From Chloroflexota bacterium (lineage in GTDB: Bacteria > Chloroflexota > Limnocylindria > QHBO01): DNA of 64,000 nt. The position numbers were made by a program, and so were the translations under genes. The number at the start of each line of letters is the position of its first letter. The first letter of the stretch is position 1. Shown here piece by piece: positions 1-64,000 of the stretch. The notes below the pieces were generated by a model. It had not been told where the DNA came from, ran no database searches, and saw only the letters and a program-made list of their open reading frames with translations. The stretch is from contig JBBDXT010000007.1 in NCBI GenBank assembly GCA_040902225.1, positions 62,001 to 126,000 on the forward strand. Direction: 5' to 3'.

Positions 1-1
1 G

Positions 2-70
2 GCGACCGCGGCGATCGACGGCGTGCTCACCGCGCTCGTGGCCTCATACCGGGAAGGATCGGCTCCCTAG
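2..70 (+). CDS. C-terminal end of an unidentified protein (partial)
   Basis: The first 23 codons visible form an open frame ending in TAG at 68-70, reading ATAAIDGVLTALVASYREGSAP. Its composition is like neighbouring proteins. It runs convergently into the M24 peptidase, whose stop lies at 67-69. Too little is present to name the family. Confidence 0.45.
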   Translation, partial: ATAAIDGVLTALVASYREGSAP

Positions 71-1203
71 CTGACGATGATCAGCTCGGTGCTGTTGGTG
101 TTGAGGCGCTCGCCCCCGGCATCGGTGCAGACCACGATGTCCTCGATCCGCGCACCCCATTGGTCGGCGATGTAGATCCCCGGCTCGATGCTGAACGCGT
201 GGCCGGCCACCAGTCGCTCGTCATTGCTCTCGACGATGTATGGCTCTTCGTGCGTCTCCATGCCGATGCCGTGGCCGGTCCGATGCATGAAGGCGTCGCC
301 GTAGCCCGCCTCCTCGATGATCCGTCGCGCGGCACGGTCGATATCAAGCGCCGCAACGCCGGGCGCGACCGCTGCACATGCCGCTGTCTGGGCCATCCGC
401 AGCACCTCGTACATTGCCACGAAGTCTGGAGGCGGATCACCGACGAAGGCGGTGCGCGTCGTATCCGAGCAATAGGCCTCCCGCACGCCGCCGATGTCGA
501 GCACGATGGCGTCGCCGGCCTCGATCACCCGCTCCCCGGGCTCATGGTGCGGGCTGGCCGAGTTGGGCCCCGATGCGACGATCGCGAATTCAGTGGTGTC
601 GTGTCCCGCAGCCAGCAACAGCTCGTTGATGCGGCGGCTGACCTCGGCTTCGGTGCGCCCCGCCAGGCGCTCCGCCGTGATGGCCAGCATCGCCTCGTCG
701 GCCGCGGAGGCCGCCGCACGAAGGCGATCGACCTCCTCCGGCTGCTTGATGCGACGGACGGCGCCGATCGCGGGACTGGCATCCACCAGCTCGGCGGGGT
801 CGAGCAGGGCGCGCAACCGCAGCACGAAGCGAGACCACATCTGGTCCTGCAGGCCGACGCGGAGCGCCCCGCCCAGGCAGGCCTTGACCAGGCGGAAGGG
901 ATCGTCCGTCTCATCCCACGGCACGATCTCGATGCCATCCGCCAGGGGGCCGATGGCGTGGCGCGCCAGCGGCTCCTCGAGTCGGGGAAGAATGAGGGCC
1001 GGCACCCCCTCCACGGGGAGGATGAGGCAGGTCAGCCGCTCCAGCGCCGGGGGGCGATAGCCGAGCAGGTACTCGTAGTCGGCCGATGGCGTGACGAGCA
1101 GCGCCGCGATGCTGCGGGCTGCCGCCTCGGCGGTGGCACGCAGCAGCCGATCGGCATAGACCGGGTCGGCGAAGCGCGTGCCGGCGGTGGAGATGAGGGG
1201 CAT
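67..1203 (-). CDS. M24 family Xaa-Pro-type aminopeptidase
   Basis: Predicted cytoplasmic metallopeptidase that removes N-terminal residues next to proline (creatinase/aminopeptidase P fold). An N-terminal creatinase-like domain is followed by the pita-bread catalytic domain. All five metal ligands are visible: Asp in VLDIGG, Asp in CSDTTRT, His in HRTGHGIGMETHEE, Glu in FSIEPGIY and Glu in ARIEDIVV. I chose the ATG at 1203, because the longer frame would overlap the mec gene, whose stop is at 1215. This leaves an 11-base gap, so it is probably the last gene of the suf-cys operon. Substrate is unknown; prolidase is the alternative. Confidence 0.88.
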   Translation of the reverse strand: MPLISTAGTRFADPVYADRLLRATAEAAARSIAALLVTPSADYEYLLGYRPPALERLTCLILPVEGVPALILPRLEEPLARHAIGPLADGIEIVPWDETDDPFRLVKACLGGALRVGLQDQMWSRFVLRLRALLDPAELVDASPAIGAVRRIKQPEEVDRLRAAASAADEAMLAITAERLAGRTEAEVSRRINELLLAAGHDTTEFAIVASGPNSASPHHEPGERVIEAGDAIVLDIGGVREAYCSDTTRTAFVGDPPPDFVAMYEVLRMAQTAACAAVAPGVAALDIDRAARRIIEEAGYGDAFMHRTGHGIGMETHEEPYIVESNDERLVAGHAFSIEPGIYIADQWGARIEDIVVCTDAGGERLNTNSTELIIVS

Positions 1204-1214
1204 CGGGCAGAAGG

Positions 1215-1634
1215 TTACCCGATCGTCAGCGGCACCTCGAATGCCTGCCCGCGGTAGATCCGCCACGCGCGAAGGGCGCGGGCGGGTGGCGCATCGGCCT
1301 CTGACAGGCTTGCCAGCAGGTAGAACGGGTCTGGGTACATCGCCGTGCGACGGTCGGTCGCCGATGGCACCGCCGCGGAGTGGGTGTGCGAGTGGAAGAT
1401 GGCGACCAGCTCCTCACCGGCGTCCTCGATGGCGAAGGTGATGCGAACCAGGTCCTCGGGATGCACGTTGTAGCGGAGTGGCGAGGCCTCCACGTTCCGG
1501 GCAGGGTGGAACCGGGTGGCGAGCCCGGTGCCGAGCGATCCGGAGAGGATGCCACACGACTCGTTCGGCAGCTCGGCGCGAGCGTGGCGCATCAGCTCAT
1601 CGGCGACCGATGGGGGCAGGCCAAGACCCTTCAC
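1215..1634 (-). CDS. mec: Mec-like JAMM metalloprotease (CysO-cysteine hydrolase)
   Basis: Zn-dependent JAMM/MPN+ hydrolase of about 139 residues. In mycobacteria Mec releases cysteine from the CysO-cysteine adduct. The motif is complete: a Glu near residue 25 (LPNESCGIL), then H-x-H-x7-S-x2-D in FHSHTHSAAVPSATD at about residues 81-94. The start is one of two adjacent GTG codons (1637 or 1634). The 1634 one gives a GTGA four-base overlap with the cysM stop, so the two genes are likely translationally coupled. Position directly after cysO and cysM supports the Mec role. It may also trim the two residues that follow Gly-Gly in this CysO (inference). Confidence 0.88.
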   Translation of the reverse strand: MKGLGLPPSVADELMRHARAELPNESCGILSGSLGTGLATRFHPARNVEASPLRYNVHPEDLVRITFAIEDAGEELVAIFHSHTHSAAVPSATDRRTAMYPDPFYLLASLSEADAPPARALRAWRIYRGQAFEVPLTIG

Positions 1635-2560
1635 CACAGCAGCGAGCGCTCCAGCTCCTCGTCCAGGTCGTCCAGGTCGCGGTCGTAGATGCCGGTCGAC
1701 AGGTACTTCCAGCCTCCGTCGGCCAGCAGCACGACGATGTTCCCCTCTTCCATCTCGTCCGCGGCTCGCAGGGCCACGTTCAACGCCGCGCCGGACGAGA
1801 GGCCGGCGAAGATCCGCTCCTCGCGCATCAGGCGCCGCACGCCGATCACCGCGTCGCGGTTGCTGACCAGGTACCGGTCGTCCAGGACCGATGCGTCCAG
1901 CACCGGCGGCACGAATCCCTCGTCGAGATTTCGCAGGCCCTGCACCTGCTCCCCGGGGAGTGGCTCCGCGGCGATGACCCGCGTGCCGGGCCGCTCTTGC
2001 TTCAGGAAATGGCCGACACCGGTCAACGTCCCGCCGGTTCCCAGCCCCGCCACGAACAGGTCGACCTCCGGCACGGCCGCGAGGATCTCGGGGCCGGTCC
2101 CCTCCTCGTGCGCTCGCGGGTTGGCCGCATTGCCGTACTGGTACGGCATGAACAGCGACGAATCCGCGGCGCTCAGCTCCTGCGCCAGCCGGATGGCCCC
2201 GTTCGAGCCCTCTGCCCCGGGGGACGGGACGATCTCGGCGCCGTACAGGCGCAGCAGCTGCTCGCGCTCGACGGTGGTGTTGTCCGGCATCACGATCCGC
2301 ACCGGGTGTCCCATCAGCCGACCGATCATGGCCAGGCTGATTCCCGTGTTCCCCGAGGATGGCTCCAGGATGGTCTGGCCCGGCCGCAGCGCCCCGGACG
2401 CCCGTGCCTCCGCGAGCATCGCCAGCGCGATTCGGTCCTTGACGGATCCGGTCGGATTGGCGCCCTCGAGCTTGGCGTAGAGGCGGATGCGCGGAGATGG
2501 CGCCAGGTGCGACAGCTCTACCGTCGGCGTGCTGCCGATGGTGGAGACCAGGTCGCGCAT
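1631..2560 (-). CDS. cysM: CysM-type cysteine synthase (CysO/O-phosphoserine dependent)
   Basis: PLP enzyme of the cysteine synthase family, 309 residues. The PLP lysine is K41 in TGSVKDR, the substrate loop SSGNTG is at 68-73, and the phosphate-binding GLGTGGTLTG lies near 172-181. Two features match mycobacterial CysM rather than ordinary CysK. One is QGLRNLDEGFVP, which contains the arginine linked to O-phosphoserine preference. The other is the long C-terminal tail ending KYLSTGIY...ERSLLW, which closes the active site in CysM. Neighbouring cysO, moeZ-like and mec genes support use of CysO thiocarboxylate as sulfur donor instead of free sulfide. Specificity itself is inferred. Confidence 0.93.
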   Translation of the reverse strand: MRDLVSTIGSTPTVELSHLAPSPRIRLYAKLEGANPTGSVKDRIALAMLAEARASGALRPGQTILEPSSGNTGISLAMIGRLMGHPVRIVMPDNTTVEREQLLRLYGAEIVPSPGAEGSNGAIRLAQELSAADSSLFMPYQYGNAANPRAHEEGTGPEILAAVPEVDLFVAGLGTGGTLTGVGHFLKQERPGTRVIAAEPLPGEQVQGLRNLDEGFVPPVLDASVLDDRYLVSNRDAVIGVRRLMREERIFAGLSSGAALNVALRAADEMEEGNIVVLLADGGWKYLSTGIYDRDLDDLDEELERSLLW

Positions 2561-2565
2561 CGGGG

Positions 2566-2841
2566 CTAGCGGGCGCCTCCGGCCATGGCCGGCAGCAGGA
2601 TGACCGTGTCGTCCGGCCCGACCGGCGTCTCGAGCCCGTCGCGGTACCGGACGTCCCGGTCGTTGACATACACGTTGACGAACGGCGACAGCTCACCATC
2701 CGCCGTGACGCGGTCGCGGAGGGCCGGATAGTTGGCGAAGAGATCCGCGAGGACTTCATCCACCGTTGCCCCGCTCGCGGCGAGGCTGCGACTGCCACCA
2801 ACCGTTTCACGCAGGACCGGCGGGATGCGTACGGTGCTCAC
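2566..2841 (-). CDS. cysO: CysO-like sulfur-carrier protein (MoaD/ThiS fold) with Gly-Gly-Ala-Arg tail
   Basis: Small ubiquitin-like protein of 91 residues. It starts at GTG 2841 in a GTGA overlap with the end of the upstream ThiF-rhodanese gene. The sequence tracks mycobacterial CysO: SIPxxLR-like start, FVNVYVNDRDVR centre, and ILLPAMAGG near the end. The C-terminal Gly-Gly would be adenylated and thiocarboxylated by the ThiF-like enzyme, then used by CysM. Unusually, Ala-Arg follows the Gly-Gly before the stop, so the carrier should need trimming before activation. A longer frame upstream exists only as overlap with the preceding gene. Confidence 0.9.
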   Translation of the reverse strand: MSTVRIPPVLRETVGGSRSLAASGATVDEVLADLFANYPALRDRVTADGELSPFVNVYVNDRDVRYRDGLETPVGPDDTVILLPAMAGGAR

Positions 2842-3935
2842 TGGATCGTCCCCTCCCCGCAGGCTGGGCAGGCCGGGTCGCGCCAGATCCTGACCTCGCT
2901 GAACTCGGTCGACATCGCGTCGAACATGAGCAGCCGCCCTGCCAGTGTCTCGCCCACGCCAAGGAGGAGCTTGAAGACCTCGTTGGCCTGCAGCAGGCCG
3001 GCGATCCCCGGCAGGACCCCCAGCACGCCGGCGATGTCGCAGGCCGGCGCCAGCTCGGGAGGCGGCTGGGTCGGGTACATGCAGCGGTAGCACGGCCCCT
3101 CGAACGGGACGAAGGTGGTGACCTGCCCATCCCAGCGGTAGATCGAGCCATGCACCACTGGCTTGCGCAGCCTGACCGCCGCGTCGTTGAGCAGATAGCG
3201 TGTGTCGAAGTTATCGGTCCCGTCGACGATCACGTCGTAATCGGAGATCAGCCGCTCGACGTTGCCGGCGTCGAGCCGCTCGCGGTGCTCGACCACGTTG
3301 GTCTCCGGATTGAGCGCGCCAAGGGTCATGCGGGCGCTCTCGGTCTTGGGCATCCCCACCCGGTCGGAGGTGTGCAGCACCTGGCGCTGGAGGTTGCTCT
3401 CGTCGACCACGTCGTCATCGACCAGGCCGATGGTGCCGATCCCCGATGCAGCCAGGTAGAGCGCCGCCGGCGAGCCCAGGCCACCGGCTCCGATCAGCAG
3501 CACCTTTGAATCCAGCAGCTTCCGCTGCCCCGCCTGCCCGATCTCGGGGATCAGCACCTGGCGGCTGTAGCGCCGCTGCTGGCCCGGAGTCAGCAGCTGC
3601 TCGGGGGCTTCCCACGCGCCGCCGAGCCGGCGCCAGTCGAGCAGGGCGGCACCACGCATGTTTGCCACGTTGCGGTAGCCGTTCTGGACAAGCCAGGCCG
3701 ATGCCCGCAGCGAGCGGGCGCCGACCGCGCAGTGGACCAGCAGTGGCGCGTCGCGGTCAGGGGCGACCTCGCCGATCCGCGACGGCAGGTCGGCGAGCGG
3801 AAGGAGAGTGGCATTCGGGATGTGGCCCTCGTTCCACTCGACCTGCTCGCGGACGTCGAGGATCCGCCAGCCAGATGCGGCCAGCTCGAGCGCCTCGGCG
3901 GCGTCAACCTCGCGAAACGGAGTCGCGGTTGCCAC
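2838..3935 (-). CDS. moeZ: Rhodanese-ThiF fusion, MoeZ/MoeB-like sulfurtransferase/adenylyltransferase
   Basis: Activates the C terminus of the sulfur-carrier protein by adenylation and delivers sulfur to it. The N-terminal rhodanese domain (about residues 1-110) has catalytic Cys69 in HCAVGARS. A ThiF/MoeB domain follows, with nucleotide loop GAGGLGS at 149-155 and paired zinc cysteines CYRC and CPAC. In MoeZ the rhodanese is normally C-terminal; here the order is reversed. The GTG start at 3935 is chosen because it follows the sufU stop by two bases; the longer frame runs through sufU. SufS, two genes upstream, is a plausible persulfide source (inference). Confidence 0.9.
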   Translation of the reverse strand: MATATPFREVDAAEALELAASGWRILDVREQVEWNEGHIPNATLLPLADLPSRIGEVAPDRDAPLLVHCAVGARSLRASAWLVQNGYRNVANMRGAALLDWRRLGGAWEAPEQLLTPGQQRRYSRQVLIPEIGQAGQRKLLDSKVLLIGAGGLGSPAALYLAASGIGTIGLVDDDVVDESNLQRQVLHTSDRVGMPKTESARMTLGALNPETNVVEHRERLDAGNVERLISDYDVIVDGTDNFDTRYLLNDAAVRLRKPVVHGSIYRWDGQVTTFVPFEGPCYRCMYPTQPPPELAPACDIAGVLGVLPGIAGLLQANEVFKLLLGVGETLAGRLLMFDAMSTEFSEVRIWRDPACPACGEGTIQ

Positions 3936-3937
3936 GG

Positions 3938-4345
3938 TCAGCCGGCCGCCTCCGCCTCGGCGGGCCAGGCCACCTCGCCGCCGCGCACCGCGCCCTGCAG
4001 CACCTTGTATGCGAGCAGCGCGCACTTGAGGCGGGCGGGGCCGATCGGAACGCCCAGCTCGTCGAGCAGCGCCTTCGGATTCATGTCGCGCACCTCGTCC
4101 AGGCTCTGCCCGCGCAGGCCATCGGTCAGGATCGAGGCCGATGCCTGGCTGATGGCGCAGCCGCGTCCGTCGAATGCCACGTCCGCGATCGCCGTGCGGT
4201 CGGCGTCGAGGACCAGGCTCATGCTCATCTCGTCGCCGCAGGTCGGATTCGAATCGGCGAAGTGCAGGTCGTGCGGATCCAGGGTCCCCTTGTTATGGGG
4301 ATTGCGGTAGTGCTCCAGGATGAAGTCGCGGTACAGGTTGTCCAT
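3938..4345 (-). CDS. sufU: SufU-like Fe-S assembly / sulfur relay protein
   Basis: Zinc-containing sulfur acceptor for SufS in Gram-positive-type SUF systems, 135 residues. The three conserved cysteines are present: C36 in NPTCGDE, C63 in GRGCAIS and C108 in LKCALL, with the Asp of CGD. The DGRGCAIS and GPARLKC motifs favour SufU over scaffold IscU. It lies three bases downstream of sufS and two upstream of the moeZ-like gene. It may therefore pass sulfur both to SufBCD and to the CysO pathway (inference). Confidence 0.9.
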   Translation of the reverse strand: MDNLYRDFILEHYRNPHNKGTLDPHDLHFADSNPTCGDEMSMSLVLDADRTAIADVAFDGRGCAISQASASILTDGLRGQSLDEVRDMNPKALLDELGVPIGPARLKCALLAYKVLQGAVRGGEVAWPAEAEAAG

Positions 4346-4348
4346 CGG

Positions 4349-5617
4349 TCAGCCCGCGAAGAGGATCTGCGTGGCACGCACCGCTGCGACGAGGGCGTCG
4401 ACGTCGTCCAGGTCGTTGTAGACGTAGAAGCTGGCGCGGGTTGTGGCCGGAATGTCGTAGCGCAGCATCACCGGCTGGGCGCAGTGGTGGCCGGCCCTGA
4501 CCGCCACACCCTCGCTGTCGAAGACGGTCGCAACGTCATGCGGGTGGATCCCGTCCAGCACGAAGCTGATCACTCCGGCGTGGGTGGCGGCGTCATCGGG
4601 GCCGAAGCGGCGGACGCCCGGGATCTCACCGAGGGCGGGCCAGGCGCGCTCGAAGAGGTAGCGCTCGTGCTCGCGCACGGCATCCATGCCCAGGTTCGTC
4701 AGGTAGTCGATCGCTGCCCCCAGGCCGATCGCCTCGACGATCGCCGGCGTCCCCGCCTCGAACTTGTAGGGAACCTCGTTCCACTCGGCCCCTTCCATGG
4801 TGACCTTGATGATCATGCTGCCGCCGGTCATGAAGGGCGGCATCGCGTCGAGCAGCTCGCGCCGGCCCCACAGCGCCCCGATCCCGGATGGGCCGAGCAT
4901 TTTGTGGCCGGAGAGGGCCAGGAAGTCGCAATCGAGAGCGGCCACGTCGATCGGCATGTGCGGAACCGCCTGGGCAGCGTCCACCAGCACCAGGGCGCCC
5001 GCCTCGTGGGCCATGCGGATGATCTCGGACAGCGGGTTGATGGTGCCCAGTGCGTTGCTGACCGCCGCGACCGCCAGCAGCTTGGGCCCCTTGGCCAGCT
5101 TCTCGCGCAGGTCGTCGAGGTCGAGAAGGCCGTCGTCGGTGATCGCCACGTAGTCGAGCGTTGCCCCCACCTCGGCCGTCAGCTGCTGCCAGGGCACGAT
5201 GTTGGCGTGGTGTTCGAGCTGGGTGGTCACCACCCGGTCGCCGGAATGCACGTTGCTGCGACCCCAACTGTAGGCGACCAGGTTGATCGCTTCCGTCGCG
5301 TTCCGCACGAACACGATCTCGCGCTTGCTGGGTGCGCCGATGAAGGCCGCCACCTTGCCGCGTGCCGCCTCGAACAGACCCGTCGCGTCTTCGGAAAGCT
5401 CGTAAATGCCGCGGTGCACGTTGGCGTAGTGATGCGAATAGGCATCGGCCATCGTCTCCACCACGCTTCGTGGCTTGGGCGCGCTGGCGGCCGCGTCAAG
5501 GAAGACGAGTCGCTTGCCGCTGCGGGTCGGCCGGTCGAAGACCGCGAAATCTGAGCGCAGCACCGTCCCGGAGAACGCTCCGGGGGTGATCGCCTTCAGT
5601 GCCGGCTCGACAGCCAT
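4349..5617 (-). CDS. sufS: SufS cysteine desulfurase (group II)
   Basis: PLP enzyme that removes sulfur from cysteine, making alanine and an enzyme persulfide; 422 residues, usual length. The PLP lysine is in ALSGHKMLGPSGIG and the catalytic cysteine in RAGHHCAQPVM, the group II RxGHHCA motif. A 30-residue N-terminal tail precedes the fold. It lies nine bases downstream of sufC and is followed by sufU, the standard activator pair. All residues expected for activity are present. Confidence 0.95.
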   Translation of the reverse strand: MAVEPALKAITPGAFSGTVLRSDFAVFDRPTRSGKRLVFLDAAASAPKPRSVVETMADAYSHHYANVHRGIYELSEDATGLFEAARGKVAAFIGAPSKREIVFVRNATEAINLVAYSWGRSNVHSGDRVVTTQLEHHANIVPWQQLTAEVGATLDYVAITDDGLLDLDDLREKLAKGPKLLAVAAVSNALGTINPLSEIIRMAHEAGALVLVDAAQAVPHMPIDVAALDCDFLALSGHKMLGPSGIGALWGRRELLDAMPPFMTGGSMIIKVTMEGAEWNEVPYKFEAGTPAIVEAIGLGAAIDYLTNLGMDAVREHERYLFERAWPALGEIPGVRRFGPDDAATHAGVISFVLDGIHPHDVATVFDSEGVAVRAGHHCAQPVMLRYDIPATTRASFYVYNDLDDVDALVAAVRATQILFAG

Positions 5618-5626
5618 CGGCCTATC

Positions 5627-6478
5627 TTAGACGTGCTCCGCCACCGGCTCGGCGACCTCGTCACCGACCCCCGATGGCAGGCCGACCTGCTCGCGCACCC
5701 AGTCGTATCCGTTCGCCTCGAGCTTGTGGCTCAGCTCCTCGCCACCGGACATCACCACCCTGCCGTCGAGCAGGACGTGCACGAACTGCGGCTTCACGTA
5801 GTTCAGCATGCGCTGGTAGTGGGTGATCATCAGCACCCCCATCTCCGGTGAGAGGGTGGCGTTGATGCCATCCGCCACGGTCCGCAGCGCGTCGATGTCG
5901 AGTCCGGAGTCGGTCTCGTCCAGGATGGCGATGGTTGGGTTCATGATCGCCATCTGGAGCATCTCCAGGCGCTTCTTCTCGCCGCCGGAGAAGCCGTCGT
6001 TGACGTAGCGAGCCGCCACCGCCGGATCCATGTGGAGGAGCTCCATCTTCTCCTCCATCATCTTGCGGAACTTGGCCAGCGGGATGCCGGTGTACTTCGG
6101 CATGGCCCCATCCGAGGCGTCCGCGGCCGGCTGCTTGGGATGATGGACGGCGTTGTAGATGTTGCGCAGGAAGCTTGCCACCGTCACCCCTGGGATGGCG
6201 CTCGGGTACTGGAAGGCAAGGAAGATGCCCGCCTGGGCGCGCTTGTCGGGGGTCATCTTCTTGCTCAGCAGGTCCTCGCCGCGCCAGGTGACCGATCCGG
6301 AGTCGACGTGGTAATCGGGGTGGCCCATCAGCGTGTAGGCCAGGCTCGTCTTGCCCGAGCCATTGGGCCCCATCAGCGCGTGGACCTCACCGACCTTCAC
6401 CGTCAGCGACAGGCCCTTGAGGATCTTCTTCTGCCCGATGCTGACCTCGAGGTCGCGGATCTCCAGTTCGTCGGTCAT
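5627..6478 (-). CDS. sufC: SufC ATPase
   Basis: Cytoplasmic ABC-type ATPase that drives SufBD during cluster assembly. Walker A is GPNGSGKT and the signature is FSGGEKKRLEM. Walker B with the SufC-typical ETDSGLDIDAL follows, then a His switch in MITHYQRML. The ATG at 6478 is used; the longer frame adds a proline/arginine-rich stretch overlapping the rrf2 end. At 283 residues it is slightly longer than typical SufC because of an acidic C-terminal tail (about the last 20 residues). It is separated from sufB and sufD by the Rieske and rrf2 genes, which is not the common order. Confidence 0.95.
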   Translation of the reverse strand: MTDELEIRDLEVSIGQKKILKGLSLTVKVGEVHALMGPNGSGKTSLAYTLMGHPDYHVDSGSVTWRGEDLLSKKMTPDKRAQAGIFLAFQYPSAIPGVTVASFLRNIYNAVHHPKQPAADASDGAMPKYTGIPLAKFRKMMEEKMELLHMDPAVAARYVNDGFSGGEKKRLEMLQMAIMNPTIAILDETDSGLDIDALRTVADGINATLSPEMGVLMITHYQRMLNYVKPQFVHVLLDGRVVMSGGEELSHKLEANGYDWVREQVGLPSGVGDEVAEPVAEHV

Positions 6479-6500
6479 ACGTGTCTGCTTCAGCTCCTGT

Positions 6501-7007
6501 TCAGCTCGGGGGCGGGGTCGCGGCCGATTGGGCGGCCGTGGACTTCGTGTGAGCGGCCGCCACGCGGCGCCGCACGGCGGGTGGATACGGCGGGCCGCCG
6601 GTTCCGGAGGCAACCTCGGCGAGGGTGGTGCCGCCCAGCATCCCGCTGAGCGAGTTGTTCAGTCGCTCGAAGACCTCGTGGACGCTGCAGTCCTGCGGCC
6701 GATCGCACGACTCCAGGTCGTCCGGCCCGGCGCACGGCATCTCCAGGATCGGTCCATCAAGGGCGCGCACCGCGTCGACCAGGCTGATCTGCTCCGCCGG
6801 GCGGGCAAGGCGGTAGCCACCGGAATGGCCGCGAGTGGCGGTCACCAGGCCAGCCCGGCGCAGCGCGCCGACCAGCTGCTCGATGTACGCGTGCGGCAGC
6901 TTGTCGGCCTTGGCGATGTCCGACAGCGAGGTGGGCCGATCACCGTCGGCGTGGGCCAGAACGACCAGCACCCGGATCCCGTACTCCGCTCGCGTCGAGA
7001 GTTTCAT
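6501..7007 (-). CDS. Rrf2-family Fe-S sensing regulator (IscR-like)
   Basis: Winged-helix repressor of 168 residues. The N-terminal HTH (MKLSTRAEYGIRVLVVLA...LSDIAKADKL) is of standard Rrf2 form. Three cysteines (C92, C101, C107; spacing C-x8-C-x5-C) correspond to the cluster-binding cysteines of IscR, so it probably senses cluster status. The C-terminal 40 residues are Ala/Pro/Arg-rich. Its ATG overlaps the Rieske stop (ATGA). Lying inside the operon, with an IscR-type palindrome ahead of sufB, it is the likely autoregulator. In Actinobacteria this role is played by SufR of another position and family, so orthology is not claimed. Confidence 0.9.
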   Translation of the reverse strand: MKLSTRAEYGIRVLVVLAHADGDRPTSLSDIAKADKLPHAYIEQLVGALRRAGLVTATRGHSGGYRLARPAEQISLVDAVRALDGPILEMPCAGPDDLESCDRPQDCSVHEVFERLNNSLSGMLGGTTLAEVASGTGGPPYPPAVRRRVAAAHTKSTAAQSAATPPPS

Positions 7008-7321
7008 GACAGCTCCACCACGATCTCGTCACCCTCGAGGTGGACAGGGTAGGCCTTGACCGGGACGACCGGTGGCAGGGCCAGGACGCGCCCGCTGAAG
7101 AGGTCGAATCGGCCACCGTGGCGGGGGCACTCCACGGCGTTGCCATCGAGCTCGCCGTCACCGAGGTCGCCGCCGTCATGCGTGCACACGTCCTCGATGG
7201 CGCCCCAGCGCCCGTCGAGCGTGTGCCCCAGGCACACTGACCGGCCGCCGACCATCACCGTCACCACGGTGCCGGGCGCGACATCGCTGGCCCGCAGGCC
7301 GGCAGCGAACCCGGTCGTCAT
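7004..7321 (-). CDS. Small Rieske-type [2Fe-2S] ferredoxin
   Basis: A 105-residue soluble Rieske domain of the non-heme dioxygenase ferredoxin type. The cluster ligands are C46-x-H48 in CTHDGG and C65-x2-H68 in CPRHGGRFD. No signal peptide or membrane segment is seen. It overlaps sufD upstream and rrf2 downstream by ATGA junctions, so it is co-translated with the SUF genes. It may carry electrons for cluster assembly or be a cluster acceptor; which is not shown by sequence. Confidence 0.92.
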   Translation of the reverse strand: MTTGFAAGLRASDVAPGTVVTVMVGGRSVCLGHTLDGRWGAIEDVCTHDGGDLGDGELDGNAVECPRHGGRFDLFSGRVLALPPVVPVKAYPVHLEGDEIVVELS

Positions 7322-8562
7322 GCCGCGGCCTCATCGGTGGTTCCGATGCGTGCGGCGAGCGCGTCGAGGACGCGCGCCTTGATCGGCTCCGAATCGAACT
7401 GGGCCACGACCCGTTCGAAGAAGCCGCGCACGATCATGCGCTCGGCGGCCTCGGACGACATGCCGCGGCTCTGGGCGTAGAAGCGCTGGATCGGGTCGAT
7501 GGCGCCGGCGGTGGCACCGTGCCCGCAGCGCAGGATGTCGTTGGTCTCGATCTCCAGCACGGGGATCGGCTCTGCTCCCGCCTTGGGTGACAGGAGCAGG
7601 TTGCGGCACTCCTGGTAGGAGCTCGTCTGCTTCGCCTCCGGGCGAACCCTGGTGACCCCGTAGAAGGACGCATGCGATGCGTCGTACAGCGCCGACAGGT
7701 AGAGCAGGTCCGAGGTGGTGTGGCTGCCTAGCAGGTCCTGGCAGCTGTTGAAATCGATGCTCTGCGCACCACCCGCCGCGAGCAGTCCCAGCAACCGGCT
7801 GGTGCCGCCCTTGCCGGTCATGCGCACGTCCATCCCGACCTTGCTGATGGCGGAGCCGATCTCCGCGTTGAGCGTCGTGACGTTGGCGTCCTGGCCCACC
7901 TCGACCCGCTGCGCCCCGATCCGCCACACCTCGTCGCCGAGGCGCTGCAGGTTGGCGTACCGCAGGCGCGCGCCATAGCCGACCTGCACGTCGGCGGTGC
8001 CGCCGAACCAGACCGCGCGGCCGTCGGGCGAAGAGATCTCCTCGAGCAGGGTGGCCGAGGCGTCTTCCTCCACGACCACGAGCGTGTGCGGCAGGTAGGT
8101 GTACGCGCCGGTCGGGAGCGTGGTGCGCGCGGTGAGCGGACCGTCGACCATCACGCCCTTCGGCACGTAGAGAAACGTGCCACCGGTCCAGGCGGCGAGG
8201 GAGCGGCCCCAGAAGGGCATCTGCGCCGACAGCGTGTCGTGGCGCCCAAGCCACGCCCTGACGAGGTCGCCGTGCTCGCGCACCGCGCTGGCCAGGTCGC
8301 TGAAGATCACGCCGCGCTTGGCCAGCTGCGGGTCGAGCTCGTAGGTCGCGATGGGCGGGTCGAGCAGCAGGCCGCCGTCACGCGGCAGGCCGTCGAGCGA
8401 GGTGCGGCGCCACTCCTCCTCGGCACCGGTCGGCCACGGATTGGCCTCGACGCGGCTCCACCACTCGCCACGGAGCGCTCGAAGCCATGCCGGCTCGGCA
8501 CCCGAGATCTGCTCAATCGTCCCAGCGTCGAGCGCACCCACCGGGATCGTTTGAATGGTCAT
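7318..8562 (-). CDS. sufD: SufD scaffold subunit
   Basis: Beta-helix partner of SufB in the SufBC2D complex. It carries the family features: a helical N-terminal part, then the long right-handed parallel beta-helix with FLYVPKGVMVDGPL, and a C-terminal segment (ETNDILRCGHGATAGAIDP...YAQSRGMSSEAAERMIVRGFF). The conserved His of CGHGAT is present. ATG 8562 is chosen; the longer frame adds ten unlikely residues. It ends with an ATGA overlap into the Rieske gene. Confidence 0.93.
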   Translation of the reverse strand: MTIQTIPVGALDAGTIEQISGAEPAWLRALRGEWWSRVEANPWPTGAEEEWRRTSLDGLPRDGGLLLDPPIATYELDPQLAKRGVIFSDLASAVREHGDLVRAWLGRHDTLSAQMPFWGRSLAAWTGGTFLYVPKGVMVDGPLTARTTLPTGAYTYLPHTLVVVEEDASATLLEEISSPDGRAVWFGGTADVQVGYGARLRYANLQRLGDEVWRIGAQRVEVGQDANVTTLNAEIGSAISKVGMDVRMTGKGGTSRLLGLLAAGGAQSIDFNSCQDLLGSHTTSDLLYLSALYDASHASFYGVTRVRPEAKQTSSYQECRNLLLSPKAGAEPIPVLEIETNDILRCGHGATAGAIDPIQRFYAQSRGMSSEAAERMIVRGFFERVVAQFDSEPIKARVLDALAARIGTTDEAAA

Positions 8563-8688
8563 CGGACGGCGTCGGCAGTGTTTGTGCGGCACAGCCTCCG
8601 TGCAGCACAGCCGCTGTGCAGCACGAGGAGCCCTGACAGCGCGGTAGCCGCATGACCGCGGTCAGGCCGGGACAGCCTCTCCATCGGC

Positions 8689-10101
8689 CTAGCCGACCGC
8701 GCCTTCCATCTGGAGCTGGATCAGGCGGTTCATCTCGACCGCGTACTCCATCGGCAGCTCCTTGACGATCGGCTCGATGAAGCCGTTGACGATCATGGCG
8801 CTCGCCTCGGCCTCGTTCATGCCGCGGCTCATCAGGTAGAAGAGCTGCTCCGAGCCGACCTTGGAGACCGTCGCCTCGTGCCCGATCGTGACGTCGTCCT
8901 CGTCGATCTCCATGTAGGGGTACGTGTCGGATCGGGCATCGTCGGAGAGGATCAGCGCGTCGCAGCGCACCGTCGACTTCGACCCGTGGCAGCCGGGGTA
9001 CACCTTGATCAGGCCCCGGTACGAGGTGCGGCCCGTCCCTTGCGAGATCGACTTCGAGGTGATCAGGCTGGTCGTGTTGGGAGCCGCGTGGATCACCTTT
9101 CCCCCGGCATCCTGGTGCTGGTCGCTGCCGGCGAAGGCGATGCTCAGCACCTCGCCGTGGGCGCGCTCGCCGAGCAGGTAGATGGAGGGGTACTTCATGG
9201 TCAGGTGCGAGCCCAGGTTGCCGTCGACCCACTCCATGACGGAATCCTCGTACGCCACCGCGCGCTTGGTGACGAGGTTGTAGACGTTGTGGCTCCAGTT
9301 CTGGATCGTCGTGTAGCGCACGCGGGCGCCCTTCTTGACGATGATCTCGACGACGGCGCTGTGCAGGCTGGCGGTGGTGTAGGCCGGGGCGGTGCAGCCC
9401 TCGACGTAATGAACGCTGCTCCCCTCGTCCGCGATGATCAGGGTCCGCTCGAACTGGCCCATGTTCTCGGTGTTGATCCGGAAGTAGGCCTGCAGCGGCA
9501 GCTCGACATGAACCCCCTTGGGCACGTAGATGAAGCTGCCACCGCTCCACACCGCCGTGTTCAGGGCGGCGAGCTTGTTGTCGTTCGCCGGGATGACGGT
9601 GCCGAAGTACTCCTTGAACATCTCGGGGTACTTGACCAGCGCCTCATCGGTCCCCAGGAAGATCACGCCGAGCTTCTCCAGGTCGGCGCGGATGTTGTGG
9701 TAGACGACCTCGGAGTCGTACTGCCCGCCGACCCCGGCGAGGTACTTCTTCTCCGCCTCCGGGATCCCCAGCCGGTCGTAGGTGCGCCGGATGTAGTCCG
9801 GCACGTCGTCCCAGGACTGGACCGCCTTATCGGTCGCGGTCACGTAATAGTAGATGTCCTGAAAGTCGATCTGGCTCATGTCGCCGCCCCAGGTCGGCAT
9901 CGGCCGCGCCTCGAAGTGGCGGTACGCCTTCAGGCGCAGGTCGGTCATCCATTGCGGCTCGCCCTTGATCCGGCTGATCTCCTCCACGACCTCGCGAGAG
10001 AGCCCCTTCTTCATGACGTGCAGGGGCTTCATCTCCGGGTCGTGCCAGCCGTACTTGTAGCCGGTGGGGACCTTGTCGACAGCAGGATTGGGAACGGCCA
10101 T
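8689..10101 (-). CDS. sufB: SufB scaffold subunit
   Basis: First gene of the operon, 470 residues, the usual length. Sequence follows SufB throughout: [10 protein letters not shown] start, [19 protein letters not shown] with the conserved cysteine, [33 protein letters not shown] and [23 protein letters not shown]. It assembles nascent clusters with SufC and SufD. A 126-base gap separates it from sufD; this holds a short GCACAG/CTGTGC hairpin around 8610-8625 but no gene. Confidence 0.96.
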
Positions 10102-10120
10102 GAATCTCCCGGTCTGAATC

Positions 10121-10137
10121 CCGACTCAGGCAGTCGG
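10121..10137. promoter_or_regulatory. Putative Rrf2/IscR-type operator upstream of sufB
   Basis: Perfect inverted repeat CCGACT-N5-AGTCGG, 20 bases before the sufB ATG. It has the arm sequence and spacing of the E. coli IscR type 1 half-sites (YYGACT-N5-AGTCRR). The operon encodes its own Rrf2 protein with three cluster-type cysteines, which makes this the obvious target. Binding is inferred, not shown. Confidence 0.65.
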
Positions 10138-10147
10138 TGTTAGCCCG

Positions 10148-10176
10148 ATGATGACCCTTTTCCCCCGCACGGTCAA
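10148..10176 (-). promoter_or_regulatory. Putative sigma-70-type promoter of the suf-cys operon
   Basis: Reading leftward, TTGACC (10176-10171) is followed after 17 bases by CATCAT (10153-10148). The -35 matches five of six consensus bases and the -10 four of six. The palindrome at 10121-10137 would then cover about +4 to +20, a repressing position. Confidence 0.45.
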
Positions 10177-10182
10177 CAGCCG

Positions 10183-11379
10183 CTAGAGCTCCGATCGCAA
10201 CGCGTGCGGGGTCTGTTGCTCGGCCAGGAGCCGTCCGAAGCCCTGGGTCTGGCCGTGCACCTCCAGCCACTCCGATGCGAGGCGCGGACCCTCGATGTCG
10301 GTGAACGGTTGCGTGCGCATGACAGGATCGTTCAATTGGGAGATCGTCTCTTCCAGCCGATCATCGCTGATCAGCGCCACTTCGGCGAGGTAGGAGCGCA
10401 CGTCGCCCACCGGCTCGCCATCGCGATGAAGCGCCACGGCGGCGTTGGCCACGGCGGGACTCAACAGGCGGCGGGCGCGCTGCACGAGGAGCTGTGCCTC
10501 GACATCGAGGCCTTGATCCACCGAGCGTGCGAGCCTTCGCAGCTCCAATCCGAGCTCCTGGTCGCTCATCACGACCTCGCGGCCGATGCCCGCAATGCCC
10601 TCGCTGACGAGAGCCTGCGGAGAGAGCTTCGCGATCAGGGTGAGCTCGGCATGTCCGGCTGAGACCAGCAGCTCTTCCTTGACCGATGCCTCGGCATGGT
10701 GGCCCGGATAGCCGTCGTGAGCCGCAATCTCCACCAGCGTCGCGAAGGTCAACGGCCGATCGACGTTGACGCGAACGACGGAGCTTCCTCCGCCGAGATA
10801 CCGCGCTTCGCGCGTCCAGGCGACCGAATGCGCCGCCTCGATGCGGAGCGATTCGCGCTCGGGCAACCAGAGCTGAGCGCGCGTGCGCGTGCGCAGGCGA
10901 GCTGTGAGCTCCGAGGCCATGGCGATGGCTCGCTCAGGCGGGATGCGGCTGCCGGCGTCGTGAGCGGCGAGCCGCTCTCGCAGCGAGGCGCTTCCGGGAA
11001 GCGCCGACTCCAGCATGCGGCGAGCCGTGTCGAAGGTCGCATCGGGCTCGAGCTGGACCTCGATGTCGTACAGATCCTCGACCAGGTCGACGTAGCCGAT
11101 CTCCTCTCCGCCGGCCCAACGTGCCAGCGCCCCCATCGCACCGACCTGGGCGACCAGCCACATGGCCCGCCGACGGAGCGCGGCCGTATCCGCTGGGAGC
11201 TCCGCGGCCATGCCCGCGAGCTGCATTGATTCGTCGTGCAGCTCCGCGGCGGGAGTCAGGGGCTCGCCGTCAACCGCCTCCGAAAGCTCGGCGGGGCCAT
11301 GGTACGAATCGACGAAGCCGGGCAGCTGCCGCCCCAGGCGCAGCCCCAGCAGCAGGTATCGGAGCGCGATCTCGTCCAT
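10183..11379 (-). CDS. DUF885-like putative metalloprotein/peptidase
   Basis: Predicted soluble, mostly helical protein of 398 residues. The most telling segment is AAHDGYPGHHAEA near residue 230. It resembles the HE-x-YPGHH zinc site of DUF885/M32-like helical peptidases, but with Asp in place of the first Glu. The ATG at 11379 begins the recognisable fold (MDEIALRYLLLGLRLG); the longer frame runs into the divergent leader region. It stands alone, read leftward, between sufB and the divergent rsgA. Catalytic activity is uncertain because of the Asp substitution. Confidence 0.7.
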   Translation of the reverse strand: MDEIALRYLLLGLRLGRQLPGFVDSYHGPAELSEAVDGEPLTPAAELHDESMQLAGMAAELPADTAALRRRAMWLVAQVGAMGALARWAGGEEIGYVDLVEDLYDIEVQLEPDATFDTARRMLESALPGSASLRERLAAHDAGSRIPPERAIAMASELTARLRTRTRAQLWLPERESLRIEAAHSVAWTREARYLGGGSSVVRVNVDRPLTFATLVEIAAHDGYPGHHAEASVKEELLVSAGHAELTLIAKLSPQALVSEGIAGIGREVVMSDQELGLELRRLARSVDQGLDVEAQLLVQRARRLLSPAVANAAVALHRDGEPVGDVRSYLAEVALISDDRLEETISQLNDPVMRTQPFTDIEGPRLASEWLEVHGQTQGFGRLLAEQQTPHALRSEL

Positions 11380-11472
11380 GGTCGAGATGCTAGCTGTCGT
11401 TGACAGGGTGGGTCGGGATCGGTACCTTCGCGACCACACGCCACCAAGCACGCAGGCGAAAGGAGACGCCCG

Positions 11473-11529
11473 ATGACCACCGCTGTTGTTGCGCGCCCTC
11501 GTCTGCACAGGACCGCCTCGCGGCCCTGA
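11473..11529 (+). CDS. Possible 18-codon leader peptide upstream of rsgA
   Basis: A short frame MTTAVVARPRLHRTASRP with an unusually good ribosome site (AAAGGAG, six bases before ATG) in the 208-base gap before rsgA. It ends 58 bases before the rsgA start. It could be a translated leader or chance. No attenuator hairpin followed by a T-run was recognised. Confidence 0.25.
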   Translation: MTTAVVARPRLHRTASRP

Positions 11530-11587
11530 TCACGCGCAGGGCGCGCTCCACCGCCCATCTGCGACCCGATCGAGTGGAGAACGACCC

Positions 11588-12547
11588 GTGCCTCTGACGT
11601 CCCTGCCCATCCCTGTCCGCCCTGCCCCGGGAGCACCGCTGCCCGGAATCGTGCTGCGCGCCCGGAGCGGCTTCTACACGGTCCGCCTCGATGACGGCGC
11701 CCTCGTGGAATGCCGCCTGCGTGGGCGCGTCAAGCAGGAGCAGGGAAACTCCGATCTGGTCGTCATCGGCGACCGGGTGGCCGTGGCGGCCCTCGCGGAT
11801 GGCGACGCGATGATCGAGTCGGTCGAGCCACGCCGAACGCGCTTCTCGCGCCGCCAGCCAGGCCCTCGCGGCAGCTGGAAGGAGGACATGATTGTCGCGA
11901 ATCTCGACCAGGTGCTGGTCGTCTTCGCCTGCGCCGATCCGATGCCCCACCTGCGCATGGTCGATCGCTTCCTGGTGGTGGCCGAGCACAACGAGGTCGA
12001 GGCCATGGTCGTGGCCAACAAGGTCGACCTGGTGGGGCTGGCCGCGGCTCGGGGCCTGTTCGCCGGCTATGAGGCAATCGGGTACCCCGTCCATTACGTC
12101 TCTGCGCGCGAGGGGATCGGGCTCGAGGAGCTCGCCGATCGACTGGTCGGTCGGGTCAGCGTCGTCACCGGGCCGTCCGGGGTCGGGAAGTCGACCCTGC
12201 TCAATGCTATTCAGCCCGGGCTTCGGATCGAGACCGGCGCCGTGAGCGAGGCGGTGCACAAGGGCCGCCACACCACGACCTCGGCGGAGCTGCACCCGCT
12301 GAGCGCGCCCGGCGGGGGGTACGTGGCCGACACGCCCGGGCTCCGCGAGCTCGGCCTGTGGCAGGTTCCGGCCGAGGAGCTGGCGTGGTGCTTCCCCGAG
12401 ATGCGCGACTACCTGGGCCGGTGCGCCTTCAACGACTGCCGCCACATCAGCGAGCCGCGTTGCGCGGTCCTCGCGGCCGTCGGCGCCGGGCGGATCAGCG
12501 CGGCGCGGCACGACTCGTACCGCCGCCTTCTCCTGAACGAGGATTAG
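11588..12547 (+). CDS. rsgA: RsgA ribosome small-subunit-dependent GTPase
   Basis: Late 30S assembly GTPase, 319 residues. An N-terminal OB-fold (about residues 15-80) precedes a circularly permuted GTPase domain: NKVD (G4) first, then GPSGVGKSTLLN (G1) and DTPG (G3). It ends with the zinc knuckle CAFNDCRHISEPRCAV, giving C-x5-C-x-H-x5-C. The GTG at 11588 has GGAG seven bases upstream and is preferred to the longer in-frame start at 11486, which would add unrelated residues. Confidence 0.94.
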   Translation: MPLTSLPIPVRPAPGAPLPGIVLRARSGFYTVRLDDGALVECRLRGRVKQEQGNSDLVVIGDRVAVAALADGDAMIESVEPRRTRFSRRQPGPRGSWKEDMIVANLDQVLVVFACADPMPHLRMVDRFLVVAEHNEVEAMVVANKVDLVGLAAARGLFAGYEAIGYPVHYVSAREGIGLEELADRLVGRVSVVTGPSGVGKSTLLNAIQPGLRIETGAVSEAVHKGRHTTTSAELHPLSAPGGGYVADTPGLRELGLWQVPAEELAWCFPEMRDYLGRCAFNDCRHISEPRCAVLAAVGAGRISAARHDSYRRLLLNED

Positions 12548-12574
12548 ACAGGGGCGGTCCTATGATGGCCGCTC

Positions 12575-13249
12575 ATGGAGATCGCTCCGGGCGTCCACGC
12601 CGTCAGGCTGCTGAACGTCTATGCCTTCCTCATCGACGAGCCGCAGTTGACCCTGATCGATGCCGGCCTGATCGGGTCGGCGGGCAGGGTGCAGCGGCAT
12701 ATCGAACGCATCGGACGCACGCTGGACGACCTGAGTCGCATCATCTGCACGCACGCGCATCCGGACCATATCGGCGGCGTCCGCGAGCTCGCCGGCGAGC
12801 GAGAGGTCGAGGTGCTCATGCATCCGGCCGACCTGGACGGGTTGACGGTCACGCTGCGCGACGCGGTCGCGAACCGCAACCGCGGACAGCTGATCGCCTA
12901 CTTCACCCGACACCCCGGCGAGGCGACGCCGGTCGAGGACGGCGAGGTGCTGCCGATCCTCGGCGGGCTGCGGGTGGTCCACACCCCCGGCCACACGCCG
13001 GGCAGCATCTGCCTGTATGCGGAGCGCCTCAAGCTCCTGTTCGTGGGTGACACCCTGCAGGTGATCCGCGGGAAGGTCACCTTTGCCAGCCGCGTCTTCA
13101 GCGAGGACCTTCCGCTGGCCCGCGCCAGCGTCGCTCGCATGGCCGGACTGGACGTCGAGACGATCGCCTTCAGCCACTATCCGCCGTGGCGGGACGGGAC
13201 CAATCGCGTCCTTCGCGGCCTCGCCTCGCGAGCCGGGGCCGGCGCCTGA
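12575..13249 (+). CDS. Metallo-beta-lactamase fold hydrolase
   Basis: Cytoplasmic MBL-fold enzyme of 224 residues. The di-metal site motif is THAHPDHIGG at about residues 59-68, with further ligands in HTPGHTPGS, FVGDTL and a C-terminal SHYPP. It resembles the glyoxalase II/YcbL-like branch; the substrate cannot be read from sequence. It lies 27 bases after rsgA and 64 before the acyl-ligase fusion, on the same strand. Confidence 0.88.
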   Translation: MEIAPGVHAVRLLNVYAFLIDEPQLTLIDAGLIGSAGRVQRHIERIGRTLDDLSRIICTHAHPDHIGGVRELAGEREVEVLMHPADLDGLTVTLRDAVANRNRGQLIAYFTRHPGEATPVEDGEVLPILGGLRVVHTPGHTPGSICLYAERLKLLFVGDTLQVIRGKVTFASRVFSEDLPLARASVARMAGLDVETIAFSHYPPWRDGTNRVLRGLASRAGAGA

Positions 13250-13313
13250 GTCACGAAACCCTCTAGCCATCGACCGGCTGCAGTCGTACCGTAGCGGGCA
13301 GAGGAGAGGAACC

Positions 13314-15908
13314 TTGGCGACTGCCGCCCCGCCCGCACCCGCCGAGCCAGCCGCCGCGGAGCCTGGCCGGTCAAGCGCCGCTGCCTCCGGAGCCGGATCA
13401 ACGCTGGTCGACCTGCTGCGCGAGGCCGCGGCCCGCTACGGAGATGCACCGGCGCTCCTCATCAAGCCCGGATTTCGCACCCGCATCTGGACGTATCGCG
13501 ACCTGGCCGACCTGGCCCCACGGGTTGCTCGCGTCCTGGCCCAGCAGGGGCTGGAGCGCGGCGATCGGGTGCTGATCTGGGGCGTCAACCGGCCCGAGTG
13601 GCCGATCGGCTTCTTCGGTGCGCTGTTCGCAGGCCTGGTGCTGGTCCCGCTCGACGTTCGCAGCCAGCCTGAATTCGTGGCAAAGGTCGCGCAGCGCACG
13701 CGCGCCAAGCTCGTACTGGCCTCGACCCAGACCGCGCCGATGGCCGAGGGCCTGAACCTGCCTGTCGTGCTGCTCGAGTCGCTCCCCGACCGCGCCCGGC
13801 AGGCCGCGCCACTTCCCACGCCCAGCCTGGGCGCGAGCGACATTGCCGAGGTGGTCTTCACGTCGGGAACCACCGGCGAGCCGAAGGGCGCCATGCTGAC
13901 GCACGGCAACCTGGTGGCCAACGCCACCGCCCTGCGTGACGTCTTCCCATTCCAGCCCGGCGAGCGACTCCTCTCGATCCTGCCCCTGTCGCACATGTTC
14001 GAGCAGACCTGCGGGCTGATCGCGCCGTTCCTGGTCGGCGCCTCGATCGTCTACCCCGTCAGCCGCCAGCCCGCCGTGCTGATACGGACCTTCCGCGACT
14101 TCCGGGTGACCATGCTGCTGATCGTGCCGGCCGGTCTGAAGCTGCTCGACTCGTCCATCTCGCGCAAGGTCGATGCCTCCGGCAAGCGTGCCGCCTTCGA
14201 GCGGCTGCACCGCATCGCGCAGCACCTGCCACGCTTCGCAAAACGGCTCCTCTTCCGCCCGGTCATCTCGCAGTTCGGGGGGCGCTTCCGAACTCTTGGG
14301 ATCGGGGCGGCGGCGCTCGAGGAGGAGCTGGCCAAGCGCTGGACCAACATGGGCTTCGACGTGCTCCAGGGCTACGGCGCGACGGAGCTGTCGCCCGCGG
14401 TCAGCTTCACACGGCCGTCGCGCAATCGGATCGGGACGGTTGGCGAGGCGGTGCCCGGGGTCGAGCTCCGCATCGCCGAGGACGGCGAGATCCTGGTCGC
14501 AGGGCCGAGCGTCTTCGCCGGATACTGGGAGGATCCCGAGGCCACCCGAGCGGCCATCGACGGGGACCGCTTCTATCACACCGGGGACATCGGCGTGCTC
14601 GACGGCGACGGCTTCCTGACCCTGCGCGGCCGCAAGAAGGACATGCTGGCCATGCCCGACGGGACGAAGGTCTACCCCGAGGACATCGAGGCCGTCCTGG
14701 GACGTGACGAGCGGCTGCGTGACGCGACGGTGGTGGGCTGGCAGCCGCCGCGCGGCGAGCTGCGGGTCCAGGCGGTGCTCCTGATCGACGATCCGGGGAT
14801 GGCGGACACCGTGGTCCGCGACGCCAATGCGCAGCTTGGCGCACACCAGCAGATCCGCGGAGTCACGATCTGGCCCGATGACGACCTTCCCAGGACCCAC
14901 ACCCTCAAGGTCAAGAAGCGGATCGTCCTCGATCGGCTGGCGGAGCTGGAGAGCGGCTCCGCCGCCGCGCAGGCCGCGACAGGGGCGGGGGCACCATCGC
15001 CGCTTGCTGCAGCGAGCCTTGAGGCGCTGGTGGCTTCGGTGGCCAACCTGCCGATCGCATCGGTCCAGCGCGACTCCCGCCTGTCGACCGATCTGAACAT
15101 GGACTCCCTGGCGAGGATCGAGTTGCTGGGCGTCATCGAGGAGGAGATGGGCGCCTTCGTCGACGATGGTGACGTGGATCCCGATACCACCGTGGCACAG
15201 CTCTCTGCCCTGGTCGATGCCGCGAAGGAGCAGAAGCACGAGACCGGCATCTTCGGCTGGCCGTTGAGCCCGATTGCGCGGGCCGCCGGGATCCTGATCC
15301 AGACCCTGATCCTGCTGCCGGTCTTCTCCAGCATGTATCGGGTCCGGGTCACCGGACTCGAGCGGCTCCGCGGCCTAAAGGGGCCGGCCCTCTTCACGCC
15401 GAACCACTGCCTGCACAACGACGTGGGGATCATGCTGACGCGCATCCCGCTCGCCTGGCGCTGGCACCTGTCGGTCGCCGCGGCGGCCGACGACATCTTC
15501 GGCAACCCGGTGCGTGGCTTCGGATCGGCGCTCATCGGCAACGCATTTCCGCTGGCACGCGAGGGCGCCGTCCGACGGTCCCTCGAGCTGTTGGGCGCCC
15601 GGCTCGACCGCGGCTTCTCGATCCTGATCTTCCCCGAGGGGAAGCTGACCGTGGGCGGGCCGACCCAGCCCTTCAAGTCAGGGACCGGCCTGGTCGCCGT
15701 CGAGGGAGCCACGCCGGTGGTGCCGATGAAGCTGAAGGTCACCCGGATGTCGCGGATGGACGCCCGACGCGATCCGGCGTTCGCCGGTCAGCGGCTCCCA
15801 TGGCGCGGGGAGGTGGAGCTGGTCTTCGGGGATCCCATCCACTTCGGGTGGGACACGGACCACCTGGTTGCCACCCAGCGGCTGGAGGCCGCCGTTGCCG
15901 CGCTCTGA
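13314..15908 (+). CDS. Fused acyl-ligase / acyl carrier protein / PlsC acyltransferase
   Basis: A three-domain lipid enzyme of 864 residues. Residues about 20-545 are an ANL-superfamily acyl-CoA/acyl-ACP ligase with FTSGTTGEPKGAML and the YHTGDIG and KVYPEDIE motifs. A carrier-protein domain follows with the phosphopantetheine serine S598 in LNMDSLARIEL. Residues about 690-860 are a PlsC acyltransferase with NHCLHND and FPEGK; the usual HX4D appears as H-C-L-H-N-D. The start is TTG 13314, preceded by GAGGAGAGG; the longer frame overlaps the MBL gene. It could activate a fatty acid, hold it on its own ACP and transfer it to a glycerol acceptor. Similar to Aas, which lacks an internal ACP. Confidence 0.88.
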   Translation: MATAAPPAPAEPAAAEPGRSSAAASGAGSTLVDLLREAAARYGDAPALLIKPGFRTRIWTYRDLADLAPRVARVLAQQGLERGDRVLIWGVNRPEWPIGFFGALFAGLVLVPLDVRSQPEFVAKVAQRTRAKLVLASTQTAPMAEGLNLPVVLLESLPDRARQAAPLPTPSLGASDIAEVVFTSGTTGEPKGAMLTHGNLVANATALRDVFPFQPGERLLSILPLSHMFEQTCGLIAPFLVGASIVYPVSRQPAVLIRTFRDFRVTMLLIVPAGLKLLDSSISRKVDASGKRAAFERLHRIAQHLPRFAKRLLFRPVISQFGGRFRTLGIGAAALEEELAKRWTNMGFDVLQGYGATELSPAVSFTRPSRNRIGTVGEAVPGVELRIAEDGEILVAGPSVFAGYWEDPEATRAAIDGDRFYHTGDIGVLDGDGFLTLRGRKKDMLAMPDGTKVYPEDIEAVLGRDERLRDATVVGWQPPRGELRVQAVLLIDDPGMADTVVRDANAQLGAHQQIRGVTIWPDDDLPRTHTLKVKKRIVLDRLAELESGSAAAQAATGAGAPSPLAAASLEALVASVANLPIASVQRDSRLSTDLNMDSLARIELLGVIEEEMGAFVDDGDVDPDTTVAQLSALVDAAKEQKHETGIFGWPLSPIARAAGILIQTLILLPVFSSMYRVRVTGLERLRGLKGPALFTPNHCLHNDVGIMLTRIPLAWRWHLSVAAAADDIFGNPVRGFGSALIGNAFPLAREGAVRRSLELLGARLDRGFSILIFPEGKLTVGGPTQPFKSGTGLVAVEGATPVVPMKLKVTRMSRMDARRDPAFAGQRLPWRGEVELVFGDPIHFGWDTDHLVATQRLEAAVAAL

Positions 15909-15936
15909 CGCGCGTGCTGCGCGCCTCTGAACCTCG

Positions 15937-16737
15937 ATGCTTCCGGAGCTGGGCCGGCTGGGGCCGATCACGGTTGGCACGCACGACTTCTTCACGATCC
16001 TGGGCATGCTGGCCGGGTTCGCCATCTACTACCGCGCCCTGCGGCGCGACCGGATCCTGGGTCCGCAGATCACGCTGATCAGCGTCGCTGCGATCCTGGG
16101 CGGGGCGCTGGGGGCGCGCCTGCTGACCTCGTGGGAAGTGCTCGACGACGTCACGGCCGCCAATCTGCCGATCACCTACGTCCTGACCCACGGCCCGAAG
16201 AGCATCCTGGGCGGCCTGGCCGGTGGCTACCTGGCTATCGTCCTGACCAAGCGGGCGCTTGGCTATCGGCTCTCGACCGGCGATTACTACGCCGCGGCCA
16301 TTCCACTGGCACTGGCGATCGGGCGGGTCGGCTGCTTCCTCTCCGAGCTGCCGCTCGGGACGCCGACCAGCCTCCCATGGGGGATGTCGGTCTCGACCGA
16401 GGTCGCGGCCGCCTTCCCCCGATGCCCCGGCTGTGGTGGACCGATGCACCCCAGCATGCTGTACGAGATCGGCTTCCACGCGGGGGCCTTCGCCCTGATC
16501 GCGACCCGCGGACCCCTCCTGCCGGTTCGCGGCGACACGCTCAAGGCCTACCTGCTGGCGTATGGAATCTTTCGCTTTGGGATCGAGTTCATCCGTGGCA
16601 ACGAGGTGCAGTGGGCAGGGCTGACCGGCCCGCAGCTCGTCCTGATTCCGCTGGTCGGGCTCCTCATGCTTCACTTTGCGCGCCAGCTGCGGAGTGGCGT
16701 CTATCGCATGCCGAGGCCCGTGCCGGCCACCGCATGA
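15937..16737 (+). CDS. lgt: Lgt prolipoprotein diacylglyceryl transferase
   Basis: Multi-span membrane enzyme that attaches diacylglycerol to the lipobox cysteine of prelipoproteins. Family motifs are intact: GRVGCFLSE (about residue 128), HPSMLYE, and FGIEFIRGNE near the C terminus. 266 residues with seven or so hydrophobic segments. Several neighbours in the window carry lipoboxes (the 24.2, 34.5 and 35.1 kb proteins), consistent with need for this enzyme. A CPGCGG insert sits before HPSMLYE. Confidence 0.95.
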   Translation: MLPELGRLGPITVGTHDFFTILGMLAGFAIYYRALRRDRILGPQITLISVAAILGGALGARLLTSWEVLDDVTAANLPITYVLTHGPKSILGGLAGGYLAIVLTKRALGYRLSTGDYYAAAIPLALAIGRVGCFLSELPLGTPTSLPWGMSVSTEVAAAFPRCPGCGGPMHPSMLYEIGFHAGAFALIATRGPLLPVRGDTLKAYLLAYGIFRFGIEFIRGNEVQWAGLTGPQLVLIPLVGLLMLHFARQLRSGVYRMPRPVPATA

Positions 16738-16747
16738 GGAGGGACCA

Positions 16748-17254
16748 ATGAACGAGCAGATTCGCGACTACATCCAGGAAAACCGTCAGAAGTACACGCG
16801 CGAGGCGATCCGTGACCAGCTCATCGCGGCCGGCCACGACGCGGCGCAGATCGACGGGGCGTGGGCGTTGGAGATGGCAAGTCCGGCTTCACAATCGGGC
16901 GACGGCCTCTCCATGCTTGCGCGTGCCCTCTTTGTGCTCGGGATGTTGGTGGGGGCCTTCGGCGCCCTGGCGCTGACGACGTCGTCGTACGTTGGGTCCG
17001 TGTCGGCACTGATCTTCCTGCCTGGCTACGCGGTCAGCTACGTCGCCGTCGGCTACGGCATCGTGCGCCTGCTGCGCTGGGCCGAGGCCGCCTTCCGGAT
17101 TCCGGCGATACTCGGCGTCCTGATCGGTCTCGCCCTGCTCCCGATCTACGGGGGCGGTGATGTTCGGGACATGCGCCGGCGCCTACGCGCTTGGCCGTTT
17201 GGGCTGAGCGATGCCTGCCCTCCCACGTTCGCGATCAGGAGGGACCTGACCTGA
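16748..17254 (+). CDS. Membrane protein, paralog 1 of a tandem family; 3' end probably frameshifted
   Basis: First of five tandem genes sharing an N-terminal helical module (YI-x-EN-RQKYTREAIRDQLIAAGHD-x3-IDGAW), followed by three or four hydrophobic spans. The frame as read ends in an unlikely Arg-rich tail after PIYGGG. Removing one G from the five-G run at 17150-17154 gives PIYGAVMFGTCAGAYALGRLG and a stop at 17207. This matches the ending of the next paralog (PVYGILMFGGCLAAVGIANRGG). So the natural protein is probably about 152 residues. Function unknown. GGAGGG precedes the ATG. Confidence 0.7.
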   Translation: MNEQIRDYIQENRQKYTREAIRDQLIAAGHDAAQIDGAWALEMASPASQSGDGLSMLARALFVLGMLVGAFGALALTTSSYVGSVSALIFLPGYAVSYVAVGYGIVRLLRWAEAAFRIPAILGVLIGLALLPIYGGGDVRDMRRRLRAWPFGLSDACPPTFAIRRDLT

Positions 17255-17436
17255 ATCCCGAGATCAAGCGCTACCTGGACGAGCACGGGGCAACCTACAC
17301 GCCCGATGCCCTGCACAAGGGCCACGTCGGCGGCGTGGGAGCGGCGCTCGTCGGCGTGCTCCTCGTCCCGGTCTACGGGATCCTGATGTTCGGTGGCTGC
17401 CTCGCCGCGGTCGGCATCGCGAATCGGGGAGGCTGA
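17251..17436 (+). CDS. Short paralog 2 of the tandem membrane family, probable CTG start
   Basis: A 61-residue protein that keeps only the first half of the shared N-terminal module (IKRYLDEHGATYTPDALHK). It then goes straight to one hydrophobic span ending PVYGILMFGGCLAAVGIANRGG. It looks like an internal deletion of a longer family member. No ATG/GTG/TTG fits: CTG at 17251 sits where the paralogs have ATG-[N/R/K]-P-E-I, with AGGAGGG eight bases upstream. It overlaps the as-read stop of paralog 1. May be a degenerate copy. Confidence 0.5.
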   Translation: MNPEIKRYLDEHGATYTPDALHKGHVGGVGAALVGVLLVPVYGILMFGGCLAAVGIANRGG

Positions 17437-17439
17437 CGC

Positions 17440-18327
17440 ATGCGCCCCGAGATCGAGGAATACCTCCGCGAACACGGTGCGACATACACCACCGCGACGC
17501 TGCGCAGGCAGCTACTGCGCGCCGGCTACCAGGCAGGCGAGATCGATGCCGCACTCGAGGAGACCGGGGCGGCACGCGCCCCCCAGCTCGCCGAGACCAA
17601 GGCGCTCCGGTCGCAATTCTGGGGTCTTGCGTTCCTCATCAACCTCGTCGTGCTGGTGGCTGTGACCGGCATGGTTTCGGGCACGAGTCCATACGCCGGG
17701 GCCGTATTCATCGTTCTCGGGATCGCGATGCTGATCGGGCTCGGCGTCAGCGGGAGTATCGGAGGTTCACTCCTGCCGGGGAGGGGATTGCTGGTCGCGC
17801 TGGCCGTTCCCGCCGTCGCGGCACTGATCCTGGGGGGAGCTTGCTACGCCATGATGCAGCCGAGCTCGGGCAGCGGAGAACAGTCCACACGAGGGCCTGG
17901 GACGATAGAGGTTCGGATCGACGCACCGCTGGCCTTCTCCGGAACCGGCGCGGCAACGTGCGAGCTGTTTCCCGACAACTTCGGGGTCAGCTCCAGCGCA
18001 CTGGGGTCGATCGGCGACATGCCGGTGAGCGCCAGTGTCAGCTCCACCGGCAGCCCGTTGGTCCAGCCTTCTGACGGAGAGCGGAATGCGGTCGTCAGCA
18101 TCAGCCTCCAGGACACAACCGCCGGGTTCGCGTACGCATTCGGCGTTGAGTCAATGGAGGAAGGCTTGCCGATGCAGCCCGCGGACGGGGCGTTCGGGAC
18201 GATCAGTTTCCGCGGTCTCAAGCAGCTGCCGACCGGTGCCGGCTCGCTCGACGGCCAGGAATCGATCTCGGGGACCATTACGTGGACCTGTGATCTGAGC
18301 CAGACCGTCAGCTCCAGCGGTCCATAA
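17440..18327 (+). CDS. Paralog 3: membrane protein with extracytoplasmic beta-rich domain
   Basis: 295 residues. The shared N-terminal module (residues about 3-40, EEYLREHGATYTTATLRRQLLRAGYQ) is followed by three hydrophobic spans (about 60-150). The C-terminal domain of some 140 residues is Ser/Gly/Thr-rich and predicted outside the membrane. This C-domain aligns with that of paralog 4: PLAFSGTGAATC near its start and SISGTITWTC near its end give two conserved cysteines that could form a disulfide. ATG has GGAGG upstream. No known family recognised. Confidence 0.75.
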   Translation: MRPEIEEYLREHGATYTTATLRRQLLRAGYQAGEIDAALEETGAARAPQLAETKALRSQFWGLAFLINLVVLVAVTGMVSGTSPYAGAVFIVLGIAMLIGLGVSGSIGGSLLPGRGLLVALAVPAVAALILGGACYAMMQPSSGSGEQSTRGPGTIEVRIDAPLAFSGTGAATCELFPDNFGVSSSALGSIGDMPVSASVSSTGSPLVQPSDGERNAVVSISLQDTTAGFAYAFGVESMEEGLPMQPADGAFGTISFRGLKQLPTGAGSLDGQESISGTITWTCDLSQTVSSSGP

Positions 18328-18344
18328 CGGGGAGAATCTGACCC

Positions 18345-19199
18345 ATGCGACCCGAGATCGAGACATACCTCCGCGAACACGGTGCGACGTACACCACCGA
18401 GTCGCTTCGCAAGCAGCTGATCGGTGCCGGGCACGACCCGGACGAGGTCGATGCCGCGCTGCGCGAAAGCGAGGCTTGGCGCGCGCCACAGCTGGCTGAG
18501 GCTCGTGGCTCACGATCGAGGTTCTGGTGGTCGGTGTTCGGCCTGCACCTGGCCGTCCTGGTCGGCGTCAGCGTCTGGGTCTTCACCAGGAACTACACCT
18601 ACGCGCCGTTCGCGGCGGTCATCCTGGGCCTGATGCTCCTCGCTGGGCTGGGCATCTCAGGACTGATCGGCCGGATGCTGCAGCCACGGACCGGGCTGAT
18701 GGCCGCCTTGATCGTGCCGCTGATCTCGGCGCTCGGCCTGGGTGGGCTCTGTCTCGCGACGATCAGTGGCACGCAGATCCATGTCCCGCCGCGACCCGGG
18801 GTCATGGAGCTGACGATCGACCAGCCGCTGAGCTTCGAGGGGTCGGGGTCAGCGGAATGCGTCATCCCGCAGGGCGGGTTCAGCGTGTACGGCCCGGACC
18901 TCGGAACGCTCGATGGCAGGTTGGTGTCAGCCTCGCTCAGCTCGGCCGGTGATCCCGCCTCGCAGCCATCGGCGTCGGCTTCGTATCGGACCGTCTACCT
19001 GTACGTCAATCTCCTTCCTCGGGTGGGTGTCGGGGGGGAGACCGCCTACGGTGTTCCTGGAGACGGAACCGTCGAGCTTGATGCCGCCTCGGACGGGCTT
19101 TCCGGCACCCTCAGCTTCGAGGGGCTTGTGGCACAGGAGTTCGAGGGCCATGTCGCAGGTCCGCCGATATCCGGGACCCTCAGCTGGACCTGCGAGTGA
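18345..19199 (+). CDS. Paralog 4: membrane protein with extracytoplasmic beta-rich domain
   Basis: 284 residues, same architecture as paralog 3: helical module (ETYLREHGATYTTESLRKQLIGAGHD), three hydrophobic spans, then an external domain starting MELTIDQPLSFEGSGSAEC and ending PISGTLSWTCE. The conserved cysteine pair is again at the two ends of the domain. It begins 17 bases after paralog 3. Function unknown. The N-terminal module looks like a small three-helix protein-interaction domain facing the cytoplasm (inference). Confidence 0.75.
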   Translation: MRPEIETYLREHGATYTTESLRKQLIGAGHDPDEVDAALRESEAWRAPQLAEARGSRSRFWWSVFGLHLAVLVGVSVWVFTRNYTYAPFAAVILGLMLLAGLGISGLIGRMLQPRTGLMAALIVPLISALGLGGLCLATISGTQIHVPPRPGVMELTIDQPLSFEGSGSAECVIPQGGFSVYGPDLGTLDGRLVSASLSSAGDPASQPSASASYRTVYLYVNLLPRVGVGGETAYGVPGDGTVELDAASDGLSGTLSFEGLVAQEFEGHVAGPPISGTLSWTCE

Positions 19200-19212
19200 A
19201 AGAGAGGCACCG

Positions 19213-19653
19213 ATGAAACCCGAGATCGACGCGTACCTTCGCGAGCACGGAAGCAGATACACGAGCGAGGCGCTGCGTCAGCAGCTGATCGCGGCCGGGC
19301 ACAACGCGGCCGAGGTGGACGCCGCGCTCCGTGAGGCGGGCGCGGCGCGCGCGGCGCGTGTGTCGGAGACGGGCAGCCTCCGTGGGCGATTCTGGCTCTG
19401 GGCGATCGGCGTGCACGTCGCTGCGCTGGCAGTGGCCACCGTCTGGATCCTAAACGGGGCAACCAGCCAAGTCTACGTCGGGATTGCCATCGTGGTGCTG
19501 GGCATCGCGTTGTTGATCGGGCTCGGAATCTCAGGGTTTATCGGTCGCGCCCTGCTTGGTCGGGGCATGGGCGTGGCCGTGCTGGCACCGCTCATCTCGG
19601 CGCTGCTGCTCGGCGGGACCTGCATGGCGATGGCCGGCCCGGTGACCCTATGA
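19213..19653 (+). CDS. Paralog 5: short membrane protein of the tandem family
   Basis: 146 residues: shared module (DAYLREHGSRYTSEALRQQLIAAGHNAAEVDAALRE) and three hydrophobic spans, without the external domain of paralogs 3 and 4. The ATG at 19213 is preceded by GAGAGG and begins MKPEI like its relatives; the longer frame overlaps paralog 4. Its stop overlaps the radical SAM start (ATGA at 19650), so the two are probably co-translated. Confidence 0.75.
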   Translation: MKPEIDAYLREHGSRYTSEALRQQLIAAGHNAAEVDAALREAGAARAARVSETGSLRGRFWLWAIGVHVAALAVATVWILNGATSQVYVGIAIVVLGIALLIGLGISGFIGRALLGRGMGVAVLAPLISALLLGGTCMAMAGPVTL

Positions 19654-21209
19654 CCGCCGCGCTGCCACTCCGCCCCTACACGCCGCTGCGGATGGTGCTG
19701 ACCGTCTGCGGCCATTGCTTCAGCGACGACCCCGACCGCGAGGTCGACTACGGCACCGACATCCTGCAGGGCAACCTGGTGCTGCAGGACGGATCGGTCT
19801 ACCTGCGTCGCCACTGCCAGCGCGGGCACGGCGAGGTGGTGAGCCTGTACGACGAAGACTACCCGCTGTGGGAGTACCTCCAGCAATGGCGCGTGCCGAC
19901 GCGCGAGATCATCCCCGACACCCCCGACAACGTGCTGCCCATCCCGATGGGCTACGCCAACGGCCTGGGGCGGCTCCAGACGCAGCACTCCTGCATCCTG
20001 CTGCTCGACGTCACCGAGCACTGCAACCTGAACTGTCCGACCTGCTTCGCAGCCTCCGGCACGAACGTGGGCCGCTACGCCCGCCTGCCGCACATCCTGC
20101 GCACCCTGGACGCCTCGATCGAGCGCGAGGGCGGCAAGATCGACGTCCTGATGCTCTCCGGCGGCGAGCCGACCGTGCATCCCGAGATCGTCGAGATCAT
20201 CCAGGCCGCGGTGGAGCGCAAGGTCACCCGGGTCCTGCTCAACACCAACGGCATCCGCATCACGAAGGACGATCGCTTCCTCGACGCGCTGCACAAGCTG
20301 CGGGATCGGGTCGAGGTCTATCTCCAGTTCGACGGCTTCAACCTCGAGACGCACCTCTTCCACCGTGGCGAGGACCTGCGTGCCATGAAGGCGGAGGCGA
20401 TCAAGCGCCTGACCGATGCCCGGATCTTCACGACCCTCACCATGGTCGTGGCCCAGGGCGTCAACGATCACGAGATCGGGGCGGTCGCCGACTTCGCCTT
20501 TGACACTGATTACGTCGCCGGCGTCGCCTACCAGCCGGTCTTCGGCTCCGGCCGGGCCAACCCGATCGACCCGATGCAGCGCATGACCACCACCGGCGTC
20601 CTCAAGCGCCTCGGTCCGCAGACCGGTGGTCGGGCCGATGCCTCCGACTTCATCGCCCTGCCGTGCAGCCACCCGGACTGCTGCGCGATCACCTACTTCG
20701 TCAAGGAGGACAACGGGGTCCATCGGTCCATCCCGAAGCTGGTGGGGATCGAGCGCCTCAAGGACAACCTCTCGATCGTCGGCAACCGGATCGCAGCCGA
20801 CGATCAGCTGTGGGATTCGCTGATCGGGATGATGAGTGAGACGACCACCATCAGCCGCCCCGAGCTGATCGATTACATCATCAACATCTGTGAGGCCTGC
20901 GATATCGGGATCGGCGGCTTCATGAAGGACATCGGTCGCTACCTGGTCAAGGGCGAGCGGGCCGCCGAGCTGGTCGCGCTGCGCACCAAGCGGCTCTCCG
21001 TGAAGTCGTTCATGGACGCCTGGACCATGAACATCGAGCGTCTGCAGCAGTGCTGCGTCCACGTCGGCTCGACTGACGGGGAGGAGGACCCGGTGCGCAT
21101 CCCCTTCTGCGCCCGTCAGCTCTTCGGCAACCTCCGGCGGCGGACCTCCGCCGGCCAGGTGGCGGCCCGCCAGCTGGTCGAGCTGGACGGCCTTATGGCC
21201 CGATCATGA
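19650..21209 (+). CDS. Radical SAM enzyme of the Tes/MJ0619-like class
   Basis: 519 residues. The SAM cluster motif is CNLNCPTC (CX3CX2C) near residue 124, followed by LSGGEPTVHPE. Extra cysteine groups suggest auxiliary clusters: N-terminal VCGHCF, CSHPDCC near residue 335, CEAC near 413 and QQCCVHV near 470. The N-terminal Cys-x2-Cys domain, the DxTEHCNLNCPxCF core and the C-terminal cysteines are the pattern of MJ0619-type methyltransferases and of tetraether lipid synthase (Tes). It is coupled to paralog 5 and to the following membrane protein. With the acyl-ligase/PlsC fusion and lgt upstream, a lipid role is possible but unproven. Confidence 0.8.
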   Translation: MTAALPLRPYTPLRMVLTVCGHCFSDDPDREVDYGTDILQGNLVLQDGSVYLRRHCQRGHGEVVSLYDEDYPLWEYLQQWRVPTREIIPDTPDNVLPIPMGYANGLGRLQTQHSCILLLDVTEHCNLNCPTCFAASGTNVGRYARLPHILRTLDASIEREGGKIDVLMLSGGEPTVHPEIVEIIQAAVERKVTRVLLNTNGIRITKDDRFLDALHKLRDRVEVYLQFDGFNLETHLFHRGEDLRAMKAEAIKRLTDARIFTTLTMVVAQGVNDHEIGAVADFAFDTDYVAGVAYQPVFGSGRANPIDPMQRMTTTGVLKRLGPQTGGRADASDFIALPCSHPDCCAITYFVKEDNGVHRSIPKLVGIERLKDNLSIVGNRIAADDQLWDSLIGMMSETTTISRPELIDYIINICEACDIGIGGFMKDIGRYLVKGERAAELVALRTKRLSVKSFMDAWTMNIERLQQCCVHVGSTDGEEDPVRIPFCARQLFGNLRRRTSAGQVAARQLVELDGLMARS

Positions 21210-21520
21210 GCGCCGAATCGCCGACCCTCGATCCCATCAAGGCCTGGCTCGCCGCCCGCCCGCCGCTGACCCGCGCCCAGAAATACGACCGCCTGGCCTT
21301 CACCTTCTGCAAGATGGGGACGGTGGGGCTCATCGCCTGGCTGGTCAGCCCGGCGATCTTCGTCCTGGGGGTGGCGCTGGTGGCGATCTACCTGTACGGC
21401 AGGGCCGTCGCGCTGGGTATCACACGAAGCCAGTGCATCCTGCGGCGCCCGCTGCTGATTATGGGCTTCTGGGCCGCCGTAGCCGCGGCCGACGCTACCT
21501 GGTTGCTCTTCCTGCGCTGA
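21206..21520 (+). CDS. Small membrane protein coupled to the radical SAM gene
   Basis: 104 residues with two or three hydrophobic spans (about residues 38-65 and 82-102) after a hydrophilic N terminus. Its ATG overlaps the radical SAM stop (ATGA at 21206), so it is probably translated with it. No recognised family. It could be a membrane partner for the enzyme. Confidence 0.75.
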   Translation: MSAESPTLDPIKAWLAARPPLTRAQKYDRLAFTFCKMGTVGLIAWLVSPAIFVLGVALVAIYLYGRAVALGITRSQCILRRPLLIMGFWAAVAAADATWLLFLR

Positions 21521-21594
21521 CCTCCGCACAAGAGGCCTTCCGCAATGAGGGCGCGAGGCCGTATGCTCCGACCCTAGCGACGGAGGACGCGCCG

Positions 21595-22017
21595 GTGGCC
21601 CGCGACGAGAAGCTCGACCTGCTGCACACCATCCCGCTCTTTGCCCGGCTCGACCGGAAGCACCTCGAACGACTCGGGATGCTGACCGAGGAGGTGGACG
21701 TCCCCGCCGGCAAGGTCCTGATCCGCCAGGGAGAGCGCGGCGACGACCTCATGGTCATCGTCTCTGGCAAAGTGGGCGTCGAGCGCGACGGCACGAGGGT
21801 CAACGAGCTCGGACCGGGTGACTTCTTCGGAGAGATCGCGCTGATCGACCACGGATCACGGACCGCGACCGTCACGACCGACTCACCGTGCCGAATCCTG
21901 GTGGTCAACCACCGCGATTTCCACGCGCTGATGGAAGAATTTCCCGCGGTGGCGGCCACGGTCCTGCTGTGTCTCGCCGACCGCCTGCGCAGCCTGGACC
22001 GCGCCGCCGTCAATTAG
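21595..22017 (+). CDS. Stand-alone cyclic-nucleotide-binding (cNMP/CRP-N) domain protein
   Basis: 140 residues, one cNMP-binding beta-roll and no DNA-binding domain. The phosphate-binding cassette reads GDFFGEIALIDHGSRTATV, with Glu and Arg of the FGE...R-T-A motif that contact the cyclic nucleotide. The GTG at 21595 has GGAGG eight bases upstream and is preferred to the earlier in-frame start at 21433, which lies inside the preceding gene. Partner unknown; converges with the M28 peptidase. Confidence 0.85.
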   Translation: MARDEKLDLLHTIPLFARLDRKHLERLGMLTEEVDVPAGKVLIRQGERGDDLMVIVSGKVGVERDGTRVNELGPGDFFGEIALIDHGSRTATVTTDSPCRILVVNHRDFHALMEEFPAVAATVLLCLADRLRSLDRAAVN

Positions 22018-22022
22018 GCCGC

Positions 22023-23502
22023 TCATTCACCGACGGGCAGCTGCCCCGAGGCGAGGGCCATGGTGACCGCCAGCGCGGCCGTCGCGAACACGGCGACTAT
22101 GTCGATGTCGACGTTCACCAGCGTGTCGCAGGCGAGGTGGTAGCAGGCGTCCATCGGTTGGTCAGCGGTCCCGCCAAAGGCCGCCGCCTGCGCCGCGCTC
22201 TTGATCTCAGTGGCCCCGCTGAAGATGCCGCCGGTGGGAATCTCCACCGCGTCGAATGGGGCATGGTCGCTGCCGCTCCCCACGTCCGTCTGCTCGGCCC
22301 CGATCCCTGCCTCCTCGAGTTCGGTGACGAGGAAGTCGGCGATCTCCCTTGAACCGGGGGCCGCAGTCGGGGAGTCGTAGACGAGTGGGACGTAGTTGGG
22401 CGAGCCGATCATGTCGAGGTTCAGGTAGGCGGTGATCTCAGCGCGCTCAGCCGGGCTGAGTGATTCGACGTAGGCCCGCGAGCCGAGACTTCCGAACTCC
22501 TCGCCTGCCCAGAAGGCGAAGCGGACCCGGCTCGACGGGTGCTGCTCGGCGAGGACACGCGCCACCTCCAGCAGCGCGGCCGTGCCGGAGCCGTTGTCAT
22601 TGATCCCGGGGCCGTCATGGACCGAGTCGAGGTGGCCGCGCAGCATCACGACGCGCTCGGAATCGGCCCGCGACTCGGCGATCACGTTATGGACCATTGC
22701 ACTGCCGATCTCGGTGTCTACGCTGATGGTCACGTGCGTGCCGCCATCGGCGGCCGCTCGCAGCGCGTCACCCACCTCGCCCGAAGCGGAGATCGCCGGG
22801 ATCTCAATCCCGTCCGGAAAGAGGAGGGTCGGGCGCAGGACGTTTCCGGTCGACCGGTTGGGGTAGGTGACCACCATGGCTGACGCACCGGCTTCGCCCG
22901 CATTCACCACCGCGTCACGGCGCAGACAGCGACCAGGCGGGGCCAGGGCGATCGCGCCGTCTGGGAAGTCCGCGAAGTCGGAGGCGAGACAGCCACCGCT
23001 CCCATTGGCGAATCCGACGAGCGCGATGGGGGCGGTGATCTCGCCGTCGGCGGAATAGATCATGGCGTGGAAATCCGGGCCACCCTCGAAGACAGGCCCT
23101 CCGGCGCCGACCCGGATGCTGGCACCCGGCGCCTCGCTGAAGGTCGCCATCTCAAACCCGGGCCGTCTCGACGGCATAGCCGAGGTCGCGCAGCTCGCCG
23201 GCCGCGTAGGCAACCGATGCCTCGTATCCGGCGGTGCCCGCGGTCCGCACGCCGCCGTTCGCCGCGGCGACAGCGGCCAGCGCCTCCAGGTGGGCTCGGA
23301 CGTCCTCCGGCTCGATCCCGTTCAGCGGCCCGATGGGCGCGGCGTCTGATGCCTCCGAGCCGCGCGATGGCGTGGGCGTGGGCGACCCGCAGGCTGCAAG
23401 CACGAGCACGCAAGCCAGGATCAGCAGCGCTGCACGGCTGTGATGGCGATGCGAGATCCGCGTTTGATCGCGCCGGTTCAGCCGCAACACGGTCGCGGCC
23501 AT
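22023..23502 (-). pseudogene. M28-family secreted aminopeptidase, lipoprotein, split by a one-base frameshift
   Basis: Two frames together make one M28 zinc peptidase. The upstream part (ATG 23502) has a lipoprotein signal, LLILACVLVLAACGS, and the N-terminal cap domain ending GYAVETARV then TGA. The downstream part (22023-about 23165) resumes at EMATFSEAPG. It contains a PA-like insert and the zinc motifs RGHLDSVHDGPGINDNGSG, FWAGEEFGSLGSRAY, LNLDMIG and a C-terminal ligand region. Deleting one A of the AAA at 23154-23156 (T in the gene) joins them as ARVEMATF. Otherwise complete, so either an assembly error or a very recent lesion. Confidence 0.85.
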
Positions 23503-23545
23503 AGTCCTGGTGTCCACAACTTCGCGCACGATAAAGGAGAGTCCG

Positions 23546-23764
23546 ATGGACGACGTGAAGCGAGCCGGCCGCGAGATCGAGACCGACACCAAGAAGGGGA
23601 TGCGTGAGCTCGACGGCCACGATCTCGGCGACGACATCGCCAACGCCGGCGACGAGGTCAAGAAGGACCTTGGCAACCTTGGCGACGGTCTGCGGCGCGA
23701 GGGTCGCGACGGTGGCGAGGACCTCCACGAGGAGCTCCACGACACCGAGACAAAGACCCGCTGA
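23546..23764 (+). CDS. Small, highly charged hydrophilic protein
   Basis: 72 residues, almost entirely Asp/Glu/Lys/Arg/Gly, with heptad-like spacing (KRAGREIETDTKKGMREL...). No hydrophobic segment. Resembles in character the small stress-associated hydrophilic proteins (CsbD- or LEA-like), but I see no diagnostic motif. AAAGGAGA lies seven bases before the ATG, and a strong hairpin terminator follows 11 bases after the stop, so it is a single-gene transcript. Confidence 0.7.
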   Translation: MDDVKRAGREIETDTKKGMRELDGHDLGDDIANAGDEVKKDLGNLGDGLRREGRDGGEDLHEELHDTETKTR

Positions 23765-23775
23765 CGGCGTAATAC

Positions 23776-23808
23776 AAGGGCCTCCGAGTCGTCGACTCGG
23801 GGGCCCTT
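23776..23808 (+). terminator. Hairpin terminator after the small charged protein gene
   Basis: A 15-base-pair stem (arms 23776-23790 and 23794-23808, one G-T pair) with a three-base loop. The base of the stem is AAGGGCC/GGCCCTT. There is little T-run after it, common in high-GC genomes. Confidence 0.8.
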
Positions 23809-23958
23809 CGCGTTATCGGGCGTCGCCCGTTCGGATGCAAGGCGGTTGATAGCCCGGGCTCGCCCGCCGCAGGCATTTCGAGAGAGTCCGATTCGTAGGG
23901 TTTGGCCAGATTGGGGCACCGGCATCGGGCCGAAGCTCAAAACGAAGAGGTACCAACC

Positions 23959-24105
23959 ATGCTCTGGACGATTTTTGTCATCGTGCTCGTGCTCTGGCTT
24001 CTCGGAATCATCGGGTCGATCGGCGGAGCCTTCATCCACCTGCTCCTGCTGGTGGCTGGCGCGGTTCTCGTCTTCGAACTCCTATCCGGCCGCCGGGCGG
24101 TCTGA
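23959..24105 (+). CDS. lmo0937-family small membrane protein
   Basis: 48 residues with the family pattern MLWTIFVIVLVLWLLGIIG-x-GGAFIHLLLLVAGAVLVFEL-x-GRR: two hydrophobic helices with a short Gly-rich turn. Such proteins are common next to stress genes; role unknown. The ATG at 23959 matches the family start; an upstream in-frame start at 23902 adds an unrelated hydrophilic stretch. Confidence 0.85.
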   Translation: MLWTIFVIVLVLWLLGIIGSIGGAFIHLLLLVAGAVLVFELLSGRRAV

Positions 24106-24183
24106 CAGCAGCCGGCCACGCCAGGGGGGCCGGCCGGCTTCCAAATCGCGCAACGAACCTATCCCAGAGAGGAGTTCACGCGA

Positions 24184-26106
24184 ATGTGCCTGACCTGCGG
24201 CTGCGGCGACGCCCACCGGCGGATGGGTCGCAACATGACGACCCATGCAAGACCGTTCAAGTTCAACCCCGTTAGAGCGTCCATTCGCATGCCTCGCTAC
24301 GTGGCCGTTCTGGCTGTCTTAGTCCTGCTCCTCGTCGCATGCGACACCAGCGACGCCGATCCATCCGACACCACGCCCGAGTCCGCAAGCGATCCACAGG
24401 CGACCGCAAGCCAGGCGGCCGCTGATGGCCCCCAGATGACGGACGAGTCGCTTGGAGTGGAGGTCGCGGTTGGTGGCCTTACGGAGCCGACTGGAATGGC
24501 CTTCATTGGAGAGGACGATTTCCTCCTGACGGAGAAGCGCACCGGCGAGGTCCACCGTGTCACCGGAGGCGAGCTTGGGGAGCCGGTGCTGGATCTGGCT
24601 GTGAACTTCTTCGACGAGCGCGGACTGCTCGGCATCGCCGTCCATCCAGACTTCAGCGCGAGCGGGTACGTGTACCTCTACTGGACGTCCAGCGGAAAGG
24701 GCGAAGGCGACGGGGGCCTGCTTGGTCCCGACACCGACGAGGAGTTCGCGTTGCCCGAGCTCGGGAACCGCGTCGACCGGTTCGTGTGGGACGGTGAGGC
24801 CCTGACGTGGGACCGAAACATCGTTGAGATGCGGAGCAACACCCTCGAGACCGATACCTCAGACCGCATTCGCGGCAATCACGACGCCGGACCGCTGGTG
24901 TTCGGGCCTGACGGCACGCTCTTCATCGTGAACGGCGATCAGAACCTGCGAGGCGAGCTGCAGAACATCGAGGGTCAAGGCGGCCTGGATCCCGCGAACT
25001 GGACTGGCGTCGTCCTGAGGGTCAACGATGACGGTTCCATCCCGCAGGACAACCCCTTCGCGGATGCCGCTGCCGATCTCGACGGTCCCGCGGCGGAGAA
25101 TCTCGCCAGGATTTGGGCGTACGGCATTCGCAACAGCTTCGGACTTGCCGTGCATCCCACGACAGGCGAGCTTTGGCAGACCGAGAACGGCGACGACAGC
25201 TGGGACGAGGTGAACATCCTGCCCGCTGGCGCGAACTCGGGCTGGTGGCAAATCATGGGGCCGACCGCCCGCTTCGACGAGTACCGCGAGATGGAGGTCG
25301 CGTCCGAGGACGGCACCGACGTGGCGGAGTACCCGCCCGACCAGCTCGCCGAGTCGGCGGACGCCGCGCTTGAGCGACTCGTCGAGTACCCGGGCAGCAC
25401 GTTCGTCGAGCCGGTCTTCGCATGGCGACATCCGCCGGCAGTCACCTCCATCGGCTTCGTGACCGACGGTGCGCTCGGGGAGACCTCCCAGAACACAGCG
25501 TGGCTCGGCACCGTTCTCACCGACTCGCTCCTCCGCTATCCACTAAACGACGACGGCTCGGGCTTCGCCTTCGGCGACGACGACGGATTGGCAGACGGCG
25601 TCGATGACAACGCCACCAAGGGGGACCTGGGGGAGAGCGCCGACTACGTTGCCGGCACTGGATTTGGGATCGTCACGCACATCGTCACGGGGCCCGACGG
25701 CCTGCTGTACGTGGTGAACCTCGGGGGCGGCGAGGTGTACCGGATCGGACCCGCGGGAGACGTCGGCGGGGCGGGCGCCTCCGCTGCCGCTTCGGCGAGC
25801 CCTGCGACCGGCGACGACGTGGTCGAGATCACGGTCGGGACCGATACGGGCACGGCGAACGAGTTCGACCCGGTCGAGGTCAGCGTGCCGGCCGGCGCAA
25901 ACGTCCGGCTCGTCTTCGAGAACCGATCGGACGCCGTTCCTCACAACCTCACGTTCGCAGGCCCGATCGAAGCGGCGACCGCGACGACCGTACCGCCCGG
26001 GGAGAGTGAGACGGTCGAGTTCACGGCGCCGAGGGACCCCGGCGAGTATACGTTCGTGTGCACGCTCCATCCCGGCATGGAGGGCGTACTCATCGTCGAG
26101 GGCTGA
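24184..26106 (+). CDS. Sugar (glucose/sorbosone) dehydrogenase-like lipoprotein fused to a cupredoxin
   Basis: 640 residues if started at 24184, where GAGGAG supports initiation. Residues 1-16 form a Cys-rich MCLTCGCGDAHRRMGR module. A lipoprotein signal follows from Met36 (VAVLAVLVLLLVAC), so a secondary start at 24289 is plausible. Next comes a six-bladed soluble-glucose-dehydrogenase-like propeller (LTEPTGMAFIGEDDFLLTE..., EPVFAWRHPPAVTSIGF, GLLYVVNLGGGEVYRI). The last 100 residues are a type I copper domain with all four ligands: His in VPHNLTF, then Cys, His and Met in FVCTLHPGMEG. An exported PQQ-type oxidase passing electrons to its own copper centre is the likely picture. Confidence 0.85.
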   Translation: MCLTCGCGDAHRRMGRNMTTHARPFKFNPVRASIRMPRYVAVLAVLVLLLVACDTSDADPSDTTPESASDPQATASQAAADGPQMTDESLGVEVAVGGLTEPTGMAFIGEDDFLLTEKRTGEVHRVTGGELGEPVLDLAVNFFDERGLLGIAVHPDFSASGYVYLYWTSSGKGEGDGGLLGPDTDEEFALPELGNRVDRFVWDGEALTWDRNIVEMRSNTLETDTSDRIRGNHDAGPLVFGPDGTLFIVNGDQNLRGELQNIEGQGGLDPANWTGVVLRVNDDGSIPQDNPFADAAADLDGPAAENLARIWAYGIRNSFGLAVHPTTGELWQTENGDDSWDEVNILPAGANSGWWQIMGPTARFDEYREMEVASEDGTDVAEYPPDQLAESADAALERLVEYPGSTFVEPVFAWRHPPAVTSIGFVTDGALGETSQNTAWLGTVLTDSLLRYPLNDDGSGFAFGDDDGLADGVDDNATKGDLGESADYVAGTGFGIVTHIVTGPDGLLYVVNLGGGEVYRIGPAGDVGGAGASAAASASPATGDDVVEITVGTDTGTANEFDPVEVSVPAGANVRLVFENRSDAVPHNLTFAGPIEAATATTVPPGESETVEFTAPRDPGEYTFVCTLHPGMEGVLIVEG

Positions 26107-26622
26107 GACTGGGCTGATCCCCCTGGCCGTGCCATGCTCCCGCTGCGTGCTGTCAGGGTGCCGTGTGGGCAAGCGGCCCACGCTCACAAGACCGCGTCGC
26201 AGACGCCGATACGTTGGCTTGGTATGTCGCGTAATTGAGCATGACGGCCAATGTCGTAACCATGATCGGCCTCCCGAATCAACGAAGATTCACCCCACGC
26301 GCATGAGCGGGCGGACCTGACGGTGACCGAGCTGAACACGTGAGAACACGATCCCATGCGCGTGCGGGGGTGTCGTGTAGGCGTAGCGCGGGCCCGAGGG
26401 GCCGGCGGCCCACGCTCGCGACACGACGAACTGGATGATCCATTGAGTTGGTACGCGGAGGGTGCCGCTCCTTGGACCGGCATAGTCAGCCCGTAAATAA
26501 CGAACCGGCCAGCTCGCCGCTGTGGCCCCCTTCCTGCTCCAGCCTAGAGGCGTGCAACCGTCCAAGGAGGCCGACGTCCCTGTAGCGCCCCAAGCGCTCG
26601 ACTATTCTGCCGGAACGTGCTG
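26107..26622. other. Gene-free stretch of 516 bases
   Basis: No frame with convincing codon use or a recognisable protein on either strand. Open frames here are short and contradictory. No tRNA, strong hairpin or repeat seen. Confidence 0.6.
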
Positions 26623-27864
26623 ATGCCTCTTCGGAAGATCGCGGATGCCATCCGCCAGAGCCTGTGGTTCGTCCCGGGGACCTGGGTAATTGCTTGTGGG
26701 GCGGCGGCGTTCGCGATGGTGGCCCTGGACCGCGCCGCGGGTGACGTCGCCCCAAGTGTGCCGCTCGTCTTCAGTGGTGGGCCGGAGGGTGCGCGCGGGA
26801 TGCTCTCGGCCATCGCGTCGTCCATGATCACCGTGGTCGGCGTGGTCTTCTCGATCACCATCGTCGGCCTGCAGCTGGCGTCCTCGCAGTACTCCCCACG
26901 CGTGCTCCGCAACTTCATGCGCGACCGCCCCAGCCAGATCACGCTCGGCAGCTTCATCGGCGTCTTCGTGTACTCGCTCCTCGTCCTGCGCACGGTTCGC
27001 GCCGAATCCGACGAACGCGAAGAGTTCGTGCCGGTCCTCGCTGTTACCGGCGCGATAGTCCTCACGGTCGTCGCAGTCGCGATGCTCGTGTACTTCATCC
27101 ACCACATCGCGACGCGGATGCAGGTCTCCAGTATCGCCGCGGCGGTGGCGCGGGAGACGCTCGACGAGGTCGCCCGACAGGCTGCGGCGAGCAGAGAACG
27201 CGACGTTCCCCGCCGCGGAGGAGACATTCCGGACGGACCGGGAGCGAACGTGCCGGCCAGCAAGAGCGGGTACCTCCAATACGTGGAGCACGACGATCTG
27301 TTGGAGCTCGCTGAGCGAGAGGACGTGGTCGTCCGCGTCGCGGCCGCGCCCGGCGAGTGGGTCCAGCGACACGCGCCGCTGTTCGAGGTGTGGGGAGGCA
27401 ACCGGCAGGACGGGCTTGACGACGAGCTCCGAGGGCTCGTAAGCCTCGGGGACCAGCGTGTCGTGTTCCAGGACATCGAGTTCGGGGTGCAGCAGCTCGT
27501 CGATATCGCGGTGAAGGCGTTGTCGCCTGGAGTCAATGATCCGACGACAGCCCGCAATGCGCTCCATCGCATCGGGGAGGTTGTGGTCGCGGCGGGGCGC
27601 GCCAACCTGACCCCGGTGGATCACCATGACGGGAGCGGTCGCCTGCGGCTCCGCGCACCGCGAGCGGAATTCGAGCAGCTGATGCGTACCGCATTCGAAG
27701 AGATTCACCACTTCGGCGGTGACATCCCCACCATCGCGCGCAGCCTTAGCGAGGCCCTCGACACGATCGAGTCCGTGGTCGACCCACAGCACCTTCCGGC
27801 CGTCTCGGCGTGGCGCCACCGCCCTCGCCCGAGATCCTCGCCCACCACCGAATCAGCGTCGTGA
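26623..27864 (+). CDS. DUF2254 membrane protein
   Basis: 413 residues. Four hydrophobic spans in the first half (about residues 15-40, 65-90, 105-125 and 145-165), with the family segment ASSQYSPRVLRNFMRDRPSQITLGSFIGVF. The cytoplasmic second half has DLLELAEREDVVV, the RVVFQDIEFGVQQLVDIAVKALSPGVNDPTTA motif and a His-His pair. This is a DUF2254 protein; function unknown. ATG 26623 is used; GTG at 26617 is in frame. Overlaps the next gene by GTGA. Confidence 0.88.
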   Translation: MPLRKIADAIRQSLWFVPGTWVIACGAAAFAMVALDRAAGDVAPSVPLVFSGGPEGARGMLSAIASSMITVVGVVFSITIVGLQLASSQYSPRVLRNFMRDRPSQITLGSFIGVFVYSLLVLRTVRAESDEREEFVPVLAVTGAIVLTVVAVAMLVYFIHHIATRMQVSSIAAAVARETLDEVARQAAASRERDVPRRGGDIPDGPGANVPASKSGYLQYVEHDDLLELAEREDVVVRVAAAPGEWVQRHAPLFEVWGGNRQDGLDDELRGLVSLGDQRVVFQDIEFGVQQLVDIAVKALSPGVNDPTTARNALHRIGEVVVAAGRANLTPVDHHDGSGRLRLRAPRAEFEQLMRTAFEEIHHFGGDIPTIARSLSEALDTIESVVDPQHLPAVSAWRHRPRPRSSPTTESAS

Positions 27865-28571
27865 GCAGCCCTCCCCGGGCGGTGATCACCCGATATCGAT
27901 TCGTTGCGCGAATCGAGCAGATGCTCGAGGGCCCGGGCACTTTCCTGGCGGTTGTCTTCGCGGTAGCCTTGGCGGCCGAGCTCGTGCTGAACGCGCAGGG
28001 AGCCACGGTGCCGGCCGCGCTCGGGTGGCTCCTTCTGGCGATCTGGGGCTTCTTCATCGTCCAGTTCGTCTTGGGGATCGTCGTCAGCCCCGACCGACTC
28101 CGATATCTCCGCCGCAACTGGCTCACGGCGCTGTCACTGCTCGTACCATTCCTCCGCGCCTTTCGCGTCCTTCGGGTCGTCGGCGCGCTGCGCGCGACGA
28201 ATGCGGTGCGTGCCATCGGAGGCTTCAACCGCGCCGCGCGCACCCTGGACTCGGCACTCGCGTGGACGAGGGCCGGATATGCAGCGGCCCTGACCGCAAC
28301 GGCGGTGCTCCTCGGCTCGGCGGCGCTGCTCATGTTCGAGGTCGATGCCCCGGGGTCCCAGATCACCGACTATGGCGAGGCGCTGTGGTGGGCCGGAGCA
28401 ACGATCACCACTGTGGGGGCGGCCAGCGAACCCGTCACGCTCGGAGGACGGCTCGTCGCCCTGGCGCTCATGCTCGCCGGGCTCGTGCTCCTCGGCTACG
28501 TTGCCGGCGTGCTGGCCGCCGTCCTCTTCGGACGACGCGATAACCAGGCGAGACGAGGGGTGCGGCGCTAG
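27861..28571 (+). CDS. Voltage-gated-channel-like membrane protein with altered selectivity filter
   Basis: About 236 residues. Hydrophobic spans resemble S1-S6 of a small K+ channel, with an Arg-rich S4-like helix (FLRAFRVLRVVGALRATNAVRAI). The pore region reads ALWWAGATITTVGAASEPVTLGG, where potassium channels have TTVGYGD. So the pore helix and TTVG are kept, but the Tyr-Gly-Asp of the filter is replaced by Ala-Ala-Ser. It may be non-selective or non-conducting. GTG start overlaps the DUF2254 stop, so they are coupled. Confidence 0.8.
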   Translation: MSSPPRAVITRYRFVARIEQMLEGPGTFLAVVFAVALAAELVLNAQGATVPAALGWLLLAIWGFFIVQFVLGIVVSPDRLRYLRRNWLTALSLLVPFLRAFRVLRVVGALRATNAVRAIGGFNRAARTLDSALAWTRAGYAAALTATAVLLGSAALLMFEVDAPGSQITDYGEALWWAGATITTVGAASEPVTLGGRLVALALMLAGLVLLGYVAGVLAAVLFGRRDNQARRGVRR

Positions 28572-28612
28572 GCGGCGGGTCAATCGGTCTCATTCCTGCA
28601 CTGCCTCGGGGT

Positions 28613-29239
28613 ATGCCAGATTGGATCTTCGCCGGTTGGGAGCCCGCCGTCCGCACGGTTGTGGTCGGAGTCGCCAGTTATGCGGCGCTGATCACGGTCG
28701 TTCGCCTTTCCGGCAAGCGAACGCTCTCGAAGCTCAATGCCTTTGACCTCGTCGTGACCGTGGCGCTCGGGTCGACAGTCGCGACCATTCTCCTCTCAAA
28801 AGAAGTTGCGCTCCTCGAAGGGCTGGTTGCCCTAGGTCTGCTGGTCGGGCTCCAGTTCGGTATGGCGTACCTGAGCGTCCGTCTGCCGTTCGTGTCGCAA
28901 CGGGTCAAGTCTGAGCCGACGCTCATCGTCCGGAACGGCGAGATGCTTCGTGGCGCCATGCGTCGCGAGCGGGTGGGATATGCCGAGGTCGAGCAGGCTG
29001 CGCGGATCAATGGAAGGACCAGCATGGACGAGATTGGAGCGATGATTCTCGAAACCGATGGCTCGTTCAGTGTCGTGCCGGCGGTGCCGGAGGGACACCG
29101 GTCATCGACGACTCCGACCGGTCAAATAAATGATTCCGCCCTCATCGGCGGCTCTAGTGAGTTCCCTCGCCAGGGTGCGGACGATGTCGCCCCGACGAAA
29201 AGCTCGGGGCGGAGGAGGACGGCGCTGCCGACGGACTGA
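28613..29239 (+). CDS. DUF421 (YetF/YcaP-type) membrane protein
   Basis: 208 residues: three N-terminal spans containing the family motif LSGKRTLSKLNAFDLVVTVALGSTVATILL. A cytoplasmic domain follows with EPTLIVRNGEMLRGAMRRERV and INGRTSMDEIGAMILETDGSFSVV. The C-terminal 50 residues are hydrophilic and variable. Family members are linked to spore or envelope functions in some bacteria; no specific role can be claimed here. Confidence 0.9.
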   Translation: MPDWIFAGWEPAVRTVVVGVASYAALITVVRLSGKRTLSKLNAFDLVVTVALGSTVATILLSKEVALLEGLVALGLLVGLQFGMAYLSVRLPFVSQRVKSEPTLIVRNGEMLRGAMRRERVGYAEVEQAARINGRTSMDEIGAMILETDGSFSVVPAVPEGHRSSTTPTGQINDSALIGGSSEFPRQGADDVAPTKSSGRRRTALPTD

Positions 29240-29829
29240 CGGAGATTGCGATACGCCGGCTCGGATGGCTGTCGTCGGACTAGGTGGAGCGCGGTGGCCG
29301 CAAGCGAGGGCGACGCCTAGGACGATGACCGTCACGCCTAGAAGGTCGATGCGAACCCAATTGTGTCGATGGGGTCGGCGTCCACGTCGACGCACCCGCG
29401 GTCATCATGCCGAGCGCTGCGAACCGGCGTCAGCTCTGGCTGGTCGCGGCTGGGTCGGCCCCGGGGACCGCATGGTTATCAAACTCACCGGCGCGGCCGG
29501 GGTCACCGTGGTTCAAGACGGCGACGAGGTGAGCGGCAAGGAGAGGGATCGCCGACGCACCACGGGTCGTGTGTAGAGGCGTCGGGTGAGCCGCTCTCCG
29601 TACGCTCGCCATATCCAGATACGAGCAAGTGTTGGCCTATTCCGATGACAGCAGCTCGGGAATCAGAAGCCAGCGCTCGCCCTGAGCGCCGTCTCGCGCG
29701 TTAACTGCGCGTGACGCGGCGGGAAGGGCATGAGCAAGTTGTGGATCCCGTCACATCTCGCGACGGGGCCCGCGGCGTCGACACGTCCCATCGTTGGACT
29801 TTGCTTCCAGCTTGCCGTAGCCGCGAACG
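29240..29829. other. Gene-free stretch of 590 bases
   Basis: No coding frame, RNA gene or mobile-element signature that I can support on either strand. Base composition looks less GC-rich at third positions of any frame than in the flanking genes. Confidence 0.6.
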
Positions 29830-31200
29830 ATGCGGCGTGGAACGGGTAGCATGTTTGCGGTGGTGAGCAGGGCATCGACAACACGCCCAGAGCCACGCCC
29901 CGTGGACCGCATCTTCGCGCCCCTACGTAACTTTCTACACACCGAGGCGTCCGGCGGCATCCTACTGCTCGTTGCCGCGATCGTGGCGCTCGTGTGGGCC
30001 AACTCACCCGTGAGCGCAAGCTACGTCGCGCTGTGGCACACGTCGGTAGCGATAGAGGTCGGGGAGTTCCGGCTGGTTGAGGACCTCCACTTCTGGATCA
30101 ACGATGGTCTCATGGCGATTTTCTTCTTCGTCGTGGGCCTCGAGATCAAGCGCGAGCTGCTCATCGGAGAATTGACTTCGTTACGCCGTGCGCTCGTTCC
30201 CGTCGCCGGCGCGGTCGGCGGCGCGGTGCTGCCCGCAGCGATCTTCGTGGCCATCACACTGGGTGGTGAGGGTAGCAACGGCTGGGGCGTGCCGATGGCA
30301 ACGGACATCGCCTTCGCCCTCGGCGTCCTCGCGCTGCTCGGCTCGCGGGTCCCGGTCGGCCTCAAGATCTTCGTCACGGCACTGGCCATCGCGGACGATC
30401 TGCTCGCGATTGTCGTCATCGCCATCTTCTACTCCGGCGACCTCTCACTGCTTGGTTTTGGAGTGGGAGTGGCGTTGCTGGCAGTTCTCATCGCGGGGAA
30501 CCGGCTCCACGTCCGTAGCCACCTGTTCTACGGACTACTCGGGATCGCGTTGTGGATGGCTGTTCTCGCGAGTGGCGTCCACGCCACCATCGCCGGCGTT
30601 GTGCTAGCCCTGACCGTCCCAGCTCGCACACGGATCGATGGCGATAGCTTCGTCGTGCGCGCGCGAAATCTGATCAACGCCTTTGAGGATGCCGACCATC
30701 CCGAGGACGTGCGCCGAAGCGAAGAGCGCCAGTCGGCGCTGAGCGATCTCGAAGATGCCACCGAAGCGATCCAGACGCCCCTTCAGCGGCTGGAGCACGG
30801 CCTGCACCCATTGGTGGCCTACCTCATCGTGCCGTTGTTCGCACTCTCGAATGCGGGTGTCGCGCTCGGCACCGGCGTAACGGCGGCGCTCGGAAGCTCG
30901 GTCGCCTACGGGATCGTGGCCGGCTTGTTCATTGGCAAGCAGGCCGGCATCTTGGCTGCTGCCTGGCTCGTCGTTCGCGCAGGGTGGGCCGACTTGCCAG
31001 CCGGTGTGACGTGGCGTCACATCTGGGGCGCGGGGTGCGTCGCGGGCATAGGGTTCACGATGTCCCTCTTCATCGGTGAGTTGGCGTTCGCCGATTCGCC
31101 GCTACTTCTTGACGTGGCCAAAGTGGCAATCCTCGCCGGGTCCGTGGTGGCCGCACTTGTCGGATGGCTGGTCTTCCGGCGCGCACCGGGAAAAGCATGA
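29830..31200 (+). CDS. nhaA: NhaA Na+/H+ antiporter
   Basis: 456 residues, 12-span antiporter for pH and sodium homeostasis. Family motifs: LHFWINDGLMAIFFFVVGLEIKREL, GWGVPMATDIAFALGVLALLGSRVP, the essential Asp pair in ALAIADDLLAIVVIA, and GFTMSLFIGELAF. A hydrophilic insert of about 45 residues (RRSEERQSALSDLEDATEAIQTPLQRLEH) joins the two halves, as in longer NhaA proteins. ATG 29851 is an alternative start seven codons in. Confidence 0.95.
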   Translation: MRRGTGSMFAVVSRASTTRPEPRPVDRIFAPLRNFLHTEASGGILLLVAAIVALVWANSPVSASYVALWHTSVAIEVGEFRLVEDLHFWINDGLMAIFFFVVGLEIKRELLIGELTSLRRALVPVAGAVGGAVLPAAIFVAITLGGEGSNGWGVPMATDIAFALGVLALLGSRVPVGLKIFVTALAIADDLLAIVVIAIFYSGDLSLLGFGVGVALLAVLIAGNRLHVRSHLFYGLLGIALWMAVLASGVHATIAGVVLALTVPARTRIDGDSFVVRARNLINAFEDADHPEDVRRSEERQSALSDLEDATEAIQTPLQRLEHGLHPLVAYLIVPLFALSNAGVALGTGVTAALGSSVAYGIVAGLFIGKQAGILAAAWLVVRAGWADLPAGVTWRHIWGAGCVAGIGFTMSLFIGELAFADSPLLLDVAKVAILAGSVVAALVGWLVFRRAPGKA

Positions 31201-31451
31201 CGGTTTCCTGACGCCGCGCCGCCACCCTCTCGACATCGCGGGCGCCACGCCGAGTTGGACCTACGAGAACCTGCGGGACATCGTCGTCGAGAACGAGCGG
31301 ACCGTCGACGAGACACTCAGCATCCTGGCGACGACGGCCTCGGCGGATCGCCAAGATCACCAGCAGGAATACGACACGCCCTGGGATACCGGCAGGCCGT
31401 AACCCTGGTGGGTCTCGACCCGGGTCCTGTCGGCTGCTAATCTCCAGCTCG

Positions 31452-31469
31452 CCGGATCCCGCGATCCGG
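31452..31469 (+). terminator. Short hairpin before tRNA-Gly
   Basis: Seven-base-pair stem CCGGATC/GATCCGG with a four-base loop, no T-run, nine bases before the tRNA. Possible end of an nhaA transcript or a structure in the tRNA leader. The rest of 31201-31477 shows no convincing gene. Confidence 0.35.
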
Positions 31470-31477
31470 GTCAGTAA

Positions 31478-31553
31478 GCGGGAGTAACTCAGTTGGCAGA
31501 GTGTCTGCTTCCCAAGCAGAATGTCGCGGGTTCGAATCCCGTCTCCCGCTCCA
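31478..31553 (+). tRNA. tRNA-Gly (anticodon CCC)
   Basis: Complete cloverleaf: acceptor GCGGGAG/CTCCCGC, D-arm with AGTTGGCAGAG, anticodon stem TCTGC/GCAGA around loop TTCCCAA, T-arm with GGTTCGAATCC, and encoded CCA at 31551-31553. Confidence 0.96.
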
Positions 31554-31600
31554 CCGCCTGGCCGCAGGCCGGTCAGCGCGTCGAGGTTGGAGCGCGCCGC

Positions 31601-33196
31601 CTAGGCCGCGTAGATGCTCCCGAACGGATCGGCTGAGAGCAGCTCCAGGTCGATCGGGTCCATATTGACCAACGGATACGGCGGCGCCAGCAGGAACCCC
31701 TGCCCGGCGGCGAACCCCAGCGAGCGAACCACCTCCAGCTGCTCGCGCGTCTCGATCCCTTCGGCGACGAGCACCATGTGGCCGCGATCAGTCAAGTCGC
31801 GAAGGGCCTGAAGCACGGCATGGGTCGACTCGCGCAGGACGCCGCCCTGCACGAGCGAGAGGTCCACCTTGATGATGTCGAACCGCACCTCGCTCAAGAG
31901 CCGGAGTCCCGCATATCCGGCGCCAACGTCATCGGCGGCGATTCGCATCCCGGCCGAGCGGCACGCCTCGAGGTTGATCCGAAGGCGTTCGAGGTCGTCG
32001 ATCCCCTCACGCTCGGTCAGCTCCAGGACGACGCGCCGGGGGTCGATTCCGTGCGGGGCCAGCCGGCTGAGAAGATCCGAGACTCGGAACTGCTCGGTCT
32101 CAAGGGTGCGCGGCGAAATGTTCAGGCTCAGGTACTCGGTCGTTCCGTCGCGCGGCGCGCTGGCCGCCACCACGTCGACGCACGCCATGTCGAGCTCGAC
32201 GGTCCTGTCGGTCGTCTCGGCAGCCACAAAGAGGCTCTCCGTGTCGTGGAAGCCGGCGCTCTCCGCTGGCCGAACAAGCCCCTCGAAGCCAACCGGCCTC
32301 CCGGTCTGGAGGTCGTAGATCGGCTGAAAGACAGCTGCCAGCAGGTGTTCGCGGGCCACGTGTGCAACGGCCGCGGCGAGCTCGGGAGTCGAGCGCGTGT
32401 CGTCCTCGCCATGCCGCTCGGTGTCGAATACCTGCACGTCCGTTCGCCCATGTCGTTTCGCCCAGTAGAGGGCGGCATCCGCCTGCCGACGGAGTCGGCC
32501 ACTGTCGGTGCTCAGCTCCGGGAAGGTGGAGATGCCCGCCGAGAACGAGAAGGCAGACATGCCCGGTCGGACGGCCTCTCCCCCGAGGGCGCTGGCGAGC
32601 ATCCGGCGAACGATGACGTGCGCTGCCTCGGCATCGGTGTGCGGCATGAGGATGGCGAACTCGTCGCCGCCGACGCGGAAGCCACGATCTGCGACCCGGA
32701 CGCTGGTCGCGATCAGCCGCCCCATCGATGCCAGCAGGCCGTCGCCCCCGGCATGGCCGTGCTCGTCGTTGACACGCTTCAGGTCGTCAAGGTCGATCAG
32801 CGCAAGGGCCAACGGATAGCTGTGTCGCCGGGCTCCCTCGATCTGACGCGCAAGCTCCTCCTGGAAGGCTCGGTGGTTTCCGAGGGTCGTCAGGGGGTCG
32901 CGCAACGCGTCGATGCGAGCCATGTTGTAGAGCCCGTGCAGCTGGTCGCCGATCTGGGCCAGCTGCTCAGCCGGCTCGAGCATGAAGCGAGCCAGCCTGG
33001 CGAGAACCAGTGGCAGGACGGTCGCGGCGACGAGCAGCGGTAGTAGTGCGACCAGCTCCGCCCCCGCCGAGACGCCGCTCACGACCTCGCCCAGCGCCAC
33101 CAGCCCGGTGGTCAGCACCAGGATCCCGCTGAGCGACCACAGGATGCGGGAACGGGCTCGCTGCAGGCGGCGGTCGCCCTCGGGGTCGGAGGTCAT
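31601..33196 (-). CDS. Membrane-anchored GGDEF-EAL cyclic-di-GMP protein
   Basis: 531 residues from ATG 33196. Two N-terminal hydrophobic spans (about residues 17-75), a short linker helix, a GGDEF domain with intact RVGGDEF active site, and an EAL domain. The EAL signature reads EGL (GFEGLVRP). Downstream catalytic-type motifs are NISPRTLE, ELTERE, ADDVGAGYAGL, KVDLSLV and VAEGIET. The diguanylate cyclase half looks active, and the phosphodiesterase half probably also. No periplasmic sensor domain is present. Confidence 0.92.
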   Translation of the reverse strand: MTSDPEGDRRLQRARSRILWSLSGILVLTTGLVALGEVVSGVSAGAELVALLPLLVAATVLPLVLARLARFMLEPAEQLAQIGDQLHGLYNMARIDALRDPLTTLGNHRAFQEELARQIEGARRHSYPLALALIDLDDLKRVNDEHGHAGGDGLLASMGRLIATSVRVADRGFRVGGDEFAILMPHTDAEAAHVIVRRMLASALGGEAVRPGMSAFSFSAGISTFPELSTDSGRLRRQADAALYWAKRHGRTDVQVFDTERHGEDDTRSTPELAAAVAHVAREHLLAAVFQPIYDLQTGRPVGFEGLVRPAESAGFHDTESLFVAAETTDRTVELDMACVDVVAASAPRDGTTEYLSLNISPRTLETEQFRVSDLLSRLAPHGIDPRRVVLELTEREGIDDLERLRINLEACRSAGMRIAADDVGAGYAGLRLLSEVRFDIIKVDLSLVQGGVLRESTHAVLQALRDLTDRGHMVLVAEGIETREQLEVVRSLGFAAGQGFLLAPPYPLVNMDPIDLELLSADPFGSIYAA

Positions 33197-33406
33197 GTGA
33201 TCAACGCTGACGTTCACGCGTGCCTCAAGTGAATGAGCTGGGTCGGGTGTACCGCGTGCGGCTCCGCACGACCAGTCACCGAAAGTACCGGTCTCGTCCG
33301 GCAGGGTGCCGACTCGCGTCGCCCCGTACCCGTCGGACCCGGGCGTACTTCTGGTGCATGTACCGCGGACCGAGTGCAACGTACGGTGCTGCCGGACTGA
33401 TCCGAA

Positions 33407-34435
33407 ATGCCCAGGAGGGCACGCTTCATCGTTCGACGTCTGGCGCTTTCACTGGCGATCACTGCGACCCTGCTGGCCGCTTCGGCAACCAGGGGCGCGA
33501 GCGGCGCGTGCTCCGGACCGGCGCACGACCCGGTCCTCAGCGCCGGAACTGCCTCCCCCGCAACCGGGACAACCGCCACCGTCTTCACCTTCTCGGTGAC
33601 ATATGCGGACACCAAGGGGTGCGCCCCGGCCTGGGTCCGCGTTGCGATCACGGGCGTCGGCACGTTTTCCCTGAACGGTGCCGGCGTCAGCTATGACACC
33701 GGCGTCACCTTCACGCGAGGGATGACCTTGCCGGCCGGCACGCATGCCTATTCATTCACGGCGAGCAGCGGCATCGGGAGTGGTCAAAAAGCGACGACAC
33801 TCACGGCCGTGAGCCCGCCCTCGGTCACAATCATTGCACCAACCCCGCAGCCGACCCCGAAGCCGACACCCAAGCCGACACCGAAGCCGACGGCGGTGCC
33901 GACGCCGGTGCCAACGCCGGTCCCGACGCCGGTGCCGACGCCGATGCCCACGAGCGAGCCAACAGTGGTGGCGACGCCCTCGGGCAGCGGGTCGGTCGGA
34001 TCGCCGACAGGCAGCCCCAGCGAGGCGTCTGGCACGCCATCCGGCAGCGTCGCAAGCCAGGAGCAAGGTCAGGTGCCTGGGGGGTCGGGCGATCCCTCGG
34101 CGAATCCCGGAAGCCTCGGCGGGCCGGATGGGACCGGTTCGCTCTCACTTCTCCTCGGCGCGTGGGCGACGGCAACGGTGGGTGGCCTAGCACTCTTCCT
34201 CTACCTGGCGCCGCGCCGCCGAGACCCACGCCAGCCGGCGTTTGCCGAGGCTGGATCGGGCGAGCTGCGAACCGCGTCGCTGCCACAGCCTCGCCCACCA
34301 GCGGCGCGAGATATCGTCTCTGACCTGCCGCCGGAAGAGGCAAAGCTGCCCCGATGGCTTCGCCCTTCCGTCCAGGCGGCACGCCATGATGAGCGCGGGT
34401 CGAGATCCGGGACGCGAGGGCTCGGGGACTCCTAG
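33407..34435 (+). CDS. Secreted or surface protein with proline-rich repeat stalk
   Basis: 342 residues: signal peptide ([24 protein letters not shown]), an Ig-like beta domain (about 35-145), a Pro-Thr-rich stalk with PTPKPTPKP and PTPVPTPVP repeats (about 145-185), and a Ser/Gly-rich region. One membrane span ([20 protein letters not shown]) and a basic cytoplasmic tail complete it. Likely an envelope-anchored surface protein. Function unknown. Confidence 0.8.
33838..33951 (+). repeat. Degenerate 6- and 12-base tandem repeat encoding the Pro-Thr stalk
   Basis: Repeats of CCGACACCGAAG-type and CCGACGCCGGTG-type units in frame with the surface protein. Such arrays can change length by slippage without breaking the frame. 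Confidence 0.8.
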
Positions 34436-34506
34436 GGCTTACCTCACCGCGAACGCGGCCCGCATGCGCGCGCAGTCCGCGAGCGTGCCTCCGCCGGGCT
34501 CCTCGG

Positions 34507-34974
34507 TTAGTTCACCGTGAAGGCGGCCCGCATCCCCTCTGCGTAGTGGGCTTCCTTCTCGCCCTCATCGTAGATGTTGCAGAGAAGGACGTAGCTGCCG
34601 GCTGCGAGGTCAAGCGTGAGCGATCCCGAGCCATCGACGGCAATGTCCTCGATCTCGCCCTCCACCTCCATGCCACCCCCTGCCTCGTGGACCATGCCGG
34701 TCGAATCGACGGGAAGGGCTCCCGCGTCGAGGTCGGTCCTGATGACCACGAACTCATGGATGTCATCTGGACCGGTATTGCTCACCTCGAATGTGACCGA
34801 TCCGGCGGGAATCTCCGTCTTGTCCGGCGCAACTGACCATTCCGAGAGTGTCACGTTGACTGTGCCACCTGCGGCGGAACAGCCGGCCATAAAGATCAGG
34901 CCCGTCGCCGCGATGATCGGCGGCTGGATGCGGTGCCGGCTCCCCGGCAGGACGGTTCGACCCATGGTGCCCAT
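34507..34974 (-). CDS. Cupredoxin-domain lipoprotein
   Basis: About 155 residues from ATG 34974 (34965 also possible). Lipoprotein signal IIAATGLIFMAGCSAAGG, then a sulfocyanin/plastocyanin-like domain. Copper ligands can be assigned: His in DDIHEFVV, then Cys in LLCNIYDEG, His in KEAHYAEG and Met in GMRAAF. The Cys-to-His spacing is longer than in plastocyanin because of the EGEKEA insert. Divergent from the kelch lipoprotein gene; probably an envelope electron carrier. Confidence 0.82.
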   Translation of the reverse strand: MGTMGRTVLPGSRHRIQPPIIAATGLIFMAGCSAAGGTVNVTLSEWSVAPDKTEIPAGSVTFEVSNTGPDDIHEFVVIRTDLDAGALPVDSTGMVHEAGGGMEVEGEIEDIAVDGSGSLTLDLAAGSYVLLCNIYDEGEKEAHYAEGMRAAFTVN

Positions 34975-35104
34975 GAGGCGCAGCCTCCTCTTCGGATGTT
35001 CCTGGCGCTGCCGTCGCACGGCGGTCGGTAACAATCGAAGCGTAGACCCGATACCCGGAAAGGGAAGGAGCCCATGCCGCGTCGGCATCGGCTACCGTTC
35101 GGGT

Positions 35105-36211
35105 GTGATCGCACGCTCAGGGCTGACGGTCGTCGTGCTCGCGCTGCTGCAGGTCGCGTGCGGCCCGCAGCCTTCGCCGGCCACAAGCGATTCGGCCGGG
35201 CCTAGTTCGAGCACCTCCCCTGATTCGGGGAGCAATGCGGCGGCGTCGCCACCCATCACGCTGACCGGGTGGAGTGAGCAGATCGCCAGCGGCCCGGCGC
35301 CGGCGCCGCGGGAGGACCACACCTGGACCATCACCCCAGATGACGCAACGGCTTACCTGTTTGGCGGGCGCGACCTGGCGACCGTGTACGACGACTTCTG
35401 GGCGTACTCCCTCGCGACCGGCGCCTGGAGCCGCGTTACGCCCGCCGGCGAGGGGCCACCTGGACGCTTCGGGCACAACGCGGCCTGGGCGGATGGTATC
35501 GGGCTGGTCATCTTCGGCGGCCAGGCCGGTGCCGACTTCTTCAACGACCTGTGGGCGTACGATCCCGCCACCGACGGGTGGCGGCTCTTGCCCGCGAGCG
35601 GCGCTGTCCCCGTCGCCCGATACGGGAGTTGCGCCGCCATCGGGCCCGACGGCCGGCTCTGGATCAGCCACGGCTTCACCAACGAGGGGCAGCGCTTCGC
35701 CGACACGCGGGCATACGACTTCGAAATCCGCACCTGGACCGATGAGACCCCATTAGCGGACGTTCCTACCCGCCGCTGCCTGCATGCCTGCTGGTGGACC
35801 GATGACGGGGGCCTGATCCTGTACGGCGGTCAGACGACGGGCACCACGGCGCTCGGTGACCTGTGGCGCCTGACTCCCGGCGAGCGACCCGGCACGAATG
35901 CCTGGTCCCAGCTTCAGCCGGAGGACGGGCTGCCGCCCGACCGAAACCTTAATGCCGCGGCCCGCTGGGGCCCCGGCACGGTCGTGTTCGGTGGCCAGGG
36001 TCTTGAGACCGATTACCTCGCAGATAGCTGGTGGCTGGCCGACGACGCGGTGGTGATGTCGCTCGAGGTTGGCGCCCGATCGCCCTCCGCTCGGGCTGGA
36101 GCGGAGCTGATCGCGGATGCGGCAAGCGGTCGACTCCTGCTCTTCGGCGGGCGCGACGGCGACGAGGCATTCGGCGATCTGTGGCAGCTGATCCTGCCGG
36201 CGCCGCCCTAG
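35105..36211 (+). CDS. Kelch-repeat lipoprotein
   Basis: 368 residues from GTG 35105. The signal VVVLALLQVACGP ends in a lipobox cysteine; a Ser/Pro linker follows. Then a beta-propeller has at least five kelch blades marked by YLFGGRD, VIFGGQAG, ILYGGQTTG, VVFGGQG and LLFGGRDGD, each followed by a LWxY/LWxL strand. Exported ligand- or protein-binding role likely. The earlier in-frame region, back to 34616, lies antisense to the cupredoxin and is not coding. Confidence 0.85.
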   Translation: MIARSGLTVVVLALLQVACGPQPSPATSDSAGPSSSTSPDSGSNAAASPPITLTGWSEQIASGPAPAPREDHTWTITPDDATAYLFGGRDLATVYDDFWAYSLATGAWSRVTPAGEGPPGRFGHNAAWADGIGLVIFGGQAGADFFNDLWAYDPATDGWRLLPASGAVPVARYGSCAAIGPDGRLWISHGFTNEGQRFADTRAYDFEIRTWTDETPLADVPTRRCLHACWWTDDGGLILYGGQTTGTTALGDLWRLTPGERPGTNAWSQLQPEDGLPPDRNLNAAARWGPGTVVFGGQGLETDYLADSWWLADDAVVMSLEVGARSPSARAGAELIADAASGRLLLFGGRDGDEAFGDLWQLILPAPP

Positions 36212-36314
36212 GGTCGGCGACGGTCCACAGTTGGTACCATGGCGCTGAACACCCCTGTCGAGCGCCACGCACCCTGCGCTCGCTCTGCCCCGCACGAGGA
36301 GACCGCCGCACCTG

Positions 36315-37904
36315 ATGAGCACGCTCGCTGAGCGCCCGATCGCCAATGCGCCGATGGGGCCACACGGACACCGCCTCCCGCCCGCGCGAACGCTGCGATA
36401 CAACCCTTCCGCGATGGAGCTCCAGGCGCTCACGAGCCGCATGCCGCAGGCGCGCCGCACCAGCTTCGGCAACTACAACGTCCAGACCAGGGTCGTCAGC
36501 CGATCCAAGGAGTCGACCTACCTCGTCACCGATGACCCGGCCGAGACGACCGGCAAGGCCATCTCGCGGGCAGAGGCGGCTCGCATCGGCGCCTTGCAGG
36601 ATGCCTACGTCGCCGGCACCGAGATGCTCGTCATCGACGGCTACCTGGGAAACGATGCGGAGCAGCGCTCCCGGGTGCGCCTCTATATCGAGGAGGCGAA
36701 TGCCAACATCGCCGGCATGCAGCAGCAGCTCTATTTCCCGCCCGATGCCCCCGCCGACGAGTGGCAGCCCGAGCTGTCGTTGATCTACACGCCGAAATTG
36801 GCGATGCCGGGCTATCCCGACGATCGCCTGATCTCGGTCGACCTCGGGGCCGGCGTGACCCGCGTCATGAACTCCGACTACTTCGGAGAGTCGAAGAAGG
36901 GCGGGCTGCGCATGTGGAACGCCCTGGTCTACGGGCGAGGCGGGCTGGCCATGCATGCCGGATGCAAGGTCGTCCCGACCGATGCCGGCGAGCGCACGAT
37001 GCTGATCATCGGCCTGTCGGGGACCGGCAAGACGACCACCACCTTCACCCGCCAGAACAACAGCCAGCCGGTGCAGGACGACTTCATCGGCCTGTTTGCC
37101 GGCGGCACCGTGGTGGGCACCGAGAACGGCTGCTTCGCGAAGACCTTCGGCCTCGATCCTGCTCACGAGCCGGCGATCCATGGCGCAGTCGTCAAGCCCG
37201 ATGCCTACCTGGAGAACGTCTCGCAGAACGAGCCCGATGGGCCGGTCGACTTCTTCGACACCTCCTACACCAAGAACGGGCGAGCCACCTTCCCGATGGC
37301 CTCGTTGGGCATCTGGCGCGATCCGCGTGAGATCGGCCCGGTCAACCACCTGCTCATCCTGAATCGGAACGACAACGTCATCCCGGCCGTGGCGCGGCTC
37401 TCGCGGGAGCAGGCGGCGGCCTACTTCATGCTCGGCGAGACGCAGGGCACTTCCGCCGGCGGCGCTGCCGAGGAGGGTCGGGCCCTGCGCGTGCCGGGCA
37501 CCAACCCGTTCTACCCGTACCGTGATGAGCAGCAGGCGAATCGGTTCCTGGAACTGATGGCGAGCAGTGACTTCGATGTCTTCCTGCTGAACACAGGCAG
37601 CGTAGGGGGCGTCGAAGGCAATCCGTCTTCCAGGAAAGTGGCGATCGAGCACTCCGGGGCAATCGTCAAGGCGATCGCCGAGGGGACGATCGAATGGGAG
37701 CGCGACCCCGACTTCGGCTACCTGGTCGCCTCGGTCCTGCCCGGCGTCGATGACCTCGAGCTGCTCCAGCCACGCCTCCTGTACGAGCGCACCGGTCGCG
37801 CCGACGAGTACCGCACGTGGGTCGCACGACTGAAGCGGGAGCGCATTGAATTCTTGGAGAGCTATACCGGGCTGGCGCCGGAGATCGTCGCCGCGGTCCG
37901 CTAG
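36315..37904 (+). CDS. pckA: ATP-dependent phosphoenolpyruvate carboxykinase
   Basis: Converts oxaloacetate and ATP to PEP, the gluconeogenic step; 529 residues, usual length. Motifs: YFGESKKGGLRMWNALVYGRGGLAMHAG, the kinase-1a P-loop GLSGTGKTTTT, and QDDFIGLF (kinase-2). RRNDN-type and GTSAGG regions follow. The GLSGTGKTTTT loop with lysine identifies the ATP-, not GTP-, dependent class. ATG has GAGGAG upstream. Stands alone between the kelch gene and the broken regulator. Confidence 0.95.
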   Translation: MSTLAERPIANAPMGPHGHRLPPARTLRYNPSAMELQALTSRMPQARRTSFGNYNVQTRVVSRSKESTYLVTDDPAETTGKAISRAEAARIGALQDAYVAGTEMLVIDGYLGNDAEQRSRVRLYIEEANANIAGMQQQLYFPPDAPADEWQPELSLIYTPKLAMPGYPDDRLISVDLGAGVTRVMNSDYFGESKKGGLRMWNALVYGRGGLAMHAGCKVVPTDAGERTMLIIGLSGTGKTTTTFTRQNNSQPVQDDFIGLFAGGTVVGTENGCFAKTFGLDPAHEPAIHGAVVKPDAYLENVSQNEPDGPVDFFDTSYTKNGRATFPMASLGIWRDPREIGPVNHLLILNRNDNVIPAVARLSREQAAAYFMLGETQGTSAGGAAEEGRALRVPGTNPFYPYRDEQQANRFLELMASSDFDVFLLNTGSVGGVEGNPSSRKVAIEHSGAIVKAIAEGTIEWERDPDFGYLVASVLPGVDDLELLQPRLLYERTGRADEYRTWVARLKRERIEFLESYTGLAPEIVAAVR

Positions 37905-38155
37905 GGAGCGGTCTCGCGCAGGCCTCCTTCTCATCCGCTATTCACTACGTAGCTGGTATGTCGGGAGGTCGCGCTCGGAAGCTGGCTCCTCCCACCCGCC
38001 ATTCGTCGGCTGACTGACCCGTCGGAGGATCGGTCCAGCCGCGGTCTCCTCCGATGTACCAGGCTCCTGCTGAATGGCCGCTCCGTCGACCAAACCCGCC
38101 AGCCGATAAGCGCCTCGTAACCGGAAGATACACACCGCGCCACCACACTCTGGCG

Positions 38156-38805
38156 ATGGGCAGCCGCGATGATCCGGCGGCGCGCGGACGGCGGCGTGCT
38201 GCGCGCACGCGGATCGACGTCGGGGCCGGCATCCGGCAGGCTCGTCGCGCGGCCGGGCTGAGTCAATCGTCGTCGCGCGGCGGGCGCGACTCTCCCAAGC
38301 GACGGTCAGCAGAATCGAGCGAGGGGTGGCGACTGCATCGGTCGATGATCTGGCTGGGCTTGCCGGCGTGGTCGGCCTGGATCTCGTTATGCAGCTCTAT
38401 CCGGGTGGGTCGCCGATCCGCGACGCAGCGCATGTGCGGGTGATGGGACGCCTGAAGGCAATACTGCCGACGGCATTTCGGCTCGCAGCTGAGGTTCCTA
38501 TCCCGATTCCCGGGGATCAACGCGCCGTCGATGCAGTCCTCGTCGATCCGCAGCTGAGGGTCGGATTCGAACTGGAGAGCCGTCTCCTCGACGTGCAAGC
38601 CCTGATCCGCCGCGTGGCGCTGAAACAACGAGACGCGGGGCTTGCCCGCATGGTGCTGGTATTTCCTGATACACCGGCCAACCGCGCGGCCGCATCCACC
38701 GCGCGAGCGACTCTCAGTGCGGCATTCCCTGCGGGCCACCGCTCGGTGCTCGCGGCCCTGCGAGTCGGCCAGCTACCGCCGGCCAATGGCATGCTCTGGG
38801 TCTAA
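38156..38805 (+). pseudogene. Xre-type HTH regulator with C-terminal domain, split by a frameshift
   Basis: The first frame (ATG 38156) holds the start of an Xre helix-turn-helix, VGAGIRQARRAAGLSQ, and then goes out of register. In the next frame the rest follows at once: VVARRARLSQATVSRIERG. With one missing base restored near 38266-38269, the spacing LSQ-x8-LSQATVSRIERG is exactly that of an Xre domain. The C-terminal part, up to 38805, is a nuclease-like alpha/beta domain (VDAVLVDPQLRVGFELESRLLDVQALIRR) of unknown role. Two-frame reading makes the locus non-functional as sequenced. Confidence 0.75.
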
Positions 38806-38828
38806 CTCACATCCCGCGCATTCCGCGG

Positions 38829-40531
38829 TCAGTTAGGCAGCGCCTCGCGCACGCTCTCGACCGCGAAGGCCTTCTGCGAATGGCTGAAGCCCTTCATCAC
38901 CAGGTCCTCCACCGGATTGGCCACGACGGCATCGTCGATCACCGCATGCACGCGCTGGCTGATCAGGATCTGCCCGGCCATTGCCGCGTCTGACAGCCGC
39001 GAGGCGAGGATCACCGAGTTGCCGATCGCGGCGTAGTCGTATCTGCCTTCGAAGCCGATGCGGCCGAGCGTCGCAAACCCCGACGCGATCCCGATGCCGA
39101 GGCCCAGCTCATAGCCGCGCTTGCGCCAGGCGCTCGACAGGACGCCGAAGCGCTCCCGCATGTCGCAGGCGGTGCGGACCGCGGCTGATGATCGACCACC
39201 GGGGTAGGGTCGTTGAAGAAGACCATCAGCCCGTCGCCCGCAAAGTGCTCCACCGTTCCGCCATTCGCGACGGCCAGCTCGCCGACCGCCTCGTGGTACT
39301 GGCGCAGGACGCCGAGCACCTCCTCCGGCTCCGCCTGCTCGGCAAAGGCCGTGAAACCGCGGAGGTCGGCGAAGAGCGCGGTGATCTCGCGCCGGTGACC
39401 GGCCAGCAGCTGCTCACCCTCGACACTGGACAGCAGCTCGGCAGCCTGGGGCGCGTACCGTGCCAACTCGACGCGTTGTCGGTCGATCGTCTCGAACAGC
39501 CGGACATTCTCGATGGCCAGGACGGCCTGGTCGGCAAACGTGGTCAGTAGGCTGATCTCGGACGGGGAGAACGCCTCCACGTGCCGGCGCCAGACGGACA
39601 GCACGCCGATCGGGTCTCCATCGCGGAACATGGGGACGCCCAGGATGGTCCGAAAGCCGGCGAGGCGCTGGGCTTCGGCCAGCTCATAGTCGGGGTCGGC
39701 CAGGACGTCGACGATCTGGACGGGTGCGCGCTCGAGCATGGCGCGGCCCATGGCCGAGCCGCGGCCCGGCACCGGGACGAACCCGGTCATCAGCTCCCGG
39801 AACTCCGCTGGCACGTCCGCGCTGAATACGCGCGCGCGAAACTCCCCGCCCATCTCTCGGGTGATGTTGCCCTGGTCGGCATGGGACAGACGGACCGCGT
39901 TGTCGAGCACGGCCTGGAGGACGGCGTCCAGCTCGAAGGTGGAGCGGCTGATGGTCTGGAGAACCTGGCCCACCGCGGTCTCGCGCTCGAGCGCCTCGTG
40001 CGTGTCCCCAAGCAGGCGGGCGATACGGATCGCAACTGCGGCCTGATCGGCGAACAGGCTGACGACCTCGATCTGCTCGTCGCTGAAAGGCTCCACCCTG
40101 GTTCGGCCCAGGCCAAATGCGCCGATCACACCCTCGTCGGTTCGAATCGGCACGCCCAACATGGTTCGCACACCCCCGACTTGATACCCACCCGCCTCGT
40201 ATTCCGGATCAGCTGCGAGGTCTGCAACGTGCACGGGCTCGCCGCTGAGTGCCACTCGACCAACCACCGACTTCCGGTCGATTGGATCAGGGTGGTCGCG
40301 TTCGTAGGCCCAGTGCTCGGGCGTGCTGCCGGTCGCCGCGGCAAATCGAAACATATCGCCATCGCGCAGAAAGACGAATCCCATCTCTGCTCGGCACAGC
40401 GCCGCGGCCTCCGCGGAGATGCGATCGAGGATCGGCTGGAGCTCGAACCCCGCGCCAGTGACTGCGCTCAGGACGCGGCCAACGGCCGTCAGAGCGTCTC
40501 GCTCGGAGACCGGAGCTCCCGGTTCAGCCAT
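38829..40531 (-). pseudogene. GAF-GAF-class III adenylate cyclase, split by a frameshift
   Basis: From ATG 40531: two GAF domains (about residues 10-170 and 185-350) and the start of a class III nucleotide cyclase catalytic domain (ALFADLRGFTAF, VLRQYHEAVGELAVANGGTVEHFAGDGLMVFFNDP). The frame is lost just after DPTPVVDHQ near 39180-39190. The cyclase continues in another frame as RTACDMRERFGVL...GIGIASGFATLGRIGFEGRYDYAAIGNSVILASRL to 38829. Metal Asp residues and the transition-state region are both present once joined, so the natural protein was a full cyclase. Overlaps the OsmC gene end by eight bases. Confidence 0.82.
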
Positions 40532-40973
40532 CCGTATCGAGTGTCGCGTCAACCGAGAGCGCCACGTTCCCGGCCAGCGCCCGCGAGATCGGGCAGCCAT
40601 CCTTCGAGCCTTCCGCAATGCGGTCGAACTCTTCTGGCGTGATCCCATGCACGTGACCGAGGACGGTGAGCGCGGACGACGTGACGGTCCAGCCGCCGTC
40701 GAGCTTATCGAAGGTCACTTCGGCCTCGACGTGCAACTCCTCCGGCGTGTATCCGGCGCGGCCCAGGTCGCCCGAGAAGGCCATGGCATAGCAGGCGGCA
40801 TGCGCGGCTGCGAGCAGCTCCTCCGGCGAGGTGCGGCCATCGGGCTGCTCGGTACGGGACCCCCACGAGACGGGCAGGTCCGTGAACAAGCCGGACGAGC
40901 CGGCGGTGACGGTGCCGTCGCCGGTGGCGAGCGGGCCTTGCCAGGTGACGGTGGCGGTGCGGACGGCGGCCAT
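40524..40973 (-). CDS. OsmC/Ohr-family peroxiredoxin
   Basis: 149 residues. The two redox cysteines are in AAHAACYAMAF and DGCPISRAL, the OsmC arrangement for reducing organic hydroperoxides. Sequence resembles the YhfA/OsmC branch (SSPEELLAAAHAAC). Read leftward, it overlaps the downstream cyclase start by eight bases, suggesting one transcript. Confidence 0.92.
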   Translation of the reverse strand: MAAVRTATVTWQGPLATGDGTVTAGSSGLFTDLPVSWGSRTEQPDGRTSPEELLAAAHAACYAMAFSGDLGRAGYTPEELHVEAEVTFDKLDGGWTVTSSALTVLGHVHGITPEEFDRIAEGSKDGCPISRALAGNVALSVDATLDTDG

Positions 40974-41028
40974 CGGATCGGTCCTCCTTGTATCCTGCGG
41001 GGACTTCAGCCTACCGCACGCAGGACCG

Positions 41029-41646
41029 ATGTCGAGCCCCGAGCCAAACCTCCCCCGACCCGTCCCAAGCCTCCGCGGCGAGAAGGTCTACCTGCGCCCC
41101 GCGGAGCGGGATGACATCGAGCTGTTCGTGCGCTGGTTTGCTGATGCCGAGACCACTCGCTACCTCGCCGTGCGTGCCCCGTTCAGCAAGGCGATGGAGG
41201 AGCGTTGGTTCGACTCGATGCTCGAGCAGCAGGGCAAGAAGAGCTACCACTTCGTGATCTGCCTGCTGGCCGATGATCGAGCGATCGGTACTGCCGGCTT
41301 CAACCACGTGAACCAAGAGGATGGCAACGCCACGTTCGGGATCAGCATCGGCGAGAAGGCCGAGTGGTCCAAGGGGTACGGAACCGATGCGCTGCACGCC
41401 ATCTGTGACTTCGGCTTCGGCCAGCTGCGCCTGGAGCGGATCGAGCTGGATGTCTACGTGCCGAACAGGCGTGCCCAGCGCTCGTACGAGAAGGCCGGCT
41501 TCGTGACCGAGGGGACGCTGCGCCACTCGCACTTCTCTGATGGGCGCTACCACGATGTGCTGCGCATGTCCCTCCTCCGCGAGGAGTGGGCATCGCAGGC
41601 ACGCCCGCGGCCGTGGGACGAGCCGACCACCGACGACGGCGCGTAG
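41029..41646 (+). CDS. GNAT acetyltransferase (RimJ/RimL type)
   Basis: 205 residues. Typical RimJ/L order: VYLRPAERDDIELFVRWFAD, then GIxIGEKAEWSKGYGTDALHAICDFGFGQLRLERIELDVYVPNRRAQRSYEKAGFVTEG, which includes the acetyl-CoA loop (KGYGTDA). Acts on an amino group of a protein or small molecule; target unknown. ATG 41029 is chosen over the longer frame, which is antisense to osmC. Its stop abuts the GTG of the next gene. Confidence 0.9.
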   Translation: MSSPEPNLPRPVPSLRGEKVYLRPAERDDIELFVRWFADAETTRYLAVRAPFSKAMEERWFDSMLEQQGKKSYHFVICLLADDRAIGTAGFNHVNQEDGNATFGISIGEKAEWSKGYGTDALHAICDFGFGQLRLERIELDVYVPNRRAQRSYEKAGFVTEGTLRHSHFSDGRYHDVLRMSLLREEWASQARPRPWDEPTTDDGA

Positions 41647-42636
41647 GTGTTCGAGCTGCGCCGTGACCCGGTCACGGGCTGGTGGTCGGCGATCGTGACG
41701 GATCGGACCTTCGAACACGCCTCCTTCGTGGTGCAGGCGACACCGATCGAGGGGACCCACTGCCGCCACTGTGACGATGACCCCACCCCAGCCGCGGATG
41801 CCGCCGAGGAGACCGTCATTCGTCGCGTGACGCTCCGCCAGGATGCCTTCCATCGCATCGACAGCGGGCAGGAGCGAACGGGCCAGCTCTCCGTTGAGGA
41901 GGCAATGGCCGCGAGCGGCTCGTGGGAGATCCTGGTCGCGCCACGCGACCATCACGAGCGCCTGGCCGATGCCCCACCGCGGCTGGCGATGAACCTGCTG
42001 CGCACCCTGCGCGACACGATGCGCGAGATGGCCGCCGAGCCCAGGCCGGACGATGAGCCTCGCTACGTCCAGGCTGTGCAGAGCTATGGCATGCAGGCCG
42101 GCTCGCGCAGCAGCCACCTGAACATGGAGCTGTACTCGATCCCGCAGGTCCCCCACTGGGTGGCGGAGGAGATCGGTGGTGGTGCCCGGTACGTCATCAA
42201 GACTCGATCCTGCGTGTGGTGCAGCCTCGCCCGAAGCGAGGAGGAGGCCGGCGAGCGGCTCGTCCTGGCCGAAGAGCGCTTCGTGGTCTTTGCGCCGGCT
42301 GCCAGCCGCTCGGCGTTCGAGCTGATGATCGTCCCGCGTGCGCATGCCGCCGACTTCACCACCCTGGACGACGATGACATCGCCGCAGCCACCGCCACGC
42401 TGCAGCGCACGCTCGGTGCGCTCGACGCCCTGGGCGATCCCCCGTACAACCTCTTCCTGCACACCGCCCCCGTCGGGGAGCGACTGGACGAGACCTTCCA
42501 TTGGCACTGGGAGGTCCATCCGCGCCTGCGGGTGATCGCCGGGCTCGAGCGCGCGACCGCCCTGGCGGTCAACCCGGCGGCGCCGGAGTATGCGGCCGGG
42601 GTGCTGCGCGAGCACCTCACCAGGGAGATCGTGTAA
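41647..42636 (+). CDS. GalT-like HIT-superfamily nucleotidyltransferase
   Basis: 329 residues from GTG 41647, directly after the GNAT stop. Two HIT-type halves: zinc cysteine pairs CRHC (about residue 37) and CVWC (about 190), a first half with SSHLNMELYSIPQVP where GalT has its catalytic His-Pro-His loop, and a C-terminal FHWHWEVHPRL. The family transfers nucleotidyl groups between sugar phosphates. The first-half His-Pro-His is not clearly present, so substrate and activity are open. Confidence 0.78.
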   Translation: MFELRRDPVTGWWSAIVTDRTFEHASFVVQATPIEGTHCRHCDDDPTPAADAAEETVIRRVTLRQDAFHRIDSGQERTGQLSVEEAMAASGSWEILVAPRDHHERLADAPPRLAMNLLRTLRDTMREMAAEPRPDDEPRYVQAVQSYGMQAGSRSSHLNMELYSIPQVPHWVAEEIGGGARYVIKTRSCVWCSLARSEEEAGERLVLAEERFVVFAPAASRSAFELMIVPRAHAADFTTLDDDDIAAATATLQRTLGALDALGDPPYNLFLHTAPVGERLDETFHWHWEVHPRLRVIAGLERATALAVNPAAPEYAAGVLREHLTREIV

Positions 42637-42707
42637 CAGGTGCCCGCCATCCGGCGTCCACAACACCGATGGCGTTGGCACGACGGCTCGTATTGCGACC
42701 CGCGACG

Positions 42708-43250
42708 ATGACCCTTCCGCGGGATGGCTCCGACGCGCGCAAGGCCGAGTTCGACCGGATCTTCACCGAGTACTCGGCGCCCATCTACAACTACGCGCTG
42801 CGCATGGTCGGTGACCCCGATCGCGCCGCCGACATCGCGCAGGACACCTTCATCAAGGCGTACCGCAAGCTCGACACGCTGACCGATGCCTCCTCCACCC
42901 GCTCCTGGCTGTATCGGATCGCGACCAACACGGCGATCGACGAGATGCGGCGCCGACGGAACGTCGTGCCGATGGGCGTCGACGAGGATCATCCAGTGGA
43001 GCAGGCGGACAGCGGCCCAGGCCCGGAGACCCAGGTGCTGAGCGGCCTCATGGACGAGCGCATCGGTCGGGCACTCCTGCGCCTCAGGCCAAACCACCGC
43101 CAGTGCCTGATCCTGTCTGACGTTGAGGATATGAGCACGGTGCAGATCGGCGAGGTGATGGGCATGTCGAGTGGCGCGGTGCGGGTGCTGCTCTGCCGCG
43201 CGCGGGGCGAGATGCGCCGCCTGCTGGCGGCGGAGGGCCTGGTCCGATGA
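42708..43250 (+). CDS. ECF-type RNA polymerase sigma factor
   Basis: 180 residues from ATG 42708 (42669 is an alternative). Sigma region 2 reads YALRMVGDPDRAADIAQDTFIKAYRKLDTL...WLYRIATNTAIDEMRRRR. Region 4 reads LLRLRPNHRQCLILSDVEDMSTVQIGEVMGMSSGAVRVLLCRARGEMRRLL. The stop overlaps the anti-sigma start by ATGA, the classic sigma/anti-sigma coupling. The signal is not known. Confidence 0.93.
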   Translation: MTLPRDGSDARKAEFDRIFTEYSAPIYNYALRMVGDPDRAADIAQDTFIKAYRKLDTLTDASSTRSWLYRIATNTAIDEMRRRRNVVPMGVDEDHPVEQADSGPGPETQVLSGLMDERIGRALLRLRPNHRQCLILSDVEDMSTVQIGEVMGMSSGAVRVLLCRARGEMRRLLAAEGLVR

Positions 43251-44848
43251 AGCTCCGTGGCAACCATGTCGACGAGCTGATCAGCGCGTCGCTGTCCGGC
43301 GACCTGACCGATGCGGAGCGGGTCGAGCTGGAGTCGCACCTCGCTCGTTGCGAAACGTGCCGCAACACCCTCGCCGCCTTCACCGCGGAGCGCCGCATCC
43401 TGTCGGGGCTGCCGGTGGTGGACCCGCCGCGCGACCTCTCGGCGCGGGTTCGCACCGGGATAGAATCGGGCCGCTTGGGCCCCTGGTGGCGCCGGCCGGG
43501 CGGCCTGGTTGCCATCGGCGCCTCGCTGGCAACGGTGGCTGCGGCGATCCTGGCGGTCGTCGTCTTCAACAACCTCGATCTCGGGCCGGTCGGGCAGGCG
43601 AGCGGATCGCCGCGCCCATCTGTGTCGGCCGCCCCCTCCAGCAGTGCCGTCGCGTCCGTCGCCCCCAGCGTCGAGCCCCTCGCTCCTCCAACGTTCCTGG
43701 GACCGGGCGAGCTCGGGTACCTGTCCCTCACCGGCGCCCCCTTGGAAGCATTGCGCCTGTCGTTCATCAACGACGCGACGGGCGCCTCGGTGGACGCCGG
43801 CTCCGTGTCCGGCCCGCCGATCGCCGCTTCCCTCTCGCCAAACGGAGATTGGCTCGCGTACATCACCCAGAAGGGCGAGACCGGGGCCAACGAGGTCTGG
43901 GCCCTCCACCTCACCGCCGGCGCGGTCAAGCACCTGGGCTGCTCGTCGGCGGCGCCTTTCACCAATCGGCTCACCTGGTCACCCGACAGCCGGTACCTGG
44001 CCTACACCTTGGTCGGTGTTGATCTCGGTCCGGATGCTGGCTGCCAGGCCCCGAGCGACGGCGCCGACGCATGGCTATTCGATTCCGTCAATGGCCGCAT
44101 CGAGCGCGTCACGGCGACCGGCGACGCGTACGTCTCGGACTTTGCACCGGCAGCGGTCAACGAGGGCGAATTCTCACTGTGGCTGAGCCATGCCGCGTCC
44201 CAACCCTGGAGTGAAGCCAGATCAGCGATGGACGACGGCTTGTTGCCTGGCGAAGAGCGTATCAACGGCGTGCTTCTACCCGATCTGGCGCCCGACGGCA
44301 GCCGGGCGATCTTCTGGAACGGGACGATGACATTCAACGGCGGATCATGGCACTTCTCGGTGGGCGGAATGCCGCAGCTCTCCGGGGATTTCCGGTCCGC
44401 AGGCCCCGCCTCTCAGTGGGTCGGCACGGCGCTCTTCTCCGACCTCGCTCCAGTTGGCGGCGAGGCGTTCGTGTCGGGCGACTTCGCGTGGGCCCCGGAC
44501 AGTGACCTGTTCGCCTTCTGGGACGGTGCCTGGACGGGCGCACCGCAGGGCCCAGACGGGACCTATCCGAACCAGCAGGACGTATACGTCAGTCGGGTGA
44601 GCGGCGGCCTGCTGAGCAGTGCCTCGGCGCTCGCCCTCGTCCGACCATCCGATGCGTACCTTGTCGCCATCGCGTTTTCCCCTGATGGAAGCTCCGTGGC
44701 GGTGACCCTCGGCCTCCCGTCCGCGGGCATCGGGGATCCGCCATCCGCCTTCCTGCAGATCGTGCCGCTGGACGGGGGGTCGCCGCAGGCTATCGGCGGA
44801 GGCACGGAGGCGCCACCCTGGAACGGTCCGGCGGTCTACGGCCACTGA
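43247..44848 (+). CDS. Zinc-finger anti-sigma factor with extracytoplasmic beta-propeller
   Basis: 533 residues. N-terminal ZAS anti-sigma domain with H-x3-C-x2-C (HLARCETCRNTL), one membrane span (LVAIGASLATVAAAILAVVVF, about 87-107), and a Ser/Pro/Ala linker. A large outside domain of WD40/TolB-like repeats follows, marked by ASLSPNGDWLAYI, LTWSPDSRYLAYT, DLAPDGSRAIFW, FAWAPDSDLFAFW and IAFSPDGSSVAVT. The propeller probably senses an envelope or extracellular state and releases the sigma factor. An anti-sigma factor with a full propeller is uncommon. Confidence 0.88.
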   Translation: MKLRGNHVDELISASLSGDLTDAERVELESHLARCETCRNTLAAFTAERRILSGLPVVDPPRDLSARVRTGIESGRLGPWWRRPGGLVAIGASLATVAAAILAVVVFNNLDLGPVGQASGSPRPSVSAAPSSSAVASVAPSVEPLAPPTFLGPGELGYLSLTGAPLEALRLSFINDATGASVDAGSVSGPPIAASLSPNGDWLAYITQKGETGANEVWALHLTAGAVKHLGCSSAAPFTNRLTWSPDSRYLAYTLVGVDLGPDAGCQAPSDGADAWLFDSVNGRIERVTATGDAYVSDFAPAAVNEGEFSLWLSHAASQPWSEARSAMDDGLLPGEERINGVLLPDLAPDGSRAIFWNGTMTFNGGSWHFSVGGMPQLSGDFRSAGPASQWVGTALFSDLAPVGGEAFVSGDFAWAPDSDLFAFWDGAWTGAPQGPDGTYPNQQDVYVSRVSGGLLSSASALALVRPSDAYLVAIAFSPDGSSVAVTLGLPSAGIGDPPSAFLQIVPLDGGSPQAIGGGTEAPPWNGPAVYGH

Positions 44849-45454
<606 letters not shown>

Positions 45455-45483
45455 GCCCCTGCTCGTGGCTATACTGTCGCGAA

Positions 45484-45519
45484 CCCTTTAAGGACGGTCC
45501 TGTGAGGCCGCCAAGGAGA
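45484..45519 (+). promoter_or_regulatory. PyrR-binding RNA element ahead of pyrB
   Basis: The leader reads CCCTTTAAGGACGGTCC then TGTGAGGCCGCCAAGGAGA. This has the conserved PyrR-recognised features: GTCC-x-GxGAGGC in the loop and a CCTT/AAGG base stem. The Shine-Dalgarno AAGGAG lies inside the element. PyrR bound with UMP would therefore hide it, the translational mode known in mycobacteria. Confidence 0.82.
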
Positions 45520-45526
45520 CCTGAGA

Positions 45527-46531
45527 TTGCGCGACTCTACCGGAACACCGCCACGCCATCGGCCTGAAGCCGGTGGCGTTGTTGTGTCATGGCCGGGCGC
45601 CGATGCCCAGGCGGCTGGCGTCTGGCCGCACCGCCACCTCCTCGACGTGGATCAGCTCACCCTCGCAGAGCTCGAGCAATGCCTTGACGTGGCGGTCGAG
45701 ATGCGCGAACGGCGGACGCGCCGTGAAGCGCTGGACCTTCTCCGTGGCGAGGTCGTTGGGTTGGCCTTCCATGAGCCGTCGACGCGAACCCGCGTCAGCT
45801 TCGAGCTGGCGGCCAAGGCGCTCGGCGCGGAGGTGGTCGACCTCCGGATTGAGGCCAGCAGCGTCAGCAAGGGCGAGTCGCTGGTGGACACCCTGCGCAC
45901 ACTCGAGCAGACCGGCGTGTCCACGATCGTCCTGCGCCATCCGATGAGCGGAGCCCCGTATCTTGCCGCCCGCAGCTGCGGGGCGCGGATCGTGAATGCC
46001 GGCGACGGGACGCACGCCCATCCGACCCAGGCGCTGGTCGATGCCCTGACCCTGCGCGAGGCGCTCGGCCCGCTGGAGGGGAAGAAGATCGCGATCGTCG
46101 GAGACATCGGGCATTCGCGGGTGGCGCGCTCGAACATGCACTCGCTCACGGCGCTCGGCGCATCGGTCTGGCTGGCCGGACCTCGAGCGTGGGTAGCCGG
46201 CTTCGCGGGGTGGCCTGGCGTCACTGTCGCGGATCGGCTGGAAGACGCGTTGGTCGATGCCGACGCGGTGATGGCGCTCCGCATCCAGCTCGAACGCGAG
46301 GCTGGGGACGGGGCGGTCGCCTCGCTGCGGGAGTACACCGCCGAGTGGGGACTCGATGAGGCGCGCATGAGCCGCGCCCGTCCCGGTGCTCCCCTCCTCC
46401 ATCCAGGCCCCACCAACGAGGGCGTGGAGATCACCGCCGAGCTGGCCGCGAGCAAGCGGAGCCTGATCGGGACGCAGGTGGCGAACGGCGTGCCGATCCG
46501 CATGGCGGTCCTGTCGCTCCTCGCCCGATGA
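45527..46531 (+). CDS. pyrB: Aspartate carbamoyltransferase catalytic chain
   Basis: Second step of pyrimidine synthesis. Carbamoyl-phosphate motif HEPSTRTRVSFE, then RHPMSGAPYLAA, DGTHAHPTQALVDALT and LLHPGPTNEGVEI are all present. Start is uncertain: TTG 45527 has AAGGAG eight bases upstream (within the PyrR element) but adds a low-complexity 34-residue leader before HRHLLDVDQL; GTG 45584 is the alternative. Overlaps pyrC by ATGA at 46528. No PyrI regulatory chain is seen nearby. Confidence 0.93.
   Translation: MRDSTGTPPRHRPEAGGVVVSWPGADAQAAGVWPHRHLLDVDQLTLAELEQCLDVAVEMRERRTRREALDLLRGEVVGLAFHEPSTRTRVSFELAAKALGAEVVDLRIEASSVSKGESLVDTLRTLEQTGVSTIVLRHPMSGAPYLAARSCGARIVNAGDGTHAHPTQALVDALTLREALGPLEGKKIAIVGDIGHSRVARSNMHSLTALGASVWLAGPRAWVAGFAGWPGVTVADRLEDALVDADAVMALRIQLEREAGDGAVASLREYTAEWGLDEARMSRARPGAPLLHPGPTNEGVEITAELAASKRSLIGTQVANGVPIRMAVLSLLAR
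45549..45578 (+). promoter_or_regulatory. Possible attenuator hairpin in the pyrB 5' region
   Basis: CGCCAC/GTGGCG outer stem and CGGC/GCCG inner stem with a five-base bulge, followed by TTGTTGTGT. Could act as a weak terminator in a Bacillus-like attenuation scheme, or be incidental inside the pyrB frame. Confidence 0.3.
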
Positions 46532-48159
46532 GCATATTCGGGTCGATCAGCGACCCAGCCGCGACGTTCCTGCTGACGGGGGCGCGGGTCGTCGATCCGT
46601 CCGCCGGCGAGGATCGTGTGCGCGACCTCGCCGTGGTCGACGGTCTGCTGGCCGATCCGGCGGCGCTTCCCGCCGACGCGCCGCGCATCGATGCGAGTGG
46701 CTTCGTGGCGACGCCCGGACTGTGCGACCTGCACACCCACCTTCGCGAGCCGGGCCTCGAGCGCGCGGAGACGATCGCGAGCGGCACGCGGGCCGCGGCC
46801 CGGGGGGGCTTCACGACCGTCTGCGCCATGCCGAACACCGATCCTCCGCCGGACGATAGCGAGAGCGTCCGGTGGATCCTCGACCGTGCTGGCGGCGCAG
46901 CATCTCGCGTGCGCGTCGTCGCCGCGGCCACGCAAGGGCGCGGTGGCGAGCAGCCGACAAACGTGGTGGAGCTGGCCGCGAGCGGGATCGTCGGCGTGAG
47001 CGACGATGGGGCCGCCATTGGTTCCGGGGCCGTGGCCCGGGAACTACTCGCCGGACTCGCATCGCTTGGCCTGCCGCTCATCGAGCATGCGGAGGACGCC
47101 CGCACGGCCCAGGGGTCAGTCATGCGCGCCGGTCCCACAGCCACCCGCCTCGGCCTCGCCGGCTGGCCCGAGAGTGCTGAGCTGTCGATGGTTGAGCGCG
47201 ACATCGCCCTTGCAGAGGAGACCGGCGCCTGGGTCCATTTCACTCATCTGTCCACAGCGGGTGCCCTGGAGGCAATCCGCCGAGCCAAGCGACGGGGAAT
47301 TCGGGTGACCTGCGACGTCACCCCGCATCACCTCGCGCTCACCGATGACTGGGTTGCTGGTTGGCGTGGCTTTGCATGGGAGGAGCCCGGTGGCGTGGCC
47401 GCCGATCCCTTCGGGGCGCCCCTGGATGCGGCGCTCGCCTACGACCCTGCCTGCCGGGTCAATCCCCCACTCGCGTCACGCGGCGACGCGATGGCGCTGC
47501 TGGCCGGGGTGGCCGACGGCACGATCGACGCCATCGCCACCGATCACGCGCCGCATCCGCGCGAGCGGAAGGGGGTCGAGTTCGGCGCCGCAGCGCCGGG
47601 GATGATCGGCCTCGAGACAGCCCTCTCGCTGGGGCTGGCGGCTGTGGAATCGGGCAGCCTGGAGCTGGTACGCCTGATCGAGGCGCTGAGCACGAAGCCC
47701 GCTTCGCTCATCGGCGAGACTCGCTCGCTGGCCGCAGGATCGGTCGCCGATCTGGTGGTCTTCGATGCGGGCGCCCGTTGGCGGCTCGGGGCGTCCGGCC
47801 TGGCGTCGACCTCATCGAATACGCCGCTGTTGGGAATGGAGCTGCCCGGCGTTGTGCGGATGACCGTGGCGGGCGGGCGAATCACCTATCGCGACGGACT
47901 CGACGCCCGTCGGCTGAGCCCCGGATGTGGGACCATGCGCACCGCCCACCCCGCAGCGAGCGATGGATGTCGATCCGCACGAACGAGGAACTCGATCCGA
48001 ATGAGGGACCAGGCTTCGGGTGCTTCGTCTGGCAGGCGATCCTGTTCGCCGGCATCCTCTTCCTCATCCCTGTCGGCCTGTTCAGCCTCAACTGGCCGAT
48101 CTGGGTGCTGGTGGTGCTTCTCTTCATCGACATGGTCCTGCTCTTCTTCGTCAGCATGA
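46528..48159 (+). CDS. pyrC: Dihydroorotase, with probable 3' frameshift
   Basis: Type I dihydroorotase. Zinc ligands in DLHTHLREPGLE, His residues in IEHAED and HFTHLSTAGA, and IDAIATDHAPHPREKGV-type motif with the catalytic Asp. The fold ends near TVAGGRITYRDG (about residue 455). As read, the frame continues about 85 Ser/Arg-rich residues across the next gene, which is not credible. Removing one C of the CCC at 47906-47908 gives RDGLDAVG and a stop at 47917, before the following start. Treat 46528-47917 as the likely real extent. Confidence 0.88.
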   Translation: MSIFGSISDPAATFLLTGARVVDPSAGEDRVRDLAVVDGLLADPAALPADAPRIDASGFVATPGLCDLHTHLREPGLERAETIASGTRAAARGGFTTVCAMPNTDPPPDDSESVRWILDRAGGAASRVRVVAAATQGRGGEQPTNVVELAASGIVGVSDDGAAIGSGAVARELLAGLASLGLPLIEHAEDARTAQGSVMRAGPTATRLGLAGWPESAELSMVERDIALAEETGAWVHFTHLSTAGALEAIRRAKRRGIRVTCDVTPHHLALTDDWVAGWRGFAWEEPGGVAADPFGAPLDAALAYDPACRVNPPLASRGDAMALLAGVADGTIDAIATDHAPHPRERKGVEFGAAAPGMIGLETALSLGLAAVESGSLELVRLIEALSTKPASLIGETRSLAAGSVADLVVFDAGARWRLGASGLASTSSNTPLLGMELPGVVRMTVAGGRITYRDGLDARRLSPGCGTMRTAHPAASDGCRSARTRNSIRMRDQASGASSGRRSCSPASSSSSLSACSASTGRSGCWWCFSSSTWSCSSSSA

Positions 48160-48311
48160 CCAGCGTCTTCCTGCTGCGCGTCTTCTTTGCCGACCGTCGC
48201 CGCGGTCGTGGCCGGACCGTCGGTGCCACGAGTCCGCCGCGCGTCATCAACACCGAGTCGCCGCCTCCGTCCAAGCCGGACGAGCCGACCAACGAAGGCG
48301 AGGCGGAGTAG
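47967..48311 (+). CDS. Small two-span membrane protein in the pyr operon
   Basis: 114 residues from ATG 47967. A short hydrophilic start (RTNEELDPNEGPGFGCF), two hydrophobic spans (ILFAGILFLIPVGLFSL and VLVVLLFIDMVLLFFVSMTSVFLL), then a basic, Pro/Ser-rich cytoplasmic tail. No family recognised. It overlaps the out-of-register tail of pyrC and abuts the next gene. Confidence 0.7.
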   Translation: MSIRTNEELDPNEGPGFGCFVWQAILFAGILFLIPVGLFSLNWPIWVLVVLLFIDMVLLFFVSMTSVFLLRVFFADRRRGRGRTVGATSPPRVINTESPPPSKPDEPTNEGEAE

Positions 48312-48638
48312 ATGCCCCTGATGGTCACCTTCTTCAACGTCCGCAAGGGACGCGACGCGATCTTCAAGCGAGGGATGCGCCACTTCTTCCCGAAGACGGT
48401 GAAGCGCTACGAGGCCCAGTACGGCATCCGCTTCATCGGCTGGTTCAACGTTACCGAGGGATCGGAATGGAACAACGTCCTGATCCTCGACCTGCCGACC
48501 TATGCCGTGCTTGACAGCCTGTACGCCGATCCCGCCGCACGCGGCCTGGGCCACCGCGTGGCCGAGTCGATCTTCGACAAGAAGCACATCATCTTCCTGC
48601 GCGAGCGGATGGGCCCCGACCTGGTCTACAAGCCGTGA
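48312..48638 (+). CDS. Uncharacterised ferredoxin-like-fold protein
   Basis: 108 residues, soluble, directly after the membrane protein stop. Pattern MVTFFNVRKGRDAIFKRGMRHFFPKTVKRYEAQYGIRFIGWFNV...VLILDLPTYAVLDSLYAD suggests a dimeric alpha/beta (EthD/NIPSNAP-like) fold. Function unknown. Its stop overlaps the GTG of the next gene (GTGA), indicating coupling. Confidence 0.72.
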   Translation: MPLMVTFFNVRKGRDAIFKRGMRHFFPKTVKRYEAQYGIRFIGWFNVTEGSEWNNVLILDLPTYAVLDSLYADPAARGLGHRVAESIFDKKHIIFLRERMGPDLVYKP

Positions 48639-49456
48639 GCGCGCCGCGCATCTCCGCGCTCCGCGAGCTGGCCGGCGAGGCGGAGCTCGAAAAGCGTGAC
48701 TTCGTGTACGAGGCCACCGAGCAGCTGCGTCGCTTTCTCGAGGCGAACCGCGAGCGCCTGCGCGAGATCGGTCCGATCAAGCTAGTCGACGACGAGCAGG
48801 ACTACCTTCTCTTCGACCCCGTTGACGAGGTGTGGACCACGCGGCTGACCTACCAGGACCCCGCCGACAGCGAGTGGTACGACGAGGAGCAGACGGTCGA
48901 TGCGGTGAGCGAGGTGGTGGAGCTCTACAACCTGGCCGACATCCTCTCCTGGTTCGTCGACGCCGCCCGCGATCCGACGAACCACCTGGTGCCCGCAGAC
49001 AAGCTCGCGGCGCACGAAGCAGTCGCCGAGGAGCCGCACGACGAGGACTGGCAGGCGGGGCTGCCCTCCACCCAGCAGGAGACGATCGCGGCCCAGCGAC
49101 TGTGGCAGCTGGCCGACGCGTATCGGACCCAGATCGGCGACCAGCAGAAGCAGGTCCTGCGCGAATTCTCTGCCAACGCCGAGGAGGTGCTGGCGCGGAC
49201 CGGCGACCTGGTCCTCCTCGACGAGGAGAGCGACACCCTGGTCCTGCGCTCGGACGGCCGCTTCGAGACCAGCCTCGACCTGTCCGACATGCCGAACGGG
49301 ACCGCGCTCACCGAGGAGCCGCACCGCGTGGGCCTGACCGTCACCGACGCCCGCACGGTCGCCGACGTGTACGACCCGACCGATGTCCTGCAATGGGTCA
49401 CCGATGCCCTCGCCGAACGCTACCCGGCGGTCGACTTCACCGCCGTCTACGAATAG
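48635..49456 (+). CDS. Uncharacterised acidic protein with an internal duplication
   Basis: 273 residues, no membrane segment, very acidic. Two halves look homologous. IKLVDDEQDYLLF...TRLTY...YNLADILSWFVDAARDP (about 48-112) aligns with LVLLDEESDTLVL...TSLDL...YDPTDVLQWVTDALAERYP (about 196-268), joined by a Gln-rich helical linker. I know of no named family. It sits between pyrC and pyrE and is coupled to the preceding gene. Confidence 0.72.
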   Translation: MSAPRISALRELAGEAELEKRDFVYEATEQLRRFLEANRERLREIGPIKLVDDEQDYLLFDPVDEVWTTRLTYQDPADSEWYDEEQTVDAVSEVVELYNLADILSWFVDAARDPTNHLVPADKLAAHEAVAEEPHDEDWQAGLPSTQQETIAAQRLWQLADAYRTQIGDQQKQVLREFSANAEEVLARTGDLVLLDEESDTLVLRSDGRFETSLDLSDMPNGTALTEEPHRVGLTVTDARTVADVYDPTDVLQWVTDALAERYPAVDFTAVYE

Positions 49457-49460
49457 CCCG

Positions 49461-50111
49461 ATGGAGCCACCGCCGGTCGCCACCCGCTCGCCAGGGCTTC
49501 CGCAGGGCGAAGCGCTGACCAGTGCCGGCGTCGAGGTGCTGTTCGATGCAGCCGGTGCCCTGCGCCATGGGCACTTTCTGCTCAAGAGCGGGCGTCACTC
49601 CGACCGCTACCTCGAGAAGTTCGCCGTGCTGCAGTACCCCGCACTGGCGGTCGAGATCGGTCGGCGGCTGGCCGCCTCCCTGATCGATCGCGAACCGACC
49701 CTCGTGGTCGGACCCACCACCGGCGGCGCGCTGCTGGCCGCCGAAACGGCTCGTCAGCTGGAGGCCGCGCTGGGCCGGACCGTCCGGGGTGTGTTCGCGG
49801 AGCCGATGGAGCGGGGCGCCCGCGCGCTGCGCCGGGGCTGGCCCGTCACCGAAGCCGATCGCGTCGTCCTCGTCGACGACATCCTGACCACCGGCGCATC
49901 GCTGGCCGAGACGGTCCGCGCGGTCCGCACCGCCGGCGCGACGCCCCTGGTGGCAAGCGTGATCGTCGACCGCTCCACCGGTCCGGTCGAGATCGGCTGC
50001 CCGATCCTGTCGCTGGGCAGGATCGAGATCTCATCCTGGACGGCCGATGAATGCCCGGCCTGCGAGCGCGGCGAGCCGATCGTCAAGCCGGGCAGCAGCG
50101 CCGTCAGCTGA
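49461..50111 (+). CDS. pyrE: Orotate phosphoribosyltransferase
   Basis: 216 residues. PRPP loop RVVLVDDILTTGAS, with LLKSGRHSDRYLEKFAVLQYP and VVGPTTGGALLAAETAR. Converts orotate and PRPP to OMP. ATG 49461 follows the previous stop by five bases. The end carries a CPACERGEPI cysteine pair common in this subfamily. Converges with nnrE, overlapping by eight bases. Confidence 0.94.
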   Translation: MEPPPVATRSPGLPQGEALTSAGVEVLFDAAGALRHGHFLLKSGRHSDRYLEKFAVLQYPALAVEIGRRLAASLIDREPTLVVGPTTGGALLAAETARQLEAALGRTVRGVFAEPMERGARALRRGWPVTEADRVVLVDDILTTGASLAETVRAVRTAGATPLVASVIVDRSTGPVEIGCPILSLGRIEISSWTADECPACERGEPIVKPGSSAVS

Positions 50112-50958
50112 CGGCGGGCTCCTGCCAGTTGACCTGCGTCATTCGCGCCGGCGGAAATTCGCCGTCCGGCGGGACGATTCCCTCCTCTGCCTCCACAGGG
50201 ATGCCGATCGGCGCCACGAAGTAGCGTCCGGCCAGGCGCCGCGCCTCCGGGTCCAGCGCGAACCCGGCCTTCGCGCGGTGAAAGGTGACCGTCAGGTCGG
50301 CGACCACAACCGGATCCGAGCGGGTGCCATCGGTCAGGTCGATGCGGGTCGGCGTGTCGATGGCGACCACGCGACACGGCCGGCCGGCGGCCCGGGCGTG
50401 GGTCACGATCGCGTTGAGCAGGTCCACCGCGCTGGAGATGGGCTCCCGCAAGGGGCCGGCCGCGCCGCTGCCGAGCAGCGCGTCGATCAGCAGGCTCGCC
50501 GGTGAGAGGCGCGCCCGCAGCTGCAGCAACAGCTCCGGCGTGGGCGCGACGTAGAGTGCCAGCGAGCCGCTCGACGCCATCGCCTGCAGCACGGTCCAGT
50601 TGTGTGCGGCAGCGACGCCGCTGATGCGTGCCGGGTCGCCCACCAGCACCGCGGTCACCGCGCGCCCCGCCGAGGCCAGGCGTCGTGCGGCCACGAAGCC
50701 GTCGCCGCCGTTGTTGCCGGGGCCGCACATCACGACGGTGACCGGCGCCGGTGCAAGCGGCCCGCCCGGGCCGGTCACCGCATCGGTCATGGTGGCCAGC
50801 TCCGCCAGGGCCAGCTCGGTGACCGCCGAGCCGGCGCTCTCCATCAGGGCATCGGGTGACAGGCCAAGGCCCTGCGCCGCCTCATCGATGCGCGCCATCT
50901 CGTCGCCGCCGATGAGAACCGTCACCTCGCGCACCGGCCGTACGGCCGGATCGGTCAT
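50104..50958 (-). CDS. nnrE: NAD(P)H-hydrate epimerase (YjeF N-terminal domain)
   Basis: 284 residues, Rossmann-like YjeF_N fold without the ADP-dependent dehydratase domain. Motifs: CGPGNNGGDGFVAARRL, LLIDALLGSGAAGPL and AIDTPTRIDLTDG. It repairs damaged NADH/NADPH hydrates by interconverting the epimers. Translationally coupled (ATGA) to the cytochrome gene upstream, an unexpected partner. The dehydratase partner is not in this window. Confidence 0.9.
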   Translation of the reverse strand: MTDPAVRPVREVTVLIGGDEMARIDEAAQGLGLSPDALMESAGSAVTELALAELATMTDAVTGPGGPLAPAPVTVVMCGPGNNGGDGFVAARRLASAGRAVTAVLVGDPARISGVAAAHNWTVLQAMASSGSLALYVAPTPELLLQLRARLSPASLLIDALLGSGAAGPLREPISSAVDLLNAIVTHARAAGRPCRVVAIDTPTRIDLTDGTRSDPVVVADLTVTFHRAKAGFALDPEARRLAGRYFVAPIGIPVEAEEGIVPPDGEFPPARMTQVNWQEPAVS

Positions 50959-51404
50959 GGCAGGGTCTTCAGATACTCGACGACGGCGGCGATCTCCTCG
51001 GGGCTGAGCGTGTCACCGAAGACCGGCATGCCGCCGCGGTCGATCCCGGTCACGGCAGGATCGGTGCCGGCGATCCAGAGGTCGGCCCAGGCATCCGGAT
51101 GGTCGGTGCCCAGCTGCTGGAGGTTCTCGCTCACCGGACCGTCCTTCACGCCGTGCAGGCTGGGAAAGGTCCCCTGTCCGGCCAGGTCCGGGCCGTGACA
51201 GTTCTGGCAGCCCGCCGTCTGCATGATGGCCTGCGCGTTGAGACCCCCGGCCGATGGCTGCGGGCCGCCAATGATCGGCGGGTTCGAGCCGCTGAGATTC
51301 GTGGCGAAGAAGACCGCGCCGGCCAGGAACATGACCCCGGTCAGGCCCAAGGCCCAGCCCGGGATGCCTCGCGTCCGTGACTCGATCGGGGTGTGGACGG
51401 TCAT
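50955..51404 (-). CDS. Membrane-anchored monoheme c-type cytochrome
   Basis: 149 residues from ATG 51404. N-terminal anchor (WALGLTGVMFLAGAVFFATNL), Pro/Gly linker, then a class I cytochrome c domain with CQNCH heme site and a C-terminal MPVF methionine ligand followed by LSPEEIAAVVEYLKTL. Four bases after the oxidase-like gene and overlapping nnrE. By context it should pair with the oxidase-like protein. Confidence 0.92.
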   Translation of the reverse strand: MTVHTPIESRTRGIPGWALGLTGVMFLAGAVFFATNLSGSNPPIIGGPQPSAGGLNAQAIMQTAGCQNCHGPDLAGQGTFPSLHGVKDGPVSENLQQLGTDHPDAWADLWIAGTDPAVTGIDRGGMPVFGDTLSPEEIAAVVEYLKTLP

Positions 51405-51408
51405 CGGC

Positions 51409-52911
51409 TCACTGCGCCGCCGGCGCGGCAGCCGCGTCGCCGACAACGACCGCGTATTCGGCGCGACGGGCGCTGGTGTACATCAGGAACACGTTCAGGG
51501 CCAGCACCGCGGCTGCCAGGGCGCTCAGGCTGATCCCCGCCCCGAGCACGAGCCGGAACCAGAGGACCAACCCGTCGATCTCCTCGGCTGGCGCAGCCTG
51601 CGCCAGCAGCGAGCCATGCGCCACACCGCCAAAGATCAGCGCCAGGCCGGCCAGTCCGGCCCCGGCGAAGGCGGCCCATAGCGTCGCCTCGGCGAGCAGC
51701 GTCCCTCCCCAGTCGCGACGCAGCAGGCGAGGGAAGGCGTGATCGGCCAGGGCCAGGAACGCGAGGGTGGCCGTCCCGAGCAGCGCGAAGAGCCGGACGC
51801 CGACCCCCCATTCGGTGCTGCCGACCAGCTTGTGCACCGAGCCGAGCGAGCCGATCGCCTCGAGCAGCGCCGTGGCGGTCAGGAAGGTGAGAGCCACCAG
51901 CGCGAACGGGACCGTGCCCGGCGACAGGACGAGCGTCCAGCGTCCGCTGAGGCTGAGCAGCAGGTTGGCGACCACCAGGAAGGCAGGAATCACCAGCATG
52001 AATGTCGCCACGTTGCCGATCTGGGTGATGGCGAACGGGACCGAGACGTCAACCAGACTGGCCAGGGGCGCCAGGGTGCTCAGCCCGAGCCAGAGGAGCC
52101 AGCCGAGCATGGCCAGGCCCCAGGAGTAGAGCGGGTTGGCGGCGGCGCGTGGAATAACGTAGTACAGCGTGCCGATGGCGAGGCCGCCCAAGCACAGGGT
52201 CTCCAGGGCGCGCACATAGAAAGCGTTGGCCAACGCTTCGCCGGCTGCGGAGAGGCTGAGCACCTGCATGACGCTGAGCAGCTCCGCGAGGCCGATCAGG
52301 CCGTACAGGCCCAGCAGCGCGAGCAGCGCCACGCCGAAGTACCAGATGCTGACGTACGGGAGTTGCTGCGCGGATGCCATGACCGTGCGCCAGAACGCTC
52401 CGTTGGCAAGCAACAGGGCCAGCAGCAGCACCCCGGCCACCGGCAGCGGGAACTCCGTGAGCACGCCGGAGCCGGAGAGCTGGGGCACGTAGAGCGCCGC
52501 CAGGCCGGCCACGAGGCCCACGTTCCAGAGTGCGGCGGCGCCGGACGCCATCGTCTCGCTCACCAATCGCGTTCCCAGCAGACGAGGCGTGATGAAGAAG
52601 ATGGCTCCCAGGCCGGCATTCGCGAGCCAGCCGTAGACGAGCGAATTCCAGAAGCCGGAGGCCGTGGTGGCGGGGCTCAGCTCGAAGCTGAGCACGCCGC
52701 TGAGGGTGGGCATCTCCAGGCGCAGGGTGAGCTGGTCCGGGAGGAGCTGGTAGGCGACCCACAGCAACCCGATCCCGGTGGCGGTCAGGAACCAGAGCAG
52801 CGCGGCCACCAGGAACGCGGTCGCGGCGTTGTCCGGCTCCCTGGGAAAGATCGGGCGACGGACCTTCGGCGGCTGGTCGTACGGTCGCAGCTTCTTGGGG
52901 TTCACGGCCAT
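51409..52911 (-). CDS. Heme-copper-oxidase (CcoN)-like membrane protein lacking all cofactor ligands
   Basis: 500 residues and about 12-14 hydrophobic spans, aligned with cbb3 subunit I. YYVIPRAAANPLYSWGLA corresponds to CcoN YYF-PKAAN-PVYS, and LGSVHKLVGSTEW to the SVNALSHYTDW region. Yet there are only three histidines in the protein (about residues 360, 391 and 430), none at ligand positions. The low-spin heme site reads SPATTASGF, the CuB sites read VRALETLCLG and STLAPLASL, and the heme pair (HVH) reads GVRLF. So it should bind neither heme nor CuB in the usual way. The ATG at 52911 starts MAVNPKKLRPY; the longer frame covers the tRNA. Confidence 0.82.
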   Translation of the reverse strand: MAVNPKKLRPYDQPPKVRRPIFPREPDNAATAFLVAALLWFLTATGIGLLWVAYQLLPDQLTLRLEMPTLSGVLSFELSPATTASGFWNSLVYGWLANAGLGAIFFITPRLLGTRLVSETMASGAAALWNVGLVAGLAALYVPQLSGSGVLTEFPLPVAGVLLLALLLANGAFWRTVMASAQQLPYVSIWYFGVALLALLGLYGLIGLAELLSVMQVLSLSAAGEALANAFYVRALETLCLGGLAIGTLYYVIPRAAANPLYSWGLAMLGWLLWLGLSTLAPLASLVDVSVPFAITQIGNVATFMLVIPAFLVVANLLLSLSGRWTLVLSPGTVPFALVALTFLTATALLEAIGSLGSVHKLVGSTEWGVGVRLFALLGTATLAFLALADHAFPRLLRRDWGGTLLAEATLWAAFAGAGLAGLALIFGGVAHGSLLAQAAPAEEIDGLVLWFRLVLGAGISLSALAAAVLALNVFLMYTSARRAEYAVVVGDAAAAPAAQ

Positions 52912-53021
52912 CGGCGTGCGCAGCCTCGCATCGATCGGGACGGGTCGCGACGGCGAACCCGGCGGCATTGTAGCCGACGCTAAGGGTTTGACCGATCGTA
53001 GCGCGGTGCGTAGCATGGCCA

Positions 53022-53096
<75 letters not shown>

Positions 53097-53110
53097 CAGA
53101 CCTCCAGAAT

Positions 53111-53140
53111 CGAACGCCGCCTCCCGCCAGGCGGCGTTCG
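53111..53140. terminator. Bidirectional terminator hairpin between tRNA-fMet and gerW
   Basis: Perfect 12-base-pair stem (CGAACGCCGCCT and its complement) with a six-base loop, 15 bases past the tRNA 3' end and 14 bases past the gerW-like stop on the other strand. Serves both converging genes. Confidence 0.8.
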
Positions 53141-53153
53141 CCTTTGCCGGCGC

Positions 53154-53497
53154 TTAGCGCTTTGCCGCCTTCTCGCGTGCCCTGGCGTTGGCCTTTGCGA
53201 TCGACCGGACAGTCCACAGGAAGACGATCGCGACCAGCATCGCGAGCGTGGCGATGCGTGTCACATCGATCGCCGGCTCCCACTCGACCTCGCCATTGCG
53301 GATGATCCAGGCGCCGGCCGGCTTGGCGCTGACGCCGAACCCGCCGCCGGCGTTGTTCTCGTTGTCGCCGCCGCCACCACCACCGGTCCCTTGGCGGCGG
53401 GGATCACCAGCACGCCGTCCCGCTCGATCGGGTCGCCGTAGACGCGCTTGACCGTCATGGTGTCGCGTGCGCCGGAGAGCATCTCGTCAACGTTCAT
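53154..53497 (-). pseudogene. GerW/YtfJ-family protein with C-terminal membrane span, frameshifted
   Basis: First frame from ATG 53497: MNVDEMLSGARDTMTVKRVYG...GVLVIPAAK, the YtfJ/GerW start. The continuation is in the next frame: TGGGGGGDNENNAGGGFGVS, AKPAGAWIIRNGEVEWEPAIDV, then a hydrophobic helix (IATLAMLVAIVFLWTV) and a basic tail ending at TAA 53154. Adding one G to the run at 53388-53390 joins them. About 114 residues when repaired, the usual family length. Originally named for spore germination, but widespread in non-sporulating bacteria; function there unknown. Confidence 0.82.
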
Positions 53498-53542
53498 CGG
53501 TCTGCCTCCTACTGCTGGGGGAGTCAGTCTAGGCCGCTGGCC

Positions 53543-54778
53543 TCAGGTTGGCCGATGCGCTCCGGGCTCCATCTCGAGCATCGCATGATGGATCCCGTAC
53601 CGGTCGAGGAGCGCGAGGTACGGATCCGGGTCGAAGGCCTCCGGCGCGTGGACTCCGCTCCCCGACCAGGCTCCGCTGGCGAGCAGCTCCATCGCGATCA
53701 CCGGGTTGAAGCCGGTCTGCCAGCCGACCACCTGCGACCCGGTGGTGCGCAGCGTCTCGGCGGCATCGGCCATCTGGTACAGGAAGACCTCGCGTGACCT
53801 GCCATCCTTCTGACCGATGACCCAGGTGCCGACCACCGCCCGCCCGACCATCTTGTCGCCCATGGTGATCGGGTCCGGCACCACCGCCGCGACCACATCG
53901 CGGGGCGAGACGTCAACTCCGCGCACGCGGACCGGCTCCACCCTGTCCAGGCCGATGTCATGCAGGAACTGGAGCTTGGCGATGAAGTCGCTCCCCAGCG
54001 CGTACTTGAAGGTAACCCGCCGCACGCCCTTCAGGTAGCGCGGCACCAGCAGCACCTCCTCGTGCTCGACGTTGACGCACTCGACCAGGCCGATCCCCGC
54101 CGGGAACGGAAACGCCTCTGGCGCGCTGAACGGCTGGGTCGTGATCCAGTCGCCACGCTCGCCGTCCCACTCGACCGGCGGGTTGAGGCACTCCTCGATC
54201 GTGGTCCAGATGCTGAAGACCGGGGCGAAGGCGTAGCCGGGGATGTGCAGGTCGCCACCGTCGCGGATGTGGACCTCGTGGACCTCGTCGAACAGGTGCT
54301 TGGCGGCATGAGCCGCAAAGACGTCGGTCAGGCCGGGATCCATGCCCATCCCCAGCAGGGCGAGCCGCCCTGCCCGCTCCCATTCCGCCGAGCGCGCGAA
54401 CTGCTCGTCGCCGAGCTTGACCCCGGGCAGCTGGAATGGATTCTCCGGGTGTGGGCGCGAGAGGCTGGTGGCCATGTCGATGTAATTGGCGCCGGCGGCC
54501 AGCGCCCCGTCGAAGATGGGCATCACGAAGCGCGGATCGACCGCGTTCATCACCAGGTCGACGCGGTGGCGCCGGGCAAGATCGGCGACCGCACCGGCAT
54601 CCCGCGCATCCATTCGCTCGGCCGGGAAGCGTTTCTTATCCCCCAGGGTGGCCTGCAAGGCCGTGACGCGGTCGAGGTCGTAATCGGCCAGCACCATCAG
54701 CTCGCACCATTCGCGCTGCGCGCACATGCGTGCGATCGCCTCGCCGACGGTGCCAACCCCGACCAGCAGCACGCGCAT
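53543..54778 (-). CDS. Saccharopine dehydrogenase-like NAD(P)-dependent enzyme
   Basis: 411 residues. N-terminal Rossmann domain MRVLLVGVGTVGEAIARM, followed by YIDMATS and LLGMGMDPGLTDVFAAHAAKHLF, the pattern of lysine-forming saccharopine reductases/LYS9 type. ATG 54778 is the start of the Rossmann motif. It follows the proline dehydrogenase gene by ten bases, on the same strand, so both may act in amino-acid breakdown. Substrate uncertain; homospermidine- or carboxyspermidine-related enzymes share this fold. Confidence 0.82.
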   Translation of the reverse strand: MRVLLVGVGTVGEAIARMCAQREWCELMVLADYDLDRVTALQATLGDKKRFPAERMDARDAGAVADLARRHRVDLVMNAVDPRFVMPIFDGALAAGANYIDMATSLSRPHPENPFQLPGVKLGDEQFARSAEWERAGRLALLGMGMDPGLTDVFAAHAAKHLFDEVHEVHIRDGGDLHIPGYAFAPVFSIWTTIEECLNPPVEWDGERGDWITTQPFSAPEAFPFPAGIGLVECVNVEHEEVLLVPRYLKGVRRVTFKYALGSDFIAKLQFLHDIGLDRVEPVRVRGVDVSPRDVVAAVVPDPITMGDKMVGRAVVGTWVIGQKDGRSREVFLYQMADAAETLRTTGSQVVGWQTGFNPVIAMELLASGAWSGSGVHAPEAFDPDPYLALLDRYGIHHAMLEMEPGAHRPT

Positions 54779-54788
54779 GACTGACTCC

Positions 54789-55706
54789 TCAGCCGAAGAT
54801 CTGGCGCAGGGCGAACCACACGTTGGCCGGTCGTTCGGCCAGCCGCCGTATGTACCACGCGTACCAGGCCTCACCGTACGCGATCAGGGCGAGGACGCGG
54901 TATCCCTCCGACGCGAGGCGGAGCTGCTCCTTCTGGCGGATGCCGTACAGCATCTCGACCTCGAAGGCGTCCTTCGCGAAGCCGACGGCCTCGGCGTGTG
55001 CCGCGACCCGCTCGATGAGCTTCGTGTCATGCGTGCCCATCCCCAGCCGCAGCTCGCCCTTCACGGCATACGGGAGCATCAGCACGCAGAGCGACTGGAA
55101 GGCGGCGCTCACCTCGTCCCTGCGGCGGAAGGCGATGCTGGCCGGCTCGTCGTAGGCGCCCTTGACAAGTCGGATCGCCGGTTTCAGTGAAAGCAGGGCG
55201 TGGACGTCGGCCGGGGTTCGGCGCAGGTAGGCCTGCAGGCAGATGCCGATGTTCGGGTGCTTCTCCTTCAGCGACCGATACAGATCGAGGGTCGGATCCG
55301 TGTAGGCGCTCCCCTCCATGTCGAGCCACACCAGCCTGTTGCGTTGCGCTGCGTGGTCAGCCAGGCCGGAGAGGAGGCGCTCGGCGGCGTCGCGGTCGAG
55401 ATCCAGGCCCAGCTGCGTCGGCTTGACGCTGATCTCGGCATCCATGCCGCGCGCCGCGATCATGTCGAGGAGGGCGTGATAGTGGTCGGCGACCGCCTCC
55501 GCCTCGGCGAGCTCGGTCAGGTTCTCGCCGAGCTGCGTGAACAGGATCCCAATGCCGTGCGGCCGAAAGAACTCCGCCGCGTCGAGCGCCTCCTCGACCG
55601 TCTCCCCCGGCATGAAGCGGCGGACCGCACGACGAACGAACCAGATACGCGGGAGCCATCGCTTCAGGAGGCGATTGCGGGCCATCCAGAGGAGGAGCTG
55701 GCGCAT
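54789..55706 (-). CDS. Proline dehydrogenase
   Basis: 305 residues from ATG 55706. FAD-dependent (alpha/beta)8 enzyme oxidising proline to pyrroline-5-carboxylate. Landmarks: ISVKPTQLGLDLD, VWLDMEGSAYTDPTLDLYR, GICLQAYLRRTPAD, IRLVKGAYDEP, TH DTKL-type region and FEVEMLYGIR. A monofunctional PutB/PRODH type; the P5C dehydrogenase partner is not visible in the window. Confidence 0.93.
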   Translation of the reverse strand: MRQLLLWMARNRLLKRWLPRIWFVRRAVRRFMPGETVEEALDAAEFFRPHGIGILFTQLGENLTELAEAEAVADHYHALLDMIAARGMDAEISVKPTQLGLDLDRDAAERLLSGLADHAAQRNRLVWLDMEGSAYTDPTLDLYRSLKEKHPNIGICLQAYLRRTPADVHALLSLKPAIRLVKGAYDEPASIAFRRRDEVSAAFQSLCVLMLPYAVKGELRLGMGTHDTKLIERVAAHAEAVGFAKDAFEVEMLYGIRQKEQLRLASEGYRVLALIAYGEAWYAWYIRRLAERPANVWFALRQIFG

Positions 55707-55828
55707 GGCCCCGATGATCGCACGCGATCGGCGCAACCGATGGCTATCCTCAGCGGCGGGGCCGTTAGCATGGACTTGGCACCCTGGCCGGATCGGTCAG
55801 CAACGCTAGAGCAGCGGCGAGGTGATCC

Positions 55829-56626
55829 ATGCGTGCGATCTCTGTCGCGGACGGACAAGCATCCATCCGGTACCTCGAGGTCCCCGGCGCCGATCCCCCA
55901 CTGGTGTGGCTCCATGGCCTCATCTGCTCGTCCACCGGCGAGCTCATGCCCGTGGCGGTCCAGCCACCGCTCCGAGGACGTCGCTCGCTGCTGGTCGACC
56001 TCCTGGGCCACGGCTACAGCGACAAGCCCGATGCATTCAGCTACACGCTCGAGCATCACGCCGAGACCGTCATCACGCTGCTCGAGGCCCTCGACGTGGA
56101 CCGCTGCGCGCTGATCGGCCACAGCATGGGCGGCACCGTCGCGACCCTGGTTGCCGCAGCTCGTCCTGCTGCAGTGGCGGCCCTGGTGCTGGCCGAGCCG
56201 GGGATCGAACCCGCGGGGGTTCTGGCGCCCGGCATCGCCGAGCAGACCGAGGACGATTTCGCCGAGCGGGGCTTCACCGAGTTCCTCGCAAGCATGCGCA
56301 CGGCGGCGGCGGAGAACCCGAAGGCCCCGCCGGCCGCGCACATCGGAATCACGCAGCTCATCAATCCGCGCGCTCTGCATCGGGCCTCGGTCTCGCTCAT
56401 GCGGGGGACTAAGCCGACGATCCGCTCATTGCTGCGCGAGCTGGACCTGCCGCGCTTCTACCTCGGTGGCGAGAACAGTGACCAGGCGCTTCCCCCGCAG
56501 GACGATCTCACGGTGACCGGCATGGTGTGGATGACGGTGCCGAATAGCGGACACGCCATGGGGCTGATGAACCCACACGGGTTCGCCCAAACGGTGGCGG
56601 CGGCATTGGGTAGTGCATCAGTTTGA
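55829..56626 (+). CDS. Alpha/beta hydrolase
   Basis: 265 residues. Oxyanion HG in VWLHGLICSS, nucleophile elbow GHSMGG (Ser about residue 98), and catalytic His in PNSGHAMGL near the C terminus. Order and lid length fit a small esterase or C-C hydrolase. Divergent from the proline dehydrogenase gene. Substrate unknown. Confidence 0.88.
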   Translation: MRAISVADGQASIRYLEVPGADPPLVWLHGLICSSTGELMPVAVQPPLRGRRSLLVDLLGHGYSDKPDAFSYTLEHHAETVITLLEALDVDRCALIGHSMGGTVATLVAAARPAAVAALVLAEPGIEPAGVLAPGIAEQTEDDFAERGFTEFLASMRTAAAENPKAPPAAHIGITQLINPRALHRASVSLMRGTKPTIRSLLRELDLPRFYLGGENSDQALPPQDDLTVTGMVWMTVPNSGHAMGLMNPHGFAQTVAAALGSASV

Positions 56627-56675
56627 CGAGCCTCCGGCTTGACGATTTTGGCCCCGATCTGATCTACCTCGGGCC

Positions 56676-56771
56676 ATGCCAAATCGCTCTATCCGCCGGA
56701 CCCCAGCGTTGGCGGCGGGAGTCGCAGATCACATCTGGTCCTGCGAGGAGATAGCGGCGCGGCTCGACTAG
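56676..56771 (+). pseudogene. Transposase C-terminal remnant
   Basis: A 31-codon frame reading PNRSIRRTPALAAGVADHIW then SCEEIAARLD. This is the ending of DDE transposases (pattern PH-x-SLRG-x-TPAMAAGLTDHVW-x-EEL). No catalytic part is left around it, so this is an insertion-sequence scar. It lies 600-1000 bases from the recombinase scar and half tRNA. Confidence 0.6.
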
Positions 56772-56783
56772 CCGCAAGTGCTG

Positions 56784-57146
56784 TCACCCACCCGCGGCCG
56801 TCTTGAATAGCGATCCCAGGGAGAAGTACACGACCGGTTCGTCGCCGACGACCCACGCGTCGTGTCCCGGCTGGATCACAGCGATGTCACCGGGTCCGAA
56901 CTCAACCTGTGTCCCGTCCTCGTAGGCGACCGCGAACCGACCGGCGACGAACAGCTTGACGTGAAATCGTTCACAGCGTTCGGTGCCATCCACGGGAGCC
57001 GAGTGCTCGGTCCAATTCCAGCCTGGCTGACCCGTTATCCTTCCGATGTCCTGGCCCATCAACTCGATCCAGTCGCCGTGGGACTTCTCGTAAGGGTCTG
57101 CCGCCTCGTCCGGCGCATCGAAATTCTTGCGCTCTACTAGTTCCAC
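56784..57146 (-). CDS. Single-domain cupin protein
   Basis: 120 residues from GTG 57146 (GAGG upstream). Beta-barrel cupin with RFHVKLFVAGRFAVAYEDGTQVEFGPGDIAVIQPGHDAWVVGDEP. The metal-binding pattern is partial: the first cupin motif has only one His. Probably a binding or regulatory protein, not a clear enzyme. Earlier in-frame codons to 57236 look non-coding. Confidence 0.78.
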   Translation of the reverse strand: MELVERKNFDAPDEAADPYEKSHGDWIELMGQDIGRITGQPGWNWTEHSAPVDGTERCERFHVKLFVAGRFAVAYEDGTQVEFGPGDIAVIQPGHDAWVVGDEPVVYFSLGSLFKTAAGG

Positions 57147-57401
57147 GGTTACCTCGCTCGCGTCCGGAGCATGGTCTCGCCGCTCCCTTCTGCGACTACA
57201 GGACCCTAGGCCAAGAAGCCTACTCCCGAGGATCAAACCGATGCACTACCCGGCGTTGGCTGGCCTGGACCTGGACCGAGATCAGGCGTAGCCGCCAGTG
57301 TCGTTTCCGCCGAACCAGCCGCGAGATTCGGCGGCTGGCGCACGACGCCATGGGTCACGCCTCGTGCGCCAGGGGTCGGTCTATCCTGAGCATGAATCGA
57401 C

Positions 57402-57438
57402 GGGCCGTTAGCTCAGCGGTAGAGCAGGGGACTTTTAA
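57402..57438 (+). pseudogene. 5' half of tRNA-Lys(TTT), truncated in the anticodon loop
   Basis: GGGCCGTTAGCTCAGCGGTA then GAGCAGGGGACTTTTAA is the 5' half of a bacterial tRNA-Lys: acceptor strand, D-arm, anticodon stem and TTT anticodon. After that the expected TCCC stem and T-arm are missing, and unrelated sequence follows. The break in the anticodon loop is a usual crossover point for tyrosine-recombinase integration. Confidence 0.8.
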
Positions 57439-57489
57439 GTCAACCCACCCTAACCGCTGTGCTCTAAGCGTGAGAGTCCGTGCGTAAAT

Positions 57490-57542
57490 GGCCGAATCCC
57501 CTGCTGTAACAGGGCCCCTCGCCAAGAGCAGGAGATTCGGCC
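57490..57542. repeat. 16-base inverted repeat next to the recombinase remnant
   Basis: GGCCGAATCCCCTGCT and AGCAGGAGATTCGGCC form an imperfect inverted repeat (one mismatch) with a 21-base loop. It lies between the half tRNA and the recombinase fragment; either an element end/core-site structure or a terminator. Confidence 0.65.
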
Positions 57543-57543
57543 T

Positions 57544-57759
57544 TCAGCAGACGCACTCGCCGCGGCGCATGCCGGTCGAGGCCAGCAGGCGGATGATGGC
57601 CGTGTCACCTCGGTCGTCGAACCGCGTCCCAGCGCAGGCGGCCAGCAGGCGCTCGAGCTCCTCGGCGCGCAGGACCGGCGGCGGCTCGTCCGGGACCGCC
57701 GGTGGGCGCATGCGCCGCATCGGCAACTCGCGGATCTCGTCCTCGGCGTCAAGCGTCAC
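57544..57759 (-). pseudogene. Tyrosine recombinase (integrase) fragment
   Basis: About 71 residues: PMRRMRPPAVPDEPPPVLRA then EELERLLAACAG...DTAIIRLLASTGMRRGE. This is the junction between the SAM-like N-terminal domain and the catalytic domain of a phage-type integrase, up to the first catalytic Arg region. It then stops (CVC, stop). The catalytic His-x2-Arg and Tyr parts are absent. Overlaps the DUF1989 stop by 11 bases. Confidence 0.75.
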
Positions 57760-58366
57760 CCAAGAGCTCGATCGCGAGCGCGCTCAGCCTGTCGCCGCTG
57801 ATCGGGACGAGGTCCTGCGGACACGCCGACAGGATCACGATCAGCTCCATCTCGGCGCGCAGCTCCACGTGGTCACCCGCGCGGCTGCGGGCCGGTTCCC
57901 AGCCGATGGTGCCGTCCGGGTGGACGGGGATGTTCATGAACAGGTTGATTGGCTGGGGGACCTCGACGTCGGTGAACCCGAGCCCCGCCATGGCCCGCTC
58001 GAGGTTCTCCTGACACGACGCGTGCCAGCCGTGCACGCCGAGGCCGGCATACCTGGTCGGATCGCAGGCGGCGCACAGCATGTCGTGGTACCCGGGGCTC
58101 CGGTCGACGAGCATGGTCAGCAGCGGCCGACGGCGGTTGGAGAGGAAGCTCTCCCCGACGCGAGGGAAGAGGCGCGAGATGTGGACTCGCGTGTGCTCGG
58201 CGCTCACGAACTCGCTCACGTCCGCGGCCACGAACGCGAAGAGATCGCCGACCTGGCTCCCCTCCAGGTCAACCACGCGAAAGTGCTGTCCCGCAGCCAC
58301 GCGGACCGCTCGACCCTCGCGGGCAGGGACGACGATCCGCTCTACAGGCCAATCAGTCGTGGCCAT
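57749..58366 (-). CDS. DUF1989 / urea-carboxylase-associated family protein
   Basis: 205 residues from ATG 58366. Family segments: VPAREGRAVRVAAGQHFRVVDLEGSQVGDLFAF, SAEHTRVHISRLFPRVG, YHDMLCAACDPTRYAGLGVHGWHASCQENL and PQPINLFMNIPV, including conserved cysteines. Members accompany urea carboxylase or guanidine-degrading enzymes. Here amidase and ureohydrolase genes lie nearby, consistent with nitrogen catabolism. Overlaps the nucleotidyltransferase-like gene by 14 bases. Confidence 0.85.
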   Translation of the reverse strand: MATTDWPVERIVVPAREGRAVRVAAGQHFRVVDLEGSQVGDLFAFVAADVSEFVSAEHTRVHISRLFPRVGESFLSNRRRPLLTMLVDRSPGYHDMLCAACDPTRYAGLGVHGWHASCQENLERAMAGLGFTDVEVPQPINLFMNIPVHPDGTIGWEPARSRAGDHVELRAEMELIVILSACPQDLVPISGDRLSALAIELLGDA

Positions 58367-59156
58367 GGGCGACCTCCTCCGGCTCCTCATACCAGCGGAC
58401 GCGATCTCCGACGCGCGCTCGCACCTTCCACCCGAGCGACTTGGACGCGGCGGCGATCATCGAGCGCAGGGACTCGATCTGCGCAATGAGATCGTGGCGC
58501 GGCGGGTCGTCAGTGACGAGCTCGTCCGGCACCAGCTCCTCCCGCGCGAAGGTGGCCAGCCGATCGAGGTTGCCGGTGACCGTCCGCCACCAGCCCCAAT
58601 CGGTCGCGGTGAGACCGGTGATACGGCGCGCGTTGATCACACCGTCGTCGCTGTCGCCCAGGTCGTACGAGCGAAGCAGGACCAACGAGTCCAGCATGTC
58701 CTTGCGGTTGATCTTCACCACCTGAAGCTTCGAGAGCAGCAGCTCTGCCAGCGGCAGGGTGGGACGCGTGACCAGCAGCCGATCGGCGAACTCGAACCGG
58801 TGGCACATGTCGAGCCGATCCACCAGCACGTCGACCGGCCGCCCGCGACGCCCATCCACGAAGTACAGCTGCTTGTGCCCATAGAGCGCGTTGTACTGGC
58901 GGTCGGGCTCGTAGCCGGCGGCGGCGAGCAGCTCGGCGACTGCGCGACGGTCGCGGCTGCGCGTCGCAAGGTCGATGTCGCGGCGGGCACGCTCGATGGG
59001 CGCGCGCCAGGTGGGGACCACGGCATGGAAAGCAAGGCCGCCCATGAGCCGGAGCTGGAGGCCCCTGCTCTCCGCCAACTCAATGAGTCGGAGCGCCTCC
59101 GCGAGCGGATTCTTGAGCGGCTCACTCGCGCCAGCCTGGGGATGCCGCGTGCCCAT
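58353..59156 (-). CDS. Nucleotidyltransferase-fold protein (AbiEii/MNT-like)
   Basis: 267 residues from ATG 59156. Minimal NTase motif LRLMGGLAFHAVVP...RARRDIDLATRSRDR, then LYGHKQLYFVDGRRGRPVDVLVDR, with the third acidic residue in the DVLVD strand. Resembles AbiEii-type toxins and uncharacterised stand-alone NTases. No antitoxin (AbiEi) neighbour is visible, so a toxin role is not supported. Co-transcribed with the DUF1989 gene. Confidence 0.72.
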   Translation of the reverse strand: MGTRHPQAGASEPLKNPLAEALRLIELAESRGLQLRLMGGLAFHAVVPTWRAPIERARRDIDLATRSRDRRAVAELLAAAGYEPDRQYNALYGHKQLYFVDGRRGRPVDVLVDRLDMCHRFEFADRLLVTRPTLPLAELLLSKLQVVKINRKDMLDSLVLLRSYDLGDSDDGVINARRITGLTATDWGWWRTVTGNLDRLATFAREELVPDELVTDDPPRHDLIAQIESLRSMIAAASKSLGWKVRARVGDRVRWYEEPEEVAHGHD

Positions 59157-59201
59157 GGTCGCCAGAGTACACACCGCGCGATGGTGCGCCCCGGATTCAT
59201 C

Positions 59202-60626
59202 TCATCCGGGCGGGAAGGCGGAATAGCCGTCGGCCACCGGAGGCCACGGGCGCGCCGCCTCCCACGCGACCGCGAACGCCAGCAGCAGGTCCTCCCCGAA
59301 TCGCGGGCCGATCGCCTGGAGGCCAAACGGAACACCATTCGGGTGACGCCCCGCCGGTAGAGAGATGGCCGGATGGCCGGTGAGGTTGGCCGGTTCGGTA
59401 TTAAAGACCTCGCTGGGGAGGCCCGAAAGGCTGGCGCCGGGCAGGCGTCCATCGACCGACCAGCCCTCGACGGTCAGCGTGGGCGACAGCAGCACGGTCG
59501 ATTCGTCGAGCAGATCGTCAAGCTCACGGGTGTGGCGAAGGCGAGCCTGGCGCGCGGCCAGGTACTCCTCGATCCCGATCTCGAGCGCCCGCCGCATGTA
59601 CCCGGCAAAGACCGGGTCGAACTCGGCTGCTCGCTGCTCGATCACGCCGCGTCCCAGCGCCCACGCCTGCTCCACCCCGACAAGTCGAAACCAGTCACCC
59701 GGATCGTAACCGGAGGGGAAGATCGCCGTGGATCCCAGCAGCTCGACCGGGAGCCCGAGGTCGCTTTCGACGACCCGCAAGGCGGCGGCGAAGCTGCGCT
59801 CGACCGTCGCCGGCAGTGGCGGCCCCGGAGCCAACCGGGCGACAGCGATGACCCGCCGGGGGAGTCCACCGCCGGTCGGTCGCCACGGCGGCAGCGCCCC
59901 CGGATCGCCCGCGACTGGACCGGTCAGGATGCTGAGCAGGGCCGCCGCGTCTGCAACGGTCCACGTCAAGGGCCCGTGGTTGTTGAGCTCGAGCGACACG
60001 AGAATCCGATCCCGCCCGATGAGGCCTGCCGTCGGCTTGAGCCCGACCAGGCCGCAGGCGGCCGCCGGGATGCGGACTGACCCGCCCACGTCGGTTGCGG
60101 TGACGATCGGCACCAGGCCCGCCGCCAGTGCAGCTGCGGAGCCGCCGCTCGAGCCGCCCGGCGACCAGGCCGGGGCCCACGGGTTGCGGGTCGGTCCGAA
60201 GAGGCGGTTGTCGGTATATCCCTCGAAGGCGAACTCGGGTACGTTCGTCTTGCCGAGCAGGATCGCGCCGGCGGCGCGGAGCCTGGCGGCAACCGCCCCA
60301 TCGATCTTCGCCGGCGGTGCATCGGCGTGCAGGAGCGATCCGAAGGTCGTGGGGAGACCCGCAGCGTCCTCGATGTCTTTGACCAGCAGCGGCAGGCCGA
60401 CCAGCGGCCCCTCCGCACGACCGGCGCCCAGGGCGTCGTCACAGGCGCGAGCCTCGGCCATCGCCTCTTCCGCCCGGAGCGCCACGACCGCATTCAGCTC
60501 TGCGGCGCTTTCGATGCGTCGCAGGCTCTCCTCCACCAGCTCGGCCGCGGAGATACGGCGCTCGCGCACCGCTCGGGAGCACCGCTCCAGATATCCTTCC
60601 ACTGGCTGGCGAGTGTACGTCAGCAC
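59202..60626 (-). CDS. Amidase signature family enzyme
   Basis: 474 residues. Catalytic Lys in LPLLVKDIED, the cis-Ser in SPGGSSGGSAAALAAGLVP, and the nucleophile Ser in TATDVGGSVRIPAA. Hydrolyses a carboxamide to acid and ammonia. Its adjacency to ureohydrolases and a permease suggests nitrogen scavenging. GatA is less likely because no GatB/GatC are nearby. Confidence 0.9.
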   Translation of the reverse strand: MLTYTRQPVEGYLERCSRAVRERRISAAELVEESLRRIESAAELNAVVALRAEEAMAEARACDDALGAGRAEGPLVGLPLLVKDIEDAAGLPTTFGSLLHADAPPAKIDGAVAARLRAAGAILLGKTNVPEFAFEGYTDNRLFGPTRNPWAPAWSPGGSSGGSAAALAAGLVPIVTATDVGGSVRIPAAACGLVGLKPTAGLIGRDRILVSLELNNHGPLTWTVADAAALLSILTGPVAGDPGALPPWRPTGGGLPRRVIAVARLAPGPPLPATVERSFAAALRVVESDLGLPVELLGSTAIFPSGYDPGDWFRLVGVEQAWALGRGVIEQRAAEFDPVFAGYMRRALEIGIEEYLAARQARLRHTRELDDLLDESTVLLSPTLTVEGWSVDGRLPGASLSGLPSEVFNTEPANLTGHPAISLPAGRHPNGVPFGLQAIGPRFGEDLLLAFAVAWEAARPWPPVADGYSAFPPG

Positions 60627-60661
60627 TCGCTCCAGGTCCGATCGTCGAAGAGGAGCCGCTC

Positions 60662-61609
60662 GTGCCCCGTTACGTTCCCGAGGACTCCCTGGTGTCGCCG
60701 CGGTTCACCGGCCCGTCAACCTTCGCCCGGCTGCCTCACGTTCGCAGCCTCGAGGATGTCGACGTCGCGATCGTCGGCGTTCCGTTCGATACCGGGGTGA
60801 CCTACCGGGTCGGGGGTCGCTTCGGCCCAAACGCGGTCCGCGACGCTTCGGTCATGCTCCGACCGTACAACGCCAACCTCGACGTGAAGCCGTTCGAGGT
60901 GCTCAGCTGCGTCGACTACGGCGACGTGGCGATCGTCCCCGGGTACATCGAGCGCAGCTATGCCGCAATCGAGCAGGCCGTCGCGCCGATCGTCGAGGCC
61001 GGGGTGATCCCGCTCCTCGTCGGCGGCGACCACGCCTGCACGCTCCCTCACTTGCGCGCCACACGGTCACGCGGGCCAGTTGCGGTGATCGACTTCGACT
61101 CGCACACCGACGCGTGGGACAGCTACTTCGGCGAGAAGTACAACCATGGCACCTGGATGCGACGCGCCATCGAGGAGGGGCTCGTTGACGTCGCGCACTC
61201 GATCGAGATCGGCCTGCGCGGCTCGCTCTACGGCGCCGAGGACTGGACCGGGCTGCGCGACGAGCTGGGTCTCGAGTATCTGACCACCGAGGCGGTCCTC
61301 GAGCGCGGGGCCGATGCGGTGGCGGCCGCCATCCGCGAGCGCGTCGGCGATCGGCCCGCCTTCATCATCTTCGACATCGACGTCGTCGACCCGGCCTTCG
61401 CTCCCGGCACCGGCACGCCCGAGCCGGGCGGCATCTCGGCGCACGATGCCCTCAGCATCGTCCGTCGCCTGACCGGGATCGACTTCATCGGATTCGACGT
61501 GGTCGAGGTGATCCCGGCCTACGACCCGGCCGGTCAGACGGCCTTCCTCGCCGCCAACCTTGCCTACGAGATGCTCTCGCTCGTCGCGCTGCGGCGGTCC
61601 TCCCGTTAG
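60662..61609 (+). CDS. Ureohydrolase (agmatinase/arginase family) 1
   Basis: 315 residues from GTG 60662. Mn ligands: LLVGGDHACTLP, IDFDSHTDAWDSYF and FDIDVVDPAFAPGTGTPEPGG. DSHTD in place of the common DAHTD, and the FGEKYNHGTWMRRA loop, are agmatinase/guanidinobutyrase-like. Cleaves a guanidino compound to urea and an amine. Divergent from the amidase with 35 bases between. Followed by the converging Lrp gene. Confidence 0.92.
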   Translation: MPRYVPEDSLVSPRFTGPSTFARLPHVRSLEDVDVAIVGVPFDTGVTYRVGGRFGPNAVRDASVMLRPYNANLDVKPFEVLSCVDYGDVAIVPGYIERSYAAIEQAVAPIVEAGVIPLLVGGDHACTLPHLRATRSRGPVAVIDFDSHTDAWDSYFGEKYNHGTWMRRAIEEGLVDVAHSIEIGLRGSLYGAEDWTGLRDELGLEYLTTEAVLERGADAVAAAIRERVGDRPAFIIFDIDVVDPAFAPGTGTPEPGGISAHDALSIVRRLTGIDFIGFDVVEVIPAYDPAGQTAFLAANLAYEMLSLVALRRSSR

Positions 61610-62142
61610 CCCGACGACCCGCCTCCGACGTCTCGGTCCTCCGCTGCGGCCTCGGAAGCGACGAACTCCCGCGGGAGCTTCCAGTCGTAGTTGATCTTCT
61701 CCGTGCGCAGCACGTGGAAGGTCTCGGTGCTGACGATCCCGTCGAGCCTGCCCAGCCGTTCGGAGAGGAACGCGAAGAGATCCTCGTCCGTCCGGCTCAG
61801 GACCTCGATGATGAGGTCATACCGCCCGGCGGTGTAGCCGACATAGACGGTCTCGTCCATCTCGGCGAGCGCGCTCCCCATCTCCAGCGCCGACCCGGGG
61901 CGCACCCTGACCCCGATCACCACGTCGACCCGGTACGGGGTCCGGACCGGGTTGATCACCGCCACGACCTTGAGAAACCGATCGCGAATCAGCCGCTCGA
62001 TCCGCTTGCGCACCGTCGGCTCGCTCACCCCCAGCGCACGGGCGATCCGCGCGTTCGGAACCCGGCCGTTTGCCTGCAACGCCTGGAGCAGGCTCAGGTC
62101 AAGATCGTCGAGATCGTCGAGCGTGAGGTGATCGCGATCCAT
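61606..62142 (-). CDS. Lrp/AsnC-family regulator
   Basis: 178 residues. HTH LDLSLLQALQANGRVPNARIARALGVSEPTVRKRIERL, then the RAM/ACT-like ligand-sensing domain (VGYTAGRYDLIIEVLSRTDEDLFAFLSERLG...). A 25-residue acidic tail ends the protein. Divergent from the second ureohydrolase with a perfect palindrome between them, so likely regulator of the flanking amine/arginine genes. Confidence 0.93.
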   Translation of the reverse strand: MDRDHLTLDDLDDLDLSLLQALQANGRVPNARIARALGVSEPTVRKRIERLIRDRFLKVVAVINPVRTPYRVDVVIGVRVRPGSALEMGSALAEMDETVYVGYTAGRYDLIIEVLSRTDEDLFAFLSERLGRLDGIVSTETFHVLRTEKINYDWKLPREFVASEAAAEDRDVGGGSSG

Positions 62143-62167
62143 ATTCGTTCTTCAGTGTGGACAATCG

Positions 62168-62182
62168 TGACGGAATCCGTCA
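62168..62182. promoter_or_regulatory. 15-base palindrome, putative Lrp-type operator
   Basis: TGACGGA-A-TCCGTCA, perfect, in the 84-base divergent region between the Lrp gene and ureohydrolase 2. Length matches the usual 15-base Lrp box, but the sequence is GC-richer than the E. coli consensus. Confidence 0.6.
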
Positions 62183-62226
62183 ACATGCGCCCTATTCACG
62201 TCCGACGGTGATATTCGGGGCTGCGG

Positions 62227-63246
62227 GTGGAGGCGGCGGTGACCGAGGCTGCTCTCGATCGGCCTGGAGCCGATCTCATCACCGGGGAGCGGGCGACCGT
62301 GCTGCAGGCCGGCCGCCTCCCCTCGTTCCTCGGGGCGCCCTGGCTGGCGTGCCAGACCGAGGCGATCCGCTCACACGGCGCGAGCGCGGTCGTGCTGGGC
62401 GTGCCATTCGACCAGGCCACCGTCTACCGATCGGGGTCGAGCCATGGTCCGCGAGGGCTGCGCCTGGCGTCGGAACAGTATCTTCCCTATCTCGGCGAGT
62501 ACGACATCGACCTGTTCGAGACCTTCCGGCTGGCGGATTGCGGCGACGTCCCAATCGTGCCCGCCGACGCGGCACGGAGCCGGCAGCTGATCGCGGAGTA
62601 CGTCGGTCGGATCCTCGACGCGGGAGCCTTTCCGATCCTGGTCGGTGGTGATCACTCGATACCCATTCCCGCCATGGATGCGGTGTCGGCTCGCGTCAAC
62701 GGCAAGGTGGGCTACCTCCATTTCGACGCGCATCTCGACTGCCAGCCCGATGTCGCGGGGGAACGCTTCACCAACTGGTCCGGGGTTTCTCGAGCGGTGG
62801 AGCGCGAGAACGTTGACGCGCGCAACGTGGCGCTGGTCGGAATCCGCGGCGCGCTCAACCCGCCGGAGCAGTATCGGTTCGTGCGCGAGCACGGGATCAC
62901 CACGTTCACCATGCGCGAGATCACGCGGCGCGGGATCGAGGCGGTCGTGACCGATGCGCTCGACCGCGTCACCGACGGGACCGAAGCCTTCTACATCACC
63001 TGGGACACCGACGTCATCGACGCCTCGGCGATGCCCGGGACCGACGGTCCCGAACCGGGTGGCCTCACCAGCGCCGAGGCGCTGCGGGCCATCGAGATGG
63101 TCGGCGGCCGGAAGCCGATCGCAATGGATGTCGTCGAGCTCACCCCGGCATACGACCCGGCAGGCATCAGTACCCGGCTGGCCTGCTACCTGATCTTCAA
63201 CGTCCTCGGCGGATGGGCGACCGGAGGCGAGCCGAGGCGAGCCTGA
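62227..63246 (+). CDS. Ureohydrolase (agmatinase family) 2
   Basis: 339 residues from GTG 62227 (GTG 62239 possible). Mn ligands in LVGGDHSIPIP, LHFDAHLDCQPD and TWDTDVIDASAMPGTDGPEPGG. DAHLD and the WDTDVID strand differ from copy 1, so the two probably act on different guanidino substrates. Upstream palindrome and divergent Lrp gene suggest amino-acid control; the permease follows 43 bases downstream. Confidence 0.9.
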   Translation: MEAAVTEAALDRPGADLITGERATVLQAGRLPSFLGAPWLACQTEAIRSHGASAVVLGVPFDQATVYRSGSSHGPRGLRLASEQYLPYLGEYDIDLFETFRLADCGDVPIVPADAARSRQLIAEYVGRILDAGAFPILVGGDHSIPIPAMDAVSARVNGKVGYLHFDAHLDCQPDVAGERFTNWSGVSRAVERENVDARNVALVGIRGALNPPEQYRFVREHGITTFTMREITRRGIEAVVTDALDRVTDGTEAFYITWDTDVIDASAMPGTDGPEPGGLTSAEALRAIEMVGGRKPIAMDVVELTPAYDPAGISTRLACYLIFNVLGGWATGGEPRRA

Positions 63247-63289
63247 TCGAGGGCGGAACACGAGCCGGGGGGATCAGAGGAGGAGAGAT

Positions 63290-64000
63290 GTGACCGACAC
63301 CGGCGCCACGAAGGTCTTCACGCGCCAGGCAACCGGGCTGACAAAGGACCTGAGTGCTCTCGACACCTTCGTCTACAACGTCAACAACCAGAACATCGGG
63401 ATCGGCGTCGCCTTCATGCTCCTGTTCGTGCCCGGCTTCTATGTCGGCGCCGACATGTTCCAGGCGATGATCATCGCCCTCGCACTGGCCCTCCCGATGG
63501 CGTTCGTGTACGCGCTCTTCGCGGCAGCCATTCCCCGGTCCGGCGGGGACTACGTGTACATCAGCCGCACCCTGCACCCCCTCCTCGGCTTCGTCGCATC
63601 GTGGAACTGGGTCGCGTGGATGACGGTCTACATCGGGGTGCCGGCGGCCTACCTGGCGCAGTACGGCCTGTCTGGGTTCTTTCGGATCCTGGGCGTCGCC
63701 ACGGGAAACACCGGACTGATCGACGTCGGGAACTCGTTCGTCAATCCTGACGTGACGCTCATCGCCGGCACCGTCCTCATTGCCTTCTTTGCGGTGATCT
63801 TCGCCGCTGGCACGAAGATCTACTTCAGGCTCCAGAACGTCGTCTTCGCCATCGGCATGATCGGCGTCGCGGTCGCCATCGGCCTCGCATTCCTCGGTAG
63901 CTCCGCCGACTTCGCAGCCAGCTTCGACCGGTACGTGGCAGCCGCTGGCGGCGTAGCGAACGCGAGCAGCCTGGCCGTCGAGCCGGCGGCGTATTCCGCC
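63290..64000 (+). CDS. APC-family amino acid permease (cut by window end)
   Basis: First 237 codons of a membrane transporter. GTG 63290 is set by GAGGAGGAG just upstream. The APC N-terminal pattern is clear: hydrophilic start, then GIGVAFMLLFVPGFYVG (span 1), ALALALPMAFVYALFAAAIPRSGGDYVYISRTLHPLLGFVASWN (the conserved GGDYVY...P-x-GF signature), and further spans. Probably imports the amine or amino acid handled by the neighbouring ureohydrolases. Confidence 0.88.
   Translation, partial: MTDTGATKVFTRQATGLTKDLSALDTFVYNVNNQNIGIGVAFMLLFVPGFYVGADMFQAMIIALALALPMAFVYALFAAAIPRSGGDYVYISRTLHPLLGFVASWNWVAWMTVYIGVPAAYLAQYGLSGFFRILGVATGNTGLIDVGNSFVNPDVTLIAGTVLIAFFAVIFAAGTKIYFRLQNVVFAIGMIGVAVAIGLAFLGSSADFAASFDRYVAAAGGVANASSLAVEPAAYSA

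Follow-up and report, generated by a model that had tools for sequence, protein, structure and literature searches.

A relative of cbb3 oxidase subunit I that lacks all cofactor ligands is maintained beside a membrane cytochrome c in a Chloroflexota family

Heme-copper oxidase subunit I is normally defined by six His ligands. Here we describe a CcoN-like protein of a Chloroflexota family in which loss of these ligands is complete, while the gene is under purifying selection and strictly paired with a cytochrome c gene. In Verrucomicrobiota, ligands were lost recurrently from related proteins with the surrounding operon kept. The protein may serve as a scaffold for the cytochrome.

Results

The locus was analyzed in a 64,000-nucleotide stretch of a Chloroflexota genome (contig JBBDXT010000007.1, positions 62,001 to 126,000), referred to as the window. 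Three minus-strand genes, encoding the CcoN-like protein, a cytochrome c and NnrE, follow each other almost without gaps across window positions 50104-52911. The features are listed below; replaced ligands were assigned by alignment and are given in P. stutzeri numbering.

51409..52911, minus strand: CcoN-like, ligand-free heme-copper oxidase subunit I homologue (500 aa, 12 TM)
52651..52653, minus strand: F87, replacing the low-spin heme ligand His60
52210..52212, minus strand: R234, replacing the CuB ligand His207 (Arg in 18/20 homologues)
52057..52062, minus strand: A284-S285, replacing the CuB ligands His257-His258
51796..51798, minus strand: V372, replacing the high-spin heme ligand His345
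51790..51792, minus strand: L374, replacing the low-spin heme ligand His347
50955..51404, minus strand: membrane-anchored monoheme cytochrome c (149 aa; N-terminal TM, CxxCH, Met in GMPVF)
51195..51209, minus strand: heme c attachment motif CQNCH within the cytochrome c
50104..50958, minus strand: nnrE (YjeF_N, NAD(P)H-hydrate epimerase), conserved third gene of the operon

The ATG of the cytochrome c gene is located 4 bases past the CcoN-like stop codon, and its own stop overlaps the nnrE start (ATGA). The encoded cytochrome matches Pfam Cytochrom_C (E = 1.2e-10). Immediately upstream of the CcoN-like gene, on the other strand, is a tRNA gene (53022-53093, plus strand; Rfam tRNA, 68.8 bits).

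The CcoN-like protein matches Pfam COX1 with an E value of 1.8e-21 (77 bits versus a cut-off of 34.8), and this homology together with the 12-helix subunit I fold places it in the heme-copper oxidase superfamily. Its nearest solved sequences are cbb3 CcoN chains. With the NCBIfam ccoN equivalog model it scored 72.8 bits versus a cut-off of 583, and thus it does not qualify as CcoN itself. Alignment to P. stutzeri and R. capsulatus CcoN was used to read the ligand columns. In the window protein, the low-spin heme His pair (H60, H347) is replaced by F87 and L374, the CuB His trio (H207, H257, H258) by R234, A284 and S285, and the proximal His of the high-spin heme (H345) by V372. Each of these ligands is absent throughout the Chloroflexota family: no ligand His was seen in any of the 20 copies, two of which (L021 and L022) end at a contig edge before the H60 column. 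Tyr251, which is cross-linked to a CuB His, corresponds to S278 in the window protein and is also missing in all 20 copies. O2 or NO reduction is excluded because the protein cannot bind hemes b and b3 or CuB; that neither reaction proceeds without these cofactors is established knowledge of these enzymes.

The window protein contains exactly three His residues, at positions 360, 391 and 432. H391 is the only family-invariant His (20/20) and aligns to the non-ligand CcoN position 364; H360 and H432 are not conserved. Placement of any of the three at a ligand site was thus rejected. To see which other positions persist, we used as reference the 53 positions that are invariant in 28 ligand-bearing relatives. 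The Chloroflexota family retains 0 of the 7 catalytic positions versus 24 of the 46 others (Fisher p = 0.012). Most of the retained positions are structural, and Gly, Pro, Trp, Tyr and Asn predominate among them (W24, W102, Y223/224, P227, P265, N289, G391, G403); the noncatalytic positions that were lost include T215, S240, Y317, H337 and W203.

An AlphaFold2 model of the CcoN-like protein, built from a 32-sequence alignment, had a pLDDT of 87.6 and a pTM of 0.89. The seven top PDB matches in Foldseek were all cbb3 CcoN chains (TM 0.78-0.80, rmsd 2.8-4.1 Å), followed by NOR, ba3 and aa3 structures. Since such models may lean on training data, we took the sequence alignment as the main evidence. 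These results agree with most of what a first-pass annotation had read from the DNA alone. Its coordinates for the CcoN-like and cytochrome c open reading frames were correct, and the reported loss of the low-spin heme His, the CuB His and the heme pair was borne out at all six ligand columns. It had counted three off-site His residues, rightly so, except that it placed the last one at position 430. The alignment that it had named as a refutation, with these His at true ligand positions, was not what we obtained. That the fold-defining segments are kept is consistent with the predicted structure, for which cbb3 CcoN was the best PDB match (TM about 0.79).

The CcoN-like gene was detected in 20 of the 22 genomes of the window's Chloroflexota family. 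The two genomes without it (G019 and G021) are incomplete drafts, and it was found in no searched genome from other families of the same class. Independent genomes carry full-length family copies that share as little as about 39% identity. Nei-Gojobori counts gave dN/dS values of 0.156 (window versus L025) and 0.129 (L028 versus L036), which support purifying selection on the gene. The named records with family members are Chloroflexi bins. A record binned as Steroidobacteraceae (L029, JAICUY010000050.1) also contains a gene that clearly belongs to the Chloroflexota family and has the same cytochrome c and nnrE neighbors; either the name of this record is wrong or the bin is mixed, probably.

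A gene for a monoheme membrane cytochrome c directly follows the CcoN-like gene in 20/20 homologues, and the CxxCH motif and the axial Met (in a GMP or SMP motif) are kept in all 20. Among named loci with enough sequence, the cytochrome c gene is next in 18/18 and nnrE is third in 16/16. No ccoNO(Q)P neighborhood is present; one cytochrome c gene and nnrE adjoin in all loci with enough sequence. The first-pass annotation had described the gene as long, intact and coupled to a membrane cytochrome c and to nnrE, as the dN/dS values and both pairings confirm, and it had asked whether ligand-free CcoN proteins always sit next to a cytochrome c. For the Chloroflexota family, they do (20/20). Despite the conserved order, nnrE probably has no functional link to the other two genes, since it is a housekeeping repair gene and no mechanism for such a link was seen.

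The electron-transport chain of the host was then reconstructed from the genome sequence. The window genome encodes an aa3-type oxidase, the subunit II of which ends in a cupredoxin domain, with a CtaA-CtaB fusion and CtaG nearby. This subunit II (L091:8429-9598, G000:C4) carries the fused C-terminal domain in a plastocyanin-like form, and the 606-aa fusion (L091:4599-6416, G000:C4) joins heme A synthase (CtaA) to heme O synthase (CtaB). A bc-type complex with a Rieske protein, split cytochrome b and diheme cytochrome c is also encoded. PF00034 cytochromes number only two in the window genome, which is near complete: one is paired with the CcoN-like protein, and the other belongs to the bc complex as its diheme subunit. 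Across the family, a strong aa3-type COX1 was found in 21/22 genomes and cytochrome b in 19/22. The ACIII marker ActD was found in 0/22, and thus ACIII was ruled out as a partner in this family. The CcoN-like/cytochrome pair is not located beside the bc or aa3 genes.

A genome scan with the Chloroflexota family alignment also returned Opitutaceae proteins that lack at least five of the six ligands. Close relatives of these proteins were present in 48 of the 241 Verrucomicrobiota genomes searched (E below 1e-74). At the ligand columns, 35 distinct sequences could be compared: 15 have all six His, 15 have exactly one and 5 have none. The single remaining His is mostly H258; it is H207 in L102-L104 and H60 in L101. 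For an Opitutaceae ligand-poor protein, the predicted model had a pLDDT of 78.4, and CcoN was again the best match (TM 0.82-0.85).

The Verrucomicrobiota genes are part of an operon with the order actB-C-D-E-F-small-ccoN-ccoO-cytc, which is identical in ligand-full and ligand-poor members. ACIII genes (actB-C-D-E-F) were present in all 20 extracted neighborhoods, one of which is on a contig that stops inside actC. They are mostly followed by a small gene, then ccoN and a gene for a FixO/CcoO-like monoheme cytochrome, and another cytochrome c is encoded in all but one. Operons with unchanged order and a CcoN-like subunit that lacks five or six ligands include L055, L044, L047 and L124-L137. The CcoO CxxCH motif is kept in 23/23 sequences read; judged from these motifs, loss of the b-hemes and CuB did not extend to the c-heme. 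In five Opitutaceae genomes tested, one A-family COX1 each was found, and complete cbb3 was found in four. The CcoO-like proteins showed two further differences. In some ligand-poor operons (L047, L124, L125, L128 and L129), His or Arg stands in place of the Met of the MP-x-[YFH]-x-F motif, presumably the axial heme ligand. Ligand-full members retain the LG[ST]MRxGPD motif and the Tyr of CxYCH, and ligand-poor ones have for the most part lost both.

For the phylogenetic tree, the ligand columns were removed. In it, the window family forms one clade (100/100), sister to the entire verrucomicrobial ACIII-linked clade (97/89). The great length of its branch (1.88 changes per site) makes this sister relation uncertain. 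Of the ligand-poor Verrucomicrobiota sequences, 19 fall in one clade, and L108 is separate and nested among ligand-full sequences. This lone ligand-free protein (L137/L108, G505:C1:2662000-2676000) apparently reflects a recent, separate ligand loss. A single origin for the window family and the 19 sequences was rejected (p-AU 0.006), as was a single clade of the 19 and L108 (p-AU 0.004), with the long branches as a caveat. Had long-branch attraction acted, it would have drawn such groups toward each other rather than separating them. Under the assumption that a lost His is never regained, the minimum number of losses is 3 for H257, H345, H347 and Y251 and 5-6 for H60, H207 and H258. The tree thus needs at least three independent ligand losses.

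Discussion

We propose that the CcoN-like protein is a cofactor-free relative of cbb3 subunit I, incapable of O2 reduction, that would act as a membrane scaffold, holding the membrane-anchored monoheme cytochrome c encoded next to it. The cytochrome would pass electrons from a quinol-oxidizing complex to a separate heme-copper oxidase. The quinol-oxidizing complex would be the bc complex in Chloroflexota and ACIII in Verrucomicrobiota, and in Chloroflexota the receiving oxidase would be aa3. In Verrucomicrobiota, the module is already part of the ACIII operon, so that, with its ligands lost, a terminal oxidase may become a conduit for electrons. We infer that the protein would form a physical complex with the cytochrome, that electrons would be handed over, and that the pair would dock to complex III and/or the oxidase. 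This is the simplest reading of what is kept, namely the fold and the c-heme of the neighbor. We consider a cofactor-free scaffold, which would anchor a cytochrome c linking complex III to a distinct oxidase, to be the best explanation, with the balance of probability tipping slightly in its favor. It is supported by the complete ligand loss beside retained structural positions, the purifying selection, the predicted fold, the strict pairing with an intact cytochrome c, the unchanged Verrucomicrobiota operon with its conserved CcoO CxxCH, the recurrent losses, the scarcity of PF00034 cytochromes in the window genome, and the presence of another oxidase and complex III in most family genomes (aa3 COX1 in 21/22, cytochrome b in 19/22). 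Against it count the uncertain placement of the long family branch, the distance of the Chloroflexota pair from the bc and aa3 genes, that the Chloroflexota partner cytochrome is not CcoO-like and that the cupredoxin domain of aa3 subunit II may already serve as electron entry.

The first-pass annotation had offered three roles: cytochrome platform, which fits best, assembly factor and proton channel. As an assembly or stability factor for aa3, the bc complex or cytochrome c, the protein would be an oxidase-derived template or chaperone with no standing electron-transfer role. The missing cofactor, the strict pairing with one cytochrome c gene and the status as a core gene of a family that always has aa3 are all compatible with this idea. 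However, the gene is unlinked to ctaA/ctaB/ctaG or cox genes, which are grouped together elsewhere, and the ligand-poor members in Verrucomicrobiota hold the exact structural place of the oxidase subunit in a respiratory operon. We therefore consider such a factor unlikely, while still worth keeping in mind.

Binding of a heme, quinone or metal through new ligands, by which the protein would still be a redox enzyme, is suggested by the invariant H391 (20/20) and by the Arg at the CuB His207 position (18/20). However, H391 is the sole conserved His and is located at the end of TM10, outside the core. Conserved Cys and Met residues are lacking, as is another conserved His, and therefore a bis-His heme or Cu-His3 site cannot be built. 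A quinone may still be bound, but on the whole an unrecognized cofactor is improbable. Conduction of protons or ions, either powered by redox changes in the attached cytochrome or serving as a regulated leak, would suit a multihelix, channel-bearing fold in which a small number of buried polar residues are conserved (N98, N130, R234, T303 and N316). But the CcoN residues T215, S240, Y251, Y317, H337 and W203 are all lost in the family, and the membrane part has no acidic residue conserved at 90%. The proton channel role is weakened in particular because T215, S240, Y251 and Y317, which we take to be part of the cbb3 proton path, are among the lost positions, and we regard ion conduction as quite improbable. 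A decaying or misassembled, functionless gene would explain why every catalytic residue is gone, and the sources are mostly metagenome bins, but the copies stay full length across independent genomes even at about 39% identity, dN/dS values are 0.13-0.16, and the operon is tight with an intact cytochrome partner. This makes such a gene hardly credible, and a pseudogene was rejected.

Among the closest known systems is cbb3 CcoN (PDB 3mk7, 8smr, 6xkw and 9g6b). It and the CcoN-like protein share the 12-helix fold (TM 0.78-0.80), homology across 400 residues, half of the structural invariants and a c-type cytochrome partner. In contrast to CcoN, the CcoN-like protein has neither the six heme b, heme b3 and CuB ligands nor the cross-linking Tyr, its partner is neither CcoO nor CcoP, and its score is far under the NCBIfam ccoN cut-off. 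The ACIII-linked CcoN-like proteins of Verrucomicrobiota resemble it in that a membrane cytochrome c follows, 20 of the 35 distinct sequences have at most one of the six ligands, and Opitutaceae genomes also contain a complete A-family oxidase. They differ in that their genes lie in ACIII operons, which also encode a FixO/CcoO-like subunit and one more cytochrome c, in the 15 relatives that are fully liganded, and in that the tree places their loss apart from that in the Chloroflexota family.

In cytochrome cy systems and III-IV supercomplexes, the link between complex III and oxidase is a c-heme held at the membrane (PMC8361435). A bridge of this kind, as in the R. capsulatus CIII2CIV complex with cy and the F. 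johnsoniae ACIII-cytochrome oxidase, is what we propose here. To our knowledge, no such system uses a heme-less oxidase subunit I as anchor. NrfD-like subunits are membrane subunits free of redox cofactors that tie redox subunits to the membrane (PMC8076601). They are an unrelated, quinone-binding family, and the likeness to the CcoN-like protein would concern tethering only. Our literature search, which had most subscription journals outside its reach, found no ligand-free heme-copper subunit I family. We know of no described subunit I subfamily that is kept by selection without the six His ligands. The first-pass annotation's remark that there is no described counterpart thus stands as far as described families are concerned, but ligand-poor CcoN-like proteins also exist in Verrucomicrobiota.

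The Verrucomicrobiota series is possibly a more general finding than the window family. It comprises intermediate states (six ligands, one or none) inside an unchanged ACIII operon, and this makes testable what an oxidase core contributes besides catalysis. The accessible part of a review treats the Opitutaceae ACIII-linked gene as a C-type oxidase, with no mention of ligand loss there (PMC8498564). Judged by its ligand columns, the ligand-poor gene in the genomes read here cannot be an oxidase. Counting such genes as high-affinity C-type oxidases may overstate the oxygen-reducing capacity (cf. PMC8498564, for Opitutaceae with ACIII).

Selected maintenance beside an intact cytochrome c, together with the same loss arising separately in other bacteria, suggests that an oxidase core can be reused as a metal-free electron-transfer scaffold. 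Metal-free oxidase cores may then be a recurrent, undescribed class of respiratory subunit, a generalization for and against which we see the chances as evenly divided: at least three lineages would have made a CcoN-type enzyme into a heme-less scaffold for a c-type cytochrome, keeping the complex III operon where present, and some genes counted as terminal oxidases would be electron-transfer scaffolds.
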